A stretch of 64,000 nucleotides of DNA. It comes from Planomonospora sp. ID67723. Lineage in GTDB: Bacteria; Actinomycetota; Actinomycetes; Streptosporangiales; Streptosporangiaceae. Every line of letters begins with the position of its first letter. The stretch's first letter is position 1. The notes under the pieces were generated by a model. That model saw only the letters and a list, made by a program, of their open reading frames with translations. It had not been told where the DNA came from and searched no databases. Shown here in pieces: positions 1 through 64,000 of the stretch. The DNA lies in contig NZ_JABTEZ010000003.1 in NCBI RefSeq assembly GCF_015711605.1, positions 682,001 through 746,000 on the forward strand, read 5' to 3'. The position numbers and the translations under genes were made by a program.

Positions 1-227
1 CCGGCCACCCGGTGGTCTACCTGGAGGTCGGCCTGTCCCAGGCGGTCTCCCGGGTGGGGCTGGGGTCGGCGCGCCCGCTCCTGGTGTTCAACCCGCGCAG
101 CCAGCTCAAGAAGCTGATGGACGCCCGTCGCCCGATCTACGAGGAGCTGGCCGCCGTCACGGTCGCGACCGACGAGCGGACGCCCGGCGAGGTCGTGGAC
201 GAGATCGTGAAGGGGCTCGGCGGATGA
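1..227 (+). CDS. aroK: Shikimate kinase, C-terminal fragment
   Basis: The reading frame is open from the left edge and ends at TGA 225-227, so only the last 75 or so residues are present. The protein would phosphorylate shikimate at the 3-OH with ATP in the cytoplasmic chorismate pathway. What is visible is the typical family end: a VVYLEVG strand, a Val-Gly-Leu helix, the RPLL loop, then DARRPIYEE and a short helix with TPGEVVDEI. The Walker A and shikimate-binding parts lie outside the window. aroB starts 47 nt downstream and aroQ follows, the usual actinobacterial aro order. Identity rests on this C-terminal pattern plus context. Confidence 0.85.
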
Positions 228-273
228 GCGGGTGCGGAGTGTTCGTGCAGGCCGGTTCTGCGGAGGCGCGGCG

Positions 274-1350
274 ATGACGGTCTCCAGGATCCCTGTCCCG
301 GGCGAGGCGCCGTACGACGTGGTGGTCGGCACCGGGATACTCGGCGAGCTGCCCGGGCTGCTCGGGCCGAAGGTCCGCACCGTCGCGGTCGTGCATCCGG
401 CGAGCCTGCCGGAGATCGCCCGGCCGGTCTGCGGCGCGATCGAGGCGGCGGGATACGAGGTCGTCGCGCTGCCGGTGCCCGACGCCGAGCGGGCCAAGAC
501 CGTCGAGGTGGCCGCCGAGCTCTGGTCGGCCTTCGGCCGCTACGGGATCACCCGCTCCGACGCCGTGGTCGGCGTCGGCGGCGGGGCCACCACCGACCTG
601 GCCGGGTTCGTGGCCGCCACCTGGCTGCGCGGGGTCAGGGTCGTGCAGGTCCCGACCACCCTGCTCGGCATGGTCGACGCCGCGGTGGGCGGCAAGACCG
701 GCATCAACACCCCCGAGGGCAAGAACCTCGTCGGCTCCTTCCACCCGCCCGCCGGGGTCCTGTGCGACCTGGCCACGCTGGTCTCTGTCCCCCGTGACGA
801 CTACGTCGGCGGGCTCGCGGAGATCATCAAGGGCGGGTTCATCGCCGACCCGGTGATCCTGGACCTCATCGAGGCCGATCCCGAGGGCGCCCGGCTCCCC
901 GAGGGGCGGCACACCCGCGAGCTGATCGAGCGGAAGATCCGGATCAAGGCCCGCGTGGTCGGCGCGGACCTGCGTGAGGGCGGCCTGCGGGAGATCCTCA
1001 ACTACGGACACACCCTGGCCCACGCCATCGAGCGGGTCGAGGACTACCGGATGCGCCACGGCGAGGCCGTCGCCATCGGCATGGTCTACGCCGCCGAGCT
1101 GTCCCGGCTGGACGGCAGGATCGGCGCCGACGTCGTGGAGCGCACGCGCTCGATCCTGACCTCGGTCGGCCTGCCCACCGCCTACCGCCGGGAGGCCTGG
1201 CCCGCGCTCCGCGACCACATGCGGCTGGACAAGAAGAGCCGCGGTGCCACCCTGCGCTTCGTCGTCCTGGACGGCCTCGCCGAGGTCTCCCCGCTGGAGA
1301 ACCCGGCCGAGGAACTGCTGGAGGCCGCCTACCACGAGGTCGCCCGATGA
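274..1350 (+). CDS. aroB: 3-dehydroquinate synthase
   Basis: Converts DAHP to 3-dehydroquinate, the second step of the chorismate pathway, using NAD+ and a divalent metal. The 358-residue product is the usual family length. Visible signatures are GVGGGATTDLAGFVAA (nucleotide binding), PTTLLGMVDAAVGGKTGIN, and the metal-ligand regions GLAEIIKGGF, NYGHTLAHAIE and RHGEAVAIGM. I chose ATG 274 because GGAGG lies 7 nt upstream and the protein then begins in the family-typical place; an earlier in-frame start at 232 would add 14 unconserved residues. It sits between aroK and aroQ in one apparent operon. Confidence 0.96.
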   Translation: MTVSRIPVPGEAPYDVVVGTGILGELPGLLGPKVRTVAVVHPASLPEIARPVCGAIEAAGYEVVALPVPDAERAKTVEVAAELWSAFGRYGITRSDAVVGVGGGATTDLAGFVAATWLRGVRVVQVPTTLLGMVDAAVGGKTGINTPEGKNLVGSFHPPAGVLCDLATLVSVPRDDYVGGLAEIIKGGFIADPVILDLIEADPEGARLPEGRHTRELIERKIRIKARVVGADLREGGLREILNYGHTLAHAIERVEDYRMRHGEAVAIGMVYAAELSRLDGRIGADVVERTRSILTSVGLPTAYRREAWPALRDHMRLDKKSRGATLRFVVLDGLAEVSPLENPAEELLEAAYHEVAR

Positions 1351-1407
1351 CGCCGCGAGCGGAGTGGGCGGCGAGGGACGAGCAGTCCGCGCGGCGAGTG
1401 AGGAGCG

Positions 1408-1851
1408 GTGAGTGATCAGATGAGACCGGTCTACGTTCTCAACGGCCCGAACCTGTCGCGGCTGGGCACCCGCGAGCCGGACGTCTACGGCGCGGAGACC
1501 TTCGCCGACCTGGCCGAACTGTGCCGGAATACCGGCCGGGAGCTGGGCCTTTCGGTGGAGGTCAGGCAGACCGACGACGAGGCCGAGCTGGTCGGCTGGC
1601 TGCACGAGGCCGCCGACGGGAGGATCCCGGTGGTGCTGAACCCGGCGGCGTTCACCCACTACTCCTACGCGCTGCGCGACGCCATCGCCCAGCGCACCGC
1701 GCCCCTGGTGGAGGTGCACATCTCCAACCCGGCCGCGCGCGAGGAGTTCCGGCACACCTCGGTGGTGGCCGCGGTGGCCACCGGGACCATCGCCGGTTTC
1801 GGCCTCAACTCCTACGTGCTCGCGCTGCGGGCCGTCGCCGACGCCGGCTGA
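1408..1851 (+). CDS. aroQ: 3-dehydroquinate dehydratase, type II
   Basis: Reversibly dehydrates 3-dehydroquinate to 3-dehydroshikimate. At 147 residues it has the length of the small dodecameric type II enzymes. The N-terminal [19 protein letters not shown] carries the conserved Asn, Arg and catalytic Tyr, and [10 protein letters not shown] carries the catalytic His. The GTG at 1408 follows AGGAG with only two bases between; ATG 1420 is an in-frame alternative that would remove four residues. It lies 57 nt after aroB on the same strand, so co-transcription is likely. Confidence 0.94.
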
Positions 1852-1949
1852 CCGGCGGAGGCCTCCGACTGACCGGCGGCGCCCGGGAGACCGGCGCGCC
1901 CGAACAGCTGATCGCGGCCGGATGCCGCGGTCGTGGGACCGGGGGACCC

Positions 1950-2729
1950 GTGACGCACTACACCTCGTTCGTCGCCCTCGGCGACAGCTTCACCGAGGGC
2001 CTGAACGACCCCGCCGTGGACGGCCGGGGCGGGGCGCCGGAACGCTTCCGCGGCTGGGCCGACCGGGTCGCCGAGCGGCTGGCGGAGCTCGATCCGGAGT
2101 TCCGCTATGCCAACCTGGCGGTGCGCGGCAAGCTCATCGACCAGGTCGTCGCCGAGCAGGTCCCGCTCGCCGTGGGGATGCGCCCCGATCTGGTCAGCCT
2201 CTGCGCCGGCGGCAACGACCTGCTCCGGCCGGGCAGCGACCCCGACCGGATGGCCAAGAAGCTGGCGGGAGCCGTACGGGAGCTGCGGGCCGCGGGGGCG
2301 GAGGTGCTGCTGTTCACCGGGGTGGACCCGCGCGACACCCCGATCATGCGCCGCGCCCGGGGCACCTTCGCGATCTTCTATATGCACGTCCGGTCGATCG
2401 CCGACCTGTACGGCTGCCGCCTGGTCGACCAGTGGTCGATGCAGGGCCTGCGCGACTGGCGGGCCTGGAGCGACGACCGCCTGCACATGAACGAGGAGGG
2501 TCACCGGATGGTGGCCGCCAAGGTGTGCGACGTCCTCGGCATCCCGTGCGAGGACGACTGGCGGGTGGCCTGGCCGCCCCGCGAGCAGGTCGACCCCCGG
2601 GCCAAGCGCCGTGAGGACGTCCAGTGGGTCCGCACCCACCTGGGCCCGTGGGTCGTGCGCCGGCTGCGCGGCCGCTCCTCCGGCGACGACCTCGACCCCA
2701 AGCGCCCGGACCTGAAACCCTTCGCCTGA
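1950..2729 (+). CDS. SGNH/GDSL-family hydrolase
   Basis: A 259-residue probable esterase or lipase of the SGNH fold. Block I is ALGDSFTEG near the N terminus (catalytic Ser), block III is CAGGNDLL (oxyanion Asn), and block V is DRLHMNEEGH (catalytic Asp and His). No signal peptide is visible, so the protein should be cytoplasmic. The GTG at 1950 follows a GGGGGA stretch and places block I just after the start. The substrate cannot be told from sequence. The gene is 98 nt after aroQ and faces the helicase gene, with the two ends only 28 nt apart. Confidence 0.85.
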   Translation: MTHYTSFVALGDSFTEGLNDPAVDGRGGAPERFRGWADRVAERLAELDPEFRYANLAVRGKLIDQVVAEQVPLAVGMRPDLVSLCAGGNDLLRPGSDPDRMAKKLAGAVRELRAAGAEVLLFTGVDPRDTPIMRRARGTFAIFYMHVRSIADLYGCRLVDQWSMQGLRDWRAWSDDRLHMNEEGHRMVAAKVCDVLGIPCEDDWRVAWPPREQVDPRAKRREDVQWVRTHLGPWVVRRLRGRSSGDDLDPKRPDLKPFA

Positions 2730-2757
2730 CGGGGAGGGCTTCAGGCCCGCCGCGCGT

Positions 2758-4902
2758 TCAGGAGGCCGACAGGCGCTTGAGCGCCTGCCGGACCGTGTCC
2801 GGGTCGTTGGTGGACCAGAACGGCGGCAGGGAGGCCCGCAGGAAGCCCGCGTAGCGGGCGGTGGCCAGGCGGGGGTCGAGGACGGCGACCACGCCCTTGT
2901 CGTGCTGGCTGCGGAGCAGGCGCCCGGCGCCCTGGGCGAGCAGCAGGGCGGCGTGGGTGGCGGCGACCGACATGAAGCCGTTGCCGCCCTTGGCGGCGAT
3001 GTGACGCTGGCGGGCGGAGCTCAGCGGGTCGTCGGGGCGGGGGAAGGGGATGCGGTCGATGATGACCAGCCGCAGCGACGGGCCGGGCACGTCCACGCCC
3101 TGCCAGAGCGAGAGGGTGCCGAACAGGCAGGTCGGCTCGTCCTCGGCGAACTGCTTGACCAGCAGCATCGTGGAGTCGTCGCCCTGGCAGAGCAGCGGCA
3201 CGCTGAGACGTTCGCGCAGGGCCTCGGTGGCCGCCTTGGCCGCGCGCATCGAGGAGAACAGGCCCAGCGTCCGGCCTCCGGCGGCCTCGATCAGCTCGGT
3301 GATCTCATCGAGGTAGGCCTCGGGCAGGCCGTCGCGGCCCGGCTGGGGCAGATGCTTGGCGACGTAGAGGATGCCGCTGCGCGGGTGGTCGAAGGGGGAG
3401 CCGACGTCCAGCCCCGACCAGCCGGAGCGGTCGCCGTCGGCCGGGCCGATGCCCCACTGGCGGGCCAGGCCGTCGAAGGTGCCGCCCAGCGCGAGCGTGG
3501 CGGAGGTCAGCACCACCGTGCGGTCGCCGAACAGCTTGTCGCGGAGCATCCCGGCGACGGTCAGCGGGGCGACCCGCAGGGTCGGCGGGCGGCGATCGGT
3601 GGCGCCGTCCAGCCAGACCACCTCGGCCCGGTCGACCTCCTCGGCGTGGCCGAAGGCGTCCAGCATCCGCTGGGCGGTGTCGTGGACCTCGTCCAGCGCG
3701 GTGAAGGCGGCCTTGCGCAGCCCCGCCTTCTCCGGGTCGTCCTTGTCGGAGGAGTTGCGGGGGCCCAGGGCGGTGATGCAGGCCCACGCCGAGTCGCGGA
3801 CCAGTGCGAGGGTCAGGCCGAGCACCTGGGGCAGCTCGTCGAGCCGTCCCGGCGGGGCGGCGGCCAGCAGCGCCTTCAGGTCGTCGCCCGCCTCCATGAG
3901 CCGGTCGGCGGTCGGCTGCTCGATCAGCCGGCCGACCCGGCTCACGGCCACCGTGACCATGGTCTCCGACAGCTCGCCGGTCACCACGGAGGTGACCCGG
4001 TCGACCAGCTCGTGGGCCTCGTCCACGATGACGACCTCGTGCTCGGGCAGGAGCGGCAGGTCCTCCATCGCGTCGATCGCCAGCAGCGCGTGGTTGGTCA
4101 CCACGATGTCGGACTCCCCGGCCCGGGCGCGGGCGAGCTCGGCGAAGCACTCCATGCCGCTCGGGCAGCGCTGCGCGCCCAGGCACTCCCTCGAGCTCAC
4201 CGAGAACTGCCGCCAGGCCTGCTCGCTGACCCCGGGGACCAGCTCGTCGCGGTCGCCGGTCTCGGTCTCCTCCGCCCACTCCTGGATGCGCTGGACCATC
4301 CGGCCGGTGAGGCTCACCTCGCGCGGGTCGAACAGCTGGTCCGGCTCGTCGTCGGGCCAGCCCGCGGCGGCCTTGTAGCGGCACAGGTAGTTGCGGCGGC
4401 CCTTGAGGATCGCGAAGGTGGGCTCGCCGGGCAGGCTCGGCGCGAGGGCCTTGGCCAGCCGGGGCAGGTCGCGGTCGACGAGCTGGCGCTGGAGGGCGAT
4501 CGTCGCGGTGGAGACGACCACGGCGCCCTCGGAGGTCATCGCGTGCCGGATCGAGGGGACCAGGTAGGCCAGGGACTTGCCGGTGCCGGTGCCGGCCTGG
4601 ACGGCCAGGTGGTCGCCCGCGTCGATCGCCTGCTGGACGGCCCTGGCCATCGCGACCTGGCCGGGGCGCTCCACGCCGCCGACGGCCTTGACGGCCGCGC
4701 CGAGCAGCTCGTCCACCGGGGGCAGGTCGGCCGTGGACGCCGCGGCGCGCGCGGGCTCCCCGCCGGAGGCGTCTTCTGCGGAGACGACCTCTGCGGAGAC
4801 GACCTCTGCGGAGACGACCTCTGCGGAGGCGTCCGCCGGGGAGTCGGTGTCGCCGGAGGTCGCGGCGGGGGCTTCGTCGGAGGTGAGCGAGTCGGTCGGC
4901 AC
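2758..4902 (-). CDS. dinG: DinG-type ATP-dependent DNA helicase (XPD/Rad3-like)
   Basis: A superfamily 2 helicase of about 714 residues, expected to unwind damaged or structured DNA. It shows Walker A (AGTGTGKS), a DEAH box (VIVDEAHELVD) and late helicase motifs (VIIDRIPFPRPDDPL and LAQGAGRLLRS). Cysteines in NYLCRYK, RECLGAQRC and GMECF fit the 4Fe-4S cluster of the DinG/XPD family. The N-terminal 50 residues are acidic, low in complexity and built partly from a DNA tandem repeat. The start is uncertain: GTG 4902 has a TACGGT hexamer 8 nt upstream (leaderless-like), while ATG 4995 is an in-frame alternative that adds 31 residues. Confidence 0.9.
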   Translation of the reverse strand: MPTDSLTSDEAPAATSGDTDSPADASAEVVSAEVVSAEVVSAEDASGGEPARAAASTADLPPVDELLGAAVKAVGGVERPGQVAMARAVQQAIDAGDHLAVQAGTGTGKSLAYLVPSIRHAMTSEGAVVVSTATIALQRQLVDRDLPRLAKALAPSLPGEPTFAILKGRRNYLCRYKAAAGWPDDEPDQLFDPREVSLTGRMVQRIQEWAEETETGDRDELVPGVSEQAWRQFSVSSRECLGAQRCPSGMECFAELARARAGESDIVVTNHALLAIDAMEDLPLLPEHEVVIVDEAHELVDRVTSVVTGELSETMVTVAVSRVGRLIEQPTADRLMEAGDDLKALLAAAPPGRLDELPQVLGLTLALVRDSAWACITALGPRNSSDKDDPEKAGLRKAAFTALDEVHDTAQRMLDAFGHAEEVDRAEVVWLDGATDRRPPTLRVAPLTVAGMLRDKLFGDRTVVLTSATLALGGTFDGLARQWGIGPADGDRSGWSGLDVGSPFDHPRSGILYVAKHLPQPGRDGLPEAYLDEITELIEAAGGRTLGLFSSMRAAKAATEALRERLSVPLLCQGDDSTMLLVKQFAEDEPTCLFGTLSLWQGVDVPGPSLRLVIIDRIPFPRPDDPLSSARQRHIAAKGGNGFMSVAATHAALLLAQGAGRLLRSQHDKGVVAVLDPRLATARYAGFLRASLPPFWSTNDPDTVRQALKRLSAS
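4775..4831 (-). repeat. 15-bp tandem repeat in the helicase N terminus
   Basis: Three exact copies of a 15-bp unit (tctgcggagacgacc on the + strand) start at 4775, 4790 and 4805, followed by a partial fourth copy. It stays in frame and encodes repeated Ser-Ala-Glu-Val-Val blocks in the acidic linker before the helicase core. Copy number could vary between strains without breaking the frame. Confidence 0.9.
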
Positions 4903-5211
4903 GACAGCCAACCGTACCCGCTCGCCCCGACAACGAGGCGCCGTCCGCGCACGAATCCGGGATCCCGGCCGCTTGACGTGGCCGGGCCGGGGCATGCTCT
5001 CCGGAGGGTTACCGAGCGGACGCGTCGCGGCGTTCCGGAGCCTCGCACCCGTCTTCCGTGGCACACTGGCGAGACCACCCAGCCACACCGCCGTAAGAGG
5101 CCGACAACGGACCTCCCCGTGGTGTTCCTGGGGCGGAAGATGGGGACGTTAGGGCCGATTCGGTAGGGTTTCCCGAGGTCGAGTGGACGAATAAAGGCTG
5201 GTTAGAGGACT
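4903..5211. other. Divergent intergenic region between the helicase gene and the 5212 gene
   Basis: About 309 nt between two divergently transcribed genes. It should hold both promoters, but no convincing pair of -35/-10 boxes is visible. TACGGT on the minus strand (4911-4916) is 8 nt from the helicase GTG, and TAGGGT at 5164-5169 is a weak candidate -10 for the rightward gene. If the helicase really starts at ATG 4995, the left third of this stretch is coding. Confidence 0.4.
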
Positions 5212-6534
5212 ATGTCTTCCATGTCGGAAGTTGTCCCGTTGCCGTCGTTCGGCGAAGTGTTCTTTGACGAGCGTGGTCAGGAGCGGGTGCTCCGGGTCAC
5301 GTGGCACGAAGGCACGCTGGTGCTGAGCCTGTGGCGCGGCGAGATGTGCACCGCGAGTTTCCGCATGCCCATGGACGACGTGGGCCGCCTGGTCGACACC
5401 CTGGACGAGGGTTTCATCGAGGCCGGCGGCCAGTACCCCGACGAGGCGGACGAACACGCCTCCGGCGGTCACGCCGAGCTCCCCGGCACCGGGCAGTACG
5501 CCCGCCCCCGCCCGGAGGACTACGCCCAGCCGCAGTACACCGATCCGCTGTCCGGTCAGGCCGTGCCGCAACCGGAGGAGCCGCGCCAGGCCGTCGCGCT
5601 CGGCCCCAACGACGTGCTCGTCGCGCGGGGTGCCACGCCCCCGCCCGACCGGTTCCAGGACCGCGCGCCCGGGTACGGCCCGGCCGACGCGGTGCCGCGG
5701 GAGAACATGATCGTCGGTGACTCCCTTCCGTACGGCCTGCCCAACCTCGCCGAGCCCGGCGGCCCGGCCGAGCAGCCGTACCAGCCGGCCGGTGACCCCT
5801 ACGCCGCGCCCCAGGGCCACCGGCAACCCGATCCGTACGGCACGCCGGATCCCTACGCCGCGCAACCCGCCCCGTACGGCACGCCGGATTCGTACGGCCC
5901 GCCGCAGGACCCCCATGCCGCGCAGCCCGGCCCCTACGCCGCGCAGCAGCCGGCGGACCCCTTCGCCAGGCAGCCCGCCGACGCCTTCTCCGCCCCCGAT
6001 CGCCCGGTAGACGCCTTCTCCGCCCCCGATCGCCCGGTAGACGCCTTCTCCGCCCCGCAGCGCCCGGTCGACCCGTTCACGCCCCACGTCGACCAGTTCC
6101 CGTCCGCCGCGCGCCTGCCGGACCCCGACGCCTACCCCTCCCAGGGCCACTCCACCGACCCGTTCGGCTTCGCGGCGCAGAGCCGGCAGTCCGGTCACGG
6201 AGCCCCGGCGGCCGACCCCTACGGCTATCCCGCCCCGGCCCAGCCCGATCCCTACGCCTTCGGTGAGCCCCGGCAGGCCTCCGGCGCCCCGCAGGGGGGT
6301 CATCCGGCGGACCTGCGGGACCTGTACGGCGCGCCGCCCGGCTACGACCCCGGCATGGACCCCTCCGACCCGCTGAACCTCCACGGCCACCAGGCCGAGC
6401 AGCGGATGCCGCGCCCCTACGTCCAGGATCCGCCGCACTCCACCGGCGAGCGGCTCAGCCCCGAGCAGCGCTACGACGAACAGCACTACGACGAGCAGCG
6501 CTACGAGGGCCGGGGCGACCGCCGAGACTGGTGA
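5212..6534 (+). CDS. Conserved N-terminal domain protein with Pro/Tyr/Gln-rich disordered tail
   Basis: The function is unknown. About 70 N-terminal residues look folded (alternating hydrophobic strands around VLRVTWHEGTLVLSLWRGE, then a helix). The remaining 360 or so residues are low-complexity, rich in Pro, Tyr, Gln, Asp and Ala, with repeated DPYG, DPYA and DAFSAPDRPV motifs. No signal peptide or membrane segment is visible. AGAGGA at 5204-5209 serves either ATG 5212 or ATG 5221; the second has better spacing, so the protein may begin at MSEVV. The composition suggests a scaffold-like or phase-separating tail, which is only inference. A hairpin at 6539-6583 follows the stop. Confidence 0.7.
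   Translation: MSSMSEVVPLPSFGEVFFDERGQERVLRVTWHEGTLVLSLWRGEMCTASFRMPMDDVGRLVDTLDEGFIEAGGQYPDEADEHASGGHAELPGTGQYARPRPEDYAQPQYTDPLSGQAVPQPEEPRQAVALGPNDVLVARGATPPPDRFQDRAPGYGPADAVPRENMIVGDSLPYGLPNLAEPGGPAEQPYQPAGDPYAAPQGHRQPDPYGTPDPYAAQPAPYGTPDSYGPPQDPHAAQPGPYAAQQPADPFARQPADAFSAPDRPVDAFSAPDRPVDAFSAPQRPVDPFTPHVDQFPSAARLPDPDAYPSQGHSTDPFGFAAQSRQSGHGAPAADPYGYPAPAQPDPYAFGEPRQASGAPQGGHPADLRDLYGAPPGYDPGMDPSDPLNLHGHQAEQRMPRPYVQDPPHSTGERLSPEQRYDEQHYDEQRYEGRGDRRDW
5980..6069 (+). repeat. 30-bp tandem repeat in the disordered tail
   Basis: Two identical 30-bp copies (5980-6009 and 6010-6039) and a third diverged copy (6040-6069) encode DAFSAPDRPV, DAFSAPDRPV and DAFSAPQRPV. The repeat is in frame and shows recent duplication in the linker. 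Confidence 0.9.
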
Positions 6535-6538
6535 GCGC

Positions 6539-6583
6539 GGCCCGGAGCACGCAGGACGCCCTGGTCGGGCGGTGCGCCGGGCC
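6539..6583 (+). terminator. Hairpin after the 5212 gene
   Basis: Arms at 6539-6550 and 6572-6583 pair over 12 bp with one mismatch and enclose a 21-nt loop. The hairpin starts a few bases after the stop codon. There is no U-tract, as is common in high-GC actinomycetes. Confidence 0.5.
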
Positions 6584-6644
6584 TGGCGGCCGGCCGGACG
6601 TGCGGGCCGCGTAAGCTGACCACTCCTGACGGGGCGGGGGTGGG

Positions 6645-8225
6645 ATGAGCCAGGCGGCGATGGCGCAGGTGCTCGCGGTGTCCGTTGTCGCGATCGCGGT
6701 GGCGGCCGTGGCCAGGCGCAGGGGATGGTCCGCGCCGCTGCTGCTGGTCCTGGCCGGGCTGGCCCTTTCGCCGCTGGTGCCGGCCTACGAGCTGGATCCC
6801 GAGATCGTCCTGCTGGTCTTCCTTCCGCCGCTGCTCTACTCGGCCGCGATCGACAGCTCGTACCTGAGGCTCAAGTCGGTCCGCAGGCCGGTCGCGCTCC
6901 TGTCGGTCGGGCTGGTGCTGTTCAGCACGCTGGTGATCGGCCTGGTGGTCCACCTGCTCCTGCCGGAGCTGCACCCCGCCGCGGCCTTCGCGCTCGGCGC
7001 CATCGTGGCGCCGCCCGACGCGGTCGCCGCGGTCGCGGTGGCCCGCAGACTGGGGCTGCCCCGCAGGGTGATCACCATCCTGGTGGGCGAGAGCCTGTTC
7101 AACGACGCCACCGCGCTCACCGCCTACCGGGTGGCGGTGGCCGCCGCGGTGGGGCACGGGGTCACCTGGCCGGGCGCGGTCGGGCAGTTCGTCTACGCCG
7201 CCGCGGGCGGCGCGGTGATCGGCCTGGCGCTCGCGTGGCTGCTGACCCGGATCATGTCGGTGCTCAGGGACGCGCTGGTCGAGAACACCGTGATGCTGCT
7301 CATCCCGTTCGGGGTCTACCTCGCGGCCGAGGCCGTGCACGCCTCCGGCGTGGTCTCCGTAGTGATCGTCGGCCTGGTGGTCGGCCACCGGTTGCCCAGG
7401 AGCGGATTCGGCACCCGGCTGCTGTCCGGCGCGCTCTGGCGGGTCGTGGACCTGTTCCTGGAGTCGGTGGTCTTCGCTCTGATCGGCCTGCAGATGTGGC
7501 CGATCGTCAGCGCGCTCGACTGGGCGGACCCGTGGAAGCCCGTCGGCGCCGCGCTGGCGGTCTTCGCCGTCGCGGTGGCCGCCCGGGTGGTCTGGGTGGT
7601 TCCCGCCACCTGGCTTCCCCGCCTGCTGCTGCCGGGGATCCGCCGCAGGGAGCCCGAGCCGCCGCCCTGGCAGAACGTCGTGATCGTCGGCTGGGCGGGC
7701 ATGCGCGGCGTGGTGTCCCTGGCCGCGGCCTTCGCCCTGCCGGACTTCCCCGGCCGGGAGATGCTGCTGTTCCTCACTTTCACGGTGGTGATCGGCACGC
7801 TGCTGGTGCAGGGCATGTCGTTCCCGTGGCTGATCCGGCGGCTGAAGGTCTCCACCGAGCAGGAGACCTTCGCCGACGACCTGGCCGAGGCGGCCGCCCA
7901 GCAGGCCGCCGCCACGGCCGCGCTCGCCCGCCTGGAGGAGCTGACGGCCGACGGTGTGGCCGAGGTCCACCAGGAGGTCGTGGAGCAGCTCAGGCTCCGG
8001 GCCGAACGCCGTGCGCTCACCGCATGGGAGCGCCTGGGCGGCGGCAGCGGCCCCGAGGGCGAGGAGACTCCCGGCACCGTCTACCGGCGGCTGCGCAGGG
8101 AGATGCTCGCGGCCGAGCGTGAGGTGTTCGTACGGCTGCGCGACGAGCGCCGCATCGACGACGAGGTCCTCCGCCGGGTCATGCACGAGCTCGACTCCGA
8201 AGAGGCGACGCTGGCCCGCGACTAG
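6645..8225 (+). CDS. CPA1-family Na+/H+ antiporter
   Basis: A 526-residue inner-membrane cation/proton antiporter with about twelve hydrophobic segments in the first 400 residues. The ion-binding region ALGAIVAPPDAVAAVAVA contains the conserved Asp, and GESLFNDATAL is the NhaP/NHE hallmark. The last 120 residues are hydrophilic, charged and probably helical, like the cytoplasmic regulatory tails of this family. ATG 6645 is preceded by a G-rich ribosome site (GGGGGTGGG). TAAGCT at 6613-6618 may be its -10 box, giving a 5' leader of about 20 nt. Na+ versus K+ preference cannot be told from sequence. Confidence 0.92.
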   Translation: MSQAAMAQVLAVSVVAIAVAAVARRRGWSAPLLLVLAGLALSPLVPAYELDPEIVLLVFLPPLLYSAAIDSSYLRLKSVRRPVALLSVGLVLFSTLVIGLVVHLLLPELHPAAAFALGAIVAPPDAVAAVAVARRLGLPRRVITILVGESLFNDATALTAYRVAVAAAVGHGVTWPGAVGQFVYAAAGGAVIGLALAWLLTRIMSVLRDALVENTVMLLIPFGVYLAAEAVHASGVVSVVIVGLVVGHRLPRSGFGTRLLSGALWRVVDLFLESVVFALIGLQMWPIVSALDWADPWKPVGAALAVFAVAVAARVVWVVPATWLPRLLLPGIRRREPEPPPWQNVVIVGWAGMRGVVSLAAAFALPDFPGREMLLFLTFTVVIGTLLVQGMSFPWLIRRLKVSTEQETFADDLAEAAAQQAAATAALARLEELTADGVAEVHQEVVEQLRLRAERRALTAWERLGGGSGPEGEETPGTVYRRLRREMLAAEREVFVRLRDERRIDDEVLRRVMHELDSEEATLARD

Positions 8226-8305
8226 CCGGTCAGGGGATGTGCGTGGCGATCGGCTTTCATGGCAACGGATTTCGTTGAGATTTGGCGATTTGGGGCCGGA
8301 ATCGG

Positions 8306-8317
8306 TACCTTACCGCC
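8306..8317 (+). promoter_or_regulatory. Leaderless-type -10 element for the 8318 gene
   Basis: TACCTT (8306-8311) is followed by 6 nt and then ATG 8318. This would place the transcript start on the A of the start codon, and no Shine-Dalgarno sequence is present. Confidence 0.5.
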
Positions 8318-8959
8318 ATGGAGATCATCGAGACGGAACGCACCCGGCACCGGCGCCTTCGCGAGCAGGGCAGCCTCGACGGCGATGATCTGCACGCCAT
8401 CCTCGCCGACGGGTTCGTCTGCCATCTCGGGGTCGTCGTCGACGGCTGCCCGATGGTGGTGCCCACCGTCTACGGCCTGAGCCCGGACCGCGAAGTGGTG
8501 TACTTCCACGGTTCGGTGGCCAGCCGTAGCCTGGTGGCCTCTCCGGAGACCACCGTCTGCCTCACCGTGACGCACCTGGACGGGCTGGTCCTGGCCCGAT
8601 CGGTGTTCGAACACGGCGTGAACTACCGCTGCGCCATGATCTACGGGGTGCCGCGGCCGGTCACCGATCCCGAGGAGAAGCTCGCCGGGCTGCGCTGCCT
8701 GACCGAGCACGTCACCCCCGGCCAGTGGGACTACGCCCGGCAGCCCAGCCGCAAAGAGCTGGCGGCGACCGCTCTGCTGGCACTCAGCACCCGGGAGGCG
8801 TCGGTGAAGATCCGCACCGGTCCGCCCGGCGACGGCGACGGCCCCGACGCCCGGCTCGGCGTCTGGGCCGGCGTCCGCCCGCTCCGGATGGTCCGGGACG
8901 AGCTGGAACCCGACCCGCTGCTGCCCGACGGCATCGACATACCGCCCCACCTGCGCTGA
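8318..8959 (+). CDS. Pyridoxamine 5'-phosphate oxidase-family flavin-binding protein
   Basis: A 213-residue protein with the split-barrel PPOX fold: an N-terminal helix (RRLREQGSLDGDDLHAIL), then strands around GFVCHLGVVVDGCPMVVPTVYG and VVYFHGSVASRSL, which resemble the flavin phosphate-binding part of this family. Members reduce or bind small molecules with FMN, F420 or heme; the cofactor cannot be decided here. ATG 8318 is preferred over the in-frame ATG 8282 because the promoter hexamer lies directly before it and family homology starts there. It follows the antiporter gene and converges with the copper monooxygenase gene. Confidence 0.82.
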   Translation: MEIIETERTRHRRLREQGSLDGDDLHAILADGFVCHLGVVVDGCPMVVPTVYGLSPDREVVYFHGSVASRSLVASPETTVCLTVTHLDGLVLARSVFEHGVNYRCAMIYGVPRPVTDPEEKLAGLRCLTEHVTPGQWDYARQPSRKELAATALLALSTREASVKIRTGPPGDGDGPDARLGVWAGVRPLRMVRDELEPDPLLPDGIDIPPHLR

Positions 8960-9038
8960 CAGCTGTTCCCTGCCGCGGAGCGTCGCAGCCGCACCGCGTC
9001 GCCCGGACGGCGATCGGCCGCCCGGACGGTGCAGGGAG

Positions 9039-10265
9039 TCAGGAGCGGGCGGACCAGACGAGCAGGCCCAGGCACATCTCGTCGCTGGTGCCCTCGCCCC
9101 AGACCACGTAACGCGGCGGCAGGTCGCGCAGCGCGGGCAGCATCGCGCGCAGGCCTGCGTCGTGGGTGCAGGTCACCCGGAGGGTGTCGCCGGCCTTGAC
9201 GGCGGCGGGTTCGGCCAGCGGGCGGATGGCCTGCTCGTCGAAGTTGTAGTCGGGAATGTCGAGCAGGGTCTTCGCCCCCGGCGTACCGGGGTTGAGCTCC
9301 ACCTTGATGGAGCGCCCGAGCAGGTGCATGTGCCCGGCGGTGGCGTGGACGGTGCCGGACGCCTCGGCCTTCTGGTCGCAGTGCTGGGTGGGCCCGGCGG
9401 CAGGGGGCCCGCCCGCGCGGCAGAACTGGCCGAGACCGGTCACGGCGGCCTCCGCCTGCTCCCCGAAGCGCTGGGCGACGTCTCGGACCGCGGCCTCGCG
9501 CTCGCACAGCGGACCGGACTCTCCCGGCGCACAGGGAAGCTCGACGGGGGCCGCGAGCGTCACGGTCTCCAGCGGCTTGAGGTCTGCCTTGCCGTCGGTG
9601 AGCCGGAGCCGGATCGCCGACCGGTCGCTGCCTCCCGGCTTGCCCCCGGTGGCGAGCAGGTTGTAGTGCACCTGCATGATCAGCTTGCTGCCGGGCGGCA
9701 TGGGGTAGCCGAGCTTCTCGTCGAGAAGGGTCTCGTCGGCGCCGGGCGCCCAGTGGCCGACCCAGGCGCCGTCGTCGATGCCGGCGTCGCCGAAGCAGGT
9801 CCAGCCCTCGCCCGGCGTGCCGGCGTCGAGCTTGCGGGCGGCCTCGGCCTTGTCCGGATCGACGCGGAAGATGATCGCGTGGTGGACGAGATCGGTGTTC
9901 TGCGGGAGGAACTGGCTGCCGGTGAGGAACGCCCGCTTGCCCAGCCCGGGGTCGAGCAGGAAGCAGCGGTACTCGTCGGTGCCTCCCGAGGGGGCCTTCG
10001 GCGTGTACGGCTCGGGCAGCGTGAGGGTGGCGAACCGCTCCGAGGCCCGCAGCGGCGCCGCGGGCGGGGGCTCTGCGGCGCTTCCGTGGCCGCCGTGCGC
10101 CTCCGTCGCGCCGGCCTTCGGGCTCGCGCCGGCCGTCGTGCCCGGATCATGGGCGGTGGCCGGGTGGCCCTGCGCGCCGCACGACGCGACGAGGACGACG
10201 GTGGCGAGTGCGGCGGCCGCCGTACCCGCCCATCGTGCCCTGCGTCTCATGACCGAGTGTTCCAT
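9039..10265 (-). CDS. Lipoprotein with type II copper monooxygenase (PHM/DBM-like) domain
   Basis: A 408-residue protein expected to be lipid-anchored outside the cell: signal peptide with lipobox VASC (Cys29), a Gly/Ala/Pro-rich spacer, then a two-domain copper fold. All six ligands of peptidylglycine or dopamine beta-monooxygenase can be placed: His128-His129 (DLVHHAIIF) and His200 (MQVHYN) for CuH, His312 and His314 (GHMHLLG) and Met397 (TSDEMCLG) for CuM. Such enzymes hydroxylate C-H bonds with ascorbate and O2; the bacterial substrate and reductant are unknown. ATG 10265 has AGGAGG 5 nt upstream, while a longer frame upstream lacks coding character. Confidence 0.82.
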   Translation of the reverse strand: MEHSVMRRRARWAGTAAAALATVVLVASCGAQGHPATAHDPGTTAGASPKAGATEAHGGHGSAAEPPPAAPLRASERFATLTLPEPYTPKAPSGGTDEYRCFLLDPGLGKRAFLTGSQFLPQNTDLVHHAIIFRVDPDKAEAARKLDAGTPGEGWTCFGDAGIDDGAWVGHWAPGADETLLDEKLGYPMPPGSKLIMQVHYNLLATGGKPGGSDRSAIRLRLTDGKADLKPLETVTLAAPVELPCAPGESGPLCEREAAVRDVAQRFGEQAEAAVTGLGQFCRAGGPPAAGPTQHCDQKAEASGTVHATAGHMHLLGRSIKVELNPGTPGAKTLLDIPDYNFDEQAIRPLAEPAAVKAGDTLRVTCTHDAGLRAMLPALRDLPPRYVVWGEGTSDEMCLGLLVWSARS

Positions 10266-10442
10266 GAACGCCTCCTGATCCCCCGGGGGCTCCGACCCGT
10301 GCCCGGGAGGGGAACCCCGGCCACGGCCTGAATCCCAGACTCCCCGCTCCCGCGGGGATCCTCCATCCGCCGAAAGGCCGGGACCCCTCCTCCGCAGGGC
10401 TGAGAGGCGCCTCATCCGAGGCCGGCCCCGAAGGCGCCGGCG

Positions 10443-10700
10443 TCAGCCGAGGATCTGATCGACGTAGCACCAGCGCCACGTCTCGCCCGGCTCGAAGGAG
10501 GAGACGACCGGGTGGCCGATCTCCTTGAAGTGGGCGGTGGCGTGCTTGTTCGGCGAGGAGTCGCAGCAGCCGACATGCCCGCAGGACAGGCATCTGCGCA
10601 GGTGGACCCAGCGGCTCCCGGCAGCCAGGCACTCCTCGCACCCCGCGGGCGTGCGCGCGGGCGGATCCTGGGACGAGGTGAGGTGTTCGCAGGTGGACAT
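10443..10700 (-). CDS. Stand-alone UBP-type zinc finger protein
   Basis: An 85-residue protein made almost entirely of one ZnF-UBP domain: CEHL, then CEECLAAGSRWVHLRRCLSC, GHVGCCDSSPNKHATAHFKE and GHPVVSSFEPGETWRWCYVD. The Cys/His spacing and the HATAHF motif match the domain that binds the ubiquitin C-terminal GG in eukaryotic deubiquitinases. Bacterial copies are common in actinomycetes and their ligand is unknown. ATG 10700 follows AAGGGAG; an upstream in-frame ATG would add 26 unconserved residues. It lies 177 nt before the monooxygenase gene on the same strand, and that gap shows no clear terminator. Confidence 0.88.
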   Translation of the reverse strand: MSTCEHLTSSQDPPARTPAGCEECLAAGSRWVHLRRCLSCGHVGCCDSSPNKHATAHFKEIGHPVVSSFEPGETWRWCYVDQILG

Positions 10701-10752
10701 GTTCTCCCTTAGGCCGTCGCTCTCACCGGTGATCGTACGACTAGAGCCATGT

Positions 10753-10763
10753 TCCAATTTGGA
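10753..10763. promoter_or_regulatory. Small palindrome in the divergent zinc-finger/ABC region
   Basis: TCCAATTTGGA is an exact 5+1+5 dyad about 50 nt upstream of the zinc-finger start and 93 nt upstream of the ABC operon. It could be an operator. The same region has GGTCACC (10792-10798) and GGTGACC (10825-10831) as a spaced inverted repeat. No regulator gene is adjacent. Confidence 0.25.
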
Positions 10764-10856
10764 CACCTCTCGCCCCACCTATTGATCAGGGGGTCACCGT
10801 GACTCACTCTGTCCTTCATCGGGGGGTGACCTAGGCCGCGAACCTCAGGGAGCCCG

Positions 10857-11642
10857 ATGCTGGAAGTCCGCAATCTCGAGGTCGTCTACGACGACGTGAT
10901 GCTGGTGCTGCGCGGGGTCAGCCTGCGGGTTCCGGCGGGATCGATCGTGGCCCTGCTGGGCGCGAACGGAGCGGGCAAGACCACTCTGCTGCGGGCCCTG
11001 TCGGGCCTGCTGGACGTGCACGACGGTGAGATCACCAAGGGATCGGTCCTCATCGACGGCGAGCCCGTGCACGGCCTGCGCCCCGCGCAGATCGTGCGGC
11101 GCGGGGTCAGCCAGGTCATGGAGGGACGGCGCATCTTCGGCGAGCTGACCGTCGAGGAGAACCTGAAGGTCGGCGCGCACACCGCAGCCCGGGCCGTCGC
11201 CGACAACCTCGACCGCGTCTACGGGCTGTTCCCGTTGCTGAAGGAGAGGCGCAGGAACGTCTCCGGCTACCTGTCCGGCGGCGAGCAGCAGATGCTGGCG
11301 GTCGGCAGGGCGCTCATGGCCGGCCCCCGCTACCTGCTGCTGGACGAGCCCAGCCTCGGGCTGGCCCCCTCGCTGGTGCGCCAGATCCGCGACCTCGTCG
11401 TCGAGATCAACAAGCAGGGGACCACGGTCCTGCTCGTCGAGCAGAACGCCACGATGGCCCTGTCGGTCGCCGACCACGGCTACGTCATGGAGACCGGGAA
11501 GATCGTCATGGACCGCCCGGCGGCCGAGCTGCTGGCCGACGAGGACATCAAGGAGTTCTACCTCGGCCTCGGCGCCGAGGGGACGGTCAAGTCCTTCCGC
11601 GAGGTCAAGCACTACCGACGCAGGAAGAGGTGGCTGTCGTGA
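10857..11642 (+). CDS. livF: LivF-type ABC transporter ATPase
   Basis: First gene of a six-gene HAAT-family (branched-chain amino acid type) uptake operon. The 261-residue ATPase has Walker A GANGAGKTT, signature LSGGEQQ, Walker B YLLLDEPSLGL and the switch region LLVEQN, with the short-loop layout of LivF. The tail after residue 235 is basic (REVKHYRRRKRWLS), which is unusual for LivF. ATG 10857 follows AGGGAG with 4 nt between. It would energise the LivH/LivM permease at the inner membrane face together with the LivG-type ATPase 45 nt downstream. The substrate is probably not leucine, given the ligase in the operon. Confidence 0.9.
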   Translation: MLEVRNLEVVYDDVMLVLRGVSLRVPAGSIVALLGANGAGKTTLLRALSGLLDVHDGEITKGSVLIDGEPVHGLRPAQIVRRGVSQVMEGRRIFGELTVEENLKVGAHTAARAVADNLDRVYGLFPLLKERRRNVSGYLSGGEQQMLAVGRALMAGPRYLLLDEPSLGLAPSLVRQIRDLVVEINKQGTTVLLVEQNATMALSVADHGYVMETGKIVMDRPAAELLADEDIKEFYLGLGAEGTVKSFREVKHYRRRKRWLS

Positions 11643-11687
11643 GCGGCGGGGCGGTCGCGGTGACCGGCGAGGGCGAGGTGGCGCCCC

Positions 11688-12491
11688 ATGGCCGCTGACA
11701 TCCGGGCGGCCCCTCCCGAGGCCGCGCCGCCGGTGCTGAAGGTCGAGGACGTCGGGCTCTCGTTCGCCGGGGTGAAGGCGATCGACGGGGTCTCCTTCGA
11801 GGTGGCCCCGGCCGAGCTGTTCGCCGTGATCGGCCCGAACGGCGCGGGGAAGACCTCCGTCTTCAACGTCCTGTCCGGGGTCTACCGGCCTCAGCGCGGC
11901 GCGGTGACCTTCCTCGGAGAGGACATCCTCGGCCGGCCTCCGCACCGGATCGCCGCCATGGGCCTGGCCCGCACCTTCCAGAACGTCGAGCTGTTCCACA
12001 ACCTGACCGTGCTCGACAACCTCATGCTCGGCCGCCACCACCACTTCGGCTACGGCCCGCTGTCCGCCCTGCTCTGGCTCGGCCGGGCGCGCCGGGAGGA
12101 ACTCGCCGCCCGTGCCCGCGTCGAGGACATCATCGACTTCCTCGACCTGGCGGCCTGGCGCCGCCACCCCGTCCGGCTGCTCCCGTACGGCGTGCAGAAA
12201 CGCGTCGAGCTCGGCCGCGCGCTGGCCATGGAGCCCCGCCTGCTGCTGCTGGACGAGCCGGTCGCCGGGATGAACCTGGAGGAGACCGAGGACATGGCCC
12301 GCTTCGTGCTCGACATCCGAGACGAGCTCGGTGTGCCCGTCGTGCTCGTCGACCACGACATGGGCCTGGTCATGGACCTGGCCGACCGGGTGCTCGTGCT
12401 CGACTTCGGCCGCCCGGTCGCGCTCGGCACCCCGGCCGAGGTCCAGCGCGACCCCAAGGTCATCGAGGCCTACCTGGGAGGGGCGTCATGA
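11688..12491 (+). CDS. livG: LivG-type ABC transporter ATPase
   Basis: The second ATPase of the operon, 267 residues. Walker A is GPNGAGKTS, Walker B is LLLLDEPVAGM, followed by LVDHDMGLVMDLADRVLVLDFG, the usual LivG ending. The ABC signature is LPYGVQKR in place of LSGGQ, a known variation in LivG proteins. The first 16 residues are Ala/Pro-rich. Its TGA overlaps the ATG of the ligase gene (ATGA), so the two are likely translationally coupled. Confidence 0.9.
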   Translation: MAADIRAAPPEAAPPVLKVEDVGLSFAGVKAIDGVSFEVAPAELFAVIGPNGAGKTSVFNVLSGVYRPQRGAVTFLGEDILGRPPHRIAAMGLARTFQNVELFHNLTVLDNLMLGRHHHFGYGPLSALLWLGRARREELAARARVEDIIDFLDLAAWRRHPVRLLPYGVQKRVELGRALAMEPRLLLLDEPVAGMNLEETEDMARFVLDIRDELGVPVVLVDHDMGLVMDLADRVLVLDFGRPVALGTPAEVQRDPKVIEAYLGGAS

Positions 12492-14356
12492 CGCTCACGC
12501 GGGAACCGCGGGAACAGGAACACACGCGCACCACGACCATCGTCACCCGGGTCCGCGACCGGGCCCGCGCCACGCCCGGCCGCATCGCCATGCGGGAGAA
12601 GGACTTCGGCATCTGGCAGGAGGTCACCTGGGCGGACTACTGGGAGAACGTCCAGCTCGTGGCGCACGCCCTGCTCGCGCTCGGCGTCGAGCCCGGCGAC
12701 CGGGTGGCCGTGCACTCGGAGAACAGGCGCGAGTGGCTCTACACCGACCTCGCGATCGTGGCGGTCCGCGGCATCACGGTCGGCCTGTACCCCACCAACC
12801 CGGCCGCCGAGGCCGCCTACCTGCTCTCCCACTCCGGGGCGAAGATCCTCATCGCCGAGGACCAGGAACAGGTCGACAAGGCGCTCGCGGTCCTGGACCG
12901 CTGCCCCGAGCTGGAGCGGATCGTCTACGTCGAGCCGCGGGGCGTCCGCGGGCGCTACGACGACCCCCGGCTGACGGCCTGGAGTGAACTGCTGGAGATC
13001 GGGGCCGCCCACCGGGAGGAGAACCCCGGCGCGGTCGAGCGGCGGATGGCCGCCACCCGGACCGACGACGTGATCACGCTGATCTACACCTCCGGCACCA
13101 CCGGCCCGCCCAAGGGCGTGATGCTCACCGTCGGCAACGTCGAGTACGCGATCAAGCTGCTCGTCGAGGGCGGCGGTTTCACCTCGCCCCCGCCGTCGGA
13201 GAGGGATCTCGCCCTGTCGTACCTGCCGCTGTGCCACGTGGCCGAGCGAGCCTTCACGGTCTGGTTCAACGCCGCCGCCGGGGTGCAGGTGAACTTCGCC
13301 GAGTCCATCGAGACCGTCCAGGCCAACCTGCGCGAGGTGCAGCCGACGATCCTGTTCGGGGTCCCGCGCATCTGGGAGAAGGTGCTCGCCGGGGTGGAGA
13401 TCCGGCTGGAGTCGGCCTCGCCGCTCAAGCGCGCGGTCACCCGGTTCTGGCTGGGAGTGGCCGACCGGATCGGCGACACGCTGGTGCGCACCGGCGGCAC
13501 GCACACCCCGCGCACGAGGGCGCTCTACGGGATCGGCTGGGTCTTCTGCTACCGCGCGCTGCGCGAGCGGCTCGGCATGCGCCGGGTCCGCTACGCCGCC
13601 TCCGGCGCCGCGCCGATCGCCCCCGCGGTGCTCAAGTTCTACATGGGAATCGGCGTGGCCATGCACGAGGTGTACGGCATGAGCGAGAACACCGCCGTCG
13701 CCACCGGCAACCGCCCGGGCCGGATCAAGCTCGGCACCGTCGGCGAGCCCCACGAAGGCGTGGAGCTGCGGATCGACGAGCTGACCGGGGAGATCCTCAC
13801 CCGGCACCCGGGCACCTTCGCGGGATACTGGCGCGACCCCCGCGCCACCGCCGACGTGCTCGACCCCGACGGCTGGCTGCACACCGGCGACGTCGGGGAG
13901 TGGGTGGACGGCACCCACGTCAGGATCACCGACCGGATGAAGGACATCATCATCACGGCCGGCGGCAAGAACATCGCGCCGAGCGAGATGGAGAACGCGC
14001 TCAAGGCCTCGCCGTACCTCAAGGAGGCCGTCGTCGTCGGCGACCGCCGCAAGTACCTGGCCGCGCTGATCGGCATCGAGCTCGACACCGTGGGGGAGTG
14101 GGCGCGCAGGCGCGGCCTGCCGTACACGACCTACCGCGACCTGTCGGAGAAGCCTGAGGTGCGCGAGCTCGTGCAGGGGATCGTCGACGAGGTCAACGAG
14201 CGCTTCGCCCGGGTCGAGCAGATCAAGCGGTTCGCCCTGCTTCCCAAGGAACTCGATCACGAGGACGGCGAGCTCACCGCCACCCAGAAGGTCAAGCGGA
14301 GCGCGATCGAACGACTCTTCGCCGACCTCGTCGAAGGGATGTACCGAAGCAGATGA
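12488..14356 (+). CDS. Long-chain acyl-CoA synthetase (AMP-forming)
   Basis: A 622-residue adenylate-forming ligase that would activate a carboxylic acid with ATP and CoA. The P-loop is LIYTSGTTGPPKGVML, A5 is HEVYGMSENT, A7 region is DGWLHTGDVGEW and A8 is ITDRMKDIIITAGGKNIAPSE. Its length and layout match FadD15-type bacterial long-chain ligases. It overlaps livG (ATGA) upstream and livH (ATGA) downstream, so it sits inside the transporter operon. The likely meaning is that the imported compound is a lipophilic or aromatic acid trapped as its CoA ester; that is inference. Confidence 0.9.
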   Translation: MTLTREPREQEHTRTTTIVTRVRDRARATPGRIAMREKDFGIWQEVTWADYWENVQLVAHALLALGVEPGDRVAVHSENRREWLYTDLAIVAVRGITVGLYPTNPAAEAAYLLSHSGAKILIAEDQEQVDKALAVLDRCPELERIVYVEPRGVRGRYDDPRLTAWSELLEIGAAHREENPGAVERRMAATRTDDVITLIYTSGTTGPPKGVMLTVGNVEYAIKLLVEGGGFTSPPPSERDLALSYLPLCHVAERAFTVWFNAAAGVQVNFAESIETVQANLREVQPTILFGVPRIWEKVLAGVEIRLESASPLKRAVTRFWLGVADRIGDTLVRTGGTHTPRTRALYGIGWVFCYRALRERLGMRRVRYAASGAAPIAPAVLKFYMGIGVAMHEVYGMSENTAVATGNRPGRIKLGTVGEPHEGVELRIDELTGEILTRHPGTFAGYWRDPRATADVLDPDGWLHTGDVGEWVDGTHVRITDRMKDIIITAGGKNIAPSEMENALKASPYLKEAVVVGDRRKYLAALIGIELDTVGEWARRRGLPYTTYRDLSEKPEVRELVQGIVDEVNERFARVEQIKRFALLPKELDHEDGELTATQKVKRSAIERLFADLVEGMYRSR

Positions 14357-15240
14357 AGGGTGTGCTCGAATCACTGGTCCGCGGGCTGGGCAACGGCTCG
14401 GTCTACGCCCTGCTGGCCCTCGGGTTCGTGATCGTCTACAAGGCGACGCGGGTGATCAGCTTCGCCCAGCCCGCCTTCATGATCGCTGGTGCGGTCGCGG
14501 TCAGCCACCTGGCGGAGGTGACCGGCTTCTACGCCGCCGTGCCGCTGGCGGCGCTGCTGGTCGCCGCGCTGGCCCTGGGCGTCGAGCGGATCGCGATCCG
14601 GCCGATGGTCGGCCGTCCCGTATTCGTCGTTGCGATCATCACGCTCGGGATCGACGTCGTCGTCCGGGTGGTGGTCAACGGCTTCATCGGGCTGGACGTG
14701 CGCCAGGTCGGCGACCCGTGGGGACTGCGCCTGGTGGAGATCGGCGGCCTGGCCGTACAGCAGCGATGGATCGCGATGCTGCTGTCGACGGCCGTGCTCG
14801 TCGCCCTGCTGTTCGCCTTCTTCCGCTACACCCGGTACGGCCTGGCGATGCGGGCGGCCGCCTTCGACCAGGAGACCGCGCTGGCCCAGGGCGTCTCGGT
14901 CGGCATGGTCTTCGCGCTCTCGTGGGGCCTGGCCGGGGGCCTGGCCGCCATCGCCGGGACCTTCGTCGGCACCGGCCAGGGCGTGGACCAGCTCACCTGG
15001 ATCATCGCGCTCAAGGCGCTGCCGGCGATCATCGTCGGCGGGCTCGACTCACTCGGCGGCGCGGTGGCCGGGGGACTGGTGATCGGGGTCGTGGAGTCGC
15101 TGGTCCAGTCCTACCAGGGGGATCTGGCGCCCTGGCTGGGGCAGAACTTCGCGGTCGTCACGCCGTACGCGGTCATGCTCCTGGTCCTGCTGGTCAGACC
15201 GTACGGGCTGTTCGGCACTCCGGAGGTGGAGCGGGTATGA
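14353..15240 (+). CDS. livH: LivH-type ABC permease
   Basis: A 295-residue inner-membrane permease with about eight hydrophobic helices. It shows the LivH hallmark near its start (GLGNGSVYALLALGFVIVYK) and the late EAA-like region GQGVDQLTWIIALKALPAIIVGG followed by LDSLGGAVAGGLVIGVVE. It ends PYGLFGTPEVERV, as usual for the family. Both ends overlap neighbours by 4 nt (ATGA), so stoichiometric co-expression is expected. Confidence 0.9.
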   Translation: MKGVLESLVRGLGNGSVYALLALGFVIVYKATRVISFAQPAFMIAGAVAVSHLAEVTGFYAAVPLAALLVAALALGVERIAIRPMVGRPVFVVAIITLGIDVVVRVVVNGFIGLDVRQVGDPWGLRLVEIGGLAVQQRWIAMLLSTAVLVALLFAFFRYTRYGLAMRAAAFDQETALAQGVSVGMVFALSWGLAGGLAAIAGTFVGTGQGVDQLTWIIALKALPAIIVGGLDSLGGAVAGGLVIGVVESLVQSYQGDLAPWLGQNFAVVTPYAVMLLVLLVRPYGLFGTPEVERV

Positions 15241-16478
15241 CCGAACGGACCGAGAGGGTCGAACCGCCCGAGCAGGCCGGGGCGCCCGGACGGGTGGAGA
15301 CCGCCGGGCGGGGCCGGGCCCCGGCCGCGGGACCGGACGCGCACCCGGGCGGGGGCCCCGGAGCGGTCCGGGCGCGCAGGCCGAAGGGGCGCCCGCTGCT
15401 CTACACCGCCTACTCCCAGGACATGGCGCTGCTCGACACCCGCGCCAAGAAGGTCTGGCTCGCGCTGCTGCTGGGCGCCGCGATCCTGCTCAGCGGCCTC
15501 CCCGACGACCTGCTGGTCCTGCTGGCGGCCGGGTACATCGCGGCGATCGGCGCGATCGGGCTCAACATCGTCACCGGCTACGCCGGCCAGGTCTCGCTGG
15601 GCCACGCCTTCTTCGTCGCCATCGGCGCCTACACCGCCGCGGCGGTCTCCGGGGACCCGGGCGGGCGCACCCTGGGGTTCGGGATCACCAGCATGCTCGT
15701 CTGGCTGCCCGCCGCCGGAGCGGTCGCGGCGCTGGCCGGGGTGCTCGTCGCCCCGCTCGCCGCCCGGCTCCGCGGCCTCTACCTGGCGATCGTCACGCTC
15801 GGGCTGGTCTTCCTCGGCGAGCACGTCTTCAAGGAGTGGGACCACCTGACCGGCGGTCCCGGCGTGGGCCGCCCGGCCGCCACCCCCGAGCTGTTCGGCT
15901 TCCGGTTCGACGCCGACAGCGCGCTCGGCACCCGGGCGCAGTCGCTGTACATGCTGATGCTCGTGCTGCTGGTGGTCTTCGCGGTGGCGGCGCGCAACCT
16001 CGCCCGCTCCCGGATCGGCCGGGCCTTCTCCGCCGTCCGCGACCGCGACATCGCCGCCGAGGTGATCGGCGTGCCGCTGACCCGCTACAAGACGCTCGCC
16101 TTCGCGATCTCCTCGTTCTACGCGGGATGCGCGGGCGCGCTGATGTACACGATCACCGGGTTCTTCGATCCCGGCTCGTTCAACCTGCTGATGTCGGTGC
16201 AGTTCATCGCGATGGTCCTGATCGGCGGGGTGGCCACGGTCTCCGGCTCCATCGCCGGGGCGCTGTTCATCACCCTCCTGCCCCGCCTCACCCAGGAACT
16301 GCCCGCCCTGCTGCCGTTCGTCAGCGCCGACACGACCCAGACGCCCAACGTCTTCCAGATCCAGGTCGCCCTGTACGGCCTGCTGATCGTGCTGTTCCTC
16401 GTCTTCGAACCCCGGGGTCTCTTCGGGATCTGGATCCGCGTCCGCGCCTACTGGAAGAGCTGGCCTTTCTCGTATTGA
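15237..16478 (+). CDS. livM: LivM-type ABC permease with hydrophilic N-terminal extension
   Basis: A 413-residue permease partner of LivH. The first 55-60 residues are charged and Pro/Gly/Ala-rich, then a typical LivM core follows: GLNIVTGYAGQVSLGHAFF, LRGLYLAIVTLGLVFLGEHV, LARSRIGRAFSAVRDRDIAA and VLIGGVATVSGSIAGALF. The in-frame ATG at 15237 overlaps the livH stop; translation from there is supported by the coupling pattern, even though the core starts later. The final gene of the operon, the binding protein, begins 46 nt after its stop. Confidence 0.9.
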   Translation: MTERTERVEPPEQAGAPGRVETAGRGRAPAAGPDAHPGGGPGAVRARRPKGRPLLYTAYSQDMALLDTRAKKVWLALLLGAAILLSGLPDDLLVLLAAGYIAAIGAIGLNIVTGYAGQVSLGHAFFVAIGAYTAAAVSGDPGGRTLGFGITSMLVWLPAAGAVAALAGVLVAPLAARLRGLYLAIVTLGLVFLGEHVFKEWDHLTGGPGVGRPAATPELFGFRFDADSALGTRAQSLYMLMLVLLVVFAVAARNLARSRIGRAFSAVRDRDIAAEVIGVPLTRYKTLAFAISSFYAGCAGALMYTITGFFDPGSFNLLMSVQFIAMVLIGGVATVSGSIAGALFITLLPRLTQELPALLPFVSADTTQTPNVFQIQVALYGLLIVLFLVFEPRGLFGIWIRVRAYWKSWPFSY

Positions 16479-16523
16479 TTTTTCTCCTTCATGCGCCTCC
16501 CCTACCGAAAAGGAGCTGAGTCC

Positions 16524-17810
16524 ATGTCGAAGCGCCATCTGGTGATCGCCGTGTCCCTGGTGGCCCTTCTGTCCGCGTGCGGCGTCATCCGGGGGGACGA
16601 CGAGGATAAGAAGGGCGCCGTGACCACGGGCGTCACCAGCGAGCCGTGCCCGATCGCGGTGGACAGGAACAAGGGGTGCATCTACCTCGGCACGATCTCC
16701 GACCTGACCTCCGGGCCGTTCGCCGCGCTGGCCGTACCGATCACCCAGGCGCAGAAGGCGTTCTGGAACCGGGTCAACAAGGCCGGCGGCATCGGGGGCA
16801 AGTACGAGGTGGACGTGCAGGCCTACGTCCGCGACAACAAGTACAACCCCGAGACGCACAACCAGGTCTACCAGGAGATCAAGAACAACGTGCTCGGCCT
16901 GGCCCAGACCCTCGGCTCGCCGACCACCGCGGCCATCCTCGCCGACCTGAAGGCCAACAACGTCGTCGCCGCGCCCGCGTCGTGGACCTCGGCCTGGGAG
17001 TTCGAGGACGTCATCGTGGAGACCGGCGCGAACTACTGCGTCGAGTCCATGAACGCCGTCGACTACGCGGTCGAGACCTACAAGCCGAAGACCGTCATGG
17101 CCGTGCACTACGCCGGCGACTACGGCGCCGACGCGGCCGCGGGGGCGAAGGCGGCGGCCGAGCGCAACGGCCTGGAGTTCACCGCGGTCGAGACCCCCTC
17201 CGGCGCGACCGAGCAGGGCAGGGCCATCACCGAGATCACCAAGAACAAGCCCGACCTGGTCATCCTGACCACCGGTCCGGCCGACGCCGCCGCCGTCATC
17301 GGTCAGTCCGCCGCCGCCGGGTTCAAGGGCCGCTTCATCGGCACCGGCCCGACCTGGAACCCGGCACTGCTCAAGAGCCCGGCCGCGCCCGCGATCCTCG
17401 CGCTCTACGAGCAGTCCTCGCCCGGCAGGCCGTGGGGCGCCGACACCCCCGGCCACAAGGCCATGCGCGAGGCGCTGGGCAACGTCACCCCGAGCGACGG
17501 CTACACCTCGGGCTGGGCCTGGTCCTACCCGCTCAAGGCCGCGCTGGAGAAGATGGTCGCCAGCGGGGACGTCAGCCGCAAGGGCCTGGTCGCCGCGGTC
17601 AAGTCGCTGACCACGGTCGACTACGAGGGCATGCTCCCCCCCGAGGCGGGCAACTTCGCCGGGGACCCGAACACCGCGACCTTCCGGCAGACCCTGATCA
17701 ACAAGCCCGACGCCGCGGCGCCCACCGGCGTCACGATCGTCAAGGACTTCTCCACCGGCCCGACCGCGCAGGCGTACACCATGGACGGACCCTGCTTCGA
17801 CAAGCTCTGA
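16524..17810 (+). CDS. livK: LivK-type substrate-binding lipoprotein
   Basis: A 428-residue periplasmic-type binding protein, lipid-anchored by lipobox LSAC (Cys19). The mature part follows the type I periplasmic binding fold: IYLGTISDLTSGPFAALAVP, NKAGGIGGKYEVDVQAYVRD, a middle hinge and SGWAWSYPLKAALEKM. ATG 16524 has AAAGGAG about 9 nt upstream. It delivers the ligand to the LivHM permease. Extra cysteines (EPCPIAVDRNKGCIY, and PCFDKL at the C terminus) could form disulfides. The ligand cannot be told from sequence. Confidence 0.9.
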   Translation: MSKRHLVIAVSLVALLSACGVIRGDDEDKKGAVTTGVTSEPCPIAVDRNKGCIYLGTISDLTSGPFAALAVPITQAQKAFWNRVNKAGGIGGKYEVDVQAYVRDNKYNPETHNQVYQEIKNNVLGLAQTLGSPTTAAILADLKANNVVAAPASWTSAWEFEDVIVETGANYCVESMNAVDYAVETYKPKTVMAVHYAGDYGADAAAGAKAAAERNGLEFTAVETPSGATEQGRAITEITKNKPDLVILTTGPADAAAVIGQSAAAGFKGRFIGTGPTWNPALLKSPAAPAILALYEQSSPGRPWGADTPGHKAMREALGNVTPSDGYTSGWAWSYPLKAALEKMVASGDVSRKGLVAAVKSLTTVDYEGMLPPEAGNFAGDPNTATFRQTLINKPDAAAPTGVTIVKDFSTGPTAQAYTMDGPCFDKL

Positions 17811-17837
17811 TCGGGTTGCGCCCTCCTGCGCCCTCAG

Positions 17838-17896
17838 CGGCCCGGTACGGCGGGCGGTGGACCGGTCTTCCGGACACCGCCTGCCGCACCGGGCCG
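17838..17896 (+). terminator. Long hairpin after the ABC operon
   Basis: Arms 17838-17859 and 17875-17896 pair over 22 positions with one A-C mismatch and one G-U pair around a 15-nt loop. It lies 27 nt after the livK stop and just before the promoter of the next gene. Confidence 0.75.
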
Positions 17897-17901
17897 TTGG
17901 G

Positions 17902-17913
17902 TAGAGTCGAAAT
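17902..17913 (+). promoter_or_regulatory. Leaderless-type -10 element for the 17914 gene
   Basis: TAGAGT (17902-17907) is followed by 6 nt and ATG 17914, with no Shine-Dalgarno sequence. The upstream terminator stem occupies the usual -35 position. Confidence 0.5.
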
Positions 17914-18315
17914 ATGCGACCTCTTCCGCGACGGACCCTTGCCCTGGCCGCCTCCGCCCTGGCCGCCGCGCTGCTGACCACCGGCTGTGCGGAGATCCAG
18001 CAGGTGAGCGAGGGCGTCGACAAGGCACAGCAGTGCATCCAGGCCGCCGGCATCGTCACCGAGACCGCGGCGAAGGTGGCCGGTCTGGTCAACGACCCCG
18101 CCGCGATGGAGAAGGCGCTGAACGACGGGGCCACCCAGCTCGGCACCCTCGCCGACAAGGCCGCCAACACCTCCCTGAAGGAGGCCGCCGACGGCGTGTC
18201 CTCCAGCCTGGGGAGCCTCAACGTGCAGAACGCCAACGACGCCGTCGACGCGGCGCAGAAGGTCGCCGCCGACAGCGCGAGGTGGGTCCAGGAGCTCACC
18301 GGCGCCTGCGCCTGA
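17914..18315 (+). CDS. Small helical lipoprotein, function unknown
   Basis: A 133-residue protein with signal peptide and lipobox TTGC (Cys25). The mature region is polar, Ala/Asn/Asp-rich and predicted helical, with heptad-like stretches (DKAQQCIQAAGIVTETAAKVAGLV and DAAQKVAADSARWVQEL, each described only in part). I do not recognise a family with confidence. It is flanked by its own leaderless promoter and by a terminator at 18325-18351, so it is probably a single-gene transcript. Confidence 0.75.
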   Translation: MRPLPRRTLALAASALAAALLTTGCAEIQQVSEGVDKAQQCIQAAGIVTETAAKVAGLVNDPAAMEKALNDGATQLGTLADKAANTSLKEAADGVSSSLGSLNVQNANDAVDAAQKVAADSARWVQELTGACA

Positions 18316-18324
18316 GGGCTCTCT

Positions 18325-18351
18325 CCGGTCCCGGGCGCCGTCCGGGACCGG
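18325..18351 (+). terminator. Hairpin after the small lipoprotein gene
   Basis: Arms 18325-18334 and 18342-18351 form a perfect 10-bp GC-rich stem with a 7-nt loop, 10 nt after the stop codon. Confidence 0.7.
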
Positions 18352-18428
18352 GCTCTCCGGCCGATGCTTTTCGCCGTGTCTGAGGTTTTCGTCGAATCCC
18401 GGGTTCTCTAGGGGAAATGTCGTTGAAA

Positions 18429-18441
18429 TAGCGTCGGTTCC
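18429..18441 (+). promoter_or_regulatory. Leaderless-type -10 element for the 18442 gene
   Basis: TAGCGT (18429-18434) is followed by 7 nt and ATG 18442, with no ribosome-binding site. Confidence 0.5.
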
Positions 18442-18783
18442 ATGGACACCTCCGGAAAGGAGCCGGATCCCCGGTTCACGCTCGCGAACGAGCGCACCTT
18501 CCTGACCTGGCTCAGCACCTCGCTCGCGCTGAGTGCGGGCGGTGTCGCGATGGCGGCCGTCTCCCCGGACGTCTTCGTGCCCTGGATGCGGACCCTGCTC
18601 GCGGTCGTCCTGGTCTCCCTGTCCGCGCTGGCCGCCGCGATGGCCTACCCCCGCTGGCGCCGCGTCCAGCACGCCCTGCGCAGCGACTCCCCGCTCCCGC
18701 CGCCCACCCTCGCCCCGCTGTTCGGGTACGGCGTGGCGGCGGTGGCCCTGCTCGCGCTCGTCCTCATCCTGACGGCCCGATGA
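18442..18783 (+). CDS. DUF202-family membrane protein
   Basis: A 113-residue inner-membrane protein. FTLANERTFLTWLSTSLALS is the DUF202 (YidH-type) hallmark, followed by three hydrophobic helices. The role of the family is not established; in actinomycetes two such genes often sit side by side, as here. Its TGA overlaps the ATG of the second DUF202 gene (ATGA), so the two products probably form a hetero-oligomer, which is inference. Confidence 0.88.
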   Translation: MDTSGKEPDPRFTLANERTFLTWLSTSLALSAGGVAMAAVSPDVFVPWMRTLLAVVLVSLSALAAAMAYPRWRRVQHALRSDSPLPPPTLAPLFGYGVAAVALLALVLILTAR

Positions 18784-19166
18784 GCGCCGCCGTACCGGCG
18801 GACCACGGCGGGCCGTCCGGCGACGGGCCCGGCAGGAGGGCGATGACCGAGCTCTGGGACGAGGGGCTGCAGAGCGAGCGCACCCGCCTGGCCTGGGTCC
18901 GCACCGCCACCATGCTGGCCGCCAGCGGCCTGGGCGCAGGCGGGATGGCCCTGCGCGCCGGCGCCCACCCGCTCGTCGCCGTCCCCTTCGCCGCGGCCGC
19001 CCTGTGCGGCGCGCTCCTGCTGGCCCGCACCGGCGTGCGCTACCACCGCGTCCAGGACGCCCTGCACGGGGGCCGCCCCCTCGACGAGCGCGCCGACGCC
19101 GTTCTCGCCTGGCTCGGCAGCCTCGCCGCCGTCACCGGCTCCCTGGTCTTCGTCGTGCTCCGTTAG
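18780..19166 (+). CDS. Second DUF202-family membrane protein
   Basis: A 128-residue partner of the previous gene. The first 20 residues are polar, then LQSERTRLAWVRTATMLAAS repeats the DUF202 Arg-Thr-x-Leu-(A/T)-W pattern, followed by two more membrane helices. An in-frame ATG at 18843 (MTELWDEG) would give a protein closer to family length, but overlap with the upstream stop supports 18780. The last 35 nt overlap the end of the convergent membrane-protein gene at 19132. Confidence 0.85.
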   Translation: MSAAVPADHGGPSGDGPGRRAMTELWDEGLQSERTRLAWVRTATMLAASGLGAGGMALRAGAHPLVAVPFAAAALCGALLLARTGVRYHRVQDALHGGRPLDERADAVLAWLGSLAAVTGSLVFVVLR

Positions 19167-20676
19167 CGGGCACGGCGTCGCCCGCGCGCCCGGCGCACAG
19201 GTACGGCCGGGAAAGGACGAGGGCGAGCGCACTGAGGCCGATTCCCAGATACACCGGAGCCAGATGCTCGAAACTCGTGTAGCCGATGATCATGTGTACG
19301 GCGACGGCGGGCAGGAAGCCCGCGGCCGCGGCCGAGGCCAGCGACCACCACACCCATGACGCGCCACGGCGCCAGCCCCACAGGCCGATGAAGACGACCG
19401 CCAGGGCGGCGGCCATGAGGGCGCCTCCGAAGCCGGCGCGGTCATGGGCGACGAACGCCACCAGCCGGGGGTTGGCCGCGTCGAGCCGGTCGGCGTCGGT
19501 GTGCAGGAACGTCAGGTCGGTGGGGACGAAGACCTCGGTGAGGCCCACGACGGACACGACGGCTCCTCCCGCGAACAGGCCGGCACCGGTTGTGATCATC
19601 AGGAGCTGGCCGACGAGGGCCCGTCGCCGCAGCCGCTCGGACCCTTCCGGCAGCACCTTCCATCGAGGCCGCACCGGGCGCCGCCATACGGCCAGCAGGA
19701 ACATCGGAAGCAGCGCCACCGTGACCGCGGTGTGCAGGGGCTCCACGAAGCCGGTGCCCAGGAAGTAGAACAGGGTGGAGAAACCGACCGCGCCGGAGAC
19801 GAGATACGCCCTGCGGGCCCACCCCCACCCCTGCCGGATGCCGCCCCACGCAAGTCCGGCGTACAGCGCGCCGATCGCCACCATGGTGCCGGCCATCGTG
19901 ATCCGGTCATGCTGCAGGAAGGGCACCAGGTGACGGTTGACGGCGGAGAGGCGTTCCCGGTCCATGCCGAGGTAGTTTTCGTCGTACCACAGCAGCAGCG
20001 GCCCGATCGTGATCAGCGCTGCGCCCAGGCCGGCGCCTGTCATGCCGAGCCCGACGAGCAGGCCCCACCACCATCCCGGCCAGCGCCGCGGGTCCGGGGG
20101 AACGTCTCGCAGACTCTCCGGCGGCGCGGTCGGGGTCACCGCCTCGATGACCCGCTGGAACCACCCCGGTCCGGCGGTCACCAGCACTCCGGGCGTGGCC
20201 AGCACCGTCGTGGCCGGGTCGGCCAGCGCGGCTGCGGCGCGCGCGACGGCCGGGTCGGCGAGGTGGAGCAGGTCCGGTTCGTCTCCGGTGGTCACCCGGT
20301 CGACGTACGGGGCGAGCCGCGCCGCCGCCTCGGGTGTGGCGGCCCGGGCGATCACCCGGCAGCGGCGACCGGCGACGGCCCGCCGCACCAGCGGCACATC
20401 GGCCAAGGCGACCGGTCCGACCTCGATGACGCCCGCTCCCTGGACCGGCAGCGCCCGGATGGCGTCACGGGCGAACTCGACGGGAACGACCGCGCCGAGC
20501 CGGGCGGCGATCTCCGCCGGTGGCCGGGGGTGGCCGAACAGTCCGGTAACGACCCTGGCCCCTCCCGGCGAGCGGGTCAGCGTGGCCAGAGCGCGCAACG
20601 CCATCCGCTGCGACCTCCGCCGGCCCAGGATGGCTGCCGCGAAAGGGCGTAAAGGGTGATATGTCCAGTCCGGCAT
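19132..20676 (-). CDS. Membrane protein with degenerate DHODH-like head and duplicated four-helix halves
   Basis: A 514-residue protein in two parts. Residues 1-180 resemble a worn-down class 2 dihydroorotate dehydrogenase: YHPLRPFAAAILGRRRSQR near the start and GPGWFQRVIEA at the end match its outer helices, but the FMN and catalytic motifs are absent. Residues 190-500 hold about eight membrane helices in two similar halves, each with a loop of pattern (D/E)RLxAxNxxLVxFxxHDR before a helix. I place the start at ATG 20676, where family-like sequence begins. No function can be assigned. The 3' end overlaps the DUF202 gene by 35 nt. Confidence 0.65.
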   Translation of the reverse strand: MPDWTYHPLRPFAAAILGRRRSQRMALRALATLTRSPGGARVVTGLFGHPRPPAEIAARLGAVVPVEFARDAIRALPVQGAGVIEVGPVALADVPLVRRAVAGRRCRVIARAATPEAAARLAPYVDRVTTGDEPDLLHLADPAVARAAAALADPATTVLATPGVLVTAGPGWFQRVIEAVTPTAPPESLRDVPPDPRRWPGWWWGLLVGLGMTGAGLGAALITIGPLLLWYDENYLGMDRERLSAVNRHLVPFLQHDRITMAGTMVAIGALYAGLAWGGIRQGWGWARRAYLVSGAVGFSTLFYFLGTGFVEPLHTAVTVALLPMFLLAVWRRPVRPRWKVLPEGSERLRRRALVGQLLMITTGAGLFAGGAVVSVVGLTEVFVPTDLTFLHTDADRLDAANPRLVAFVAHDRAGFGGALMAAALAVVFIGLWGWRRGASWVWWSLASAAAAGFLPAVAVHMIIGYTSFEHLAPVYLGIGLSALALVLSRPYLCAGRAGDAVPANGARRRPGSR

Positions 20677-20751
20677 ATCTTTCAGGGTCGCATACCCTCC
20701 TACGCCGGCCGGGCCTTCGTCGCCGCTACGGCGAGTCCGCCGGAACAAGCC

Positions 20752-21042
20752 CTAGCGGGGCAGTCGCCCGGAGATGTCCCCGGCCAGATGGAGCAGGACC
20801 GGAGCCAGCTCCGGGCGCTCGCGCAGCAGATCCTCCAGCCGCACCCGCCAGGCCCCGATCTCGGCGAACTCCGCGTCCTCGCGCTGGAGCCGCAGGCGCG
20901 TCTCGGCCAGTTGCAACTGGTGCGTGACGCCGAAGTGCCGACCGATCATGTCGGTCAGCCACCAGTAGACCTCGGAACTCGCCGCGGAGACGAAGGCCCG
21001 TGCGCCTTCCCAGGCTACGCGCGGCTGGTGTACGACAGCCAT
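20752..21042 (-). CDS. Small hypothetical protein
   Basis: A 96-residue soluble protein of unknown function. It has an amphipathic middle (HQLQLAETRLRLQREDAEF) and a Leu-rich helical end (LEDLLRERPELAPVLLHLAG). Codon use looks normal for the window. ATG 21042 is supported by a TAGCGT hexamer 6 nt upstream, so it is probably translated from a leaderless message. The next gene leftward on the same strand starts 75 nt away. Confidence 0.65.
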   Translation of the reverse strand: MAVVHQPRVAWEGARAFVSAASSEVYWWLTDMIGRHFGVTHQLQLAETRLRLQREDAEFAEIGAWRVRLEDLLRERPELAPVLLHLAGDISGRLPR

Positions 21043-21054
21043 GATCGGACGCTA
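21043..21054 (-). promoter_or_regulatory. Leaderless-type -10 element for the 21042 gene
   Basis: On the minus strand TAGCGT (plus-strand positions 21049-21054) is followed by 6 nt and the ATG at 21042. Confidence 0.5.
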
Positions 21055-21106
21055 TGCCCGATCCGCCCCCTCGGCAAGCACTTCCGGAGGGCTCGCGTCC
21101 CCGGCA

Positions 21107-21301
21107 TCAGTCCGTGAAGGCGTCCTTGATCTTCTTTCCGGCGTCCTTGACCTTCTCGCCCGCCTGCTTGACGCCGCCCTCCATCCGGTCGGCCCGGCCC
21201 TCCGCCCGGAGTTCCTCGTCGTTGGTGAGATCCCCCAGGTTCTCCTTGGCCGTGCCCTTGAGCTCCTCGGCCTTGTTCGCGATCTTGTCGTTCGTCCCCA
21301 T
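21107..21301 (-). CDS. CsbD-family stress protein
   Basis: A 64-residue highly charged, Lys/Glu/Gly/Ala-rich protein with the CsbD pattern: NKAEELKGTAKENLGDLTND, then an Arg/Gly-rich stretch and GEKVKDAGKKIKDAF. CsbD proteins are general-stress proteins of unknown mechanism and are mostly unstructured. ATG 21301 has AAGGGGA about 6 nt upstream. An ATG 15 nt earlier would put that site inside the gene, so the shorter form is preferred. Confidence 0.88.
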   Translation of the reverse strand: MGTNDKIANKAEELKGTAKENLGDLTNDEELRAEGRADRMEGGVKQAGEKVKDAGKKIKDAFTD

Positions 21302-21627
21302 GGTCGTCCCCTTCATAGCCGGCCGTACTCCTTCGACGGAAGCGCCTATCCGGTGAGTCCGCCGCTAAACACCGCCCGGAGCGGCTCCGGTCACGGGTGA
21401 CGGGCTGGGGCGGCGGATCGGACCGCCGGCCCCGGGCCACGAACCGGGCGCTGACGTTCAGGGAGACCCTGCTGGAGGGCCTGCGTGCCCTCCTCTGAGG
21501 CCGCTCGCCCGGTTGTCTGCGTACACGGGGAGCGAATGAAGGGCGGCTACCACTCAACGTGTGGAATGGGTTACCAAAAGTTCTCGGCTCTCCGCTTGGG
21601 GTGTCATAAGAAATCTATTATGCTGGG
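21302..21627. other. Intergenic stretch with possible coding remnant
   Basis: Between the csbD start and the toxin gene. An open plus-strand frame ending at TGA near 21498 encodes a plausible helical C terminus (TFRETLLEGLRALL) with normal GC-rich codons, but no start or recognisable domain precedes it, so it looks like the tail of a decayed gene. The right third is clearly poorer in GC and carries the promoter of the HigBA-type pair. Confidence 0.35.
21616..21627 (+). promoter_or_regulatory. Leaderless promoter of the toxin-antitoxin pair
   Basis: TATTAT (21616-21621), the closest match to the TATAAT consensus in the window, is followed by 6 nt and the GTG start at 21628. There is no Shine-Dalgarno site. 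Confidence 0.6.
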
Positions 21628-21987
21628 GTGAGCTGGCAGATAGTCATCGTTTCAGAGGTTCGCGACTGGCTTCATGAGCTCCGGAGAACCGATCGGCAGA
21701 CGCTCGGGCCGATCGCCGCGGCGCTGGACCGGGTCGCCGATGAAGGGCCGAGTCTGGGGCGGCCGTTGGTGGACACGCTCCGAGGATCCGCCATCAGTAA
21801 TCTCAAGGAGCTCAGGCCCGGATCGCGTGGGCGAAGCGAGGTGCGACTGATCTTTTTCTTCGACCCGTGGCGTCAAGCGGTCTTCCTGGTCGCCGGGGAC
21901 AAATCGGAGGACTGGGACGGCTGGTACGGCACAGCGATCAAGATTGCGGAAGAGCGTTTCGCCCGGCACATGGAAAGGAAGGACTGA
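21628..21987 (+). CDS. higB: HigB/RelE-superfamily toxin (phage-derived Gp49-like)
   Basis: A 119-residue protein of the Gp49-like HigB group. It shows VRDWLHELRRTD, GPSLGRPLVDTLRGSAISNLKEL (as separate parts), the strand pair RGRSEVRLIFFFDPWRQAVFLVAG and a C-terminal helix. Such toxins cleave mRNA on the ribosome. Toxin-first order and a 1-nt overlap with the antitoxin gene (TGATG) are typical for HigBA. GTG 21628 is supported by the promoter hexamer. The pair is poorer in GC than its surroundings, which fits recent transfer. Confidence 0.87.
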   Translation: MSWQIVIVSEVRDWLHELRRTDRQTLGPIAAALDRVADEGPSLGRPLVDTLRGSAISNLKELRPGSRGRSEVRLIFFFDPWRQAVFLVAGDKSEDWDGWYGTAIKIAEERFARHMERKD

Positions 21988-22325
21988 TGAGCGACGAGAG
22001 TGTGACGTGGGAGGCACTGCGGGCCGAACTCATCCAGCCGGAGGACGAGCCCCAGATCGCCGTGTTCCGGGATGAGTTGATCGCCCAACAGCGGGCTTAC
22101 CGGTTGGCCGAGGCGCGGAAACAACTCGGTTTGCGTCAGGAAGACGTCGCAAGGGCGATGGGGGTCTCACAGGCGCGAATCTCACAGATCGAGAGTGGTG
22201 TGATCAGCGAGGTGGCCACTCTGGCCGCCTACGTGGCGGCTCTCGGCGGCCAGCTGAAGATCGTGGCTGATTTCGGAGAATCCATGATGCTCCTCGACGC
22301 CCCTCGCGGACGTCGTACAGGGTGA
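21987..22325 (+). CDS. higA: HigA-type XRE antitoxin
   Basis: A 112-residue antitoxin with one HTH_XRE domain at roughly residues 35-90 (RKQLGLRQEDVARAMGVSQ, then ARISQIESG). It should neutralise the upstream toxin and repress the shared promoter. ATG 21987 overlaps the toxin stop codon and follows GGAAGGA. The short N-terminal arm (WEALRAELIQPEDEPQ) may be the toxin-binding part. A possible operator cannot be pinned down by eye in the low-GC promoter region. Confidence 0.9.
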   Translation: MSDESVTWEALRAELIQPEDEPQIAVFRDELIAQQRAYRLAEARKQLGLRQEDVARAMGVSQARISQIESGVISEVATLAAYVAALGGQLKIVADFGESMMLLDAPRGRRTG

Positions 22326-22498
22326 CGGCACCGCAGGCCGCTGACCGCGGTCGCCCTTGGCCGGGCAGGCTCTCCGGCCGTGCCGTCCGGCCGTCTCCGC
22401 CGCCCGTTCGCCGACCACGCGAGCGATGAAGAGCCGTCAGGAACCCGGAGTGCGGGCTTCAGCCGGAGGCTGACGACTTCGGAGCGGCGGGCGGAGGG

Positions 22499-23614
22499 TC
22501 AGGAGTCGGCGCCGAGGGCGATGGTCTCGGCGACCTCGGCGTGGCGCTCGGCCTCCTCGGCGGCGAAGCGCTCGGCGTCGACCTTCTCGGCGATCTCCTC
22601 GTCCTGCCTCATGAGCGCGTCCAGGCTCTGGCCGGCCATGTCGAGCACGCCCATGTCGGCGTAGGCCTGCTGCAGGCGGGGGCTCCACAGGCCGATGTCC
22701 TTGACGCAGGGGACGATGCGGCTGAACAGCAGGGAGCGGAAGAGCTTGAGGTACTCGGAGTTGTCGACGGCCTCCATGGCTTCGGCGACCTCGGACTTGT
22801 TCAGGCCGATGGTCTCCCAGGTCTCCCGGCCGCGCAGGCGGTCGCGCATCAGGTAGCAGCCCTCGATGACGAAGTCCTCGCGCTCGCGCAGTTCGGCCTC
22901 GCCGAGCTGGCTGTAGTAGTCGCGCAACGCCATCCGGCCGAAGGCGACGTGGCGGGCCTCGTCCTGCATCACGTAGGCGAGGATCTGCTTGGGCAGCGGC
23001 TTGGTGGTGATGTCGCGCATCACGCCGAAGGCGGCCAGGGCCAGGCCCTCGATGAGCACCTGCATGCCCAGGTACGGCATGTCCCAGCGGGAGTCGCTCA
23101 GGGTGCTGTCCAGCAGGGCCTTGAGATGCTCGTTGATCGGGTAGGCCAGGCCGACCTTCTCCTGCAGGAAGCGGGCGTAGGTCTCGGCGTGACGGGCCTC
23201 GTCCATCGTCTGGGTGGCGGCGTAGAACTTGGAGTCGAGGTCCGGGACCGACTCGACGATCCGGGCCGAGCAGATCATCGCACCCTGCTCGCCGTGCAGG
23301 AACTGGGAGAACTGCCAGGCCGCGCCGTGCAGGCGCACGTCCTGGCGCTGCTTCTCGTCCATCCGCTCCCACAGCGGGGTGCCGTAGATGGCGATGGTGT
23401 TGTCGGGGATGCCGAGCACGTTGTACGGATCGACCTCAAGGTCCCAGTCGATGCGCTTGACGGAGTCCCACTGCTTGTCCTTGCCCTTCTGGTAGAGGGC
23501 GAGCATGCGGTCCCTGCCGTCGTCGTACTCCCACGTGAAGCGGGCGGCACCCGCCGCCTCCACATCCCAGGTGGAGAGCTCGGCCGGGATCGTGTACAGA
23601 TCGTGCGTCGACAA
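22499..23614 (-). CDS. Ferritin-like di-iron protein (R2/BMM-type ligand set)
   Basis: A 371-residue all-helical protein with the metal ligands of ribonucleotide reductase R2 and bacterial monooxygenases: Glu in FLHGEQGAM, Glu/His in MDEARHAE, Glu in IEGLALAAF and Glu/His in QDEARHVAFG. It is therefore a probable di-iron oxidase or oxygenase; no radical-generating partner or ferredoxin is adjacent. The start is TTG 23614, chosen because GGAGG lies 6 nt upstream and no ATG or GTG fits. It is divergent from a TetR gene, with two dyad operators just upstream, so its expression is probably induced by a small ligand. Confidence 0.82.
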   Translation of the reverse strand: MSTHDLYTIPAELSTWDVEAAGAARFTWEYDDGRDRMLALYQKGKDKQWDSVKRIDWDLEVDPYNVLGIPDNTIAIYGTPLWERMDEKQRQDVRLHGAAWQFSQFLHGEQGAMICSARIVESVPDLDSKFYAATQTMDEARHAETYARFLQEKVGLAYPINEHLKALLDSTLSDSRWDMPYLGMQVLIEGLALAAFGVMRDITTKPLPKQILAYVMQDEARHVAFGRMALRDYYSQLGEAELREREDFVIEGCYLMRDRLRGRETWETIGLNKSEVAEAMEAVDNSEYLKLFRSLLFSRIVPCVKDIGLWSPRLQQAYADMGVLDMAGQSLDALMRQDEEIAEKVDAERFAAEEAERHAEVAETIALGADS

Positions 23615-23627
23615 TGCGGCCTCCAGA

Positions 23628-23676
23628 GACGTACACCGTACGTACGCTTTGGAGGGTGACACGTACGGTGTACGTC
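23628..23676. promoter_or_regulatory. Twin dyad operators between the di-iron gene and tetR
   Basis: Two 15-bp sites, ACGTACACCGTACGT (23629-23643) and ACGTACGGTGTACGT (23661-23675), are each a 6-bp dyad with a 3-bp centre, and they are exact reverse complements of each other. Centres are 32 bp apart, about three helical turns. They are very likely bound by the adjacent TetR regulator to control both directions. Confidence 0.8.
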
Positions 23677-23704
23677 CGTCAATGGGCTGGGGGAGAATGG
23701 AGTC

Positions 23705-24346
23705 ATGTCCGCAGAGCCGCTGTCCCGTCCGCGTATCGTCACCGCGGCCATCGACCTGATCGAACGCGAGGGGGCCGACGCGATCTCCATGCGCAGGATC
23801 GCGGCCGACCTGGGCGTGGGCGTCATGTCGCTCTACAACCACGTGCCCAACAAGGCGGCGCTGCTCGACGCGGTGGCCGAGACGGTGCTGTCGGGGATCG
23901 AGTTCGCCGACGACCCGGACGCCGACTGGACCGACCGGGTACGCATGCAGGCGCGGGCGTTCCGGCAGATCGCCCACCACTATCCCCGGTGCACGATGGT
24001 GGTGGTCAGCCGTCAGCTGCAGTCGACCGCCGGGCTGCTCCCGGTCGAGCGGGCGCTCGCCACGCTGCGCAGCGCGGGGTTCGACGGGGAGGAGGCGGTG
24101 CGCATCCTGCGCATGTTCATCGCCTACATCGTGGGATCGCTGCTGCGGGAGGTCGGCGTCACCCCGACCTTCGCGCCGGTCCACCATGCCGAGGTGGACA
24201 TCGCCAACGTGGATCCGGTGCTGTTCCCGCAGACCAACGCCCTCGCCGCCGAACTCGGCCACTGTGACCACGAGTCCGAGTTCGAGTTCGGCATGGAACT
24301 GCTCGTCCAGGCCATCGCCGTCCACCGGCAACGGCGGAAAAGGTGA
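23705..24346 (+). CDS. TetR/AcrR-family transcriptional regulator
   Basis: A 213-residue repressor. The HTH spans about residues 8-50 (RPRIVTAAIDLIEREGADAI, MRRIAADLGVGVMSLYNHV), followed by a ligand-binding domain of the TetR C-terminal type. It is transcribed away from the di-iron gene, with twin operators between them, so it likely represses itself and its neighbour. ATG 23705 has a GGGGGAG site about 9 nt upstream. The inducer is unknown. Confidence 0.9.
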   Translation: MSAEPLSRPRIVTAAIDLIEREGADAISMRRIAADLGVGVMSLYNHVPNKAALLDAVAETVLSGIEFADDPDADWTDRVRMQARAFRQIAHHYPRCTMVVVSRQLQSTAGLLPVERALATLRSAGFDGEEAVRILRMFIAYIVGSLLREVGVTPTFAPVHHAEVDIANVDPVLFPQTNALAAELGHCDHESEFEFGMELLVQAIAVHRQRRKR

Positions 24347-24375
24347 CGCCCGGGGCACTCCCGATGCCCCGGGCG
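24347..24375. terminator. Perfect hairpin after tetR
   Basis: Arms 24347-24357 and 24365-24375 form an 11-bp perfect GC-rich stem with a 7-nt loop, starting at the base after the tetR stop. It lies between convergent genes and may work both ways. Confidence 0.75.
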
Positions 24376-24416
24376 TCCTCCGGGAGCGCTCCCTTCCCCT
24401 GGGCGCTCCCGCCTGG

Positions 24417-25001
24417 TCAATACCAGTTCCTCGCCTGGAAATGACCCCATGCGCCGCACGGTGACCCGTAGCGGCCCTTGATGTACCGCAGACCCCAGTT
24501 GATCTGCGTGGCCGGATTCGACCGCCAGTCCCCGCCGCTGCCGCTCATCTTCGAGCCCGGCAGCGCCTGCGGGATGCCGTAGGCGCCCGTGTAACGGTTG
24601 TGCGCCCGGTGGTTCCAGTTGCTCTCCCTGGTCCAGAGCCGGTCCAGGCAGCGGAACTGGTCGTCGGACCACGCCCGGCGGGAGACGAGGCGGAAAGCGA
24701 TCGCCTTGTTCCTGCCCTTTGCGGTCCGGGCGCGGGGTCTGTCCTGAGGCTCGGCCTCGGTCGACCACACGCCCCGGTGAACCGTCCCGGTGGACTGCCC
24801 GCTCCGGTGGGCCGCCTGCGCGGACCATTCGCCCGGGTGGGCCGCCTGCGCGGACCGCTCGCCCCGGTGGACCGTCTCGGCCGGTTCTTCCCCTACCGGC
24901 ATGGAGATCGCCTCGGCCTGGCAGGCCGCCGTGGACGTGGCCACGGTGCAGGCGGTGAGTGCGGTCACGACCGTGGTGCGCAGCGCGCGGTTGCCGTTCA
25001 T
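24417..25001 (-). CDS. Secreted lytic transglycosylase-like protein
   Basis: A 194-residue exported protein. The signal peptide ends near TSTAAC (Cys27, a weak lipobox), followed by a 75-residue His/Gly/Ser/Thr linker with an internal repeat. The last 80 residues form a small lysozyme-fold transglycosylase: CLDRLWTRESNWNHRAHN with the catalytic Glu, then TGAYGIPQALPGSKM, NPATQINWGLRYI and RYGSPCGAW. It should cleave peptidoglycan. ATG 25001 follows AAGGAAG. A long GC-rich leader precedes it and may be structured. Confidence 0.87.
   Translation of the reverse strand: MNGNRALRTTVVTALTACTVATSTAACQAEAISMPVGEEPAETVHRGERSAQAAHPGEWSAQAAHRSGQSTGTVHRGVWSTEAEPQDRPRARTAKGRNKAIAFRLVSRRAWSDDQFRCLDRLWTRESNWNHRAHNRYTGAYGIPQALPGSKMSGSGGDWRSNPATQINWGLRYIKGRYGSPCGAWGHFQARNWY
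24806..24865 (-). repeat. 30-bp tandem repeat in the transglycosylase linker
   Basis: Two 30-bp copies (24806-24835 and 24836-24865) differ at only a few positions and encode SAQAAH-containing segments of the linker between signal peptide and catalytic domain. Weaker related copies flank them. Confidence 0.75.
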
Positions 25002-25200
25002 GATCTTCCTTCCGTCGGGCCGCGTGCGGGAGGCGGGGTGAGGGCACGGCGGCCCTGCGCCCGCTTGGCGGTCCCGCGTCCGTGGCTCGCACGAGGGACG
25101 CCCGCGTGGTCGTGCCGGCATGTTTCCGGCAGACGCCGCGGCGGTGTCTCTAGGCGGTTTCTAGTACGCCGGGGGAGTTTCGGACGGCGGTTGCGACACG
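25002..25200 (-). ncRNA. Candidate structured 5' leader of the transglycosylase gene
   Basis: Some 150-190 nt upstream of the gene can form several hairpins on the minus strand, such as TGCCGG-(7 nt)-CCGGCA and CCGC-CAA-GCGG set in a GGGAC...GGGCGCAGG context. Actinobacterial cell-wall hydrolase genes are often preceded by a c-di-AMP (ydaO-type) riboswitch, and the GGGACC-hairpin-GGG element is reminiscent of its core. I could not align the whole consensus, so this is only a candidate. Confidence 0.3.
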
Positions 25201-25405
25201 GGAAGGCAAGCTGTTTACCCGATCTTCGCGGCTTGCGGGCGGTTCGAGGAGGCCGGGCTGACGGTGGCGGGGCGGCGGATGCGGCGAGCCGGTGAAAAGA
25301 TCGACCCTCCATGGGGTTTGAACCGGCGCGGGCCGTCTGGCAGGGAGCCGGTCGCCGTCCGCCGCGGCGCGCCGCCCGAACCGCCACGGGTGGTAAAGGG
25401 TCCAA
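25201..25405. other. Divergent gene-free stretch upstream of glutathione peroxidase
   Basis: With the leader region this makes about 400 nt without a gene. It is GC-rich, has stop codons in all likely frames and shows no recognised motif. It should hold the promoter of the transglycosylase gene. Confidence 0.4.
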
Positions 25406-25417
25406 TAAGCTCTGTTC
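25406..25417 (+). promoter_or_regulatory. Leaderless-type -10 element for glutathione peroxidase
   Basis: TAAGCT (25406-25411) is followed by 6 nt and ATG 25418, with no ribosome-binding site. Confidence 0.55.
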
Positions 25418-25903
25418 ATGAGCATTCGTGATATCTCCGTGGACACCCTCGCCGGAGCCCCCACCACGCTGGCGGACCTGACGGGCGACAAAACCCTTCT
25501 GATCGTGAACGTGGCCTCCCGTTGCGGCCTCACCCCGCAGTACGAGGGCCTGGTCCGCCTCCAGCGGTCCTACGCCGACCGGGGGTTCACCGTCGTCGGC
25601 GTGCCGTGCAACCAGTTCCTGGGTCAGGAGCCGGGCAGCGCCGAGGAGATCCAGGAGTTCTGCGCGGTCAACTACGGCGTGGACTTCCCGTTGCTGGCCA
25701 AGACCGACGTCAACGGCGAGGAGCGCCACCCGCTGTACGCCGAGCTGACCCGGGCCGCCGACGCCGAGGGCAAGGCCGGCGACGTGCAGTGGAACTTCGA
25801 GAAGTTCCTGGTCTCCCGGGACGGTGAGGTCGTGGGCCGGTTCCGCCCGAACGTCGAGCCCGGGGACCCCGCTCTCGTCGAGGCGATCGAGAAGTCGCTC
25901 TGA
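25418..25903 (+). CDS. Glutathione peroxidase-family thiol peroxidase
   Basis: A 161-residue peroxidase of the GPx fold, cytoplasmic. The peroxidatic Cys is in NVASRCGLTPQY, the catalytic Gln in GVPCNQFLGQEPG and the Trp-Asn pair in VQWNFEKFLV. A Cys in place of Sec, and a second Cys in PCNQF and in QEFCAVN, suggest a thioredoxin-dependent (or mycothiol-linked) enzyme, as in most actinomycetes. The start at ATG 25418 is supported by the promoter hexamer. It converges with the lacI-type gene. Confidence 0.93.
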   Translation: MSIRDISVDTLAGAPTTLADLTGDKTLLIVNVASRCGLTPQYEGLVRLQRSYADRGFTVVGVPCNQFLGQEPGSAEEIQEFCAVNYGVDFPLLAKTDVNGEERHPLYAELTRAADAEGKAGDVQWNFEKFLVSRDGEVVGRFRPNVEPGDPALVEAIEKSL

Positions 25904-25919
25904 TCGAGGAGCCGCTCCG

Positions 25920-25943
25920 GCGGCCCCCGGGACGCGGGGCCGC
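25920..25943. terminator. Hairpin between gpx and lacI
   Basis: Arms 25920-25927 and 25936-25943 form an 8-bp GC stem with an 8-nt loop between the two convergent genes. Confidence 0.5.
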
Positions 25944-25964
25944 GCCGAACCGCACGTGACCGGG

Positions 25965-26951
25965 TCAGGCCGCGCGCCGCGGGCCGCAGCTGCCCCGGAC
26001 GATCAGTTCGGTGGGCAGCAGCACGCCGCGCGGGCGCCGGCCGCCTCCGCGTAGCACCAGCTCGGCCGCGCGGTAGCCGATGTCCTGCGCGGGCTGGGCG
26101 ATCACTGTCAGCGGAGGGGCGCACAGCTCGGCCCAGGGCACGTCGTCGAACATGATCAGCGACAGGTCCTTGGGCACGCGCAGGTCCAGTTCCCTGGCGG
26201 CGAGCACGGCGGCCTCGCCCAGGAGGTTGCCCCCGGCCAGCACGGCGGTCAGATCGGGCCGGTGCTGGAAGAGCCCGGCCGCCGCGGCGTACGCGGAGTC
26301 GCGGCTGCCCCGCGCCGAGACGATGAGCTCCTCGTCCACGAGGGCGCCCAGCGACTGCCGGAAGACCGACACACGCTGCTCCTGGCCGGGCCCGCCGAGA
26401 TAGGCGATGCGGCGGTGGCCCAGTCCCGTCAGATAGTCGATTGCCGTCCGCACCCCCGCCCGGTCGTCGGCGAGCACGGCGGGCACGTCGTCGCGGCCGG
26501 CGGCGCACCGATGGGCGAACACCGTGGTGAGCCCCGCCCGCAGGGTCGGCTCCCAGATCTCCGCGCTCCCCGCGGGGACCGCGACCACCCGCTCCACGCC
26601 CTGCTCCAGCAGCACGCCGATCTGCTCGGCCTCGCGCTCGGCGTCGTCGCCGGTGGTGCCCAGGATCACCGGCTCGCCCGCCGCCCGCGCGCAGGCGAGG
26701 ACCCCGTCGGCCAGACGGCCGTAGAAGCTGTCGGTGATGTCGGGAACCAGCAGCCCGATCCCGCCCGAGCGCCGCTGGCGCAGGTTGCGCCCGAGGGCGC
26801 TGGGCCGGTAGTCGAGCTGGGCCGCGACGGTCAGCACCCGCTCCCTGGTCTCCGGGCTGGCCGAGCCCCCGGACAGCACCCTGGAGACCGTGGCCACCCC
26901 GACCCCCGCCGCTTCGGCGACGTCCTTGATAGTTGCCCGACGCACGTTCAT
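25965..26951 (-). CDS. LacI-family repressor, probable regulator of msiK
   Basis: A 328-residue sugar-responsive repressor. The N-terminal HTH and hinge are ATIKDVAEAAGVGVATVSRV and GRNLRQRRSGGIGLLVPDIT, and the rest is a periplasmic-binding-like effector domain. ATG 26951 is chosen because the HTH begins three residues later; the longer upstream frame has no homology. Its own start codon overlaps a 14-bp LacI-type operator, and a second similar operator lies at the msiK promoter, so it likely controls itself and the divergent msiK gene. Confidence 0.93.
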   Translation of the reverse strand: MNVRRATIKDVAEAAGVGVATVSRVLSGGSASPETRERVLTVAAQLDYRPSALGRNLRQRRSGGIGLLVPDITDSFYGRLADGVLACARAAGEPVILGTTGDDAEREAEQIGVLLEQGVERVVAVPAGSAEIWEPTLRAGLTTVFAHRCAAGRDDVPAVLADDRAGVRTAIDYLTGLGHRRIAYLGGPGQEQRVSVFRQSLGALVDEELIVSARGSRDSAYAAAAGLFQHRPDLTAVLAGGNLLGEAAVLAARELDLRVPKDLSLIMFDDVPWAELCAPPLTVIAQPAQDIGYRAAELVLRGGGRRPRGVLLPTELIVRGSCGPRRAA

Positions 26952-26964
26952 GGAAACGATTCCA
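26951..26964. promoter_or_regulatory. LacI-type operator at the lacI start
   Basis: TGGAAACGATTCCA is a near-perfect dyad (6 of 7 pairs) with the central CG typical of LacI/CcpA-type sites. It covers the first base of the lacI start codon and its leader. Confidence 0.75.
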
Positions 26965-27038
26965 TCATGCTTTCCGTTCTGGCTCCAGCACGGAGAGGTA
27001 ACGAGAGCCCAGGTCACAGGAGAAAACTGGTCGAACTC

Positions 27039-27067
27039 TTGACAGGGATGTCCGATTCAGGTGAGAT
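27039..27067 (+). promoter_or_regulatory. Promoter of msiK
   Basis: TTGACA (27039-27044) matches the -35 consensus exactly. With a 17-nt spacer it is followed by TGAGAT (27062-27067) as a -10. The expected start point, near 27074, falls inside the downstream operator. Confidence 0.65.
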
Positions 27068-27070
27068 TCA

Positions 27071-27084
27071 TGAAAACGTATCCA
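27071..27084. promoter_or_regulatory. LacI-type operator at the msiK transcription start
   Basis: TGAAAACGTATCCA matches the operator at the lacI start at 11 of 14 positions, including the central ACG, and directly follows the -10 box. This is a classic blocking position. Confidence 0.7.
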
Positions 27085-27129
27085 CCATCGGGCGAACGCG
27101 GGGTTGGCCCGAAGCGCTAAGGACCCTCC

Positions 27130-28350
<1,221 letters not shown>

Positions 28351-28365
28351 GCCATCCCCACAGAC

Positions 28366-28412
28366 CGGAAGGGCCCGCGCCACGACCCCCTCCCGTGGCG
28401 CGGGCCCTTCCG
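28366..28412 (+). terminator. Strong hairpin after msiK
   Basis: Arms 28366-28384 and 28394-28412 form a perfect 19-bp stem with a 9-nt loop, 15 nt after the stop. It also lies between convergent genes. Confidence 0.85.
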
Positions 28413-28468
28413 CATCCATCGGCGTGCGCCGTCCGGACGATCCCGGCGCCGCCGTGCGCGGCCCGGTG

Positions 28469-29221
28469 TCAGCGGCGGCCGAGGCGGCGGGAGATCCGGC
28501 CGGCCACGCCGCGCGGGATCAGCCTGCCGGCCGCGACGATGGCCTTGTATCGCAGGTCCGGGATGCTCACCCACCTGCCGAGGGCCAGGTCGCGCATGGC
28601 CTCGTCGACCACCTTGTCGGCCGACAGCCACAGGAAGCCGGGGATCCCGGAGACGTCCATCGAGGCGCGGTCGTGGAACTCGGTGCGGACGAACCCGGGG
28701 CACAGCGCCATGACCCGCACCCGGCTCCCGGCCAGTTCGGCGGCCGTGGACTCGCTGAAGTTGACCACCCACGCCTTGGAGGCGCTGTAGGTGCCCCGCG
28801 TGAAGAACGCCGCCACCGAGGCCACGTTGACCACCGCGCCCCGGTCGCGCTCCTTCATCCCCGGCAGCGCGGCCAGGCTCAGCCGCAGCACCGCCTCGCA
28901 GTGCAGCTTCAGCATGCGCAGCTCGTCGGCGACCGGCACGTCGAGGAAGGCCCCCGGGTGGCCGAAGCCCGCGTTGTTGACCAGCAGGTCGACCCCCTCG
29001 CGCAGCCTCCGCTCGACCGCGGTCAGGCCGTCGTCGGAGGTCAGGTCGGCGGGGAGCGTCTCGACCGGCACCCCGTAGCGCAGGCGCAGGTCCTCGGCGG
29101 AGGAGGCCAGCCGCTTCTCGTCGCGGGCGACCAGGACGAGGGAGAAACCGTCGGCGGCCAGGCGGCGGGCGAACGCGGCACCGATGCCGGCGGTCGCGCC
29201 TGTGATCAGTGCGGAAGGCAT
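28469..29221 (-). CDS. Short-chain dehydrogenase/reductase
   Basis: A 250-residue classical SDR of the DltE/YqjQ type. The nucleotide site is ITGATAGIGAAFA, NNAG is in LLVNNAGFGHPG, and the catalytic Ser, Tyr and Lys are in NVASVAAF and TYSASKAW. The C terminus is basic. NADP is the likely cofactor (RDEKR after strand 2). ATG 29221 is supported by a TAGACT hexamer 6 nt upstream. The substrate is unknown. It is divergent from the PQQ-type dehydrogenase gene. Confidence 0.9.
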   Translation of the reverse strand: MPSALITGATAGIGAAFARRLAADGFSLVLVARDEKRLASSAEDLRLRYGVPVETLPADLTSDDGLTAVERRLREGVDLLVNNAGFGHPGAFLDVPVADELRMLKLHCEAVLRLSLAALPGMKERDRGAVVNVASVAAFFTRGTYSASKAWVVNFSESTAAELAGSRVRVMALCPGFVRTEFHDRASMDVSGIPGFLWLSADKVVDEAMRDLALGRWVSIPDLRYKAIVAAGRLIPRGVAGRISRRLGRR

Positions 29222-29233
29222 GACCGCAGTCTA
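29222..29233 (-). promoter_or_regulatory. Leaderless-type -10 element for the SDR gene
   Basis: On the minus strand TAGACT (plus positions 29228-29233) is followed by 6 nt and the ATG at 29221. Confidence 0.5.
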
Positions 29234-29311
29234 GGATGCCGGAACCTTCGCGGCGGTACCCGGGTAGAGGGGATCATCAAGGGCAGGAGCGATCGATGGA
29301 GGGTGAGGACC

Positions 29312-30493
29312 GTGCGCATCTCTTACCGGACCGGAGCGGGGGCGGCGCTGCTCTGCGTGGCGCTGGCGGCGTGCTCGGGGGGTGATCCCGCCGCCTCCAC
29401 CGGGCCCGCCACGACCGCTCCGGCCACCGCGCCCCCCGGAGGCGCCACCGCCACCGGGAGCGCGGAGCCGGCGGCCCGGCCGGGGTTCGCCGAGATCGCC
29501 CGGCTCGACATGCCCGTGGCGATGGCGTTTCGCCCCGGCGACCCGACGCTCTACGTCGCCGAGCAGCGCGGGCGGCTGCGGGCGATCTCCGGGGGGAAGG
29601 TCGCCGAGGAACCCGTCGTGGACCTGTCGGCCGAGGTGAGCCGGGGCAACGAGCAGGGGCTCCTCGGCGTGGCGTTCCACCCGGAGGAGGACTTCCTCTA
29701 CCTGAACTGGACCGACGGCGACGGGACCACCCACATCACGGAGTGGGCCTTCGACGGTTCGAAGGCGACCGGCCGCAGGGACGTGCTCACCCAGCGGCAG
29801 CCGTACGCCAACCACAACGGGGGGCAGCTCGCCTTCGGGCCGGACGGCCATCTCTACATCGCGCTGGGCGACGGCGGCAGCGGAGGGGATCCGCAGGGCA
29901 ACGGGCAGAACCTGGGCACCTGGCTCGGGAAGATCCTCAGGATCGACCCGCGCGGCACGCCGTACAAGGTGCCCCGGGACAACCCGTTCGTCGGCAGGCA
30001 GGGCGCGAAACCCGAGATCTGGGCGTACGGCCTGCGCAACCCCTGGCGGTTCACCTTCGACCGGCGGACCGGCGACCTGTGGATCGGCGACGTCGGCCAG
30101 AACGCGTGGGAGGAGGTCGACCACCAGCCGAAGGGCCAGGGCGGCCGGAACTACGGCTGGAACCTCAGGGAGGGCCGCCACCCGTTCCGGGGGAACGGCG
30201 CGGCGGGCGAGACGGTCGACCCGGTCATCGAGTACCCCCTGGGCCAGGACGGCACCTGCTCGGTCATCGCCGGATACGTCTACCGGGGCACGAAGATCCC
30301 GTCCCTGGCCGGCCGGTTCCTCTACGGTGACTTCTGCGCGGGGTGGGTCAGGTCGGCCCCGGCCGACCGGCCCGGAGAGGGCGAGGATCTGGGCAGGGTC
30401 GAGCAGCTGTCGTCCTTCGGCGAGGACCACGACGGCGAGCTCTACGCGCTCAGCCTGAGCGGACCCGTCTACCGTCTGGAGGCCGCTCCCTGA
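29312..30493 (+). CDS. PQQ-type soluble glucose/sorbosone dehydrogenase lipoprotein
   Basis: A 393-residue lipoprotein (lipobox LAAC, Cys21) with a Thr/Pro/Ala linker and a six-bladed GSDH beta-propeller. Motifs include LDMPVAMAFRPGD, GNEQGLLGVAFHPE, HNGGQLAFGPDGHLYIALGD, EIWAYGLRNPWRFTFD and YGDFCAGWV. Family members oxidise sugars with PQQ outside the cell. GTG 29312 has GGAGG 9 nt upstream; GTG 29303 is an alternative that is too close to that site. The His and Arg of the propeller fit PQQ binding, but cofactor use is not proven. Confidence 0.87.
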   Translation: MRISYRTGAGAALLCVALAACSGGDPAASTGPATTAPATAPPGGATATGSAEPAARPGFAEIARLDMPVAMAFRPGDPTLYVAEQRGRLRAISGGKVAEEPVVDLSAEVSRGNEQGLLGVAFHPEEDFLYLNWTDGDGTTHITEWAFDGSKATGRRDVLTQRQPYANHNGGQLAFGPDGHLYIALGDGGSGGDPQGNGQNLGTWLGKILRIDPRGTPYKVPRDNPFVGRQGAKPEIWAYGLRNPWRFTFDRRTGDLWIGDVGQNAWEEVDHQPKGQGGRNYGWNLREGRHPFRGNGAAGETVDPVIEYPLGQDGTCSVIAGYVYRGTKIPSLAGRFLYGDFCAGWVRSAPADRPGEGEDLGRVEQLSSFGEDHDGELYALSLSGPVYRLEAAP

Positions 30494-30526
30494 GCGGCCC
30501 TCTCCCGATCTCCCGGTTCGGGTCTT

Positions 30527-30907
30527 TCAGTCCTTCATGAACCGGGAGATCAGCTTCTCGACCTGGACGTTGAGCCTGGCCCCGCGCGGCCAGCCGGCGT
30601 AGTGGGTCAGGAAGATGACGACCTCGCGGAGCTCGTCGGGTGTGAGCTCCCCGGTCCGCAGCACGGCGTCGAGCTGCACCCCGGCCTCGTCGTCGAGGCC
30701 CTGGCCGACGAGCAGGCCGAGCAGGAGCAGCCTGCGGTCGCGCATGCTCAGCCCGTCGCGGGACCAGACCTCGGCGAACAGGTGCTCGACGGTCATGGCG
30801 AAGAAGTCGCCCGCGCCGTCACCGGCGCTGGTTCCGCCGACGCGTCTCATGGTCTCCAGTCCCCGGGCCCGATGGCCGGGAGCGGTGTCATTGGCGTGGT
30901 CGTTCAT
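30527..30907 (-). CDS. Carboxymuconolactone decarboxylase-family protein
   Basis: A 126-residue helical CMD-fold protein: FFAMTVEHLFAEVWSR, LSMRDRRLLLLGLLVGQG, LTPDELREVVIFLTHYAGWP. It lacks the CxxC of AhpD peroxidases, so it is closer to the PcaC-type group (gamma-carboxymuconolactone decarboxylase), whose conserved His is present in THYAGWP. No protocatechuate pathway genes are adjacent, so the substrate is unknown. ATG 30907 has GGAG 8 nt upstream and overlaps the end of a small upstream frame. Confidence 0.85.
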   Translation of the reverse strand: MNDHANDTAPGHRARGLETMRRVGGTSAGDGAGDFFAMTVEHLFAEVWSRDGLSMRDRRLLLLGLLVGQGLDDEAGVQLDAVLRTGELTPDELREVVIFLTHYAGWPRGARLNVQVEKLISRFMKD

Positions 30908-30975
30908 GGGTCAGCTCCGAGTCCGTCAGCCAGCTGGTCGAGGACAGCGCGGCGAAGGGCGTCGCGATCCCCCAT
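30904..30975 (-). CDS. Possible 23-residue leader ORF
   Basis: ATG 30975 opens a 23-codon frame (MGDRDALRRAVLDQLADGLG...) whose TGA overlaps the ATG of the CMD gene in the coupling pattern ATGA. The peptide would be an amphipathic helix. Its third-position GC is lower than in normal genes here, and there is no clear ribosome site, so it may be chance. Confidence 0.25.
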   Translation of the reverse strand: MGDRDALRRAVLDQLADGLGADP

Positions 30976-31332
30976 TTTTACCGGTTCCGGCGGGCGGCGT
31001 GACGCCTTCGGCCAGGAATCACAGCGTGTACGGAGATATGTCACCACGGGATCGCCGGACGACGGGCCTCCCCGTGCTTTCCTCGCCATTGAAGATCGCA
31101 CATGCCGGGTCGCACATACGTCGCCAGGGTCTCCCTCCGTTCTCCCGCGCCGGGTGCGGCCCGGAAAACGATGAAGGTTGAACGGGTTGACAGATTTATC
31201 CTGATGATCTGTAACGAGTGCAGACAAGTAAAAGCCAAGATTCGGTCAAGATTTCCCCGGTCGGCGAGGGGAGAGATCTGGGAAAAGGGGCATAAGTCAC
31301 CTGTTGGCTCATAAAGCGGAGGTATAGCCCTC
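30976..31332. other. Intergenic region upstream of the lipoprotein-protease operon
   Basis: About 350 nt of mixed composition with a distinctly AT-richer right half (31170-31330). It holds a good promoter at 31187-31215 and an AT-rich leader; no conserved coding frame is apparent. Confidence 0.5.
31187..31215 (+). promoter_or_regulatory. Sigma-70-type promoter of the lipoprotein-protease operon
   Basis: TTGACA (31187-31192) matches the -35 consensus, followed by a 17-nt spacer and TGTAAC (31210-31215). It would give a 5' leader of about 110 nt before GTG 31333. Confidence 0.55.
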
Positions 31333-32022
31333 GTGAGACGACCAGGGACCGCCCCCACCCTGACGGCGGTGACGCTCATCACCGCTATGGCCGCCGGACT
31401 GACCGGATGCGCGAACCCCGAATTCACCTATGTCCGCCACGACAGCGGGCAGACCTACTTCAAAGTCCCGGCCGCCTGGCGTCCGGTGGACCAGCAGGCC
31501 CTGGACAGGTACTTCGAACGGGACCCCGAGTCGGCCACGGCCCAGGTACGCAAGAAACTCGTCTGGTCCGTCGGCTACGACGCCCACGCCGAGCCCTCCG
31601 TCAGCCACCTCTACGGCATCGGCACGGCGGACGAGCCGTTCGTCTTCGTCCGGGTCATCACACTGATGCCCGAGCAGCGGGACATGATCTCCCTGAACGT
31701 CATGCGGGACGCGATCCTCCCCGTCACGCAGGCGTCGCGCCAGCAGGTCGAGCAGGTCCCCGGTTACCCGCTGACCGGCTTCGAACTGCTCACCGACGAG
31801 GTCTTCCACCCCGGTGACGGGGTGCGCGGGGTGCGCGTGCGGTTCAACTACGCCGTCGAAGGCGCCGGAACCCAGACCTTCGACCTCACCTCCTACCTGG
31901 ACGCGGACGGCGAGCGGCTCTCCATGATGCTGATCCGCTGCTCGGCGGCCTGCTACCGCAAACGCGTGCAGGAGTTCGACACGATCGCCCAGTCCCTGAA
32001 GGTCAAGCGTCCCATCGGGTGA
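31333..32022 (+). CDS. Lipoprotein, function unknown, partner of the FtsH-like gene
   Basis: A 229-residue lipoprotein (lipobox LTGC, Cys26). The mature part begins FTYVRHDSGQTYFKVPAAWRPV and looks like an alpha/beta fold similar to PsbP/LpqN-type proteins, without active-site motifs I recognise. A Cys pair near the end (IRCSAACY) may form a disulfide. GTG 31333 follows GGAGG at 10 nt. It ends 14 nt before the protease gene, so the two are clearly one operon and may work together at the membrane. Confidence 0.8.
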   Translation: MRRPGTAPTLTAVTLITAMAAGLTGCANPEFTYVRHDSGQTYFKVPAAWRPVDQQALDRYFERDPESATAQVRKKLVWSVGYDAHAEPSVSHLYGIGTADEPFVFVRVITLMPEQRDMISLNVMRDAILPVTQASRQQVEQVPGYPLTGFELLTDEVFHPGDGVRGVRVRFNYAVEGAGTQTFDLTSYLDADGERLSMMLIRCSAACYRKRVQEFDTIAQSLKVKRPIG

Positions 32023-32036
32023 GGAGAGGCCCGCAT

Positions 32037-35024
32037 ATGAAGTCACCCCCGACACCCCCTCACGTCGAAGGTCTCCGCCCGCCCGGCACCGGTCCGAACG
32101 ATCCGCGTGAGCTGACCCGTAAGCGCATGCCGTTCTGGGACCGGATCAAGTTCGTCCTCATCCTCACGATCATCTACTTCATCCTCGTCTGGAACAACGT
32201 CGCCTCCAACGAGGGCATCATGTCCTTCCGGGACGGGATGATCGTCACCGCGAACGAGGCGCCCTGGATCTTCTGGCTGCTGGGGGCCGAGGTCCTGCGG
32301 CAGGTCCACTTCCTCGTCAGCGAGCGCTCCGCCGGATACCACGGGTTCTGGACGCGCGGCGTGTTCGGCGGCTTCGAGCGCTGGACCCACCGCCGCTTCT
32401 CCGACTGGAACCGCTTCCGCCTCGCCCGCGCGATCAAGTGGCTGTTCTGGATCGCCGTGCTGGCACTGATCCTCGGCCAGGTCCTGAAGACCTCGCCCGC
32501 CCTCGCGCTGTTCCAGGCCCCGGCCCTGCTCTGGCAGGCGCTGCCGTACGTCGCGCAGCTGGCCTTCGCGTTCTTCTTCATCGCCTTCCAGTTCATCGGC
32601 CTGTTCTGGCTGCTGTCCCGCGGCGGGGTGGAGACCTACTTCCCCGACGACATCAAGACCCGCTTCACCGACGTCTGGGGCCAGGACCACGTGGTCGAAC
32701 GGGTCAAGGAGAACATCGTCTTCCTGGAGAGGCCGGACGCCATCGAGGAGCGCGGCGGTTACGTCCCCAGCGGGCTGCTGCTGTGGGGGCCGCCCGGCAC
32801 CGGCAAGACCCTGATGGCCGAGGCGGTGGCGGGCGAGACCGGCAAGCCGTACGTCTTCGTGGATCCCGGTGCGTTCGTCAACATGTTCATGGGCATCGGC
32901 ATCCTGAAGGTCAAGTCGCTCTTCCGGAAGCTGCGCAAGCTCGCACTGCGGTACGGCGGTGTGATCGTCTTCTTCGACGAGGCCGACTCCCTCGGCCGGC
33001 GCGGCTCGCTGGCCCAGCAGGGGCCCAGGGGCGGGCCCGGGTTCTCCCCCCACGCCGGCGGCTGTCACGGCTTCGGCTACCTGTCGGAGGACTCCCGGTC
33101 GCTGCTCACCCGCGGAGCGGCGGGCGGGCAGCCGGACGCCACGCGCAACCGCTTCTTCATGGGCGGCAACATGGGCGGCGGCGGCGACCCGGGCACGCTG
33201 CAGGCGCTGCTGACGGAGCTGTCCGGGCTGAAGAAGCCGCGCGGCATCGTCAACCGCCACGTCCGCAGGCTGTTCGGCATGCGGCCCAAGCCACCGCCCA
33301 AGTACCGGATCCTGGTCATGATGGCCACCAACATGCCCAACTCTCTGGACGAGGCGCTGCTGCGGCCCGGCCGCATCGACCGCATCTACAAGGTGGGCTA
33401 CCCGTCCAAGGCGGGCCGGGTCCGCACCTACCGGGGCTACTTCGACAAGGTGAACCACGAGCTGACCGACGAGCAGCTCGACAAGCTGGCCACGATCACC
33501 CCCTACGCCACCGGCGCCACGATCAAGGACCTGGTGAACGAGTCGCTGATCACCGCGATCCGCGACGGCCGCGAGGTCATCACCTGGTCCGACGTGACCC
33601 GCGCCAAGCGGCTCAAGCAACTCGGCCCGCCCGAGGACGTGGAGTACATCGAGCGGGAGCGGCACGCGGTGGCCGTGCACGAGGCATGCCACGCGGTGGC
33701 CGCCTACCGCACCCGCTTCCACCTGGAGATCGACATCGCCACCATCGAGAAGGGCGCCGACTATCTCGGCATGGTCGCCAGCATCAAGCCCGAGGACCAG
33801 TTCACCCGGTGGAAGTCCGAGCACGAGGCCGACATCATGGTCTCCCTCGCCTCGCTGGCCGGGGAGCGGATGTTCTTCGCCGAGGACAACTCCTCGGGCG
33901 TCTCCGGAGACCTCTACTCGGCCACCTACCTGACGGCGCTGATGGAGGCGCACTGGGGCATGGGACGCGGGGTCACCTCGTTGCCCGCGCTCCAGGAGCT
34001 GGAGATCATGGGAGGCGGGAAGTCGATGCCCAAGCCCGGCGGTCCCGGGGGCATCGGCTTCACCCGGCCGCCGGGCGGAGGGCAGACGCTCGCCCCCGAC
34101 GTGCTCGGCGAGCGCATCGAGTACAACCTGGTGCGCCTGCTGGAGGCGACGGAGGAGCTCCTGCTGGAGCACCGGCGGGAGGTGCTCTGCCTGGCCCACG
34201 CGCTGGAGAGCCACAAGACCCTGAACGGCGACGACGTGATCGCGGTCCTGGAGCGGCGGCAGGGGCCTCTGGTCGACGGCTCGGTCTACGCCTCCGACGA
34301 GTTCTACGCCGAGATCGAGGAGTATCACCTGGAGGCGGCCAGGGCGCACCGCGAGCACAGTCGCGTGGCGCGCGAGCTGCCCGTGCCGGCGGCCGTACCC
34401 CGCCTCGAGCCCGCCGCGGTCATCCAGGGCGCGGTGGTGACGGGCAACGGGCACGGCGCCCCGGCCGCCGGGGCACCCGCCGTGATCGAGCCGGTCCCCG
34501 GGATCGTGCCCGGCTTCGCGCCGTGGGTGAAGGACGGCCCGGCGGTCCGGCCGGCGTCTCCCCCCGGGGCGAAGGAGGGCTCGACGGCCCGGCCGGCGGG
34601 TCCCGGGATCGCGGCGGAGCCCGCCTCCGCCGCGCCGAAGCGCAGGGGAGGACTGCGCGCGGTCGCGACGGTCGCCGCCAGCCTGGCCGCGCTGGCCGCC
34701 TTCACGCTGCTCGGCGCGCTCGCGCTCGCCGGCGGGAGGGGCGCCGCGGCGGCCGGTCCGGCCGGTGCGCCGGGACAGGGCACGCTCCTGGTGGTGTTCG
34801 TGGCAGTGGTGGCCGTCGTCGTGGGGGCGGGCATCGCCTTCGCGGTGATCCGGGGAGTGCAGGCCGCCCGGGCCAGAGCGGAGGCGCAGCGGGACCGTGC
34901 GGTGGAGCGGGCCCAGCTCCTGGCCGCCGCGATGGACCCGGAGATCGCCATGCGCCTGCTCGGGTACGGCGGCGCGGGTGGCGGCCCCGACGGCGGCGTC
35001 AGCGGTGAGCGCCCGGCGCGCTGA
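32037..35024 (+). CDS. Divergent FtsH-like AAA+ zinc metalloprotease
   Basis: A 995-residue membrane protease, much longer than FtsH (about 650). The N-terminal part has about four hydrophobic helices (around 25, 80, 140 and 175). The AAA core shows Walker A GPPGTGKT (251-258), Walker B VIVFFDEAD (Asp314, Glu315) and LLRPGRIDR. Between Walker B and that motif lies a Gly-rich insertion of about 80 residues. The M41 site is HEACH (His548, Glu549, His552) with third ligand Asp625 (GDLYSAT), so catalysis is likely. The last 200 residues are Pro/Ala/Gly-rich with two more membrane helices. ATG 32037 has GAGGAGAGG 7 nt upstream. Confidence 0.87.
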   Translation: MKSPPTPPHVEGLRPPGTGPNDPRELTRKRMPFWDRIKFVLILTIIYFILVWNNVASNEGIMSFRDGMIVTANEAPWIFWLLGAEVLRQVHFLVSERSAGYHGFWTRGVFGGFERWTHRRFSDWNRFRLARAIKWLFWIAVLALILGQVLKTSPALALFQAPALLWQALPYVAQLAFAFFFIAFQFIGLFWLLSRGGVETYFPDDIKTRFTDVWGQDHVVERVKENIVFLERPDAIEERGGYVPSGLLLWGPPGTGKTLMAEAVAGETGKPYVFVDPGAFVNMFMGIGILKVKSLFRKLRKLALRYGGVIVFFDEADSLGRRGSLAQQGPRGGPGFSPHAGGCHGFGYLSEDSRSLLTRGAAGGQPDATRNRFFMGGNMGGGGDPGTLQALLTELSGLKKPRGIVNRHVRRLFGMRPKPPPKYRILVMMATNMPNSLDEALLRPGRIDRIYKVGYPSKAGRVRTYRGYFDKVNHELTDEQLDKLATITPYATGATIKDLVNESLITAIRDGREVITWSDVTRAKRLKQLGPPEDVEYIERERHAVAVHEACHAVAAYRTRFHLEIDIATIEKGADYLGMVASIKPEDQFTRWKSEHEADIMVSLASLAGERMFFAEDNSSGVSGDLYSATYLTALMEAHWGMGRGVTSLPALQELEIMGGGKSMPKPGGPGGIGFTRPPGGGQTLAPDVLGERIEYNLVRLLEATEELLLEHRREVLCLAHALESHKTLNGDDVIAVLERRQGPLVDGSVYASDEFYAEIEEYHLEAARAHREHSRVARELPVPAAVPRLEPAAVIQGAVVTGNGHGAPAAGAPAVIEPVPGIVPGFAPWVKDGPAVRPASPPGAKEGSTARPAGPGIAAEPASAAPKRRGGLRAVATVAASLAALAAFTLLGALALAGGRGAAAAGPAGAPGQGTLLVVFVAVVAVVVGAGIAFAVIRGVQAARARAEAQRDRAVERAQLLAAAMDPEIAMRLLGYGGAGGGPDGGVSGERPAR

Positions 35025-35040
35025 GCGGGCGCAGGGCGCA

Positions 35041-35082
35041 CCGCCCCGCGGGGGACCGGGATGCCGGTCCCCCGCGGGGCGG
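35041..35082 (+). terminator. Strong hairpin after the FtsH-like gene
   Basis: Arms 35041-35059 and 35064-35082 form a perfect 19-bp GC-rich stem with a 4-nt loop, 16 nt after the stop codon. Confidence 0.85.
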
Positions 35083-35225
35083 CGGGATGCGGGGAGGGAA
35101 CGTCCACCGGAACCCGGTGCGAGACCTCTGGATCGGAATTTGGGTCTTTCCTGATCGACTCACATGATTGACTCTCGGTGCAGGCGTGTGACAACCCCCC
35201 AAGCGCGCGCCTGAGGAGGACACCG

Positions 35226-37046
35226 GTGAGACACCGTCTGATCGTCGGAATCGCCGTCCTGGTGCTGTTATGTACAGGCATGACCGGGGTGGGATCCTCG
35301 GCCGAGCCCCCGCCCAACAGCCAGTACACCGTCGAGGGCCCCCGAGGCCCTCAGCAGCGCAGCGCGATCGCGGCCACGGGCGCCGCGATCGACGAGGTGG
35401 ACCACGCCTCGGTCGTGGTCACCGCCACGGAGGCCGAGGTCGAGGCCATCAAGAAGCTGGGCTTCACCGTCACGAAGATCACGAGATCGTTATCCCCGGA
35501 CGCCGGCGCCCTGGACTTCCCTCCCGCCGACTCCGCCTACCACAACTACGCCGAGATGACCGCGGCGGTGAACCGGATCGTCGCCGACCACCCCACGATC
35601 GCCCGGAAGATCAGCTACGGCACCTCCTACGAGGGCCGCGACCTGATGGCCATCAAGATCAGTGACAACGTCGCGACCGACGAGAACGAGCCCGAGGTGC
35701 TGTTCACCCACCACCAGCACGCCAGGGAGCATCTGACCGTCGAGATGGCGCTCTACATCATGAACATGCTCACCGACGGCTACGGCGGCGACAGCCGCAT
35801 CACCAACCTGGTGAACGGCCGGGAGATCTGGATCATGCCGGACCTCAACCCCGACGGCGGCGAGTTCGACATCGCGACCGGCTCCTACCGCTCCTGGCGG
35901 AAGAACCGGCAGCCCAACGCGGGCTCGTCCGCGGTGGGCACCGACATGAACCGCAACTGGGCCTACAACTGGGGCTGCTGCGGCGGCTCCTCCGGCTCGG
36001 CCTCCAGCGACACCTACCGCGGCCCGTCGGCCGAGTCGGCCCCGGAGGTCAGGGCGGTCGCCAACTGGGTGCGCAGCCGGGTCGTCGGCGGCGTGCAGCA
36101 GCTCAAGGCGCACATCGACTGGCACACCTACGGCGAGCTGATCCTGTGGCCCTACGGCTACACCTACAACGACACCGCCCCCGGCCTCACCCAGGACGAC
36201 CGCGACGCCCACGCGACCCTGGGCCAGAACATGGCCTCCACCAACGGCTACACCCCGCAGCAGGCCAGCGACCTCTACATCACCGACGGCAGCATCGACG
36301 ACTGGATGTGGGGCGCCCACAAGATCTTCAGCTACACCTTCGAGATGTACCCGACGGGCTCGCCGGGCTTCTACCCGCCGGACGAGCAGATCGGCCCGCA
36401 GACCGCCCGCAACCGGGAGGCGGTCCTGCGCTTCCTGGAATACTCCGACTGCGTCTACCGCATCATCGGCAAGGAGCCGCAGTACTGCGGGACCGGCACA
36501 CCGCCGGTGACGGTCTACTCCGACACCTTCGAGACGGCGACCGGATGGACCGCCAACCCGTCCGGCACCGACACCGCCACCCTCGGCCAGTGGGAGCGCG
36601 GTGACCCGGAGGCCACCTCCTCCAGCGGCGCCAAGCAGCTCGGCACCACCGTCAGCGGGGCCAACGACCTGGTCACCGGCCGCCTGGCCGGCTCCTCCGC
36701 GGGCGCCTACGACATCGACGGCGGTCTCACCAGCGTCCGGTCGCCGGCGATCACCCTGCCGTCGGGCGGGACGCTGACCCTGTCGCTGTCGTGGTACCTG
36801 GCGCACGGGTCCAACTCCTCCAGCGCCGACTTCCTGCGCGTGAAGGTCGTCGGCTCGACCACGACCCAGGTGTTCCAGCAGCTCGGCGCGGCCGCCAACC
36901 GCAACGGCTCCTGGGCCACGGCCACGGCGAACATCTCCGCGTTCGCGGGCCAGAGCGTCCGGATCCTGGTCGAGGCCGCCGACGCCTCCGGCGCGTCGCT
37001 GGTCGAGGCCGGGGTCGACGACGTCAAGATCACTCAACAGCCCTGA
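35226..37046 (+). CDS. Secreted zinc carboxypeptidase (M14, carboxypeptidase T-like)
   Basis: A 606-residue exported exopeptidase. A signal peptide ([20 protein letters not shown]) is followed by a propeptide of about 90 residues, the M14 domain (about 100-430) and a C-terminal beta-sandwich. Zinc ligands are His165 and Glu168 (HQHARE) and His300 (DWHTYG); the catalytic Glu is 373 (FEMYP), and DMNRNW binds the substrate carboxylate. The C-terminal domain (DTFETATGW onward) is of the jelly-roll type that aids binding or secretion. GTG 35226 follows GAGGAGG. It is flanked by terminators and appears to be monocistronic. Confidence 0.92.
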
Positions 37047-37053
37047 TCCGGCG

Positions 37054-37088
37054 GGTACGGCCGCCGCCCCGTCCGCGGCGGCCGTACC
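37054..37088. terminator. Hairpin between carboxypeptidase and methyltransferase genes
   Basis: Arms 37054-37067 and 37075-37088 form a perfect 14-bp stem with a 7-nt loop between convergent genes, so it may serve both. Confidence 0.8.
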
Positions 37089-37147
37089 GTCGCCGGCGGG
37101 GCGTGCGGGACGGGACCGGCGGGCGGACCCGCGCACCGCGGGAGTCC

Positions 37148-37957
37148 TCAGACCCGGCAGATCAGCTCGCCGTGGAGCAGGGAGAGCCAGCCGTCAGGTT
37201 CGGCGGCCCAGGCCCGCCAGCTCGCGGAGATGCGGCGCAGGTCCGCCTCGGTGGCCGCGCCCGAGGCGAGTGCCTGGCCGGCCATGTCGGACTCCAGGAT
37301 GCGCTCGGCCCACATGCCGCCCCACCACCGCCGGTCCTCGGGGGTGGCGAAGCACCAGGTGGAGGAGGTCGCGGTGACGTCGGAGAAGCCGGCCGCGCGA
37401 GCCCAGGAGAGCAGCCGCCGGCCCGCGTCCGGCTCCCCGCCGTTGGCCCGGGCGACCTTCTGGTACAGGGCCATCCACTCGTCCAGCTCCGGCGGCTCGG
37501 GGAACCAGGTGAAGGCGGCGTAGTCACTGTCGCGCACCGCGACGATCCCGCCCGGCCTGCAGACCCGCCGCATCTCGCGCAGGGCCCGGACCGGGTCGCC
37601 CACGTGCTGCAGCACCTGGTGGGCGTGGACGACGTCGAAGGAGTCGTCGGGGAAGTCCAGCGCGTGCACGTCGGCCACGGCGAACACGATGTCGTCCCGT
37701 CCGCGCCGCGCCGCCTCCGCGCGGGCCAGCCCGAGCGCCTCCTCGGTGACCTCGGCCGCGGTGACCGTCCCCGGCGAGACCAGCGCCGCCAGGTCGGCGG
37801 TGATGGTGCCGGGGCCGCACCCCACGTCCAGCAGCGACATCCCCGGCGCCAGGTGCGGCAGGAGGTGGGCCGCCGAGTTCTCCGCGGTACGCCACCGGTG
37901 GGAGCGCAACACGGACTCGTGATGACCATGGGTGTACACGGCGTCCTTTGCCGTCAT
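37148..37957 (-). CDS. Class I SAM-dependent methyltransferase
   Basis: A 269-residue methyltransferase of the UbiE/COQ5-like type. Motif I is LLDVGCGPGTIT, the acidic strand 2 is AAEVTEEAL, motif II region DSFDVVHAHQVLQHV and motif III RVCRPGGIVAVRDS. The C-terminal half (WFPEPPELDEWMALYQKV) is typical of small-molecule methyltransferases of unknown substrate. ATG 37957 has AAGGAG about 8 nt upstream. An exact 15-bp palindrome lies 44 nt upstream of the start. Confidence 0.9.
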   Translation of the reverse strand: MTAKDAVYTHGHHESVLRSHRWRTAENSAAHLLPHLAPGMSLLDVGCGPGTITADLAALVSPGTVTAAEVTEEALGLARAEAARRGRDDIVFAVADVHALDFPDDSFDVVHAHQVLQHVGDPVRALREMRRVCRPGGIVAVRDSDYAAFTWFPEPPELDEWMALYQKVARANGGEPDAGRRLLSWARAAGFSDVTATSSTWCFATPEDRRWWGGMWAERILESDMAGQALASGAATEADLRRISASWRAWAAEPDGWLSLLHGELICRV

Positions 37958-38000
37958 CGGAGACCACTCCTTCGGTCGGATGGGGGAACCGTAACAGCAG

Positions 38001-38015
38001 TCTCATTAAATGAGA
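38001..38015. promoter_or_regulatory. 15-bp palindrome in a divergent promoter region
   Basis: TCTCATTAAATGAGA is a perfect 7+1+7 dyad in the only AT-rich patch between the methyltransferase and the zinc-ribbon gene. It is a good candidate operator; no regulator gene is adjacent. Confidence 0.5.
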
Positions 38016-38128
38016 GAATGTGTCTTAATATGTGAGAATTACGGAATCCATGCACATCCTTGCTTGTTGTCATCATCGAGGGCGCACAGACTCGAATGGT
38101 CGCCGGTGTCACCGAGGAGGTGGTTCTC

Positions 38129-38458
38129 GTGCACGAGGAGTTCAGCGTCCGCGAGACGTGGCCGCTGGAGTGTCTGAGCTGCAGACACATATGGCAGGAG
38201 GACTACACCGTCCGCCATCTGACCGACGAGCACGGCCATGACGTCGTGGTCTGGTTGAGGGAGGGCGTGCCGGTCCAGCCGCCCTGGGCGGGATCGAACT
38301 GCCCCGGCTGCGGCGTGGACCAGGTGAGCGCCTTCCCCCGGGGGGAGTACGCCCGAAGCGGCACGCTCGCGGCCGTGTCCGCAGTGGAACCCGGCCGCCC
38401 GCCCGTGGAACGGCTGTACTCGCCCGCCCCGCCGCACCCGCCCATCGCGCTCTACTGA
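38129..38458 (+). CDS. Zinc-ribbon-like small protein
   Basis: A 109-residue protein with two Cys pairs, CLSC near residue 14-17 and CPGCG near residue 60, spaced as in zinc ribbons. Between them lies an alpha/beta segment (YTVRHLTDEHGHDVVVWL). The last 40 residues are Pro/Ala-rich and disordered. GTG 38129 is chosen because GAGGAGG lies 8 nt upstream; an upstream ATG frame from 38060 has no ribosome site. No family is recognised. Confidence 0.7.
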   Translation: MHEEFSVRETWPLECLSCRHIWQEDYTVRHLTDEHGHDVVVWLREGVPVQPPWAGSNCPGCGVDQVSAFPRGEYARSGTLAAVSAVEPGRPPVERLYSPAPPHPPIALY

Positions 38459-38529
38459 CCGCGGTACGGCGGAACCGGAACGCCCGGCGCGGGTCCGGTG
38501 CGTCCGGAGGGGACGGACGGCCCGCCGGA

Positions 38530-38569
38530 TCCGCGAGGGGTCGCGCCGCAGCACGCGCCCCCTCGCGGA
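38530..38569. terminator. Hairpin between zinc-ribbon and aldehyde dehydrogenase genes
   Basis: Arms 38530-38540 and 38559-38569 form an 11-bp stem with an 18-nt loop in the 177-nt gap between convergent genes. Confidence 0.5.
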
Positions 38570-38635
38570 CGGGGTCGCCCCCGTATGGAGAAGTGCCGCG
38601 ATCATGGTGGGGGGAACCCCGCCAAACGGCAAAGA

Positions 38636-40171
38636 TCAGATTCGGTAGCCCAGGTCGGGGACGATCTCGGCCACGTCCATCTGCGCCTTCTGCAGGCGGC
38701 CGGAGTAGTCCCAGTTCATCGCCTGCCACCGGGTGAACTGGTCGAGCACCCACACCCCCGACTGGCGGCTGCCGTTGCCCGACTTGCCGTTGCCGCCGAA
38801 CGGCAGGTGCGCCTCGGCGCCCGAGGTGGAGTTGTTGACGCTGACCATGCCCGCGCCGATGCCCTCGCGGAAGCGGAAGGCGGCCCTGGGGTCGGTGGTG
38901 TAGATCGAGGAGGACAGGCCGTAGCCGGGCAGGTTGGCCAGCTCGATCGCCTCCTCCAGGGTGCCGAACGCGCTCACGCCCACGATCGGGCCGAAGGTCT
39001 CCTCCATGAACAGCCGGTCGCCGCCGCGCACGCCGTCGACGACCACCGGGTGGTAGTAGAGGCCGCCCGCACCGTCGAACCCGCCCCGGGGGTTGTCCGC
39101 CGTGATCCGGCCGGTCGGGCCGGAGACGACGGTGTGGTGCGGCTCGATCCAGCCGAGGTACTCCTCGTAGCGCTCGGCGAACTTGCGGTCCAGCAGCGGC
39201 CCGCAGAGCACCTCGCCGGACGGGTCGCCGATCGCCGCCCCGGCCACGGCGCGCGTGTAGCGGGCGACGAACTCGTCATGGACGCTCTCGTGCACGATCG
39301 CGGTCCCCAGCGAGGTGCAGCGCTGGCCCGCCGTGCCGAACCCGGCGAACAGCGCGCCCTCGACCGCCAGATCCAGGTCGGCGTCGGGCATGACCACCAT
39401 CGGGTTCTTGCCGCCGAGCTCCAGGCAGGGCGACTGCAGGTGCCGCCCGCACAGCTCGCCGATCTTCCGGCCCACCCCGCTGGAACCGGTGAACCCGACC
39501 TTGTGCACCGTGCCCTCGCCCAGCGCGGCCTCCAGTCCGGCGGAGGTGGCGGGACCGTCGGCGAGCACCAGGTTGAGCACCCCGTCGGGCAGCCCGGCGG
39601 CGGCGAACAGCCGGTAGAGCGCGTGCGCGGAGGCCGCGGCGTACTCGGCGGGCTTCCACACCACCGCGTTGCCGCACAGCAGCGCCGGGACGAGGTACCA
39701 CGACGGCACCGCGACCGGGAAGTTCCCCGCGGTGATCACCGCGGCCACGCCGACCGGCACCCGGAAGGTGAACAGGTTCTTGTCCGGCATCTCCGAGGGG
39801 ACGGTCTGCCCGTACAGCCGCCGCCCCTCGCCGAGGAAGAAGTCGCACGTGTCGACGATCTCCCGCACCTCGCCCAGGGCCTCGGCGTACGGCTTGCCGA
39901 TCTCCCGGGTGACCAGGCGGGCCAGGGCCTCGGTGTTGGCCTCCACCAGCCGCCCGATCGAGGCGATCACCCGCCCGCGCACCGGCGCGGGGACCCGCGC
40001 CCACTCGCGCTGCGCGGCGGAGGCCGTACGGCAGGCGGCGGAGAAGGTGTCCGCGTCGGCGAGCCGCACCCGGGCGACGACCTCGTCCACGCGGGAGGGA
40101 TTGATCGAGTCGTAGGCCGTGCCGCCGGGCGCGTCCTTGCCGCCGACGACGGACAGGATCTCGAGGGTCAC
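38636..40171 (-). CDS. Aldehyde dehydrogenase (ALDH7-like)
   Basis: A 511-residue NAD(P)-dependent aldehyde dehydrogenase. The cofactor region is KVGFTGSSGVGRKI, the catalytic Glu is in CLELGGKNPMVV and the catalytic Cys in GTAGQRCTS. GTAGQRCT is the ALDH7 pattern (alpha-aminoadipic or piperideine-6-carboxylate semialdehyde dehydrogenase), so a lysine-catabolic role is possible, but no other lysine genes are nearby. GTG 40171 has AGGAGG 7 nt upstream. The longer upstream frame lacks a ribosome site. It is followed 120 nt upstream by the cupin gene on the same strand. Confidence 0.9.
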   Translation of the reverse strand: MTLEILSVVGGKDAPGGTAYDSINPSRVDEVVARVRLADADTFSAACRTASAAQREWARVPAPVRGRVIASIGRLVEANTEALARLVTREIGKPYAEALGEVREIVDTCDFFLGEGRRLYGQTVPSEMPDKNLFTFRVPVGVAAVITAGNFPVAVPSWYLVPALLCGNAVVWKPAEYAAASAHALYRLFAAAGLPDGVLNLVLADGPATSAGLEAALGEGTVHKVGFTGSSGVGRKIGELCGRHLQSPCLELGGKNPMVVMPDADLDLAVEGALFAGFGTAGQRCTSLGTAIVHESVHDEFVARYTRAVAGAAIGDPSGEVLCGPLLDRKFAERYEEYLGWIEPHHTVVSGPTGRITADNPRGGFDGAGGLYYHPVVVDGVRGGDRLFMEETFGPIVGVSAFGTLEEAIELANLPGYGLSSSIYTTDPRAAFRFREGIGAGMVSVNNSTSGAEAHLPFGGNGKSGNGSRQSGVWVLDQFTRWQAMNWDYSGRLQKAQMDVAEIVPDLGYRI

Positions 40172-40291
40172 CGTTGACCTCCTAGGTAGGGCGTGTAACC
40201 GCATTCTCTCCGCCCAGCCGGGAACCGTCACATCGTCGCCCGGAGGCGCCGCGGACATCCGCGGTCACGCCGACGGCGCGGGCCCGCCCCG

Positions 40292-40723
40292 TCAGACCAT
40301 GCGGAAGTCGGCGAAGTCGAAGCCGGGGGAGACGACGCAGCTCACCAGCACGGCCTCGGATCCGGCGGGGCGGGCCGCCTGCCAGGTTCCGGCCGGGACG
40401 AGGGCCTGCGGGACCTGGCCCTCCTCCACCAGCGGGCCGAGGGTGAGCGTGCTGGACGGCTGGCCCTCACGGCCGCCGAGGAACAGCGTCAGCGGGCCGC
40501 CCCGGTGCCAGAGCCACACCTCGTCGGAGCGGACCACGTGCGGACGCGACTCCTCGCCGGGGCCGAGCAGGAAGTAGATCCCGGTCGCCGTCGCCCGTGC
40601 CCCGCCGTACCCGTCAGGGGTGAGCACGTGGGAGGTCCTCCAGGTCTCCCGGAACCAACCTCCCTCGGGGTGGGGCTGCAGGTCCAGGATCTCGGCGAGC
40701 GGCGGGCGCGAAGGGGTGGTCAC
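40292..40723 (-). CDS. DUF985-type cupin protein
   Basis: A 143-residue single-domain cupin. LQPHPEGGWFRETWR at the start is the DUF985 hallmark, followed by ATGIYFLLGPGEESRPHVV, DEVWLWHRGGPLTL and a long C-terminal strand region. The His/Glu cluster fits a metal site. The biochemical role is unknown. GTG 40723 is supported by a TACCAT hexamer 7 nt upstream, making it leaderless and divergent from the SWIM-MoxR operon. Confidence 0.88.
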   Translation of the reverse strand: MTTPSRPPLAEILDLQPHPEGGWFRETWRTSHVLTPDGYGGARATATGIYFLLGPGEESRPHVVRSDEVWLWHRGGPLTLFLGGREGQPSSTLTLGPLVEEGQVPQALVPAGTWQAARPAGSEAVLVSCVVSPGFDFADFRMV

Positions 40724-40736
40724 CGCACCGATGGTA
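40724..40736 (-). promoter_or_regulatory. Leaderless-type -10 element for the cupin gene
   Basis: On the minus strand TACCAT (plus positions 40731-40736) is followed by 7 nt and the GTG at 40723. Confidence 0.5.
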
Positions 40737-40859
40737 AGGGCTGATCGGCCGGCGGGGGCCGGCCGGCGGGCCTTCCGGCGGTCCGGCTGGAAGGAGGGCC
40801 TCCTACCAGCGGAAACAAGGAATATGTGGGTATGGCCCGAATTTGTCGGCGGGGTTGGT

Positions 40860-40872
40860 TAGCGTTCGGCGC
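40860..40872 (+). promoter_or_regulatory. Leaderless-type -10 element heading the SWIM-MoxR operon
   Basis: TAGCGT (40860-40865) is followed by 7 nt and the GTG at 40873. It fixes the first gene's start and suggests that the whole five-gene operon begins with a leaderless message. Confidence 0.55.
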
Positions 40873-42150
40873 GTGATCGAACGGTGGAACCGGGATCAGG
40901 TCCTCGCGCTCGCGCCCGACGCCTCGTCCCAGAAAGCGGCCCAAGGAGTGTCGTCTCCCGGCAAGTGGTCGAATGCCGGCGTCGCCGCCGAGGCGGTGTG
41001 GGGAGAGTGCAAGGGCAGCGGCTCCAAGCCCTACCGGGCATGCGTGGACCTGTCCGAACCCGCCTACCGGTGCAGTTGCCCGAGCCGGAAGTTCCCCTGC
41101 AAGCACGCCCTCGGCCTGCTGCTGCTGTGGTCGGCCGACGGCGTCCCGGGAGCGGACGAGCCCGCCGACTGGGTGGCCGAGTGGCTCGACCAGCGCCGCG
41201 CCCGCGCCGCCAAACCCGCCGCGGCGCCCCGCACGGCGGAGCCCGGCGCGGCGCCCGACCCCCGGCGGGCCGAGCAGCGCGAGCAGCGGGTCGCGGCGGG
41301 GCTGGCGGAGCTGGAGCGCTGGCTGGCTGACCAGATGCGGCAGGGCATCGCCGGCTCGCGCCGCCACGACCACTGGGACGGCCTGGTCAAACGCCTGGTC
41401 GACGCCCAGGCTCCCGGCGTCGCCGGGACCGTCTCCCGCCTCGGCGCCGTCCTGTCCGACGACGACTGGCCCGCCCGCCTGCTGTCCGAGTACTCCCTCC
41501 TGCACCTCCTGCTCACCGCCCACCGCCGCGAGGCGCTGACGCCGACCGTGCGGGGACGGGTCGGGTTCCCCGTCACCAAGGAGGAGGTGCTCTCCGGAGA
41601 GACCGTCCGTGACGTGTGGGACGTGCTGGGGCGGCGGGACGAGGAGCAGGACCGGCTGATCTCGCGGCGGGTCTGGCTGCGCGGCAGGGCGACCGGCCGG
41701 GCCGCGCTCGTGCTCTCCTTCGCCCCCACCGGCCAGGCCCTCGACGCCTCGCTCGTCACCGGCACGGCTCTGGACGCCGAGCTGGCGTTCTACCCCGGCA
41801 CGGCCCCGCTGCGCGCCCTGGTCGCGACCCGCCACGCCGCCGCCCCCGCCGCCCCGCCGCCCGGCTCCCCGCCGGAGGCGGTGCTGGAGGAGGTGGCCGC
41901 GGCCCTGGCGGGCGATCCCTGGACGGACTCCTGGCCGGTGGTCCTCGACGCGGTGACCCCGATGAGGAACGGCTCATGGCTGCTGGGCGGCCCGTCCGGC
42001 GGGCTTCCGCTGCACCCGTCGGCGGGAACCCCCTGGCGGCTGGTCGCCGCCTCCGGCGGGCACCCGCTGACCGTCGCCGCCGAATGGACCCCCTGGGGCC
42101 TGCGGCCCCTGTCGACCTGGGACGAGGAAGGCCGGGTGGTAGTGCTGTGA
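40873..42150 (+). CDS. SWIM zinc finger protein (YehQ-like)
   Basis: First gene of the MoxR-VWA operon; 425 residues. A SWIM motif CxCxnCxH is at Cys67, Cys69, Cys76 and His78 (YRCSCPSRKFPCKHALG), a fold that binds DNA or protein. The rest is an alpha-rich region of about 340 residues without known motifs, ending with two beta-rich segments. GTG 40873 is chosen from the hexamer TAGCGT at 7 nt; an upstream GTG frame exists but lacks a ribosome site. Its TGA overlaps the next gene's GTG by 4 nt. In E. coli yehQ, a SWIM gene, lies beside the YehL-type MoxR genes. Confidence 0.85.
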   Translation: MIERWNRDQVLALAPDASSQKAAQGVSSPGKWSNAGVAAEAVWGECKGSGSKPYRACVDLSEPAYRCSCPSRKFPCKHALGLLLLWSADGVPGADEPADWVAEWLDQRRARAAKPAAAPRTAEPGAAPDPRRAEQREQRVAAGLAELERWLADQMRQGIAGSRRHDHWDGLVKRLVDAQAPGVAGTVSRLGAVLSDDDWPARLLSEYSLLHLLLTAHRREALTPTVRGRVGFPVTKEEVLSGETVRDVWDVLGRRDEEQDRLISRRVWLRGRATGRAALVLSFAPTGQALDASLVTGTALDAELAFYPGTAPLRALVATRHAAAPAAPPPGSPPEAVLEEVAAALAGDPWTDSWPVVLDAVTPMRNGSWLLGGPSGGLPLHPSAGTPWRLVAASGGHPLTVAAEWTPWGLRPLSTWDEEGRVVVL

Positions 42151-43583
42151 GCGGAACCCCGCAGAACACCGGGACAGGCCCCATGGCGGACACCATGACC
42201 GCGTGGGAGGACCTCGTCTCCACCGCGCTCGTCGGCACCGACCGCAGGCCGCTGCCGGCCGGCCCCGGCGATCCCGCGGCCGAACTGCTCGAACGGGCCG
42301 CCGTGCAGACCGTCCGCGCCCGCGCCGGACAGCGGCTCCGCGCCGGAAGACCGCTGGATGTCGCCCCGCCCGAGGAGCAGCCCGCGCTCCCGCGCGCCGC
42401 GGGCGACAGGCTGGCCCGGATCCTCGGCGGCGAGCGGCCGAGGCTGCTCGCCGAGTGGCTCCAGACCGCCGCGGGCCGCGGTTACCGGCTCTCCCCGCAC
42501 CTGCTGCCCGAGCTGCTCGACCACGCCGCCCGCGACCGCTCGATCCGCCCGCACCTCGGCGTCCTCGCGGGACGCCGGGGCCGCTGGCTGGCCGGGCTCA
42601 ACCCGACGTGGAGCTTCCTCAGCCAGGAGGCCACCGCGGCCGGGCCCCGCCCGGAGGTGTGGGAACTGGGCACCTCGGGAGACCGCCGCGCCCACCTGGC
42701 CGCGCTGCGGGCCGCCGACCCCGCGGCCGCCCGCGAACTGCTCGCGACGACATGGGAGAAGGAGAGCCCCGAGGACCGGGCGGCCTTCCTGGAGCTGTTC
42801 GCCGAGGGGCTCTCCCTCGACGACGAGCCGTTCCTGGAGGCCGCGCTCGACGACCGCCGTCGCGAGGTCCGGCACGAGGCCGCCGACCTGCTCACCCGGT
42901 TGCCGGACTCCCGCCTCGGACGGCGGATGGCCGAACGGGTCGCGGACCGCTTCACAGTGCTGGGCGGCAAGATCCTCGTCAACCCGCCCAGCGCCTGCGA
43001 CGCCGCCATGGAGCGCGACGGCGTGCGGGCCAAGCCGCCCCAGGGCACCGGTGAGAAGAGCTGGTGGCTCCAGCAGATCGTGGCCCGCACCCCGCTCGGC
43101 GTCTGGAGCGAGCTGCTCGGCCGGCCGCCCCGCGAGCTCGTCCGGATGAAGATCACAGACTGGGGGCGGGAGGTCCTGGCCGGATGGGTCAGGGCGGCCG
43201 TGCTCCAGGGCGACCCCGAGTGGGCGCGTGAGCTGTTCGCCTCCGACCCGCTGGCCGACCTGCTGGCCGTACTGCCCCGCGACGAGCAGGAGAGCGCGGC
43301 CGCCGCCTTCGTCCGCGGCCACGCCCTGGACGGCCAGCTCATCATGGTCCTCGGAGGCGCCGCGGCCCCGTGGGGCCCGGAGCTCGCCCGGGCCGTCCTC
43401 CAGAGGATCCTCGACTTCTCCCGGACCCAGCCGTGGAACATCGGCGAGCTGGGCAAGCTGGCCGGCGAACGCGTCGACCCCGCCCTGTACGGCCTGGCGG
43501 AACGCTTTTCCCTCGAACCGCCCATCCAGGAGGTCGCCGCCCTCCTGCGTTTCCGTGACGACATGCTGAAGGAGCTGCAATGA
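42147..43583 (+). CDS. DUF5691-type helical protein of the MoxR operon
   Basis: A 478-residue soluble, Leu/Arg/Glu-rich protein with repeated helical pairs, HEAT-like in places (DERPFLEAALDDRRREV pattern, only partly quoted). By recollection it matches the DUF5691 family found with SWIM and MoxR genes; that name should be checked. It starts at GTG 42147, overlapping the SWIM gene stop (GTGA), and its stop overlaps the MoxR ATG (ATGA). The tight coupling suggests a fixed-stoichiometry complex. No enzymatic motif is visible. Confidence 0.75.
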   Translation: MSGTPQNTGTGPMADTMTAWEDLVSTALVGTDRRPLPAGPGDPAAELLERAAVQTVRARAGQRLRAGRPLDVAPPEEQPALPRAAGDRLARILGGERPRLLAEWLQTAAGRGYRLSPHLLPELLDHAARDRSIRPHLGVLAGRRGRWLAGLNPTWSFLSQEATAAGPRPEVWELGTSGDRRAHLAALRAADPAAARELLATTWEKESPEDRAAFLELFAEGLSLDDEPFLEAALDDRRREVRHEAADLLTRLPDSRLGRRMAERVADRFTVLGGKILVNPPSACDAAMERDGVRAKPPQGTGEKSWWLQQIVARTPLGVWSELLGRPPRELVRMKITDWGREVLAGWVRAAVLQGDPEWARELFASDPLADLLAVLPRDEQESAAAAFVRGHALDGQLIMVLGGAAAPWGPELARAVLQRILDFSRTQPWNIGELGKLAGERVDPALYGLAERFSLEPPIQEVAALLRFRDDMLKELQ

Positions 43584-44647
43584 CGACGGTGCTTCGCGCC
43601 CACGCCGAGGACCAGTACGCCGAGGAACTGGAGCTCCTCGCCAAGGACGACGACCGGACCAGGCCGCCGGGCTGGAAGCTCTCGCCGTGGGCGGTGACCA
43701 CCTACATCCTGGGCGACGGCGACCGGATCACCCCCAAGTACATCGGCCCCCGCCGCATCGTCGAGGTCGCCGTGGCGACGCTGGCCACCGACCGGGCGCT
43801 GCTGCTGCTCGGCGTGCCCGGCACGGCCAAGACCTGGCTCTCGGAGCACCTGGCCGCCGCGATCAGCGGCGACTCCACCCTGCTCGTGCAGGGCACGGCG
43901 GGCACCGCGGAGGAGGCCGTCCGCTACGGCTGGAACTACGCCCGGCTGCTGGCCGAGGGACCGTCCCGGGAGGCGCTCACCCCGAGCCCGGTGATGCGCG
44001 CGATGGCCGAGGGCCGTCTCGCCCGGGTCGAGGAGCTGACCCGCATGCCCTCCGACGTGCAGGACGCCCTGATCACCGTCCTGTCGGAGAAGACGCTGCC
44101 GATCCCCGAGCTGAACGAGGAGGTCCAGGCGGCGCGCGGGTTCAACCTCATCGCCACCGCCAACGACCGCGACCGGGGCGTCAACGACCTGTCCAGCGCG
44201 CTGCGCCGCCGCTTCAACACCGTCGTGCTCCCGGTGCCGGGCACCCCGGAGGAGGAGGTGGACATCGTCTCCCGCCGGGTGGAGCAGCTCGGCCGCTCGC
44301 TGGAGCTTCCGGAGGTCCCGGCCGGGATGGAGGAGATCCGCCGCGTCGTCACGGTCTTCCGCGAGCTGCGGACCGGCGTCACCGAGGACGGCCGCACCAA
44401 GGTCAAGTCACCCAGCGGCACGCTGAGCACCGCCGAGGCCATCTCCGTGATCACCAACGGCGTCGCGCTGGCCGCGCACTTCGGCGACGGCGTGCTGCGC
44501 CCCTCCGACGTGGCCGCCGGGATCATCGGCGCCGTGGTCCAGGACCCGGTCTCCGACCGCGTCGTCTGGCGGGAGTACCTCGAGACCGTCGTGCGCGAAC
44601 GCGAGGACTGGCGCGACTTCTACCGGGCCTGCCGTGACGCGGGCTGA
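43580..44647 (+). CDS. MoxR-family AAA+ ATPase (YehL-type)
   Basis: A 355-residue AAA+ protein. Walker A is GVPGTAKT (residues 78-85), Walker B lies around LARVEELTRMP, the sensor region is NLIATANDRDRGVNDLSSAL and RRRFNTVVLPVPG is the arginine-finger part. The long N-terminal helix (residues 1-60) and the C-terminal lid are typical of the YehL group of MoxR ATPases. MoxR proteins work with VWA partners as chaperones for metal or complex assembly. It overlaps the previous gene by 4 nt, and a 111-nt gap follows. Confidence 0.9.
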   Translation: MTTVLRAHAEDQYAEELELLAKDDDRTRPPGWKLSPWAVTTYILGDGDRITPKYIGPRRIVEVAVATLATDRALLLLGVPGTAKTWLSEHLAAAISGDSTLLVQGTAGTAEEAVRYGWNYARLLAEGPSREALTPSPVMRAMAEGRLARVEELTRMPSDVQDALITVLSEKTLPIPELNEEVQAARGFNLIATANDRDRGVNDLSSALRRRFNTVVLPVPGTPEEEVDIVSRRVEQLGRSLELPEVPAGMEEIRRVVTVFRELRTGVTEDGRTKVKSPSGTLSTAEAISVITNGVALAAHFGDGVLRPSDVAAGIIGAVVQDPVSDRVVWREYLETVVREREDWRDFYRACRDAG

Positions 44648-44758
44648 GCCGGAGCACGCCCCGGCCGTGACCGCGATCCGCCCCCGGCGCGCCGGGCGGC
44701 GGGCGGTCCCCGGCCGCTTCACCGAACCCCCCGGCCGCACCACGAAAGGAGGCAGGCG

Positions 44759-47116
44759 ATGAGCGTGTCCGTTCTCGGCGTCCGGCACCACGGGCCCGGC
44801 TCGGCGCGGGCCCTGCGCGCGGAGCTGGAACGCCTCAAGCCGGACGTCGTGCTCATCGAGGGCCCGCCCGAGGCCGACGAGCTCGTCGCCCTGGCGAAGG
44901 ACCCGGATCTCCAGCCACCGGTGGCGCTGCTGGCGCACGTGCCCGGCGAGCCGTCCAAGGCCGCGTTCTGGCCGTTCGCCGTCTTCTCACCCGAGTGGCA
45001 GGCGATCCGCTACGCCGCCGAGGAGAGCGTGCCGGTCCGCTTCTGCGACCTGCCCGCCGCGCACGGTCTCGCCACCCGGCCGCAGGCGCCGGACGGACCG
45101 GCGGGCGACGGGGCGCGGGCCGTACGGATCGACCCGATCGGGGAGCTCGCCCGCGCCGCCGGATACGACGATCCGGAACGGTGGTGGGAGGACGCGGTCG
45201 AGCACCGCGGCGACACCCCGTTCCAGGTGATCGCCGAGGCGATGGCCGCGGTCCGCGAGGGGTACGTCCCGGACGAGCACGAGGCGCGGCGCGAGGCGTT
45301 CATGCGCCGCACGATCCGCAGGGCGGTCAAGGACGGCTTCGAGCGGGTCGCCGTGGTCTGCGGCGCCTGGCACGTCCCCGCCCTGACCGGGCCGGCCGGC
45401 TCCGGCGGATCGCCGTCCGCGCGGGCCTGGGGCGCGGGGCTGCCGCCGGCCAAGTCGGACGACGCACTGCTCAAGGGCCTGCCCAAGGCCAAGGTGGAGC
45501 TGACCTGGGTGCCGTGGACCTACGGGCGGCTGGCCGCCTGGAGCGGCTACGGCGCGGGCGTGACCTCCCCCGGCTGGTACCACCATCTGTTCGCCTCCCC
45601 CGACCGGCCGGTGCAGCGCTGGCTGACCGCGGCCGCGGGGATGCTGCGGGCCGAGGACCTGCCGGTCTCCTCCGCGCACGTCATCGAGGCGGTACGGCTG
45701 GCGGAGTCGCTGGCGGTGCTGCGGGGACGGCCGCTGGCCGGGCTCGCGGAGGTCACCGAGGCGGTCAGGGCGGTCCTGTGCGAGGGCGACGACCTGCCGG
45801 TGGAGCTGGTCCAGCGGCACATGGTCGTGGGGGAGCGGCTCGGGCAGGTGCCCGACACCACCCCGATGGTCCCGCTCCAGCGTCACCTGCGCGAGGAGCA
45901 GCGGCGGCTCAAGCTCAAGCCGGAGGCCCTGGACCGCGAACTCGACCTCGACCTGCGCAAGCCCCTGGACCTGGGACGCAGTCACCTGCTGCACCGCCTG
46001 CGCCTGCTCGGTGTCGGCTGGGGGGTGCCGCAGCAGAGCCGGGGAAAGGGCACCTTCCGCGAGTCGTGGACGCTCGCCTGGCGCCCCGAGTTCGACATCG
46101 ACCTGATCGAGGCGAGCGCCTGGGGGACCACCGTCCCGGCGGCGGCCGCCGCCCGCGTCCGCGACCTCACGCAGGGCGGCACGGCCGGCCAGGGCCGGTC
46201 CGGGGCACCGGCCTCGGGATCCCGCCCTCCCGGCGGACCCGCGACTCCCGGCGCGGCCGGGGCGGGAGGCCCCGGCGGGGTCTCGCTCGCCGACCTCACG
46301 GGGCTGGTGGAGCACTGCCTGCTGGCCGACCTGCCGGACGCGCTGCCGTACGTGCTGGAGGCGCTGTCGGCGCGGGCGGCGCTGGACAGCGACGTCACGC
46401 ACCTGATGGCGGCGCTGCCCGCGATGGTCCGGGCCCAGCGCTACGGCGACGTGCGCGGCACGCCCGCCACCGGACTGACCGCCATCGTCGACGCCCTGCT
46501 CACCCGGGTCTGCGTCGGCCTGGGCGGGGCGGTCACCGGCCTGGACGACGACGCCGCCCGCGATCTGCTCGGGCACGTGGACGCGGTGCACGCCGCCGTC
46601 GGCCTGCTCGACTCCGGCGACGCCCCCGGTGAGGAGTCGCCGAAGGGGCGCTGGCTGGCCGCGCTGCGCGCGGTGTCGGGCCGGTCGGACCTGCACGGGC
46701 TGATCGAGGGGCGGATCGTCAGGATCCTGCTGGACTCCGGGGATCTCGACACCGGCCGCGCCGAGCGGCGGATGGCGCGGGCGATGTCGGCCGGGCATCC
46801 ACCGGCCAGGGCCGCGGCCTGGGTCGAGGGGTTCGTCTCCGGAGGCGGGCTGCTGCTGGTGCACGACGCGCGGCTGCTCGGGCTGATCGACGCATGGCTG
46901 ACCGGGCTGGCCCCGGAGGCGTTCGTGGACGTGCTGCCCCTGCTCCGGCGGACCTTCGGCGCCTTCGCCGCCCCGGAGCGCCGCGCGATCGGAGAACGGG
47001 CCCGCGCACTCGGCACCGGTGAGGCCGCCGCCGCGGCCGTGGCCGACGACATCGACGATCAGCGCGCGGCGGCGGCCGTACGGACCGTGCTGGAGATCCT
47101 TGGGAGGGCGTCGTGA
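44759..47116 (+). CDS. DUF5682-type protein, possible TIKI/EreA-superfamily hydrolase
   Basis: A 785-residue soluble protein. Its start (VLGVRHHGPGS, then DVVLIEGPPEA with Glu34) and a later element VVCGAWHVPAL (His205) match the two GxxH-type motifs and the Glu of the TraB/TIKI/EreA/ChaN superfamily, so a metal-dependent hydrolase is plausible. The rest is helical with a Gly/Pro/Ala-rich linker around residues 470-510. ATG 44759 has AAAGGAGG 6 nt upstream. Its stop overlaps the GTG of the VWA gene. It corresponds to YehM-like genes of E. coli by context. Confidence 0.82.
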   Translation: MSVSVLGVRHHGPGSARALRAELERLKPDVVLIEGPPEADELVALAKDPDLQPPVALLAHVPGEPSKAAFWPFAVFSPEWQAIRYAAEESVPVRFCDLPAAHGLATRPQAPDGPAGDGARAVRIDPIGELARAAGYDDPERWWEDAVEHRGDTPFQVIAEAMAAVREGYVPDEHEARREAFMRRTIRRAVKDGFERVAVVCGAWHVPALTGPAGSGGSPSARAWGAGLPPAKSDDALLKGLPKAKVELTWVPWTYGRLAAWSGYGAGVTSPGWYHHLFASPDRPVQRWLTAAAGMLRAEDLPVSSAHVIEAVRLAESLAVLRGRPLAGLAEVTEAVRAVLCEGDDLPVELVQRHMVVGERLGQVPDTTPMVPLQRHLREEQRRLKLKPEALDRELDLDLRKPLDLGRSHLLHRLRLLGVGWGVPQQSRGKGTFRESWTLAWRPEFDIDLIEASAWGTTVPAAAAARVRDLTQGGTAGQGRSGAPASGSRPPGGPATPGAAGAGGPGGVSLADLTGLVEHCLLADLPDALPYVLEALSARAALDSDVTHLMAALPAMVRAQRYGDVRGTPATGLTAIVDALLTRVCVGLGGAVTGLDDDAARDLLGHVDAVHAAVGLLDSGDAPGEESPKGRWLAALRAVSGRSDLHGLIEGRIVRILLDSGDLDTGRAERRMARAMSAGHPPARAAAWVEGFVSGGGLLLVHDARLLGLIDAWLTGLAPEAFVDVLPLLRRTFGAFAAPERRAIGERARALGTGEAAAAAVADDIDDQRAAAAVRTVLEILGRAS

Positions 47117-48321
47117 CAGAGGCCGTGACGGGCGCCGTGACGGGCGGTGCGGCGGACGGGGAACGGCTGCGTCGCTGGCGGCTGGTGCTCGGCGGGGACG
47201 CCGACGGCACCGGGTGCGCGCTGGGCGGGACCGACGCCCAGATGGACGGCGCGCTGGCCGCGCTCTACAACAGCGGCGGCGGGGACGGTGGCAGGCCGTC
47301 GGGCCAGCGGAGTGCGGGACTCGGCGCCTCCGCGCCGCGGGTCGCACGCTGGCTGGGCGACATCAGGTCCTACTTCCCCTCGACCGTGGTCCAGGTGATG
47401 CAGAAGGACGCGGTCGAGCGGCTGAACCTGACCCGGCTGCTGCTGGAGCCGGAGATGCTGGAGGCGGTCGAGCCCGACGTGCACATGGTCGGCACGCTCC
47501 TGTCGCTCAACCGGGTCATGCCGGACAAGGCCCGGGAGTCGGCGCGCGCGCTGGTCGGCAAGGTCGTCGCCGAACTGGAGCGGCGGCTGGTCCAGAAGAC
47601 CAAGGCCGCGGTGACCGGCGCGCTGGACCGCTCGGCGCGCACCCACCGCCCCAAGCGGGTCGCCGACATCGACTGGGACCGGACGATCCGGGCCAACCTC
47701 AAGAACTACCTGCCCGAGAAGAACACCGTGATCCCCTCGCGGCTGGTCGGGTACGGCAGGCGCCAGCGGGCGGTCCAGCGCGAGGTGGTGCTCTGCATCG
47801 ACCAGAGCGGCTCGATGGCCGCCTCCGTCGTCTACTCCAGCGTCTTCGGCGCGGTGCTCGCCTCGATGCGTTCGCTGAAGACGTCGCTGGTGGTCTTCGA
47901 CACCTCGGTCGTCGACCTCACCGACCAGCTCCACGACCCGGTGGAGCTGTTGTTCGGCACCCAGCTCGGCGGCGGCACCGACATCAACCGGGCCATCGCC
48001 TACAGCCAAGGTCTGATCACCCGCCCCAGCGACTCCATCTTCATCCTGATCAGCGATCTGTACGAGGGCGGAGTCCGGCAGGAGATGCTCCGCCGGGTGG
48101 CTCAGATGACCGCGGCCGGAGTGCAGGTGATCGTGCTGCTGGCGCTGTCGGACGAGGGCGCGCCCTTCTACGACCGGGAGAACGCCGCCGCGCTCGCCGC
48201 GATGGGGGTGCCCGCCTTCGCCTGCACGCCCGACGCCTTCCCCGGCCTGATGGCCGCCGCGATCGAGCGCCGCGACATCGGCCAGTGGGCCGAGCGGCAT
48301 CTGGAGCGCTCGGCCGGCTGA
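47113..48321 (+). CDS. VWA domain protein of the MoxR operon
   Basis: A 402-residue protein with a von Willebrand A domain in its C-terminal half. The MIDAS motif is DQSGSM (Asp230, Ser232, Ser234), with the conserved Thr-Asp in LGGGTDINR and the last part in LISDLYEGG. The N-terminal 200 residues are helical. It is the expected partner of the MoxR ATPase, and together they resemble the CoxE/YehP-type VWA-MoxR pairs. GTG 47113 overlaps the previous TGA (GTGA). It ends the operon. Confidence 0.9.
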   Translation: MTEAVTGAVTGGAADGERLRRWRLVLGGDADGTGCALGGTDAQMDGALAALYNSGGGDGGRPSGQRSAGLGASAPRVARWLGDIRSYFPSTVVQVMQKDAVERLNLTRLLLEPEMLEAVEPDVHMVGTLLSLNRVMPDKARESARALVGKVVAELERRLVQKTKAAVTGALDRSARTHRPKRVADIDWDRTIRANLKNYLPEKNTVIPSRLVGYGRRQRAVQREVVLCIDQSGSMAASVVYSSVFGAVLASMRSLKTSLVVFDTSVVDLTDQLHDPVELLFGTQLGGGTDINRAIAYSQGLITRPSDSIFILISDLYEGGVRQEMLRRVAQMTAAGVQVIVLLALSDEGAPFYDRENAAALAAMGVPAFACTPDAFPGLMAAAIERRDIGQWAERHLERSAG

Positions 48322-48579
48322 ACCCGACCCAGCGCGGGCGGCACGGAGGCCCGCCCACGCCGGAACGGGACCGGCGGACGGTGAGGAAGAAGGGCGGACG
48401 CCTCCTCGGGCGGACTGTTTTCGAGGGGATTGCTGAGCGCAATACCTATTGCGCTCAGCAATCCCCTGGCAAGAGGAACCGTGGGGTTCCCGCGGCCGTG
48501 CGGCGAAACCCCGGGTTCCGCCGTGGCCTGCCGTTCGGCGGCCCGTTCAGTGCCCTTCGGCGCCCGTTCAGTGGCCCGT
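48322..48579. other. Spacer between convergent VWA and MFS genes
   Basis: 258 nt that hold a 20-bp perfect inverted repeat (48424-48467) and, near 48541-48582, three direct copies of CCCGTTCAGTG or close variants. No conserved coding frame is evident. Confidence 0.5.
48424..48467. terminator. 44-bp near-perfect palindrome
   Basis: Arms 48424-48443 and 48448-48467 pair perfectly over 20 bp around a 4-nt loop, and the innermost A-T bases could pair too. It lies between convergent genes, so it probably terminates both. The stem is less GC-rich than the other terminators in this window, which hints at another origin. Confidence 0.7.
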
Positions 48580-50037
48580 TCAGTGGCCCGCGCCCTCCTC
48601 CGGGCGGGCGCGGAGCGGGAGCAGGAAGGCGGCGGCGAAAGCGACGGCGACCAGGCCGGCCGTGACCCAGACCGTCGTCTGCATCACGTCAGGGAAGGCG
48701 CGTCCCCGCTCCAGCAGGCCGAAGAAGAGCGTGCCGATCGCGGCGGAGCCGAGCGCGCCGCCGAGTTGCTGGACGGCGGTGAGGGTGCCGGAGGCCGAAC
48801 CGGACTCGTGCGGCTCGACCCCGGCCAGCACGATGTCGAAGAACGGCGCCATGACCATGCTCATGCCGGCTCCGGTGACGAACATCGCCGGGGCGAGCTG
48901 CCACGGGGTGACACCCACGCCGGCCAGGTCCAGCGTGACGGCGATCCCGGCCAGACCGGCCGCCATCACGACCGCGCCGAGGTGGATCAGCCTGCGGCCG
49001 ACCTTCTGCGCCAGTCCGGCGGCGTTGACGCCGGCGAAGCCGATCAGTGAGCCCAGGGCGTTGGGCAGGCTCGCCAGGCCCGCCTGCAGCGGGTCGTAGC
49101 CCAGGCCGATCTGGAAGTACAGGCTGATCACCATCGAGAAGCCGACCAGCGCGGTGAAGAAGACCAGTCCGGTGACGAGGCCGCCGCTGAAGGCACGCTT
49201 GCGGAAAAGGCCGGTGACCACCAACGGGTCGCCGCCCGCCCGCCGCTTGCCCGCCTGGTGGCGGGCGAAGAGCGCGAAGACGGCGGCGGAGGCGGCCATC
49301 GAGGCGAAGGTCCAGGCGGGCCAGTCGAGGTCGCGCCCCTGCACCAGCGGGTAGATCAGCAGGAAGGAGGCGGCCGAGACGAGTCCCATGCCGGTCAGGT
49401 CGAGCCGGGCGGCGTGGCCGGGTCTCGACTCGGGAAGGAACCGGGCCGCCCCGACGAGCGCGAACAGGCCGACCGGCAGGTTGATCAGGAAGATCATGCG
49501 CCAGCCGGTGCCGAACAGGTCGGCGTCGACCAGCCAGCCGGCCAGCACCGGTCCGGCCACCATGGACAGGGCCATGACGGGGCCGAAGACGCCGAACGCG
49601 GCGGCCATCTCCTTCGGAGGGAACATCTCCTTGATCATTCCGAGCCCCTGCGGGATCATCACGGCTCCGAACAGTCCCTGGAGCACGCGCGAGGCGATGA
49701 GCATCTCGGAGGAGACGGCCAGGCCGCACAGGAGCGAGGCCGCGGTGAAGCCCAGTGCGCCGATGACGAACATCCGCTTGCGGCCGTAGAGGTCGCCGAG
49801 CCTGCCGCCGGTGATCAGGCCGACGGCCATCGCCATGGTGTAGCCGGCGCCGAGCCACTGGATCATGCTGGTCGACCCGCCCAGGTCGATGTGGATCGAC
49901 GGCGCCGCGATGTTGGTGATCACCGCGTCGACCAGGTCCATCACCTCGGCGGCGAGGATCACGAAAAGTGCGAGCCAGCGCCACCGGTACGGCTCGGCGG
50001 TGACGGCAGGGGAGCCGGTGCCGACGGTGTGGGTCAT
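48580..50037 (-). CDS. MFS drug/proton antiporter (DHA2/EmrB-QacA type)
   Basis: A 485-residue exporter with about fourteen membrane helices. Motif A is GGRLGDLYGRKRMF, motif B/C elements are LIASRVLQGLFGAVMIPQG and GPVLAGWLVD, and the D1 motif in helix 1 is VMDLVDAVITNIA. It probably exports a hydrophobic compound or drug. The ATG at 50037 has GGAG 8 nt upstream. The divergent TetR gene and a five-site operator array at 50127-50213 point to ligand-induced export. Confidence 0.92.
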   Translation of the reverse strand: MTHTVGTGSPAVTAEPYRWRWLALFVILAAEVMDLVDAVITNIAAPSIHIDLGGSTSMIQWLGAGYTMAMAVGLITGGRLGDLYGRKRMFVIGALGFTAASLLCGLAVSSEMLIASRVLQGLFGAVMIPQGLGMIKEMFPPKEMAAAFGVFGPVMALSMVAGPVLAGWLVDADLFGTGWRMIFLINLPVGLFALVGAARFLPESRPGHAARLDLTGMGLVSAASFLLIYPLVQGRDLDWPAWTFASMAASAAVFALFARHQAGKRRAGGDPLVVTGLFRKRAFSGGLVTGLVFFTALVGFSMVISLYFQIGLGYDPLQAGLASLPNALGSLIGFAGVNAAGLAQKVGRRLIHLGAVVMAAGLAGIAVTLDLAGVGVTPWQLAPAMFVTGAGMSMVMAPFFDIVLAGVEPHESGSASGTLTAVQQLGGALGSAAIGTLFFGLLERGRAFPDVMQTTVWVTAGLVAVAFAAAFLLPLRARPEEGAGH

Positions 50038-50126
50038 GGGGGACTCCGTTCCGGGTGTCAGAGCTGCCAGGCCTGCGCCGGAGCGTTCCGGGAGATCCCG
50101 GTGCCCGGACGAGAAGCGGTTCCTGG

Positions 50127-50213
50127 CGAACGGCGTTCGTCATCTACGAACACCGTTGTATTGGCGAACGCTGTTCGTGTCAAGTACGGCGTTCGTCCCC
50201 GGTACGGCGTTCG
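50127..50213. promoter_or_regulatory. Five-site TetR operator array
   Basis: Five 13-bp sites are centred at 50133 (CGAACGGCGTTCG, perfect), 50153 (CGAACACCGTTGT), 50171 (CGAACGCTGTTCG), 50189 (AGTACGGCGTTCG) and 50207 (GGTACGGCGTTCG). Spacings are 20, 18, 18 and 18 bp. They lie between the MFS and TetR genes and extend to the expected -35 of tetR, so both genes are probably repressed from here. Confidence 0.75.
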
Positions 50214-50234
50214 CGGGCAGAATTTCGGGCGGTA

Positions 50235-50246
50235 TACCATCCCCGC
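50235..50246 (+). promoter_or_regulatory. Leaderless-type -10 element for the TetR gene
   Basis: TACCAT (50235-50240) is followed by 6 nt and ATG 50247. Confidence 0.5.
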
Positions 50247-50984
50247 ATGACCGAGATCCCCTCTCCGCCGTGGCGCAAGGCCCGCAGACCCAGTGCTCCG
50301 AGAACCGTCCTGAGCAGGGATCTCATCGTCTCCACCGGCCTGCGGATCCTCGACGCCGAGGGGCTGGACGCGCTGAGCATGCGCCGGGTCGCCCAGGAGC
50401 TCGGCACCGGTCCCGCCTCCCTCTACGCCCACGTGGCGAACAAGGAGGAGCTGCTCGACCTGGTCTACGATCAGGTCCTGGGTGAGATCCAGGTGCCCGA
50501 GCCCGAGCCCGGGCGCTGGCTGGAGCAGCTCAGGGAGCTGGTCCTGGACGCGACCCGGGTGTTCGGCGCGCACGCCGACATCGCCAGAGTGGGCCTCGCC
50601 AACATCCCCACCACGCCCAACGCGCTGCGCATCGCCGAGGGCCAGCTCGCCATCATGATCGCGGGCGGGGTGCCGCCGAAGACCGCCTCCCTGATGGTCG
50701 ACCGGCTCGGCCTGTACGTCTGCGCCGACGCCTTCGAGAGCTCGCTCTACATGAACCGGCAGCGGACCAGCGGCAAGGACGTGGAGAGCTTCCTGGAAGA
50801 GACATTCGGGCAGATCGGGGCCTTCTATCGCGCTCTGCCCGCCGACCGCTTCCCCACCCTCGTCGCGCACGTGGACGACCTGGTGGCCGCGGACGACCGG
50901 GAACGGTTCGAGTTCGGCCTCGACCTCATGTTGCGCGGCCTGGCGTCCTATGCGGCCGAGGCGGGTCCTACGTCCAAGGGCTGA
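50247..50984 (+). CDS. TetR-family regulator of the divergent MFS exporter
   Basis: A 245-residue regulator. The HTH is at about residues 20-65 (LSRDLIVSTGLRILDAEGLD, MRRVAQELGTGPASLYAHV), followed by a TetR C-terminal ligand domain. ATG 50247 is chosen because of the hexamer directly upstream; longer frames from 50055 lack a ribosome site and run through the operator array. It probably represses itself and the exporter at 48580-50037. The MFS gene on the other side starts 48 nt after its stop. Confidence 0.9.
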   Translation: MTEIPSPPWRKARRPSAPRTVLSRDLIVSTGLRILDAEGLDALSMRRVAQELGTGPASLYAHVANKEELLDLVYDQVLGEIQVPEPEPGRWLEQLRELVLDATRVFGAHADIARVGLANIPTTPNALRIAEGQLAIMIAGGVPPKTASLMVDRLGLYVCADAFESSLYMNRQRTSGKDVESFLEETFGQIGAFYRALPADRFPTLVAHVDDLVAADDRERFEFGLDLMLRGLASYAAEAGPTSKG

Positions 50985-51019
50985 TCACCGGACCGATGCG
51001 CCCGCCGGGGCGGCGGGCG

Positions 51020-51031
51020 TACGGTCCGGTC
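51020..51031 (+). promoter_or_regulatory. Leaderless-type -10 element for the second MFS gene
   Basis: TACGGT (51020-51025) is followed by 6 nt and ATG 51032, so this gene can be transcribed apart from tetR. Confidence 0.5.
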
Positions 51032-52429
51032 ATGACGACGACGGTTGTGGAAGTCCCCGCGGGGATATTCGTCCGGCGCCACCGCGCGCTGACGGTCGGC
51101 ATGGTCGCTCTGATCGTGCTGGTGGCCTTCGAGGCGCTGGCGGTCGCGACCGCGATGCCGGAGGTGGGACGGGCGCTCGACGGGCTGGGCCTGTACGCGC
51201 TCGCCTTCAGCGGGGCGATGGCCGCCGGGATGATCGCGACCGTGCTGGGCGGGCGGTGGGGCGACCTGCGGGGGCCGGTCGCCCCCCTCTGGGCGGGTGT
51301 GGCCGCCTTCACCGCGGGACTCGCGGTCAGCGGGACCGCGTCCACCATGGACGTGTTCGTCCTGGGCAGGTTCGTGCAGGGCTTCGGTGGAGGGATGTTC
51401 CAGGTCGCGCTGTACGTGCTGGTCTCGCGCGTCTATCCGGCGAACCTGCATCCCAAGGTGTTCGCGGCCCTTGCGGCGGCCTGGGTGGTCCCGTCCATGG
51501 TCGGCCCGCTGATCGCCGGTCTCGTGGTGGAGTACCTCGGCTGGCGCTGGGTCTTCCTGGGCGTGCCGCTGCTGATGGCGCCGGCCGCCCTGCTGTTCTG
51601 GCGCGGGCTCGCCTCCGCGGCCGGCGGGCTCGCCTCCGCCGCGGGCGAACTCGCCTCCGCTCCCGCCGGCGGCCGTGCGGAGGACCGCGCCCCGATCGCC
51701 AGGAGGCTCGGCTGGGCGATGCTGACCGCCACCGGCGCGGCGCTCACGCAGTACGGGGCGCAGTACGGCGGTGCCGTCCGCGGTGCCGGGATCGCCCTGC
51801 TGGCGGCGGGCCTGGCCCTGCTGGCCCTGTCCCTGCCCCGGCTGCTGCCGCCCGGCACCCTGCGCGCCGGGCGCGGCCTGCCCTCGGTGATCGCGCTGCG
51901 CGGGATCGTGGCCGGCACGGTCTTCGGCGGCGAGGTGTACCTGCCCCTGATGCTCCACGAGGAGCGCGGGCTCTCGCTCACCCAGGCCGGGGCGGTTCTC
52001 ACCGGTGGCGCGCTGGCGTGGTCGCTGGCCTCGTGGATCGTCGGGCGGAAGGCCTACGACCGGACCCTGATCCTGCGCACCGGCCCGCTGATGATCGCCG
52101 CGGGCCTGCTGCTGATGGCCCTGACCGTGTTCACCGCCGTCCCCGTGGCGCTGGCCTTCGCCGGCGAGGCCGTCGCCGGGTTCGGCATCGGAATCGTGTA
52201 CCCGACGCTGTCGGTGCTCGTCCTGGAGCTGTCCGCGCCCGGCAGGGAGGGGGAGAACAGCGCCTCGATGGGAGTGGGGGAGGGGGTCTTCACGGTGATG
52301 ACGGTCGCCGCCGTGGGCGCGATCGTCGCGGGGCTGGGCGCCTCCGGCCCGGTCTACCTGGCCTGCTTCGCGCTGACCGCGCTGGTGGCGGTCACGGGCG
52401 CGCTGGTGGCGGGACGGGTGAAGGGCTGA
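51032..52429 (+). CDS. MFS exporter
   Basis: A 465-residue transporter with about twelve to fourteen helices. Motif A is LGGRWGDLRGPVAP, with GRFVQGFGGGMFQVALYVLV in helix 4 and EYLGWRWVFLGVPL after helix 6. A Gly/Leu/Ala/Ser repeat forms the central cytoplasmic loop (about residues 190-210). ATG 51032 is chosen from the promoter hexamer; an in-frame start at 50996 adds 12 unconserved residues. The substrate is unknown. It could be regulated with tetR by read-through. Confidence 0.87.
   Translation: MTTTVVEVPAGIFVRRHRALTVGMVALIVLVAFEALAVATAMPEVGRALDGLGLYALAFSGAMAAGMIATVLGGRWGDLRGPVAPLWAGVAAFTAGLAVSGTASTMDVFVLGRFVQGFGGGMFQVALYVLVSRVYPANLHPKVFAALAAAWVVPSMVGPLIAGLVVEYLGWRWVFLGVPLLMAPAALLFWRGLASAAGGLASAAGELASAPAGGRAEDRAPIARRLGWAMLTATGAALTQYGAQYGGAVRGAGIALLAAGLALLALSLPRLLPPGTLRAGRGLPSVIALRGIVAGTVFGGEVYLPLMLHEERGLSLTQAGAVLTGGALAWSLASWIVGRKAYDRTLILRTGPLMIAAGLLLMALTVFTAVPVALAFAGEAVAGFGIGIVYPTLSVLVLELSAPGREGENSASMGVGEGVFTVMTVAAVGAIVAGLGASGPVYLACFALTALVAVTGALVAGRVKG
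51605..51661 (+). repeat. 21-bp tandem repeat in the MFS loop
   Basis: Two 21-bp copies (51605-51625 and 51626-51646) and a partial third encode GLASAAG-type repeats in the loop between the two transporter halves. Confidence 0.8.
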
Positions 52430-52563
52430 CCTGCGCTCCCCTCCGGCCGTGGCACCATGGGGGAAGCACTGCACCCCTCAGCGTGTTCAAAGGTGGGTCC
52501 CGCCCTCCGCATGAATGCCGGCGCGGGACGCCTGCCGGGGGTGACGGAGATCAAGGGGAGTTC

Positions 52564-53577
52564 ATGCCGCGTGTGTGCGGGCTCGAGGTGTTCCGGCTGG
52601 TCCTGCCGTACGGCAGGCGGCCGGAGAGCATCCTCGTCAGGCTTACCGACTACGGGGGCATGACCGGCTGGGGTGAGGTCGTCGACCCCGACCCCAAGGC
52701 GTGGTCGATCCTGCAGGAGCGGCTCGCCCAGGCGCTGGTCGGCGTCGACTGGGAGCACCCCGACGAACTGGGCGTCGTCCCCGGCGGCCCGGCCGCCGAC
52801 ATGGCCTGCTGGGATCTGTGGGCCCGGATGCGGGGCGTCCCGCTCGCCCACGCCCTCGGCGGCAGCCGCACCTCGCTGATGGCCACCGTGCGCATCGGCG
52901 CCGAGCGCAACCTGGACAGCCTGGTCGCACGGGTGAACCGGCATGTCTGCGCCGGATACGCGCACGTCACCATGGACGTGCACCCCGGCTGGGACGTCGA
53001 GCCGCTGCGCGCCGTCCGCATGGCCTACCCGGCGCTCGGCATCGGCCTGGACGCCCGCGGCGCCTACACCGACATCGACGCCCTGGAAGCGCTGGACGCC
53101 TACGCCCCCTCCGCCATCGAACGTCCCTTCACCGGCCCCGGCGGTCTCGCCGACCACGCCGACCTGCAAGAACGCGTCGCCGCGCCGGTCCTGCTCGAGG
53201 TGGCGTCGGTGGCGGAGCTGGACGAGGCGATCGCCGCGGGCGCGGGTCGCGCGCTGCTGCTCCGCCCGGCCGTGCTGGGCTCCCTGCGCGAGGTTCGGCG
53301 GGCGCACGACAGCGCCGTGGCGGCGGGCTGGGAGATCGCCTGTGCCGGGGGCCAGGGCACCGGCCTGGCCAGGGCGGCCACCGTCGCCGCCGCCAGCCTG
53401 CCCGGCTGCACCCTCCCGTGCGACGTGGCCGAACCGCCGCGCAGCGCCCAGATCGTCGACCCGCCGGTCGGCGCCACCGGCGGCGTCGTGGCGGTCCCGC
53501 TCACCCAGCCCGGTCTCGGCCACGGCATCGACGAGGAGCGGGTCCGCCGGCTCGCCAAGGACTCCTACCGGGCGTGA
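52564..53577 (+). CDS. Enolase-superfamily (OSBS/N-acylamino acid racemase-like) protein lacking catalytic lysines
   Basis: A 337-residue protein with the muconate-lactonizing enolase fold, closest to o-succinylbenzoate synthase/N-acylamino acid racemase. Metal ligands Asp163 (GLDARGAY) and Glu186 (AIERPF) are kept, and Glu212 (LLEVAS) stands where Asp is usual. The KxK motif before HPGWD is replaced by Thr136-Met-Asp138, and the second catalytic Lys by Arg234 (LLLRPAVLG). It is therefore unlikely to be a normal racemase or OSBS. ATG 52564 has AAGGGGAG about 4 nt upstream. No menaquinone genes are nearby. Confidence 0.82.
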   Translation: MPRVCGLEVFRLVLPYGRRPESILVRLTDYGGMTGWGEVVDPDPKAWSILQERLAQALVGVDWEHPDELGVVPGGPAADMACWDLWARMRGVPLAHALGGSRTSLMATVRIGAERNLDSLVARVNRHVCAGYAHVTMDVHPGWDVEPLRAVRMAYPALGIGLDARGAYTDIDALEALDAYAPSAIERPFTGPGGLADHADLQERVAAPVLLEVASVAELDEAIAAGAGRALLLRPAVLGSLREVRRAHDSAVAAGWEIACAGGQGTGLARAATVAAASLPGCTLPCDVAEPPRSAQIVDPPVGATGGVVAVPLTQPGLGHGIDEERVRRLAKDSYRA

Positions 53578-53596
53578 CCGGGGCGGATGGGCCGGG

Positions 53597-55024
53597 TCAG
53601 CCGCAGCCCTCGGTGATCTCCTTGGGCGCGGCGGGGTTGGACCTGCCCTTCACCGCGGCCTGGGCGGTCACGGCCGCGGACGGGGCGGCCGCCGGAGTGG
53701 AGGCCACCTGCGAGGGGGCGATGACCGAGGCGCGGATGGCCCTGGCGGTGACGCTGCGGATCTTCGCCCAGTCGGGGTAGCCGGTGTTGATCAAGGGGGG
53801 TACGAACTGCACGCTGGTCACCCTGGCGCTCTTCACCTTCAGCGCCAGCGGGACCAGGTGCTCCAGCATCGGGCGCGGGATGTCGGTGCTGACGAGCTCC
53901 TTGGTCGCCAGCGCGACCCGGTTGAACCGGGAGAGCACGGTCGCCGGATCGGTCTGCTGGAGCAGGGCGCCCAGGACGCAGCGCTGGCGGCCCATCCGGG
54001 TGTAGTCGTCGCTGTTGGTGCGCGAGCGGGCGAACCACATGGCGTCGGCGCCGCCCAGCTTGCGGGTGCCCGCCTTGACCAGACCCTCATTGTACTTTCC
54101 GAAGATCACGTCCTGTGGCACGGTCACCGTCACGCCGCCGATGGCGTCGATGAGGCGGGCGAAGCCCCACATGTTCACCAGGGCATACCAGTCGATCTTC
54201 AGTCCGAGGGTGTATCCGACGGTGTCGACCAGGACCCGGGCGCCCTGTCCGTGCCTGCCGCCGAAGATCTCCGGGTGGGCGTCGACGTACTCCCAGACCC
54301 CGAACAGCAGGTCGTCGCGGCCGCCGCCCGGGCCCAACGGAAGCCGGAAGCCGTCGGGGAAGCGCCTGGCCATCGGGGTGCCCGGCGGGAACCGTACGTT
54401 CTCCAGGTTGCGGGGCAGGCTGAGCAGGACGGTGTTGCCGGTCCTGACGTCGATGCTGGCCACGTTGATGCTGTCGGTGCGCACCCCGGGCCGGTGTTCG
54501 TCGGCGTCGCCGCCGAGCAGCAGGATGTTCACCCGGCTCCGCCCCGCCCACGGGTCCTGCTCGCGTTCGGCGGGAAGCGGCGTGGCCGGGGCGGTGAAGA
54601 CGTCCTCCAGGGTGGTCTGGGAGACCGCGGCGTACTGCCCGACCAGTCCGAACGGCAGCAGCACGGCCACCGCGAGCATGCCCGCGAAGGTCCCGGTGGC
54701 GGCCTGCCCGGCGGGGGGCAGCGTGCGGGGGTTCAGCACCGTGAAGGAGTGCACGATCAGCGAGAACCAGGCGGCGCCGAGCGTGAGGGAGCCGATGGTG
54801 ACGGCGGTCAGCCAGGAGGCCACCAGCCGCCCGGCGAGCTCGGCCAGGTCGGAGGTGAGGCCCACCCAGAGCAGGACGAGCAGGATCACGGTGTGGACCG
54901 AGAGCAGCGCCAGCCCGGTACGACGCCAGCCCGCCCGCAGGTGGGCGGCTCCGGGCGCGACGGCCGACAGGGCCGTCCATCCGATGACCGCACCGACTCC
55001 CGGTGGCTTTGACGTGTTACGCAC
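53597..55024 (-). CDS. LytR-CpsA-Psr (LCP) family protein
   Basis: A 475-residue membrane protein that would attach polymers (teichoic acid, arabinogalactan or capsule) to peptidoglycan. Three to four helices occupy the first 135 residues, then the outside LCP domain: INILLLGGD-type strand (NILLLGGDADEHRPG), VRTDSINVASID, TVLLSLPRNL, and NSDDYTRMGRQRCVL with the Arg residues that hold the pyrophosphate. Its several N-terminal helices are more than the usual single one. GTG 55024 follows GGGGAAAA. The C terminus is Ala/Thr-rich with a terminal Cys. Confidence 0.9.
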   Translation of the reverse strand: MRNTSKPPGVGAVIGWTALSAVAPGAAHLRAGWRRTGLALLSVHTVILLVLLWVGLTSDLAELAGRLVASWLTAVTIGSLTLGAAWFSLIVHSFTVLNPRTLPPAGQAATGTFAGMLAVAVLLPFGLVGQYAAVSQTTLEDVFTAPATPLPAEREQDPWAGRSRVNILLLGGDADEHRPGVRTDSINVASIDVRTGNTVLLSLPRNLENVRFPPGTPMARRFPDGFRLPLGPGGGRDDLLFGVWEYVDAHPEIFGGRHGQGARVLVDTVGYTLGLKIDWYALVNMWGFARLIDAIGGVTVTVPQDVIFGKYNEGLVKAGTRKLGGADAMWFARSRTNSDDYTRMGRQRCVLGALLQQTDPATVLSRFNRVALATKELVSTDIPRPMLEHLVPLALKVKSARVTSVQFVPPLINTGYPDWAKIRSVTARAIRASVIAPSQVASTPAAAPSAAVTAQAAVKGRSNPAAPKEITEGCG

Positions 55025-55174
55025 CTTTTCCCCGTTTCCCCACGCTTGCGAGCCTTCATACCCACTCGTGCGCTACAGAGGGTGATGGTATGTCGATCGT
55101 TCGGACAGGGAAGCGACATGTGAGTGAACAGCTCAGAAAACCATCCTGGGTGGTCCCGGTTCATCGGACTGGAA

Positions 55175-55187
55175 TAAGATTCGGTTC
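55175..55187 (+). promoter_or_regulatory. Leaderless-type -10 element for the enoyl-CoA hydratase gene
   Basis: TAAGAT (55175-55180) is followed by 7 nt and ATG 55188, with no ribosome-binding site. Confidence 0.55.
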
Positions 55188-56069
55188 ATGTCTTTCGCGG
55201 AGATCGAATACGGCGTGGCCGACGGCGTCGCCACCATCACGCTCAACCGGCCCGAGCGCCTCAACGCCTTCACCTATGTGATGCGTGCCGAGCTGATCGA
55301 GGCGTTCGACCTCGCCGACGCCGACGACGACGTCCGAGTGGTGATCGTCACCGGACAGGGGCGCGCCTTCTGCGCCGGGGCCGATCTCGGCGGCGGCGGC
55401 GACACCTTCAACCACCGCAGGTCCGAGGAGATGTTCGGCGGACGGGAGACCGTCGACGGCTCCCCCCGCGACGGCGGGGGCACGGTCGTACTCCGCATCG
55501 CCCGCTCTCTCAAGCCGGTCATCGGCGCGATCAACGGCCCGGCCGTCGGCGTGGGGGTCACCATGACGCTCCCGATGGACATCAGGCTCGCCTCCGACAC
55601 CGCCAAGTTCGGCTTCGTCTTCTCCCGGCGCGGCATCGTCACCGAGGCCGCCTCCAGCTGGTTCCTGCCCCGGATCGTCGGCATCTCCCAGGCGATGGAG
55701 TGGGCTGCGACCGGCCGGGTCTTCCCGGCCTCCGAGGCCCTCGACGGCCGCCTGGTCTCCAGGGTCCTCGCCCCCGAGGACCTGCTCCCGGCCGCCCGCG
55801 CGCTGGCCCGAGAGATCGCCGACAACACCTCCGCCGTCTCGGTCGCCGCGATCCGCCGGCTCATGTGGTCCGGCCTGTCGGCCGCCTCCCCGTGGGAGGC
55901 CCACCGCGCCGACTCCATGCTGATGCACGCGCTCGGCGCCGCCCCCGACGCCGCCGAAGGCGTCACCTCGTTCCTGGAGAAGCGCCCGGCCAACTTCCCC
56001 ATGAAAGTCAGCCAGGACCTCCCCGAGGCGGTCCCGATGTGGCCGGTCAACCCCTACGAACTACCCTGA
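55188..56069 (+). CDS. Enoyl-CoA hydratase/isomerase-family protein
   Basis: A 293-residue crotonase-fold protein. The CoA-binding ITLNRPERLNAF and the oxyanion elements GRAFCAGADLGGGG and AINGPAVGVGVTMTL are in place. The catalytic acid position lies in FSRRGIVTEAASSWFL, where Glu is present. The C-terminal helices extend past the usual 260 residues. It probably acts in beta-oxidation or related acyl-CoA metabolism. The start is fixed by the promoter hexamer. The hydrolase gene follows after 5 nt. Confidence 0.92.
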   Translation: MSFAEIEYGVADGVATITLNRPERLNAFTYVMRAELIEAFDLADADDDVRVVIVTGQGRAFCAGADLGGGGDTFNHRRSEEMFGGRETVDGSPRDGGGTVVLRIARSLKPVIGAINGPAVGVGVTMTLPMDIRLASDTAKFGFVFSRRGIVTEAASSWFLPRIVGISQAMEWAATGRVFPASEALDGRLVSRVLAPEDLLPAARALAREIADNTSAVSVAAIRRLMWSGLSAASPWEAHRADSMLMHALGAAPDAAEGVTSFLEKRPANFPMKVSQDLPEAVPMWPVNPYELP

Positions 56070-56074
56070 GGCCT

Positions 56075-57016
56075 ATGTCCGACGTTCTCGGTCCCGACTA
56101 CGAGCTCACGGTCCTGCCCATGGCCGACGACTACGAGGGGAAGGTCGTCGCCTCCCTCGTACGGCGCCGCGCCTCCGCGCCGGCGACCGGCAGGGCCGTA
56201 CTCTACGTGCACGGATTCACCGACTATTTCTTCCAGACCCACCTGGCCGATCACTTCGCCGCCCAGGGGACCGACTTCTACGGCCTCGACCTGCGCAAGT
56301 ACGGCCGGTCGCTGCTGCCGCACCAGACCCGCGGGTTCGTGCGCAGCGTGACCGAGTACTTCCCGGAGATCGACGAGGCGATCCGGGTCATCCGGGAGGA
56401 GCACGGCCACGACACGGTCATCCTCAACGCCCACTCCACCGGCGGCCTCATCGCCGCCCTCTGGGCCGACCGGGTCCGGGGCCGGGGCCTCGTGCAGAAC
56501 CTGGTGCTCAACAGCCCCTTCTTCGACCTCAACGTCTCCGCCGGACTGCGGCTCGCCGCCGACCTCCTGCACGGCCCGCTCTCCCGGCTGCCCCCGCGCG
56601 CCGTCCTGCCCCTGGGCCTGTCCACCGCGTACGGCACCAGCCTGCACCGTGAGCACTACGGCGAGTGGGACTTCGACCTGGAGTGGAAGCCGGTCGGCGG
56701 CTTCCCGGTGCACGCGGCCTGGCTGGCCGCCGTCCGACGCGCCCAGCGGCGCCTGCACGGCGGTCTGCGGGTCGACGTGCCCGTGCTGGTGCTCTGCGCG
56801 GAGAAGGGCCTGCAACTGCGCGACTTCGCCCCCGAGGCGCAGAGCGCCGACACCGTGCTCAACCCCGAGCAGATCGCCCGCTGGTCGACCAGGATCGGCG
56901 GGCACGTCACGTGCGTCCGGGTGCCCGGCGGCATGCACGACCTGGTGCTCTCACCCGAGCCCGCGCGCAAGCAGGTCTTCGCCGAGATGGACCGCTGGCT
57001 GAACTGCTACCTGTGA
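56075..57016 (+). CDS. Alpha/beta hydrolase (lysophospholipase/S33-like)
   Basis: A 313-residue cytoplasmic hydrolase. VLYVHGFTDYFFQTHLA is the strand 3/oxyanion region, ILNAHSTGGLI holds the catalytic Ser (HSTGG in the GxSxG position), and GGMHDLVLS holds the His; Asp is probably in VLVLCAEKG or nearby. It resembles monoacylglycerol lipase-like S33 proteins. ATG 56075 is 5 nt after the hydratase stop, with a GAGG at short distance. TACCCT 7 nt upstream may add an internal leaderless promoter. Confidence 0.87.
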   Translation: MSDVLGPDYELTVLPMADDYEGKVVASLVRRRASAPATGRAVLYVHGFTDYFFQTHLADHFAAQGTDFYGLDLRKYGRSLLPHQTRGFVRSVTEYFPEIDEAIRVIREEHGHDTVILNAHSTGGLIAALWADRVRGRGLVQNLVLNSPFFDLNVSAGLRLAADLLHGPLSRLPPRAVLPLGLSTAYGTSLHREHYGEWDFDLEWKPVGGFPVHAAWLAAVRRAQRRLHGGLRVDVPVLVLCAEKGLQLRDFAPEAQSADTVLNPEQIARWSTRIGGHVTCVRVPGGMHDLVLSPEPARKQVFAEMDRWLNCYL

Positions 57017-57039
57017 GCCCGCTTCCGGGAGCGGCCCGA

Positions 57040-57073
57040 GACGGACCCCGGCCCGGGCCCGCGCGGGTCCGTC
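57040..57073. terminator. Hairpin between convergent hydrolase genes
   Basis: Arms 57040-57048 and 57065-57073 form a perfect 9-bp stem, with the right arm touching the stop codon of the minus-strand gene. Confidence 0.55.
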
Positions 57074-58562
57074 ACCAGGGGAAGGCGAACAGGCCGTAGT
57101 AGGCCGCGGCGACGAGCAGCAGACCGGTGCTGCCGAGCACCCCGGCGATCGCGACGTACTGCGGGCGGCTGGGCTGCCAGCCCTCCCGGAACGCGGAGAC
57201 GACCGCGGCGGTGGCCGTGACCTCCTGAACGAGCATCAGCACGGCCAGAACCCTGATCACCAGCCAGCCGGCGAGCACCGCCGGCCAGGCTCCCGCCTGG
57301 TTCACCGAGAACAGCACCAGCAGCATGATGAAGGCGAGCACCGAGACCAGCAGCCCCAGCCCGGTCCAGGCCATCCGGCGGAACCGCAGCCGGACGGGCG
57401 GCCAGAGGCGGGCGTTGGCCTCACCGGGCAGGTGCCGGCCGCGCAGCCGTACCACCATCGCGGCCACCGGGCCGGCCACGTAGCCGACCGCGGCCAGGCA
57501 GAGCGTGAGCCCGAGAACCGCGCCCCCGGCGTACCACGGGGCGGCGGGGACCTCGCTGGCCTCGAAGCGCTGGACCGGGGTGGCGCCCGCGATCGGCACC
57601 GAGGGCGTGGCCGTGCCCGGCAGGCCGGCGACCCAGTTGGCCAGCGTCTCGAGGTATCCGGGGGCGAACGGCCCGCCGTGCAGGCGCATGCCGTGGTCGG
57701 CCCCGTCGAGGTAGCGGATCGTGTAGGAGCGGTTGCCGCCCGCGGCGAGCGCCCGGGTGAGCGCCTGGCTGCTCTCCACGAACGGGATCGACGGGTCGCG
57801 CGTGCCGTACAGGGCCAGGACCGGCTGACGCGTCCCGCGCAGCGCGGGCTCGGCGTCGTGGCGCAGGAAGTCCATGTCGACGGCGCCCATCGCCCGGATG
57901 AGCAGCTCGCGTACCCCGGCCGGGGCGCGCAGCCGGTCCAGCTGCTCGCCCAGCGCCCAGGTGACCTGCCGCATGGGGGAGACGTTCGGCGCGGAGACCA
58001 GCACGGCGAAGGAGACGTCCTCGCTCCTGGCCGCGGCGATCGGGACCACCCAGCTCCCCTCGCTGACCCCCCAGAGCCCGGTGCGTGCCGGATCGACGTC
58101 GGGACGTCTGCGCAACTCGGCCAGGACCCGCAGCGCGTCGTCGGCCAGCAGGCCGAAGTCGCGCCGGCGGAAGTCGTAGCCCACGGTCCGCTTGTCGTAG
58201 ACGAGCGTGACGATGCCGGCCCTGGCCAGCCACTCGGCCTGGGTGGTGAACTCGTCGCGCACACCGGGACCCGCCCCCTGCACGAAGACCAGCGCGGGAT
58301 GCCTGCCGGGGGCGAGCGGGGCGCGGACCGTCGCCCCCAGGGTGGTGCCCCTGACCCGGACGGTGATGTCGCGCGTGCTGATCCGCCCGGTCGCGGCGAC
58401 GGGCCCGGCCTCGGCCGGGGGCTGAGGGGGCAGGGTCCGGAAGACAGGGTCCGCCCTGAGCGGCGACGGGTCGAACGGCGGGGGCAGGGTGTAGCCGAGC
58501 GTCGCGAGAGCCACCATGATCAAACCGGCGGCCACGCTCAACCCGCCACGGCCCGTCCACAT
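57072..58562 (-). CDS. Exported alpha/beta hydrolase with C-terminal membrane helices
   Basis: A 496-residue protein. An N-terminal signal-like helix (LSVAAGLIMVALATLGYTL) is followed by an alpha/beta hydrolase domain outside the membrane (about residues 70-320): FVQGAGPGVRDEF, TLVYDKRTVGYD, GLWGVSEGSWVVPIAA (Ser in GVSEG), DPSIPFVES (Asp) and GADHGMRLH (His). About four membrane helices follow from residue 345. That fusion suggests a membrane-bound esterase or peptidase-like enzyme. ATG 58562 has GGGGAG about 9 nt upstream. Confidence 0.85.
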   Translation of the reverse strand: MWTGRGGLSVAAGLIMVALATLGYTLPPPFDPSPLRADPVFRTLPPQPPAEAGPVAATGRISTRDITVRVRGTTLGATVRAPLAPGRHPALVFVQGAGPGVRDEFTTQAEWLARAGIVTLVYDKRTVGYDFRRRDFGLLADDALRVLAELRRRPDVDPARTGLWGVSEGSWVVPIAAARSEDVSFAVLVSAPNVSPMRQVTWALGEQLDRLRAPAGVRELLIRAMGAVDMDFLRHDAEPALRGTRQPVLALYGTRDPSIPFVESSQALTRALAAGGNRSYTIRYLDGADHGMRLHGGPFAPGYLETLANWVAGLPGTATPSVPIAGATPVQRFEASEVPAAPWYAGGAVLGLTLCLAAVGYVAGPVAAMVVRLRGRHLPGEANARLWPPVRLRFRRMAWTGLGLLVSVLAFIMLLVLFSVNQAGAWPAVLAGWLVIRVLAVLMLVQEVTATAAVVSAFREGWQPSRPQYVAIAGVLGSTGLLLVAAAYYGLFAFPW

Positions 58563-58736
58563 GCCGATCCGCTCCCCGATCGCCGTTCTGCCCGGTGCCG
58601 GTCATCCGTCCGAATCGTTTTCGCCAACCCTCTTTAGATCTTCAAGCCTACTCGGGGCAGGCGTTTTCCGGCATTCCGATATGACGCGGGCGAGAGCGGA
58701 GTGGTGAGAGTGGCAGCACTTGTCGCTGATGACTGT

Positions 58737-58749
58737 TAGCTTCAGGCGG
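58737..58749 (+). promoter_or_regulatory. Leaderless-type -10 element for sbcD
   Basis: TAGCTT (58737-58742) is followed by 7 nt and ATG 58750. Confidence 0.5.
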
Positions 58750-59889
58750 ATGCGGGTGCTGCACACATCGGACTGGCATCTGGGCCGATCCTTCCATCGC
58801 GAGAGCCTCCTGTCCGCCCAGGGGGCCTTCGTCGACCATCTGGTCGAGACGGTCAGGGCCGAGCGCGTCGACGTGGTCGTCGTCTCCGGCGACGTCTACG
58901 ACCGGGCGCTGCCCTCGGTCGACGCGGTGGAGCTGTGCAACCAGGCGCTGCGGCGGCTGGTCGCCGAGGGCGTGCGCACCATCATGATCAGCGGGAACCA
59001 CGACTCCGCGCGCCGCCTCGGGTTCGGCGCCGACCTGATCGACGCCGCGGGTGTGCATCTGCGCACCGACCCCGCCCGGGTCGGCGAGCCCGTGACGGTC
59101 GGCGACGAGACCGGGGAGGTGGCGTTCTACGGCATCCCCTACCTGGAGCCGGAGCTGGTCCGCGGCCCCTGGGAGCTGCCCGAGCGCACCCACACCGCCG
59201 CGATCGGGCACGCCATGTCGCTGGTCAGGGCCGACACGGCCCGGCGAGGCGCCCGCTCGGTGGTCCTGGCCCACGCCTTCGTGACCGGGGGGCAGGGCAG
59301 CGACAGCGAGCGCGACATCAGCGTCGGAGGCGTCGCGCACGTCCCGGCCGCGGCCTTCGACGGCGCCGACTACGTCGCCCTGGGCCACCTGCACGGCCGC
59401 CAGCGGATGACCGAGACGGTGCGCTACTCCGGTTCCCCGATCGCCTACTCCTTCTCCGAGACCGATCAGGTGAAGGGCTCCTGGCTGGTGGAGATCGGGC
59501 CGGACGGGTTCGCCGGCGCCGAGTTCGCCGAGGCCCCGGTGCCCCGGCGGCTCGGGCGCCTCACCGGCCGCCTCGACGACCTGCTCACCTCCGGCGCCTA
59601 CGCCGACCACGAGGACCGCTGGCTCCAGGTGACGCTGACCGACCCGGTCCGGCCCAAGGGGGCGATGGAGCGGCTCAGGACACGCTTCGCGCACACGCTC
59701 GCCCTCTCCTTCGAACCCGAGGGCGGGGGCCAGGAGACCGCGGCCCGTCCCCGGGTGGCGGGCCGCCCCGAGATCGAGGTCGCGCTCGACTTCGTCCGGG
59801 AGGTGCGCGGCGAGGCCGCCGACGCCGACGAGACCGGCCTGCTCCAGAAGGCCATCGAGGAGTGCCGCACGAAGGAGGCGATGGCGTAG
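58750..59889 (+). CDS. sbcD: Exonuclease SbcD (Mre11-like nuclease subunit)
   Basis: A 379-residue metallophosphoesterase that cuts DNA hairpins and ends with SbcC. All Mre11 motifs are visible: HTSDWHLGRSF, VVSGDVYDRA, ISGNHDSARR, LAHAFV and LGHLHGRQ. ATG 58750 starts directly at the first motif and is supported by the promoter hexamer, so the in-frame ATG at 58720 is not used. The stop TAG is followed at once by the sbcC ATG. Confidence 0.95.
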   Translation: MRVLHTSDWHLGRSFHRESLLSAQGAFVDHLVETVRAERVDVVVVSGDVYDRALPSVDAVELCNQALRRLVAEGVRTIMISGNHDSARRLGFGADLIDAAGVHLRTDPARVGEPVTVGDETGEVAFYGIPYLEPELVRGPWELPERTHTAAIGHAMSLVRADTARRGARSVVLAHAFVTGGQGSDSERDISVGGVAHVPAAAFDGADYVALGHLHGRQRMTETVRYSGSPIAYSFSETDQVKGSWLVEIGPDGFAGAEFAEAPVPRRLGRLTGRLDDLLTSGAYADHEDRWLQVTLTDPVRPKGAMERLRTRFAHTLALSFEPEGGGQETAARPRVAGRPEIEVALDFVREVRGEAADADETGLLQKAIEECRTKEAMA

Positions 59890-62800
59890 ATGCGCCCGCA
59901 CCGGTTGCAGATCACGGCCTTCGGCTCCTTCCCCGGGGAGGAGGAGGTCGACTTCGACGCCCTCTCCGAAGCCGGGCTGTTTTTGGTGCACGGTCCCACC
60001 GGGGCGGGCAAGACCACCGTGCTGGACGCGCTCTGCTACGCCCTCTACGGCCGGGTGCCCGGTCAGCGCGACAGCGCCAGGAGTCTGCGCTGCGACCACG
60101 CCCCGCCGGGCCGGGGGCCGCGCGTGGTCCTGGAGGTCACCATCCGGGGCCGCCGCTTCCGGATCACCCGCTCGCCCGCCTGGCAGCGGCCCAAGCAGCG
60201 CGGCACCGGCACGACCGAGGAGAAGGCCAAGGTCGTCGTGGAGGAACGGCGCGGCTCCGGCCCGTGGACCGGCCTGACCACCCGCGCCGACGAGGCCGGG
60301 GATCTGGTGAGCGGGCTGCTCGGCATGAACGCCGCCCAGTTCTGCCAGGTCGCCATGTTGCCCCAGGGGGACTTCTCCCGGTTCCTGCGCGCCGACGGCG
60401 AGGAACGCCGGAAGGTCCTGGAACGCCTCTTCTCCGTAAAGATCTACGCCGCCGCCGAGTCCTGGCTCGCCGACCGCCGCACCCAGGCCTTCCGCGACCA
60501 GCAGGCCCTCCGCAAGGAGGTCGACTCCGTCGTCAACCGCGTCGAGGAGGCCGCCGGTCCCGACCTCCTCGCCGCCCTCGCCGCGTCCTCCCCCGCGGTC
60601 TCGGCGGAGGAGGACCCGCTGGGGTGGGCGGACGCCCTCGTGAAGCTGGCCGGTGAGACGGCCGCCGCGGTGGCCCGGAGCGGGGTCGAGGGCGAGGCGG
60701 CCGTACCGCAGGCCCGAAGGCGGCTGGAGGAGGGCGTCGCGCTGGCCGACCGGCAGCGCCGTCACGCCGAGGCCCTGGCCCGGGGCCGGGTACTGGAGGA
60801 GAGCGCCGAGGAACGGGCCGATCTGGAGGCCGTCCTCGCGGAGGCGGCCAGGGCCGACCGGGTGCTGCCCCTCGTCCAGGAGGTCCGGCAGCGGGCCGAG
60901 GCCGCGGCCAAGGCCCGCGACCTGGCCGCCGACGCGCTCACCAGGGCCCTGCCCCTGACCGGGGAGACCGTCGGCCCCGAGCGTCTCACCGCGCTGGAAC
61001 GGGACCGGCGGGACGAGATCACCAGGCTGGGCGAGCTGAGGGCGGAGGAGGTCCGGCTGGGGGAGATCCTCCGGGACCGCGCGGAGGCGGACCGGGAGAT
61101 CGAGCGGCTGACCGGTGAGCAGGCCGGCGCGGACGCCCGACTGGAGGTCCTGCCCGGGCTCCGCGACGACGCGGAGGCCCGCCTCACCGCCGCCCGCCTG
61201 AACGCCGCCCGGCTCCCCGCCGCCGAGTCGGTCAGGGAGACGGCGGTGGCCCGGCTCCGGGCGACCGAAGAGCGCGATCGCCTCGCCGCCGGCCTGGACG
61301 CCGTCCGCCAGGAGCTGGCGGCCCTCCTCTCCGTACTCCCCCCGCAGAACGGTCCGTCCGGCGGGCTCCTCGCCCCGGACGGGAGCCTCACCGCGGAGAC
61401 GCCCGGTCTCAAGGAACTGCTGGCCTCCGCCGAGCGCGAGCGCCGCGACGCCCTCGCCGGCCTGGAGGGGCTGCGCGGGGACGAGGCGCGGCTCGCGGAG
61501 CTGGAGGCGGAGCTCACCGCGCTCGACGCCGGCCTCCGCGACCTGGCGGTGCAGGAGACCGAGCTCGCCGGGACCCTGCGGGAACTGCCCGCCGCGCTCG
61601 CCGAGGTCTCGGTCAGGCTCTCCGCCGTCAGGGCCGAGGCCGCCAGGATCCCGGCGGCCGAGGCGGCGGCGGCCTCCGCCGCCGCCGCGCTGGAGGCCGC
61701 CCGGCGCCGCGACACGCTGCGCGCCGGCCTCGACGCGGCCCGCGCGGCCCAGGCCGAGGCCGTCGACCGCGCCCAGGAGCTGCGCGACCGGCTCCAGGAT
61801 CTCCGGCAGGCCCGGATCGACGGGATGGCGGCCGAGCTCGCCGCCGAACTCGTCCCCGGCGAGCCCTGCGCGGTCTGCGGTTCGCCCGACCACCCCGCCC
61901 CGGCGGCCCCGGCCGACGAGGCGCCCACCGCCGACGACGAGCGCGCGGCCCAGCGCGCCTACGAAGCAGCCCTGGAGCTGCGCCAGGACGCCGAGAACAG
62001 GGCCGTCGCCCTGGCCTCCCAGTTCGAGGAGGTTCTCGCCCTCGCCGGTGACCTGACCGTCCGGGAGACGGAGGAGGCTCTCGCCGGAGCCGGGCGGGAG
62101 CTGGCCGCCCTCACCGCGGTCGCAGGGACGGAGCCGGAGCTCGCCGTCGAGGTGGACCGGGCCACCGCCGTCCTGGAGGAGACCAGAGAGCGGGCCGGGG
62201 AGATCGCCCGGCGGCTGGCCGAGGGCCGCGCCCGCCGCACCGCCGCGCAGGCCGAGCAGGCCCGGCTGGGAGCCCGCCTCGACGGGGCCCGCGGCGCCGA
62301 CCCCACCGTCCGGGCGCGTCGCGAACGCCTCGCCGCGGAGTCCGCCGGCCTCGCCTCCGCCCTGGCCGCCGTCGTCCGGGTGGAGGAGGCCGCGGCCCGG
62401 TACGAAGAGGCGGCCACCAGGCACGGCATCGACCGGGCCGTCGTCCGCGGTGTCCGGCGGGAGGATTCCGAGGAGGCCGCGGACGGTGAGGGGTGCGCCG
62501 CGCCTGCCGTGCTGACCGCGGTCCGGGCCGCCGAGGATCTCGTGGAGGCGGAGCGGGTCCTGACCGGGTTGCGGGAGTCTGCGGACGCCGTACCCGCGTT
62601 CGAGGCCGAGACGGAGCGTCTGACGGCCGAGCTCGCAGAGCTCAGGGAGCGGTCACGCGAGCTCGCGGTGGCGCTGTCCGCGCGCCGCGCCGACGCCGAG
62701 CGGCTCGCCGCCGACGCCGGGCGGCTGACGGCGCGCCTCGACGAGGCCCGGGGGGAGGATCCGACGCTGGCCGCCCGGCTGGAGCGGCTGTCGGAGGAGG

Positions 62801-63774
62801 CCGATCTGCTCGGGGAGGCCGTCGAGGCCACCCGGCAGGAGCGGGCCGCCGAGGCCGAGCTGGAGGCGGCCGGGGTGCGGGCTGCGGCGGCGGTGGCCGA
62901 GGCGGGATTCCTCGGGCTCGACGACGCCCGTGCGGCGGTCCGCCCGGCCGCCGAGCAGGCGGAGAAGGCCGAACGGCTCCGCGCGCTCGATCAGGAGCGC
63001 GCGGCCGTCGACGCCTGGCTGGCCGACCCGGAGCTGATCGCCGCCGCGGCGCAGCCCGAGCCCGACCTGGCCGGGCTGGAGGCGGCCCGTGACGCCGCCG
63101 AGTCCGCGTACGCCGCCTTCCTCTCCGTCAGGCAGCGGGCCGAGGACCGCCGCGACCGTCTGGCCGCGCTCCGCACCGAGCTGGCCGGCTGCCTGGACCG
63201 CTGGCTGCCCGCCGCGGAACGGCACCGCCTCGCGGACCGCCTCGCCGCACTGACCAGCGGAAACTCCAGCGACAACCGATGGAGGATGCGCCTGTCGTCC
63301 TACGTTCTCGGCGAGCGTCTCCGCCAGGTCGTCGCCTCCGCCAACGAGCGGCTGGACCACATGTCGGGCGGCCGGTACCTCCTCGACCACGACCTCGGGC
63401 GTGCGGCGGGCGACCGCAGCAGGTCCGGAGGCGGGCTCGGGTTGCGGATCCTGGACGCCTGGACGGGGGTGGCCCGTGACCCCGCCACGCTGTCGGGAGG
63501 AGAGAGCTTCATCACCTCGCTGGCTCTCGCCCTCGGCCTGGCCGACGTGGTCACCGCCGAGGCCGGGGGAGTGGAGCTCGGCACGCTCTTCGTCGACGAG
63601 GGCTTCGGCACCCTGGACGAGGACACCCTGGACGGCGTTCTGGACATCCTGGACGGCCTGCGCGACGGCGGCCGGGCCGTCGGCATCGTCAGCCACGTCG
63701 GGGAGCTGCGCGTCCGGATTCCCGCCCAGCTCCACGTCCGCAAGGAACGGCACGGCTCGACCATCCGCCAGTGA
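59890..63774 (+). CDS. sbcC: Exonuclease SbcC (Rad50-like ATPase subunit)
   Basis: A 1294-residue SMC/Rad50-type ATPase, longer than the usual 1000-1050. Walker A is GPTGAGKTT (about 35-43), the zinc hook is PCAVCGSP (Cys660, Cys663), the signature is LSGGESF (about 1201) and Walker B is GTLFVDEGFGTLD. Between these lie two very long Ala/Glu/Arg-rich coiled coils, which explain the extra length. It partners SbcD to process DNA ends and cruciforms. Its start is the base after the sbcD stop. A strong hairpin follows the gene. Confidence 0.95.
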   Translation: MRPHRLQITAFGSFPGEEEVDFDALSEAGLFLVHGPTGAGKTTVLDALCYALYGRVPGQRDSARSLRCDHAPPGRGPRVVLEVTIRGRRFRITRSPAWQRPKQRGTGTTEEKAKVVVEERRGSGPWTGLTTRADEAGDLVSGLLGMNAAQFCQVAMLPQGDFSRFLRADGEERRKVLERLFSVKIYAAAESWLADRRTQAFRDQQALRKEVDSVVNRVEEAAGPDLLAALAASSPAVSAEEDPLGWADALVKLAGETAAAVARSGVEGEAAVPQARRRLEEGVALADRQRRHAEALARGRVLEESAEERADLEAVLAEAARADRVLPLVQEVRQRAEAAAKARDLAADALTRALPLTGETVGPERLTALERDRRDEITRLGELRAEEVRLGEILRDRAEADREIERLTGEQAGADARLEVLPGLRDDAEARLTAARLNAARLPAAESVRETAVARLRATEERDRLAAGLDAVRQELAALLSVLPPQNGPSGGLLAPDGSLTAETPGLKELLASAERERRDALAGLEGLRGDEARLAELEAELTALDAGLRDLAVQETELAGTLRELPAALAEVSVRLSAVRAEAARIPAAEAAAASAAAALEAARRRDTLRAGLDAARAAQAEAVDRAQELRDRLQDLRQARIDGMAAELAAELVPGEPCAVCGSPDHPAPAAPADEAPTADDERAAQRAYEAALELRQDAENRAVALASQFEEVLALAGDLTVRETEEALAGAGRELAALTAVAGTEPELAVEVDRATAVLEETRERAGEIARRLAEGRARRTAAQAEQARLGARLDGARGADPTVRARRERLAAESAGLASALAAVVRVEEAAARYEEAATRHGIDRAVVRGVRREDSEEAADGEGCAAPAVLTAVRAAEDLVEAERVLTGLRESADAVPAFEAETERLTAELAELRERSRELAVALSARRADAERLAADAGRLTARLDEARGEDPTLAARLERLSEEADLLGEAVEATRQERAAEAELEAAGVRAAAAVAEAGFLGLDDARAAVRPAAEQAEKAERLRALDQERAAVDAWLADPELIAAAAQPEPDLAGLEAARDAAESAYAAFLSVRQRAEDRRDRLAALRTELAGCLDRWLPAAERHRLADRLAALTSGNSSDNRWRMRLSSYVLGERLRQVVASANERLDHMSGGRYLLDHDLGRAAGDRSRSGGGLGLRILDAWTGVARDPATLSGGESFITSLALALGLADVVTAEAGGVELGTLFVDEGFGTLDEDTLDGVLDILDGLRDGGRAVGIVSHVGELRVRIPAQLHVRKERHGSTIRQ

Positions 63775-63785
63775 CGGCGGCCAGA

Positions 63786-63832
63786 CCCGCGGCGCGCCCG
63801 CGCGGCAGGGTGCGGTGCGGGCGCGCCGCGGG
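63786..63832 (+). terminator. Hairpin after sbcC
   Basis: Arms 63786-63801 and 63817-63832 form a perfect 16-bp stem with a 15-nt loop, 11 nt after the stop. Confidence 0.8.
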
Positions 63833-63914
63833 CTTCGAAGGGGATCCGACACTTTCGCATTCTGTGATATTTCGATTACGCTAAGGCTTTTTCTTCCGCC
63901 GCCGATGGAACGGC

Positions 63915-64000
63915 ATGGACAGGTCTCGGGCGTGGCGCGTCTACCTCCTCGGCGGTTTGATCGTCGTGGCGGTGTACGCGTCGATGCCGTACGGCCTGGC
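63915..64000 (+). CDS. Membrane protein, N-terminal fragment
   Basis: ATG 63915 opens a frame that runs off the right edge (28 full codons). It starts MDRSRAWRVYLLGGLIVVAV and continues hydrophobic, so a first membrane helix begins about residue 9. The N terminus resembles those of membrane-bound GGDEF/EAL signalling proteins in actinomycetes, but too little is present to say. An AT-rich stretch with TACGCT (63877-63882) upstream may be its promoter. Confidence 0.55.
   Translation, partial: MDRSRAWRVYLLGGLIVVAVYASMPYGL

What the first reader, a model, noticed from the sequence alone, without database searches (positions are those of the whole stretch)
40873..48321. Five-gene SWIM/DUF5691/MoxR/DUF5682/VWA operon, a YehL-type chaperone system of unknown purpose
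Seen in sequence: SWIM finger (C67-C69-C76-H78), a large helical protein, a MoxR AAA+ ATPase, a 785-residue DUF5682-type protein and a VWA protein with intact MIDAS (D230/S232/S234). Three of the four junctions overlap by 4 nt, and the set begins with a leaderless promoter. Known: MoxR-VWA pairs act as assembly chaperones, and E. coli has a similar YehL/M/P/Q group without a defined function. Inference: a nucleic-acid-sensing (SWIM), ATP-driven machine that remodels or loads a hydrolase (DUF5682). A stress or conflict role is possible.
Basis: partly seen in the sequence, partly recalled or inferred. Interest (0 to 1): 0.75.

Follow-up and report, generated by a model that had tools for sequence, protein, structure and literature searches.

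The report
DNA-damage-promoter operon with ATP-driven enzyme
This is a widely conserved but unstudied set of five bacterial genes that looks like an ATP-powered machine working on an enzyme of the TraB/TIKI kind, and in actinobacteria its promoter matches the switch that turns on genes after DNA damage, so its role can now be tested directly.

Summary
The five genes are real and complete: SWIM-finger protein, DUF5691, YehL-type MoxR, DUF5682, CoxE-type VWA. The order recurs in five phyla. In 146 cyanobacteria the same 8 genomes hold DUF5682, DUF5691 (both over cut-off) and the SWIM-protein core, and 7 of them the VWA; in two genomes the genes are scattered over one chromosome. Natural fusions tie SWIM to DUF5691 and DUF5682 to VWA.

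Two things are new. First, the DUF5682 N-terminal domain is a TraB-branch TIKI-superfamily domain (hhalign 93%, shuffles at most 2.3%; fold hits agree but weakly), so DUF5682 is probably a hydrolase. Second, the operon starts with the published RecA-independent DNA-damage promoter of actinobacteria (PafBC/P1, tTGTCRgtg-N8-TAnnnT): 71 of 91 actinobacterial loci, 0 of 10 others, 0 of 102-119 at each of the other four genes.

Best reading: a DNA-damage-induced MoxR-VWA machine that remodels or feeds a TIKI-type hydrolase. The SWIM finger is dispensable, against a central sensing role. Activity, partners and induction are untested. No function was found in the held papers.

The parts
40843..40865 (+). 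Predicted PafBC/P1 (RecA-NDp) DNA-damage promoter: TTGTCGGCG-N8-TAGCGT, 7 nt before the GTG (leaderless geometry)
   Evidence: Matches the published consensus tTGTCRgtg-8nt-TannnT (passage); strict pattern in 71 of 91 actinobacterial loci; window site 40844-40865 by pattern search
40873..42150 (+). SWIM zinc-finger protein, 425 aa; the finger is dispensable, the C-terminal ~290 aa is the conserved core
   Evidence: Pfam SWIM 2.8e-6; finger CSCPSRKFPCKH; finger-less homologues
41071..41106 (+). SWIM finger C67-x-C69-x6-C76-x-H78
   Evidence: 93 of 103 homologous ORFs have it
42147..43583 (+). DUF5691 protein, 478 aa, probably a helical (HEAT-like, inference) partner; fused to the SWIM protein in several species
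   Evidence: Pfam 1e-145; fusions; sub-cut-off matches to other cyanobacterial ORFs lie at profile positions 157-243
43580..44647 (+). YehL-type MoxR AAA+ ATPase, 355 aa; Walker A GVPGTAKT; VEE where Walker B usually has DE (my reading)
   Evidence: AAA_5 8e-39; YehL 4e-75; PDB NorQ 2e-10, Midasin 4e-19
44759..47116 (+). DUF5682 protein, 785 aa: N-terminal TraB-branch TIKI-type domain (about residues 1-260) plus a C-terminal helical half
   Evidence: Pfam 2.5e-279; hhalign to TraB 93.1%; AF2 mean pLDDT 82.3 whole, 84.2 N-domain; Foldseek
44759..45559 (+). TIKI-like domain: G7-V-R-H10-H11, E34, D97, R178-E179-A-F-M182, G202-A-W-H205 (protein numbering)
   Evidence: Homologues picked by homology alone: H10, E34, D97, R178, E179, G202 and H205 in 126 of 126, M182 in 125, H11 in 124, G7 in 117
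47113..48321 (+). CoxE-type VWA protein, 402 aa, complete MIDAS (D230, S232, S234, T289, D315)
   Evidence: VWA_CoxE 1.6e-54; fused to DUF5682 in class-2 relatives
48424..48467 (.). Perfect 21-bp inverted repeat with 2-nt loop after the operon, before a convergent MFS gene; possible transcription end, not seen after the operon of the same-genus relative

Best explanation
The operon encodes one multi-protein machine. MoxR forms an ATPase ring and the VWA protein is its arm, gripping a partner peptide at its MIDAS. The partner they act on is DUF5682, whose N-terminal domain has the TraB-branch TIKI fold and probably hydrolyses a peptide or ester-like bond, with its helical half as the docking surface. 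The SWIM protein and DUF5691 form a second sub-complex that probably brings the machine to its target; the finger is an optional aid. In actinobacteria the set is switched on by DNA damage independently of LexA, through the PafBC/P1 promoter. Shown here: gene content, co-occurrence, fusions, domain relationship, promoter motif. Inferred: complex formation, ATP-driven delivery of a substrate to (or activation of) the hydrolase, induction by damage. Unknown: the substrate.
For: Co-inheritance: in 146 cyanobacteria DUF5682 and DUF5691 (over cut-off) and the SWIM-protein core are in the same 8, the VWA in 7 of the 8. YehL-type MoxR is in all 8 at 466 bits or more, against at most 33 bits in 12 genomes without the system (20 of 146 checked). 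In G045 and G109 the five genes are scattered. Actinomycetota, 296 genomes: all 18 with DUF5691 over cut-off are among the 21 with DUF5682. Fusions: SWIM::DUF5691 in 6 of 80 named loci (L081 checked by Pfam) and, without a Pfam finger, in Hymenobacter; DUF5682::VWA in three class-2 loci (two checked by Pfam). Enzyme: hhalign 93.1%, score 56.8, against 60 shuffles at most 23.5 and four decoys at most 19.6; candidate active-site residues in 126 of 126 homologues; structure hits 1, 2 and 4 are 'TraB family protein', 3, 6 and 7 are Bcr135 and ChaN, both called TIKI proteins in PMC6254334 (passages). Regulation: strict motif in 71 of 91 actinobacterial loci, 25 named genera; 0 of 10 non-actinobacterial; 0 of 102, 119, 118 and 114 at the other four genes; mononucleotide shuffles mean 0.24 of 101. 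MoxR-VWA mechanics: NorQD (PMC13036017, abstract and passages).
Against: Foldseek E-values are weak (best 0.02, none below 0.001). The first Glu of the 2His/2Glu site (E-x-H) is absent, as in the TraB sequences here, and no activity is known; some TIKI proteins are not enzymes. The TraB profile is small (11 sequences) and its rows were trimmed on a GxxH-type pattern. 20 of 91 actinobacterial loci lack the strict motif (8 of these have a relaxed form). 11 of 12 non-actinobacterial upstream regions tested show none of seven damage-type boxes (box patterns other than P1 recalled), so damage control may be an actinobacterial habit. The other 43 chance-type hits of the motif in the loci also lean to the unused consensus letters, though less (1.98 against 2.59 of 4). 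PafBC itself was not looked for in this genome, and no recA promoter control could be run. Loci are related and some repeat a species, so counts are not independent.
Confidence: 0.6

Rival explanations
1. Cofactor-insertion reading: MoxR and the VWA protein act as a metal or cofactor insertase, like NorQD for nitric oxide reductase or CoxDE for CO dehydrogenase, and DUF5682 is the client matured by them (or is itself a cofactor-handling TIKI protein like haem-binding ChaN).
For: The VWA protein is of the CoxE family and MoxR is nearest to Midasin and NorQ in the PDB. NorQD and CoxDE are described as serving metal insertion. The N-domain also matches ChaN by fold, weakly (E 0.77).
Against: Among the five genes DUF5682 is the only enzyme-like member, and no other gene was found to travel with the set across genera (12 largest neighbour clusters seen). 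TIKI proteins need not be metal enzymes (RRSP is metal-independent, passage).
Confidence: 0.3
2. Anti-phage or conflict system: the MoxR-VWA switch releases a toxic DUF5682 hydrolase on infection.
For: Related MoxR-VWA ternary systems are proposed to be conflict systems (PMC7159879, section 8); patchy presence in cyanobacteria (8 of 146).
Against: No PADLOC match; bpMoxR below its cut-off (24.4 of 27 bits); E. coli version in 5301 of 5426 genomes; one hit in 50,697 phage records, an unverified scaffold.
Confidence: 0.1
3. DUF5682 is a non-catalytic TIKI-fold scaffold; the machine only assembles or dismantles a protein complex.
For: E-x-H glutamate missing; the helical half is typical of scaffolds; PMT is a TIKI protein without the catalytic set (passage).
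Against: H10, E34, R178 and H205 are unchanged in 126 of 126 homologues of three classes, including E. coli YehM, which is more than a scaffold needs.
Confidence: 0.2
4. The promoter motif is real but read by ClgR or another regulator, for instance in oxidative stress, and has little to do with DNA damage.
For: A passage in PMC5656591 says ClgR also recognises P1; PafBC also controls oxidative-stress genes (passage).
Against: The motif was defined from LexA-independent DNA-damage genes, and PafBC is named as its regulator (passages).
Confidence: 0.15

Closest known systems
E. coli yehI-yehL-yehM-yehP-yehQ
   Same: YehL, YehM and YehP are homologues of MoxR, DUF5682 and VWA in the same order; a SWIM-finger protein is present; function unknown.
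   Different: DUF4132 protein YehI in place of DUF5691; YehQ lies downstream and shows no detectable relation to the SWIM protein outside the finger (hhalign 0.4%); no PafBC-type site upstream of yehI or yehL.
NorQ-NorD (MoxR-VWA metal insertion)
   Same: MoxR ATPase with VWA partner; NorQ is a PDB relative of the MoxR protein (2e-10).
   Different: Client is a nitric oxide reductase; the TIKI-type protein, SWIM protein and DUF5691 are not part of the nor cluster described there.
TraB family / TIKI superfamily (TraB, Ere, ChaN, RRSP)
   Same: GX2H, Glu after strand 2, Arg on the helix before the second GX2H, profile match, best structure hits.
   Different: Attached to a long helical half and to a MoxR-VWA pair; E-x-H glutamate absent; no activity known.
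vWA-MoxR-VMAP / iSTAND ternary conflict systems
   Same: MoxR + VWA + third component.
   Different: Third component is a TIKI-type protein; no VMAP match of weight (one of 30 DUF5682 proteins hits VMAP-M8 at E 0.048); bpMoxR below cut-off; one DUF5682 gene in this genome.
PafBC / RecA-NDp regulon of mycobacteria
   Same: Promoter motif and spacing.
   Different: In the passages seen of three PafBC papers these genes are not named as members. One lists a 'von Willebrand factor' protein, MSMEG_5511, lowered 1.6-fold without pafBC; whether it is of this family was not tested.

Membership tests
YehL-type MoxR-VWA system | MoxR-clade AAA+ ATPase of the YehL type | tested here: met
   AAA_5 8e-39; YehL 4e-75
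YehL-type MoxR-VWA system | VWA partner with complete MIDAS | tested here: met
   D230-S232-S234, T289, D315
YehL-type MoxR-VWA system | DUF5682 (YehM) partner next to it | tested here: met
YehL-type MoxR-VWA system | Hexameric ring, ATPase activity, MoxR-VWA binding | not testable with these tools
   needs purified proteins
TIKI superfamily, TraB branch | Two GX2H motifs and a Glu at the end of strand 2 | tested here: met
   GVRH10, E34, GAWH205; H10, E34, G202, H205 in 126 of 126 homologues, G7 in 117 (Pro in 8, Ser in 1)
TIKI superfamily, TraB branch | Basic residue on the helix before the second GX2H | tested here: met
   R178 in 126 of 126, 27 residues before H205; RRSP R4001/H4030 are 29 apart
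TIKI superfamily, TraB branch | Sequence-profile relationship to TraB | tested here: met
   hhalign 93.1%, 225 columns; reversed 0.0%, 60 shuffles at most 2.3%
[quoted passage not shown]
   Six of the first seven Foldseek hits are TraB, Bcr135 (Ere) or ChaN chains, but best E is 0.02; coordinates could not be inspected
2His/2Glu TIKI peptidases and esterases (RRSP/Ere type) | First glutamate of the catalytic set (E-x-H) | tested here: not met
   V8 in that place (sequence); so not filed in this catalytic subgroup
PafBC/P1 (RecA-NDp) regulon | Promoter tTGTCRgtg-N8-TannnT upstream of the first gene | tested here: met
   40843-40865; 71 of 91 actinobacterial loci
PafBC/P1 (RecA-NDp) regulon | PafBC present; PafBC-dependent induction by DNA damage | not tested
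MoxR-VWA ternary conflict systems | VMAP, iSTAND or beta-propeller third component, bpMoxR over cut-off | tested here: not met
SWIM-dependent nucleic-acid sensor | SWIM finger conserved wherever the system occurs | tested here: not met
   absent in 10 of 103 ORFs (2 cut by contig ends) and in 3 cyanobacteria

The most novel reading that the evidence does not exclude
The operon is a DNA-damage-induced, ATP-driven protease of a new architecture: MoxR-VWA pulls on proteins stuck on or cross-linked to damaged DNA and feeds them to the TIKI-type DUF5682 hydrolase, with the SWIM/DUF5691 sub-complex as the adaptor to DNA or to the blocked protein. It would be a bacterial counterpart of the eukaryotic DNA-protein cross-link proteases that work with an AAA+ unfoldase (recalled).
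Probability: 0.12. Interest if true: 0.92.

Novelty: new variant of a known kind. Interest (0 to 1): 0.75.

Why it matters
YehL is an old branch of the MoxR ATPases without a known job (recalled), and its E. coli genes are in nearly every E. coli genome (5301 of 5426), yet I found no function for them in the held papers. Two leads make the question testable: a probable enzyme (DUF5682 as a TraB/TIKI-type domain) with named residues to change, and a probable condition (DNA damage through PafBC in actinobacteria). If right, the LexA-independent damage response of actinobacteria includes an ATP-driven remodelling machine that has not been looked at.

Tried and rejected
Whole-model Foldseek of DUF5682 gave nothing below 0.001; most listed hits are helical-repeat proteins, so the N-domain was folded alone. 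Pfam at E up to 10 on 30 DUF5682 proteins shows no TraB match: the link needs profile-profile comparison. Ere as comparison profile gave only 3.8%, but the accepted TraB-Ere pair itself gives 0.2%. Class-2 N-domains alone (3 sequences) gave 79.8% to TraB over 32 columns; class-3 alone (6 sequences) 0.7%. DUF5691 and SWIM-family profiles against YehI, YehQ and unknown partners of class 2, class 3, Fusobacterium and L175 (11 proteins): no relation except the Fusobacterium SWIM protein, 99.3%. PDB sequence searches with DUF5682, DUF5691, SWIM and VWA found no solved relative. Conserved neighbours beyond the five genes: the five largest clusters are in 19 of 80 loci each, their representatives from Streptomyces; one looks like succinyl-CoA synthetase beta (my reading) (12 clusters seen). 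E. coli-type sigma-70 scan: none. Damage-type boxes upstream of 12 non-actinobacterial genes: none but an RDRM-like site in Deinococcus (12 of 17 letters of a consensus I recalled, joint best in 20 kb, 36 nt before the first gene): suggestive only. A recA promoter control in Nonomuraea was tried; its record was not among the 60 listed of 346.

Counts told in full; 28 loci from relatives = 18 class 1 (16 with all five in order, L043 without a SWIM hit, L059 cut by its contig), 3 class 2, 7 class 3. 80 named loci: 46 five in order on one strand; 16 with SWIM and DUF5691 on the other strand; 6 fused; 12 others, most of them cut by contig ends; below the family cut-offs there was also 1 DUF5682 match (G097) and 7 further genomes with DUF5691 matches, and 1 weak VWA match with stops (G123); 3 further genomes with DUF5691 matches below cut-off; 3 of the 21 DUF5682 genomes (G310, G390, G445) lack DUF5691; 30 of 101 without the strict motif, 20 of these actinobacterial. 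Some loci are the same species (L037 and L060 look like one contig by length); 71 sites are 66 distinct sequences. Genus count from 57 of 75 named actinobacterial loci (names typed). TraB profile: 11 of 15 candidates (14 loci and YbaP); L178, L179, L182 and L185 fell out because they did not fit the motif pattern used to find and trim the ORF. hhalign used 107 of the 119 DUF5682 N-domains. The 36 rows were chosen by a pattern that needs HH and G-x-W/F-H (37 of 39 wanted loci fitted, L042 was left out), so their invariance was rechecked without a pattern.

Full report
What is there. The window holds five complete genes on the + strand at the coordinates given: a 425-aa SWIM-finger protein, a 478-aa DUF5691 protein, a 355-aa MoxR ATPase, a 785-aa DUF5682 protein and a 402-aa CoxE-type VWA protein, each with a Pfam match over its cut-off. 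Finger, Walker A and MIDAS letters are present. Three junctions overlap by 4 nt; 111 nt separate MoxR from DUF5682. The neighbours are unrelated: an aldehyde dehydrogenase upstream and an MFS transporter downstream. The genome has a single DUF5682 match. No NCBIfam model reaches its cut-off and no PADLOC model matches.

It is one unit. Among 41 genomes of the wider kin 20 have DUF5682. Of 18 class-1 loci taken from them 16 have all five families in the same order on one strand; one lacks a SWIM hit and one is cut by its contig. Of 80 named loci, 46 show the five in order on one strand, 16 (Streptomyces and two allied genera) have SWIM and DUF5691 on the opposite strand, 6 have SWIM and DUF5691 fused, and 12 show partial sets, most of them cut by contig ends. 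The same order is annotated in Rhizobium, and in Deinococcus and Hymenobacter with a small extra gene between MoxR and DUF5682. In Methylosinus the VWA is broken into several frames. Methylobacterium has the order by homology search, and so do three cyanobacterial loci. In a sample of 146 cyanobacteria DUF5682 over cut-off occurs in 8 genomes, DUF5691 over cut-off in the same 8, the SWIM-protein core in the same 8, and the VWA in 7 of the 8 plus one weak match with stops. Below the cut-offs there are one more DUF5682 match and DUF5691 matches in seven more genomes. The missing VWA belongs to a draft genome whose contig ends inside DUF5682. YehL-type MoxR was checked in 20 of the 146: all 8 positives score 466 bits or more, the 12 negatives at most 33 bits. 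In G045 and G109 the five genes are scattered over one chromosome; the closest two, SWIM core and MoxR, are about 70 kb apart and the others further. So co-inheritance persists without linkage. In 296 actinobacterial genomes DUF5682 is in 21 and DUF5691 over cut-off in 18, all within the 21; three more have DUF5691 matches below cut-off.

Fusions. SWIM and DUF5691 are one chain in 6 of 80 named loci (L081 checked by Pfam). In Hymenobacter the SWIM-protein core, without a Pfam finger, is joined to DUF5691. In a second class of relatives DUF5682 and the VWA lie in one open frame of 1257 to 1418 codons beside a YehL-like MoxR (two of three checked by Pfam). This suggests two sub-complexes.

The enzyme. 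DUF5682 proteins share GVRHH near the N-terminus, a Glu ending the second strand, R-E-x-x-M on a helix and VCGAWH, which is the TraB layout. In 126 homologues picked by homology alone, YehM and all three classes included, H10, E34, D97, R178, E179, G202 and H205 are unchanged in 126; M182 in 125, H11 in 124 and G7 in 117. So of the two neighbouring histidines the one in the GX2H place is the fixed one. A profile of DUF5682 N-domains (107 of 119 used) against 11 TraB sequences gives hhalign 93.1%, score 56.8, over 225 columns; the reversed TraB profile gives 0.0%, 60 column shuffles at most 2.3% (score at most 23.5), and four decoy families at most 0.4%. AlphaFold2 gives mean pLDDT 82.3 for the whole protein and 84.2 for the N-domain. 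With the N-domain, Foldseek ranks 1, 2 and 4 are chains of a Tetrahymena protein (7w5z_E, 8bqs_DQ, 8b6h_DQ) that the PDB calls 'TraB family protein'; 3 and 6 are Bcr135 (3b55, 2rad) and 7 is ChaN (2g5g); rank 5 (6so5) and the later ones are others. The E-values are weak (0.02 to 0.77 for these), so I take this as agreement, not proof. In the RRSP paper (passages) TIKI enzymes use two His, two Glu and a nearby Arg. Here both His, one Glu and the Arg have counterparts with similar spacing; the first Glu (E-x-H) does not, as in the TraB sequences. A hydrolase is likely, not shown.

The machine. The MoxR protein is close to YehL and, in the PDB, to Midasin and NorQ. NorQD is described as an ATPase ring with a VWA finger in its pore and a MIDAS suggested to bind the target (abstract and passages). 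Section 8 of PMC7159879 gives the common theme: the VWA captures a substrate peptide and the ATPase changes the conformation of what is bound. With a TIKI-type partner in the complex, the simplest reading is that the pair either feeds or activates DUF5682.

The SWIM finger is not the core. Of 103 homologous ORFs 93 carry it; 10 do not (2 of these cut by contig ends), and no intact finger was found in other frames upstream. In L042 an N-terminal stretch resembling the window's remains while the finger is gone. Three cyanobacterial homologues begin at residue 134 or later of the window protein and have no finger in the ORF or in any frame of the fetched stretch.

The promoter. Upstream of the SWIM start, Streptosporangiaceae loci share TTGTC(A/G)-N11-TA(N)3T at fixed distance. 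This is the published RecA-independent mycobacterial DNA-damage consensus tTGTCRgtg-8 nt-TannnT (passage of PMC5656591), whose regulator is PafBC and which extends to other Actinobacteria (passages). The strict pattern (TGTCR-N11-TANNNT) is within 150 nt upstream to 60 nt downstream of the homologous start in 71 of 101 loci: 71 of 91 actinobacterial, 0 of 10 others. At DUF5691, MoxR, DUF5682 and VWA it is in 0 of 102, 119, 118 and 114; these control stretches often lie in the preceding gene. Shuffled windows give a mean of 0.24 and at most 2 of 101. The four consensus letters not used in the search (t, gtg) are each the commonest letter at their place (mean 2.59 of 4); 40 other distinct hits in the same loci lean the same way less (1.98). 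57 of 75 named actinobacterial loci, 25 genera, have it; six genera among the 75 have it in none. Eight of the 20 actinobacterial misses have a relaxed form. The hexamer ends 6 or 7 nt before the homologous start in 38 of 71, which fits a leaderless message. In six of six divergent loci examined a near match (-10 CANNNT) also precedes MoxR on its own strand. Class-3 relatives have the strict motif about 2.1 to 2.5 kb before the VWA homology in 5 of 7 loci, and one of three class-2 loci has it before its first gene. Of 12 non-actinobacterial upstream regions none shows a LexA-type or P1 box; Deinococcus has an RDRM-like site (box letters other than P1 recalled).

Compared with what is known. 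E. coli yehI-L-M-P-Q is the nearest named system: the triad is homologous, the partner proteins differ. It is in 5301 of 5426 E. coli genomes, at least 80% covered in 5162, which is unlike a mobile defence system. No paper in the held library names DUF5682 or DUF5691, holds MoxR, TraB and VWA together or the phrase SWIM zinc finger with MoxR. PMC10910872 mentions a SWIM domain and vWA-MoxR-VMAP systems near CRISPR loci, but not this set (passages). Two papers hold two or more of the yehLMPQ names (listing only); one search listed 30 of 693 papers with any yeh name, mostly unrelated words. The library lacks most subscription papers, so this is not proof of absence.

Verdict. A real, co-inherited, unstudied system: a YehL-type MoxR-VWA machine around a TraB/TIKI-type protein, with a DNA-damage promoter in actinobacteria. 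Architecture and co-inheritance are firm, the TIKI relationship strong, damage control in actinobacteria strong but without an expression test, and the biochemical task is open.

Noticed in passing
L048, L050, L051: Second class of system: YehL-like MoxR beside one chain joining DUF5682 and a CoxE-type VWA, with a shared upstream protein (825 to 1674 aa) that matches no Pfam family.
   Followed up: partly
L052-L058: Third class: VWA, MoxR and a long DUF5682-like protein (HHSP and CGAFH motifs); strict PafBC/P1 motif about 2.1-2.5 kb before the VWA homology in 5 of 7.
   Followed up: partly
window 48424-48467: Perfect 21-bp inverted repeat with 2-nt loop (folding energy -40.5) between the operon and the MFS gene, not seen at the same place in the same-genus locus L034.
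   Followed up: partly
L093, L100, L113, L119, L128, L139: Streptomyces: near-consensus P1 site (TGTCAGTG-N8-CANNNT) also on the MoxR strand of the divergent pair, 77-116 nt upstream.
   Followed up: partly
L170 4744-4760: Deinococcus taeanensis: site resembling the radiation/desiccation response motif just before the SWIM gene.
   Followed up: partly
L172 11160-12385: Methylosinus trichosporium plasmid copy: the VWA gene is broken into several frames and is not in the gene table.
   Followed up: no
L175: 'Bacteriophage sp.' scaffold MT835988 (unverified) has MoxR-DUF5682-VWA and a DUF5717 protein; it may be a bacterial contig.
   Followed up: no
L174: E. coli conjugative plasmid carries the yehI-yehQ chromosomal stretch with btsSR and mlrA, with an IS26 transposase upstream.
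   Followed up: no
window 4911-4932 (-) and 58721-58742 (+): Two further strict P1-motif matches in the window; not examined, may be chance (0.27 expected in the whole window).
   Followed up: no
L177: Fusobacterium version has a SWIM protein, then a 638-aa protein without Pfam match where DUF5691 usually sits.
   Followed up: partly
PMC5656591 table: A Mycobacterium smegmatis VWA protein, MSMEG_5511, is listed as lowered without pafBC; not checked whether it belongs to this family.
   Followed up: no
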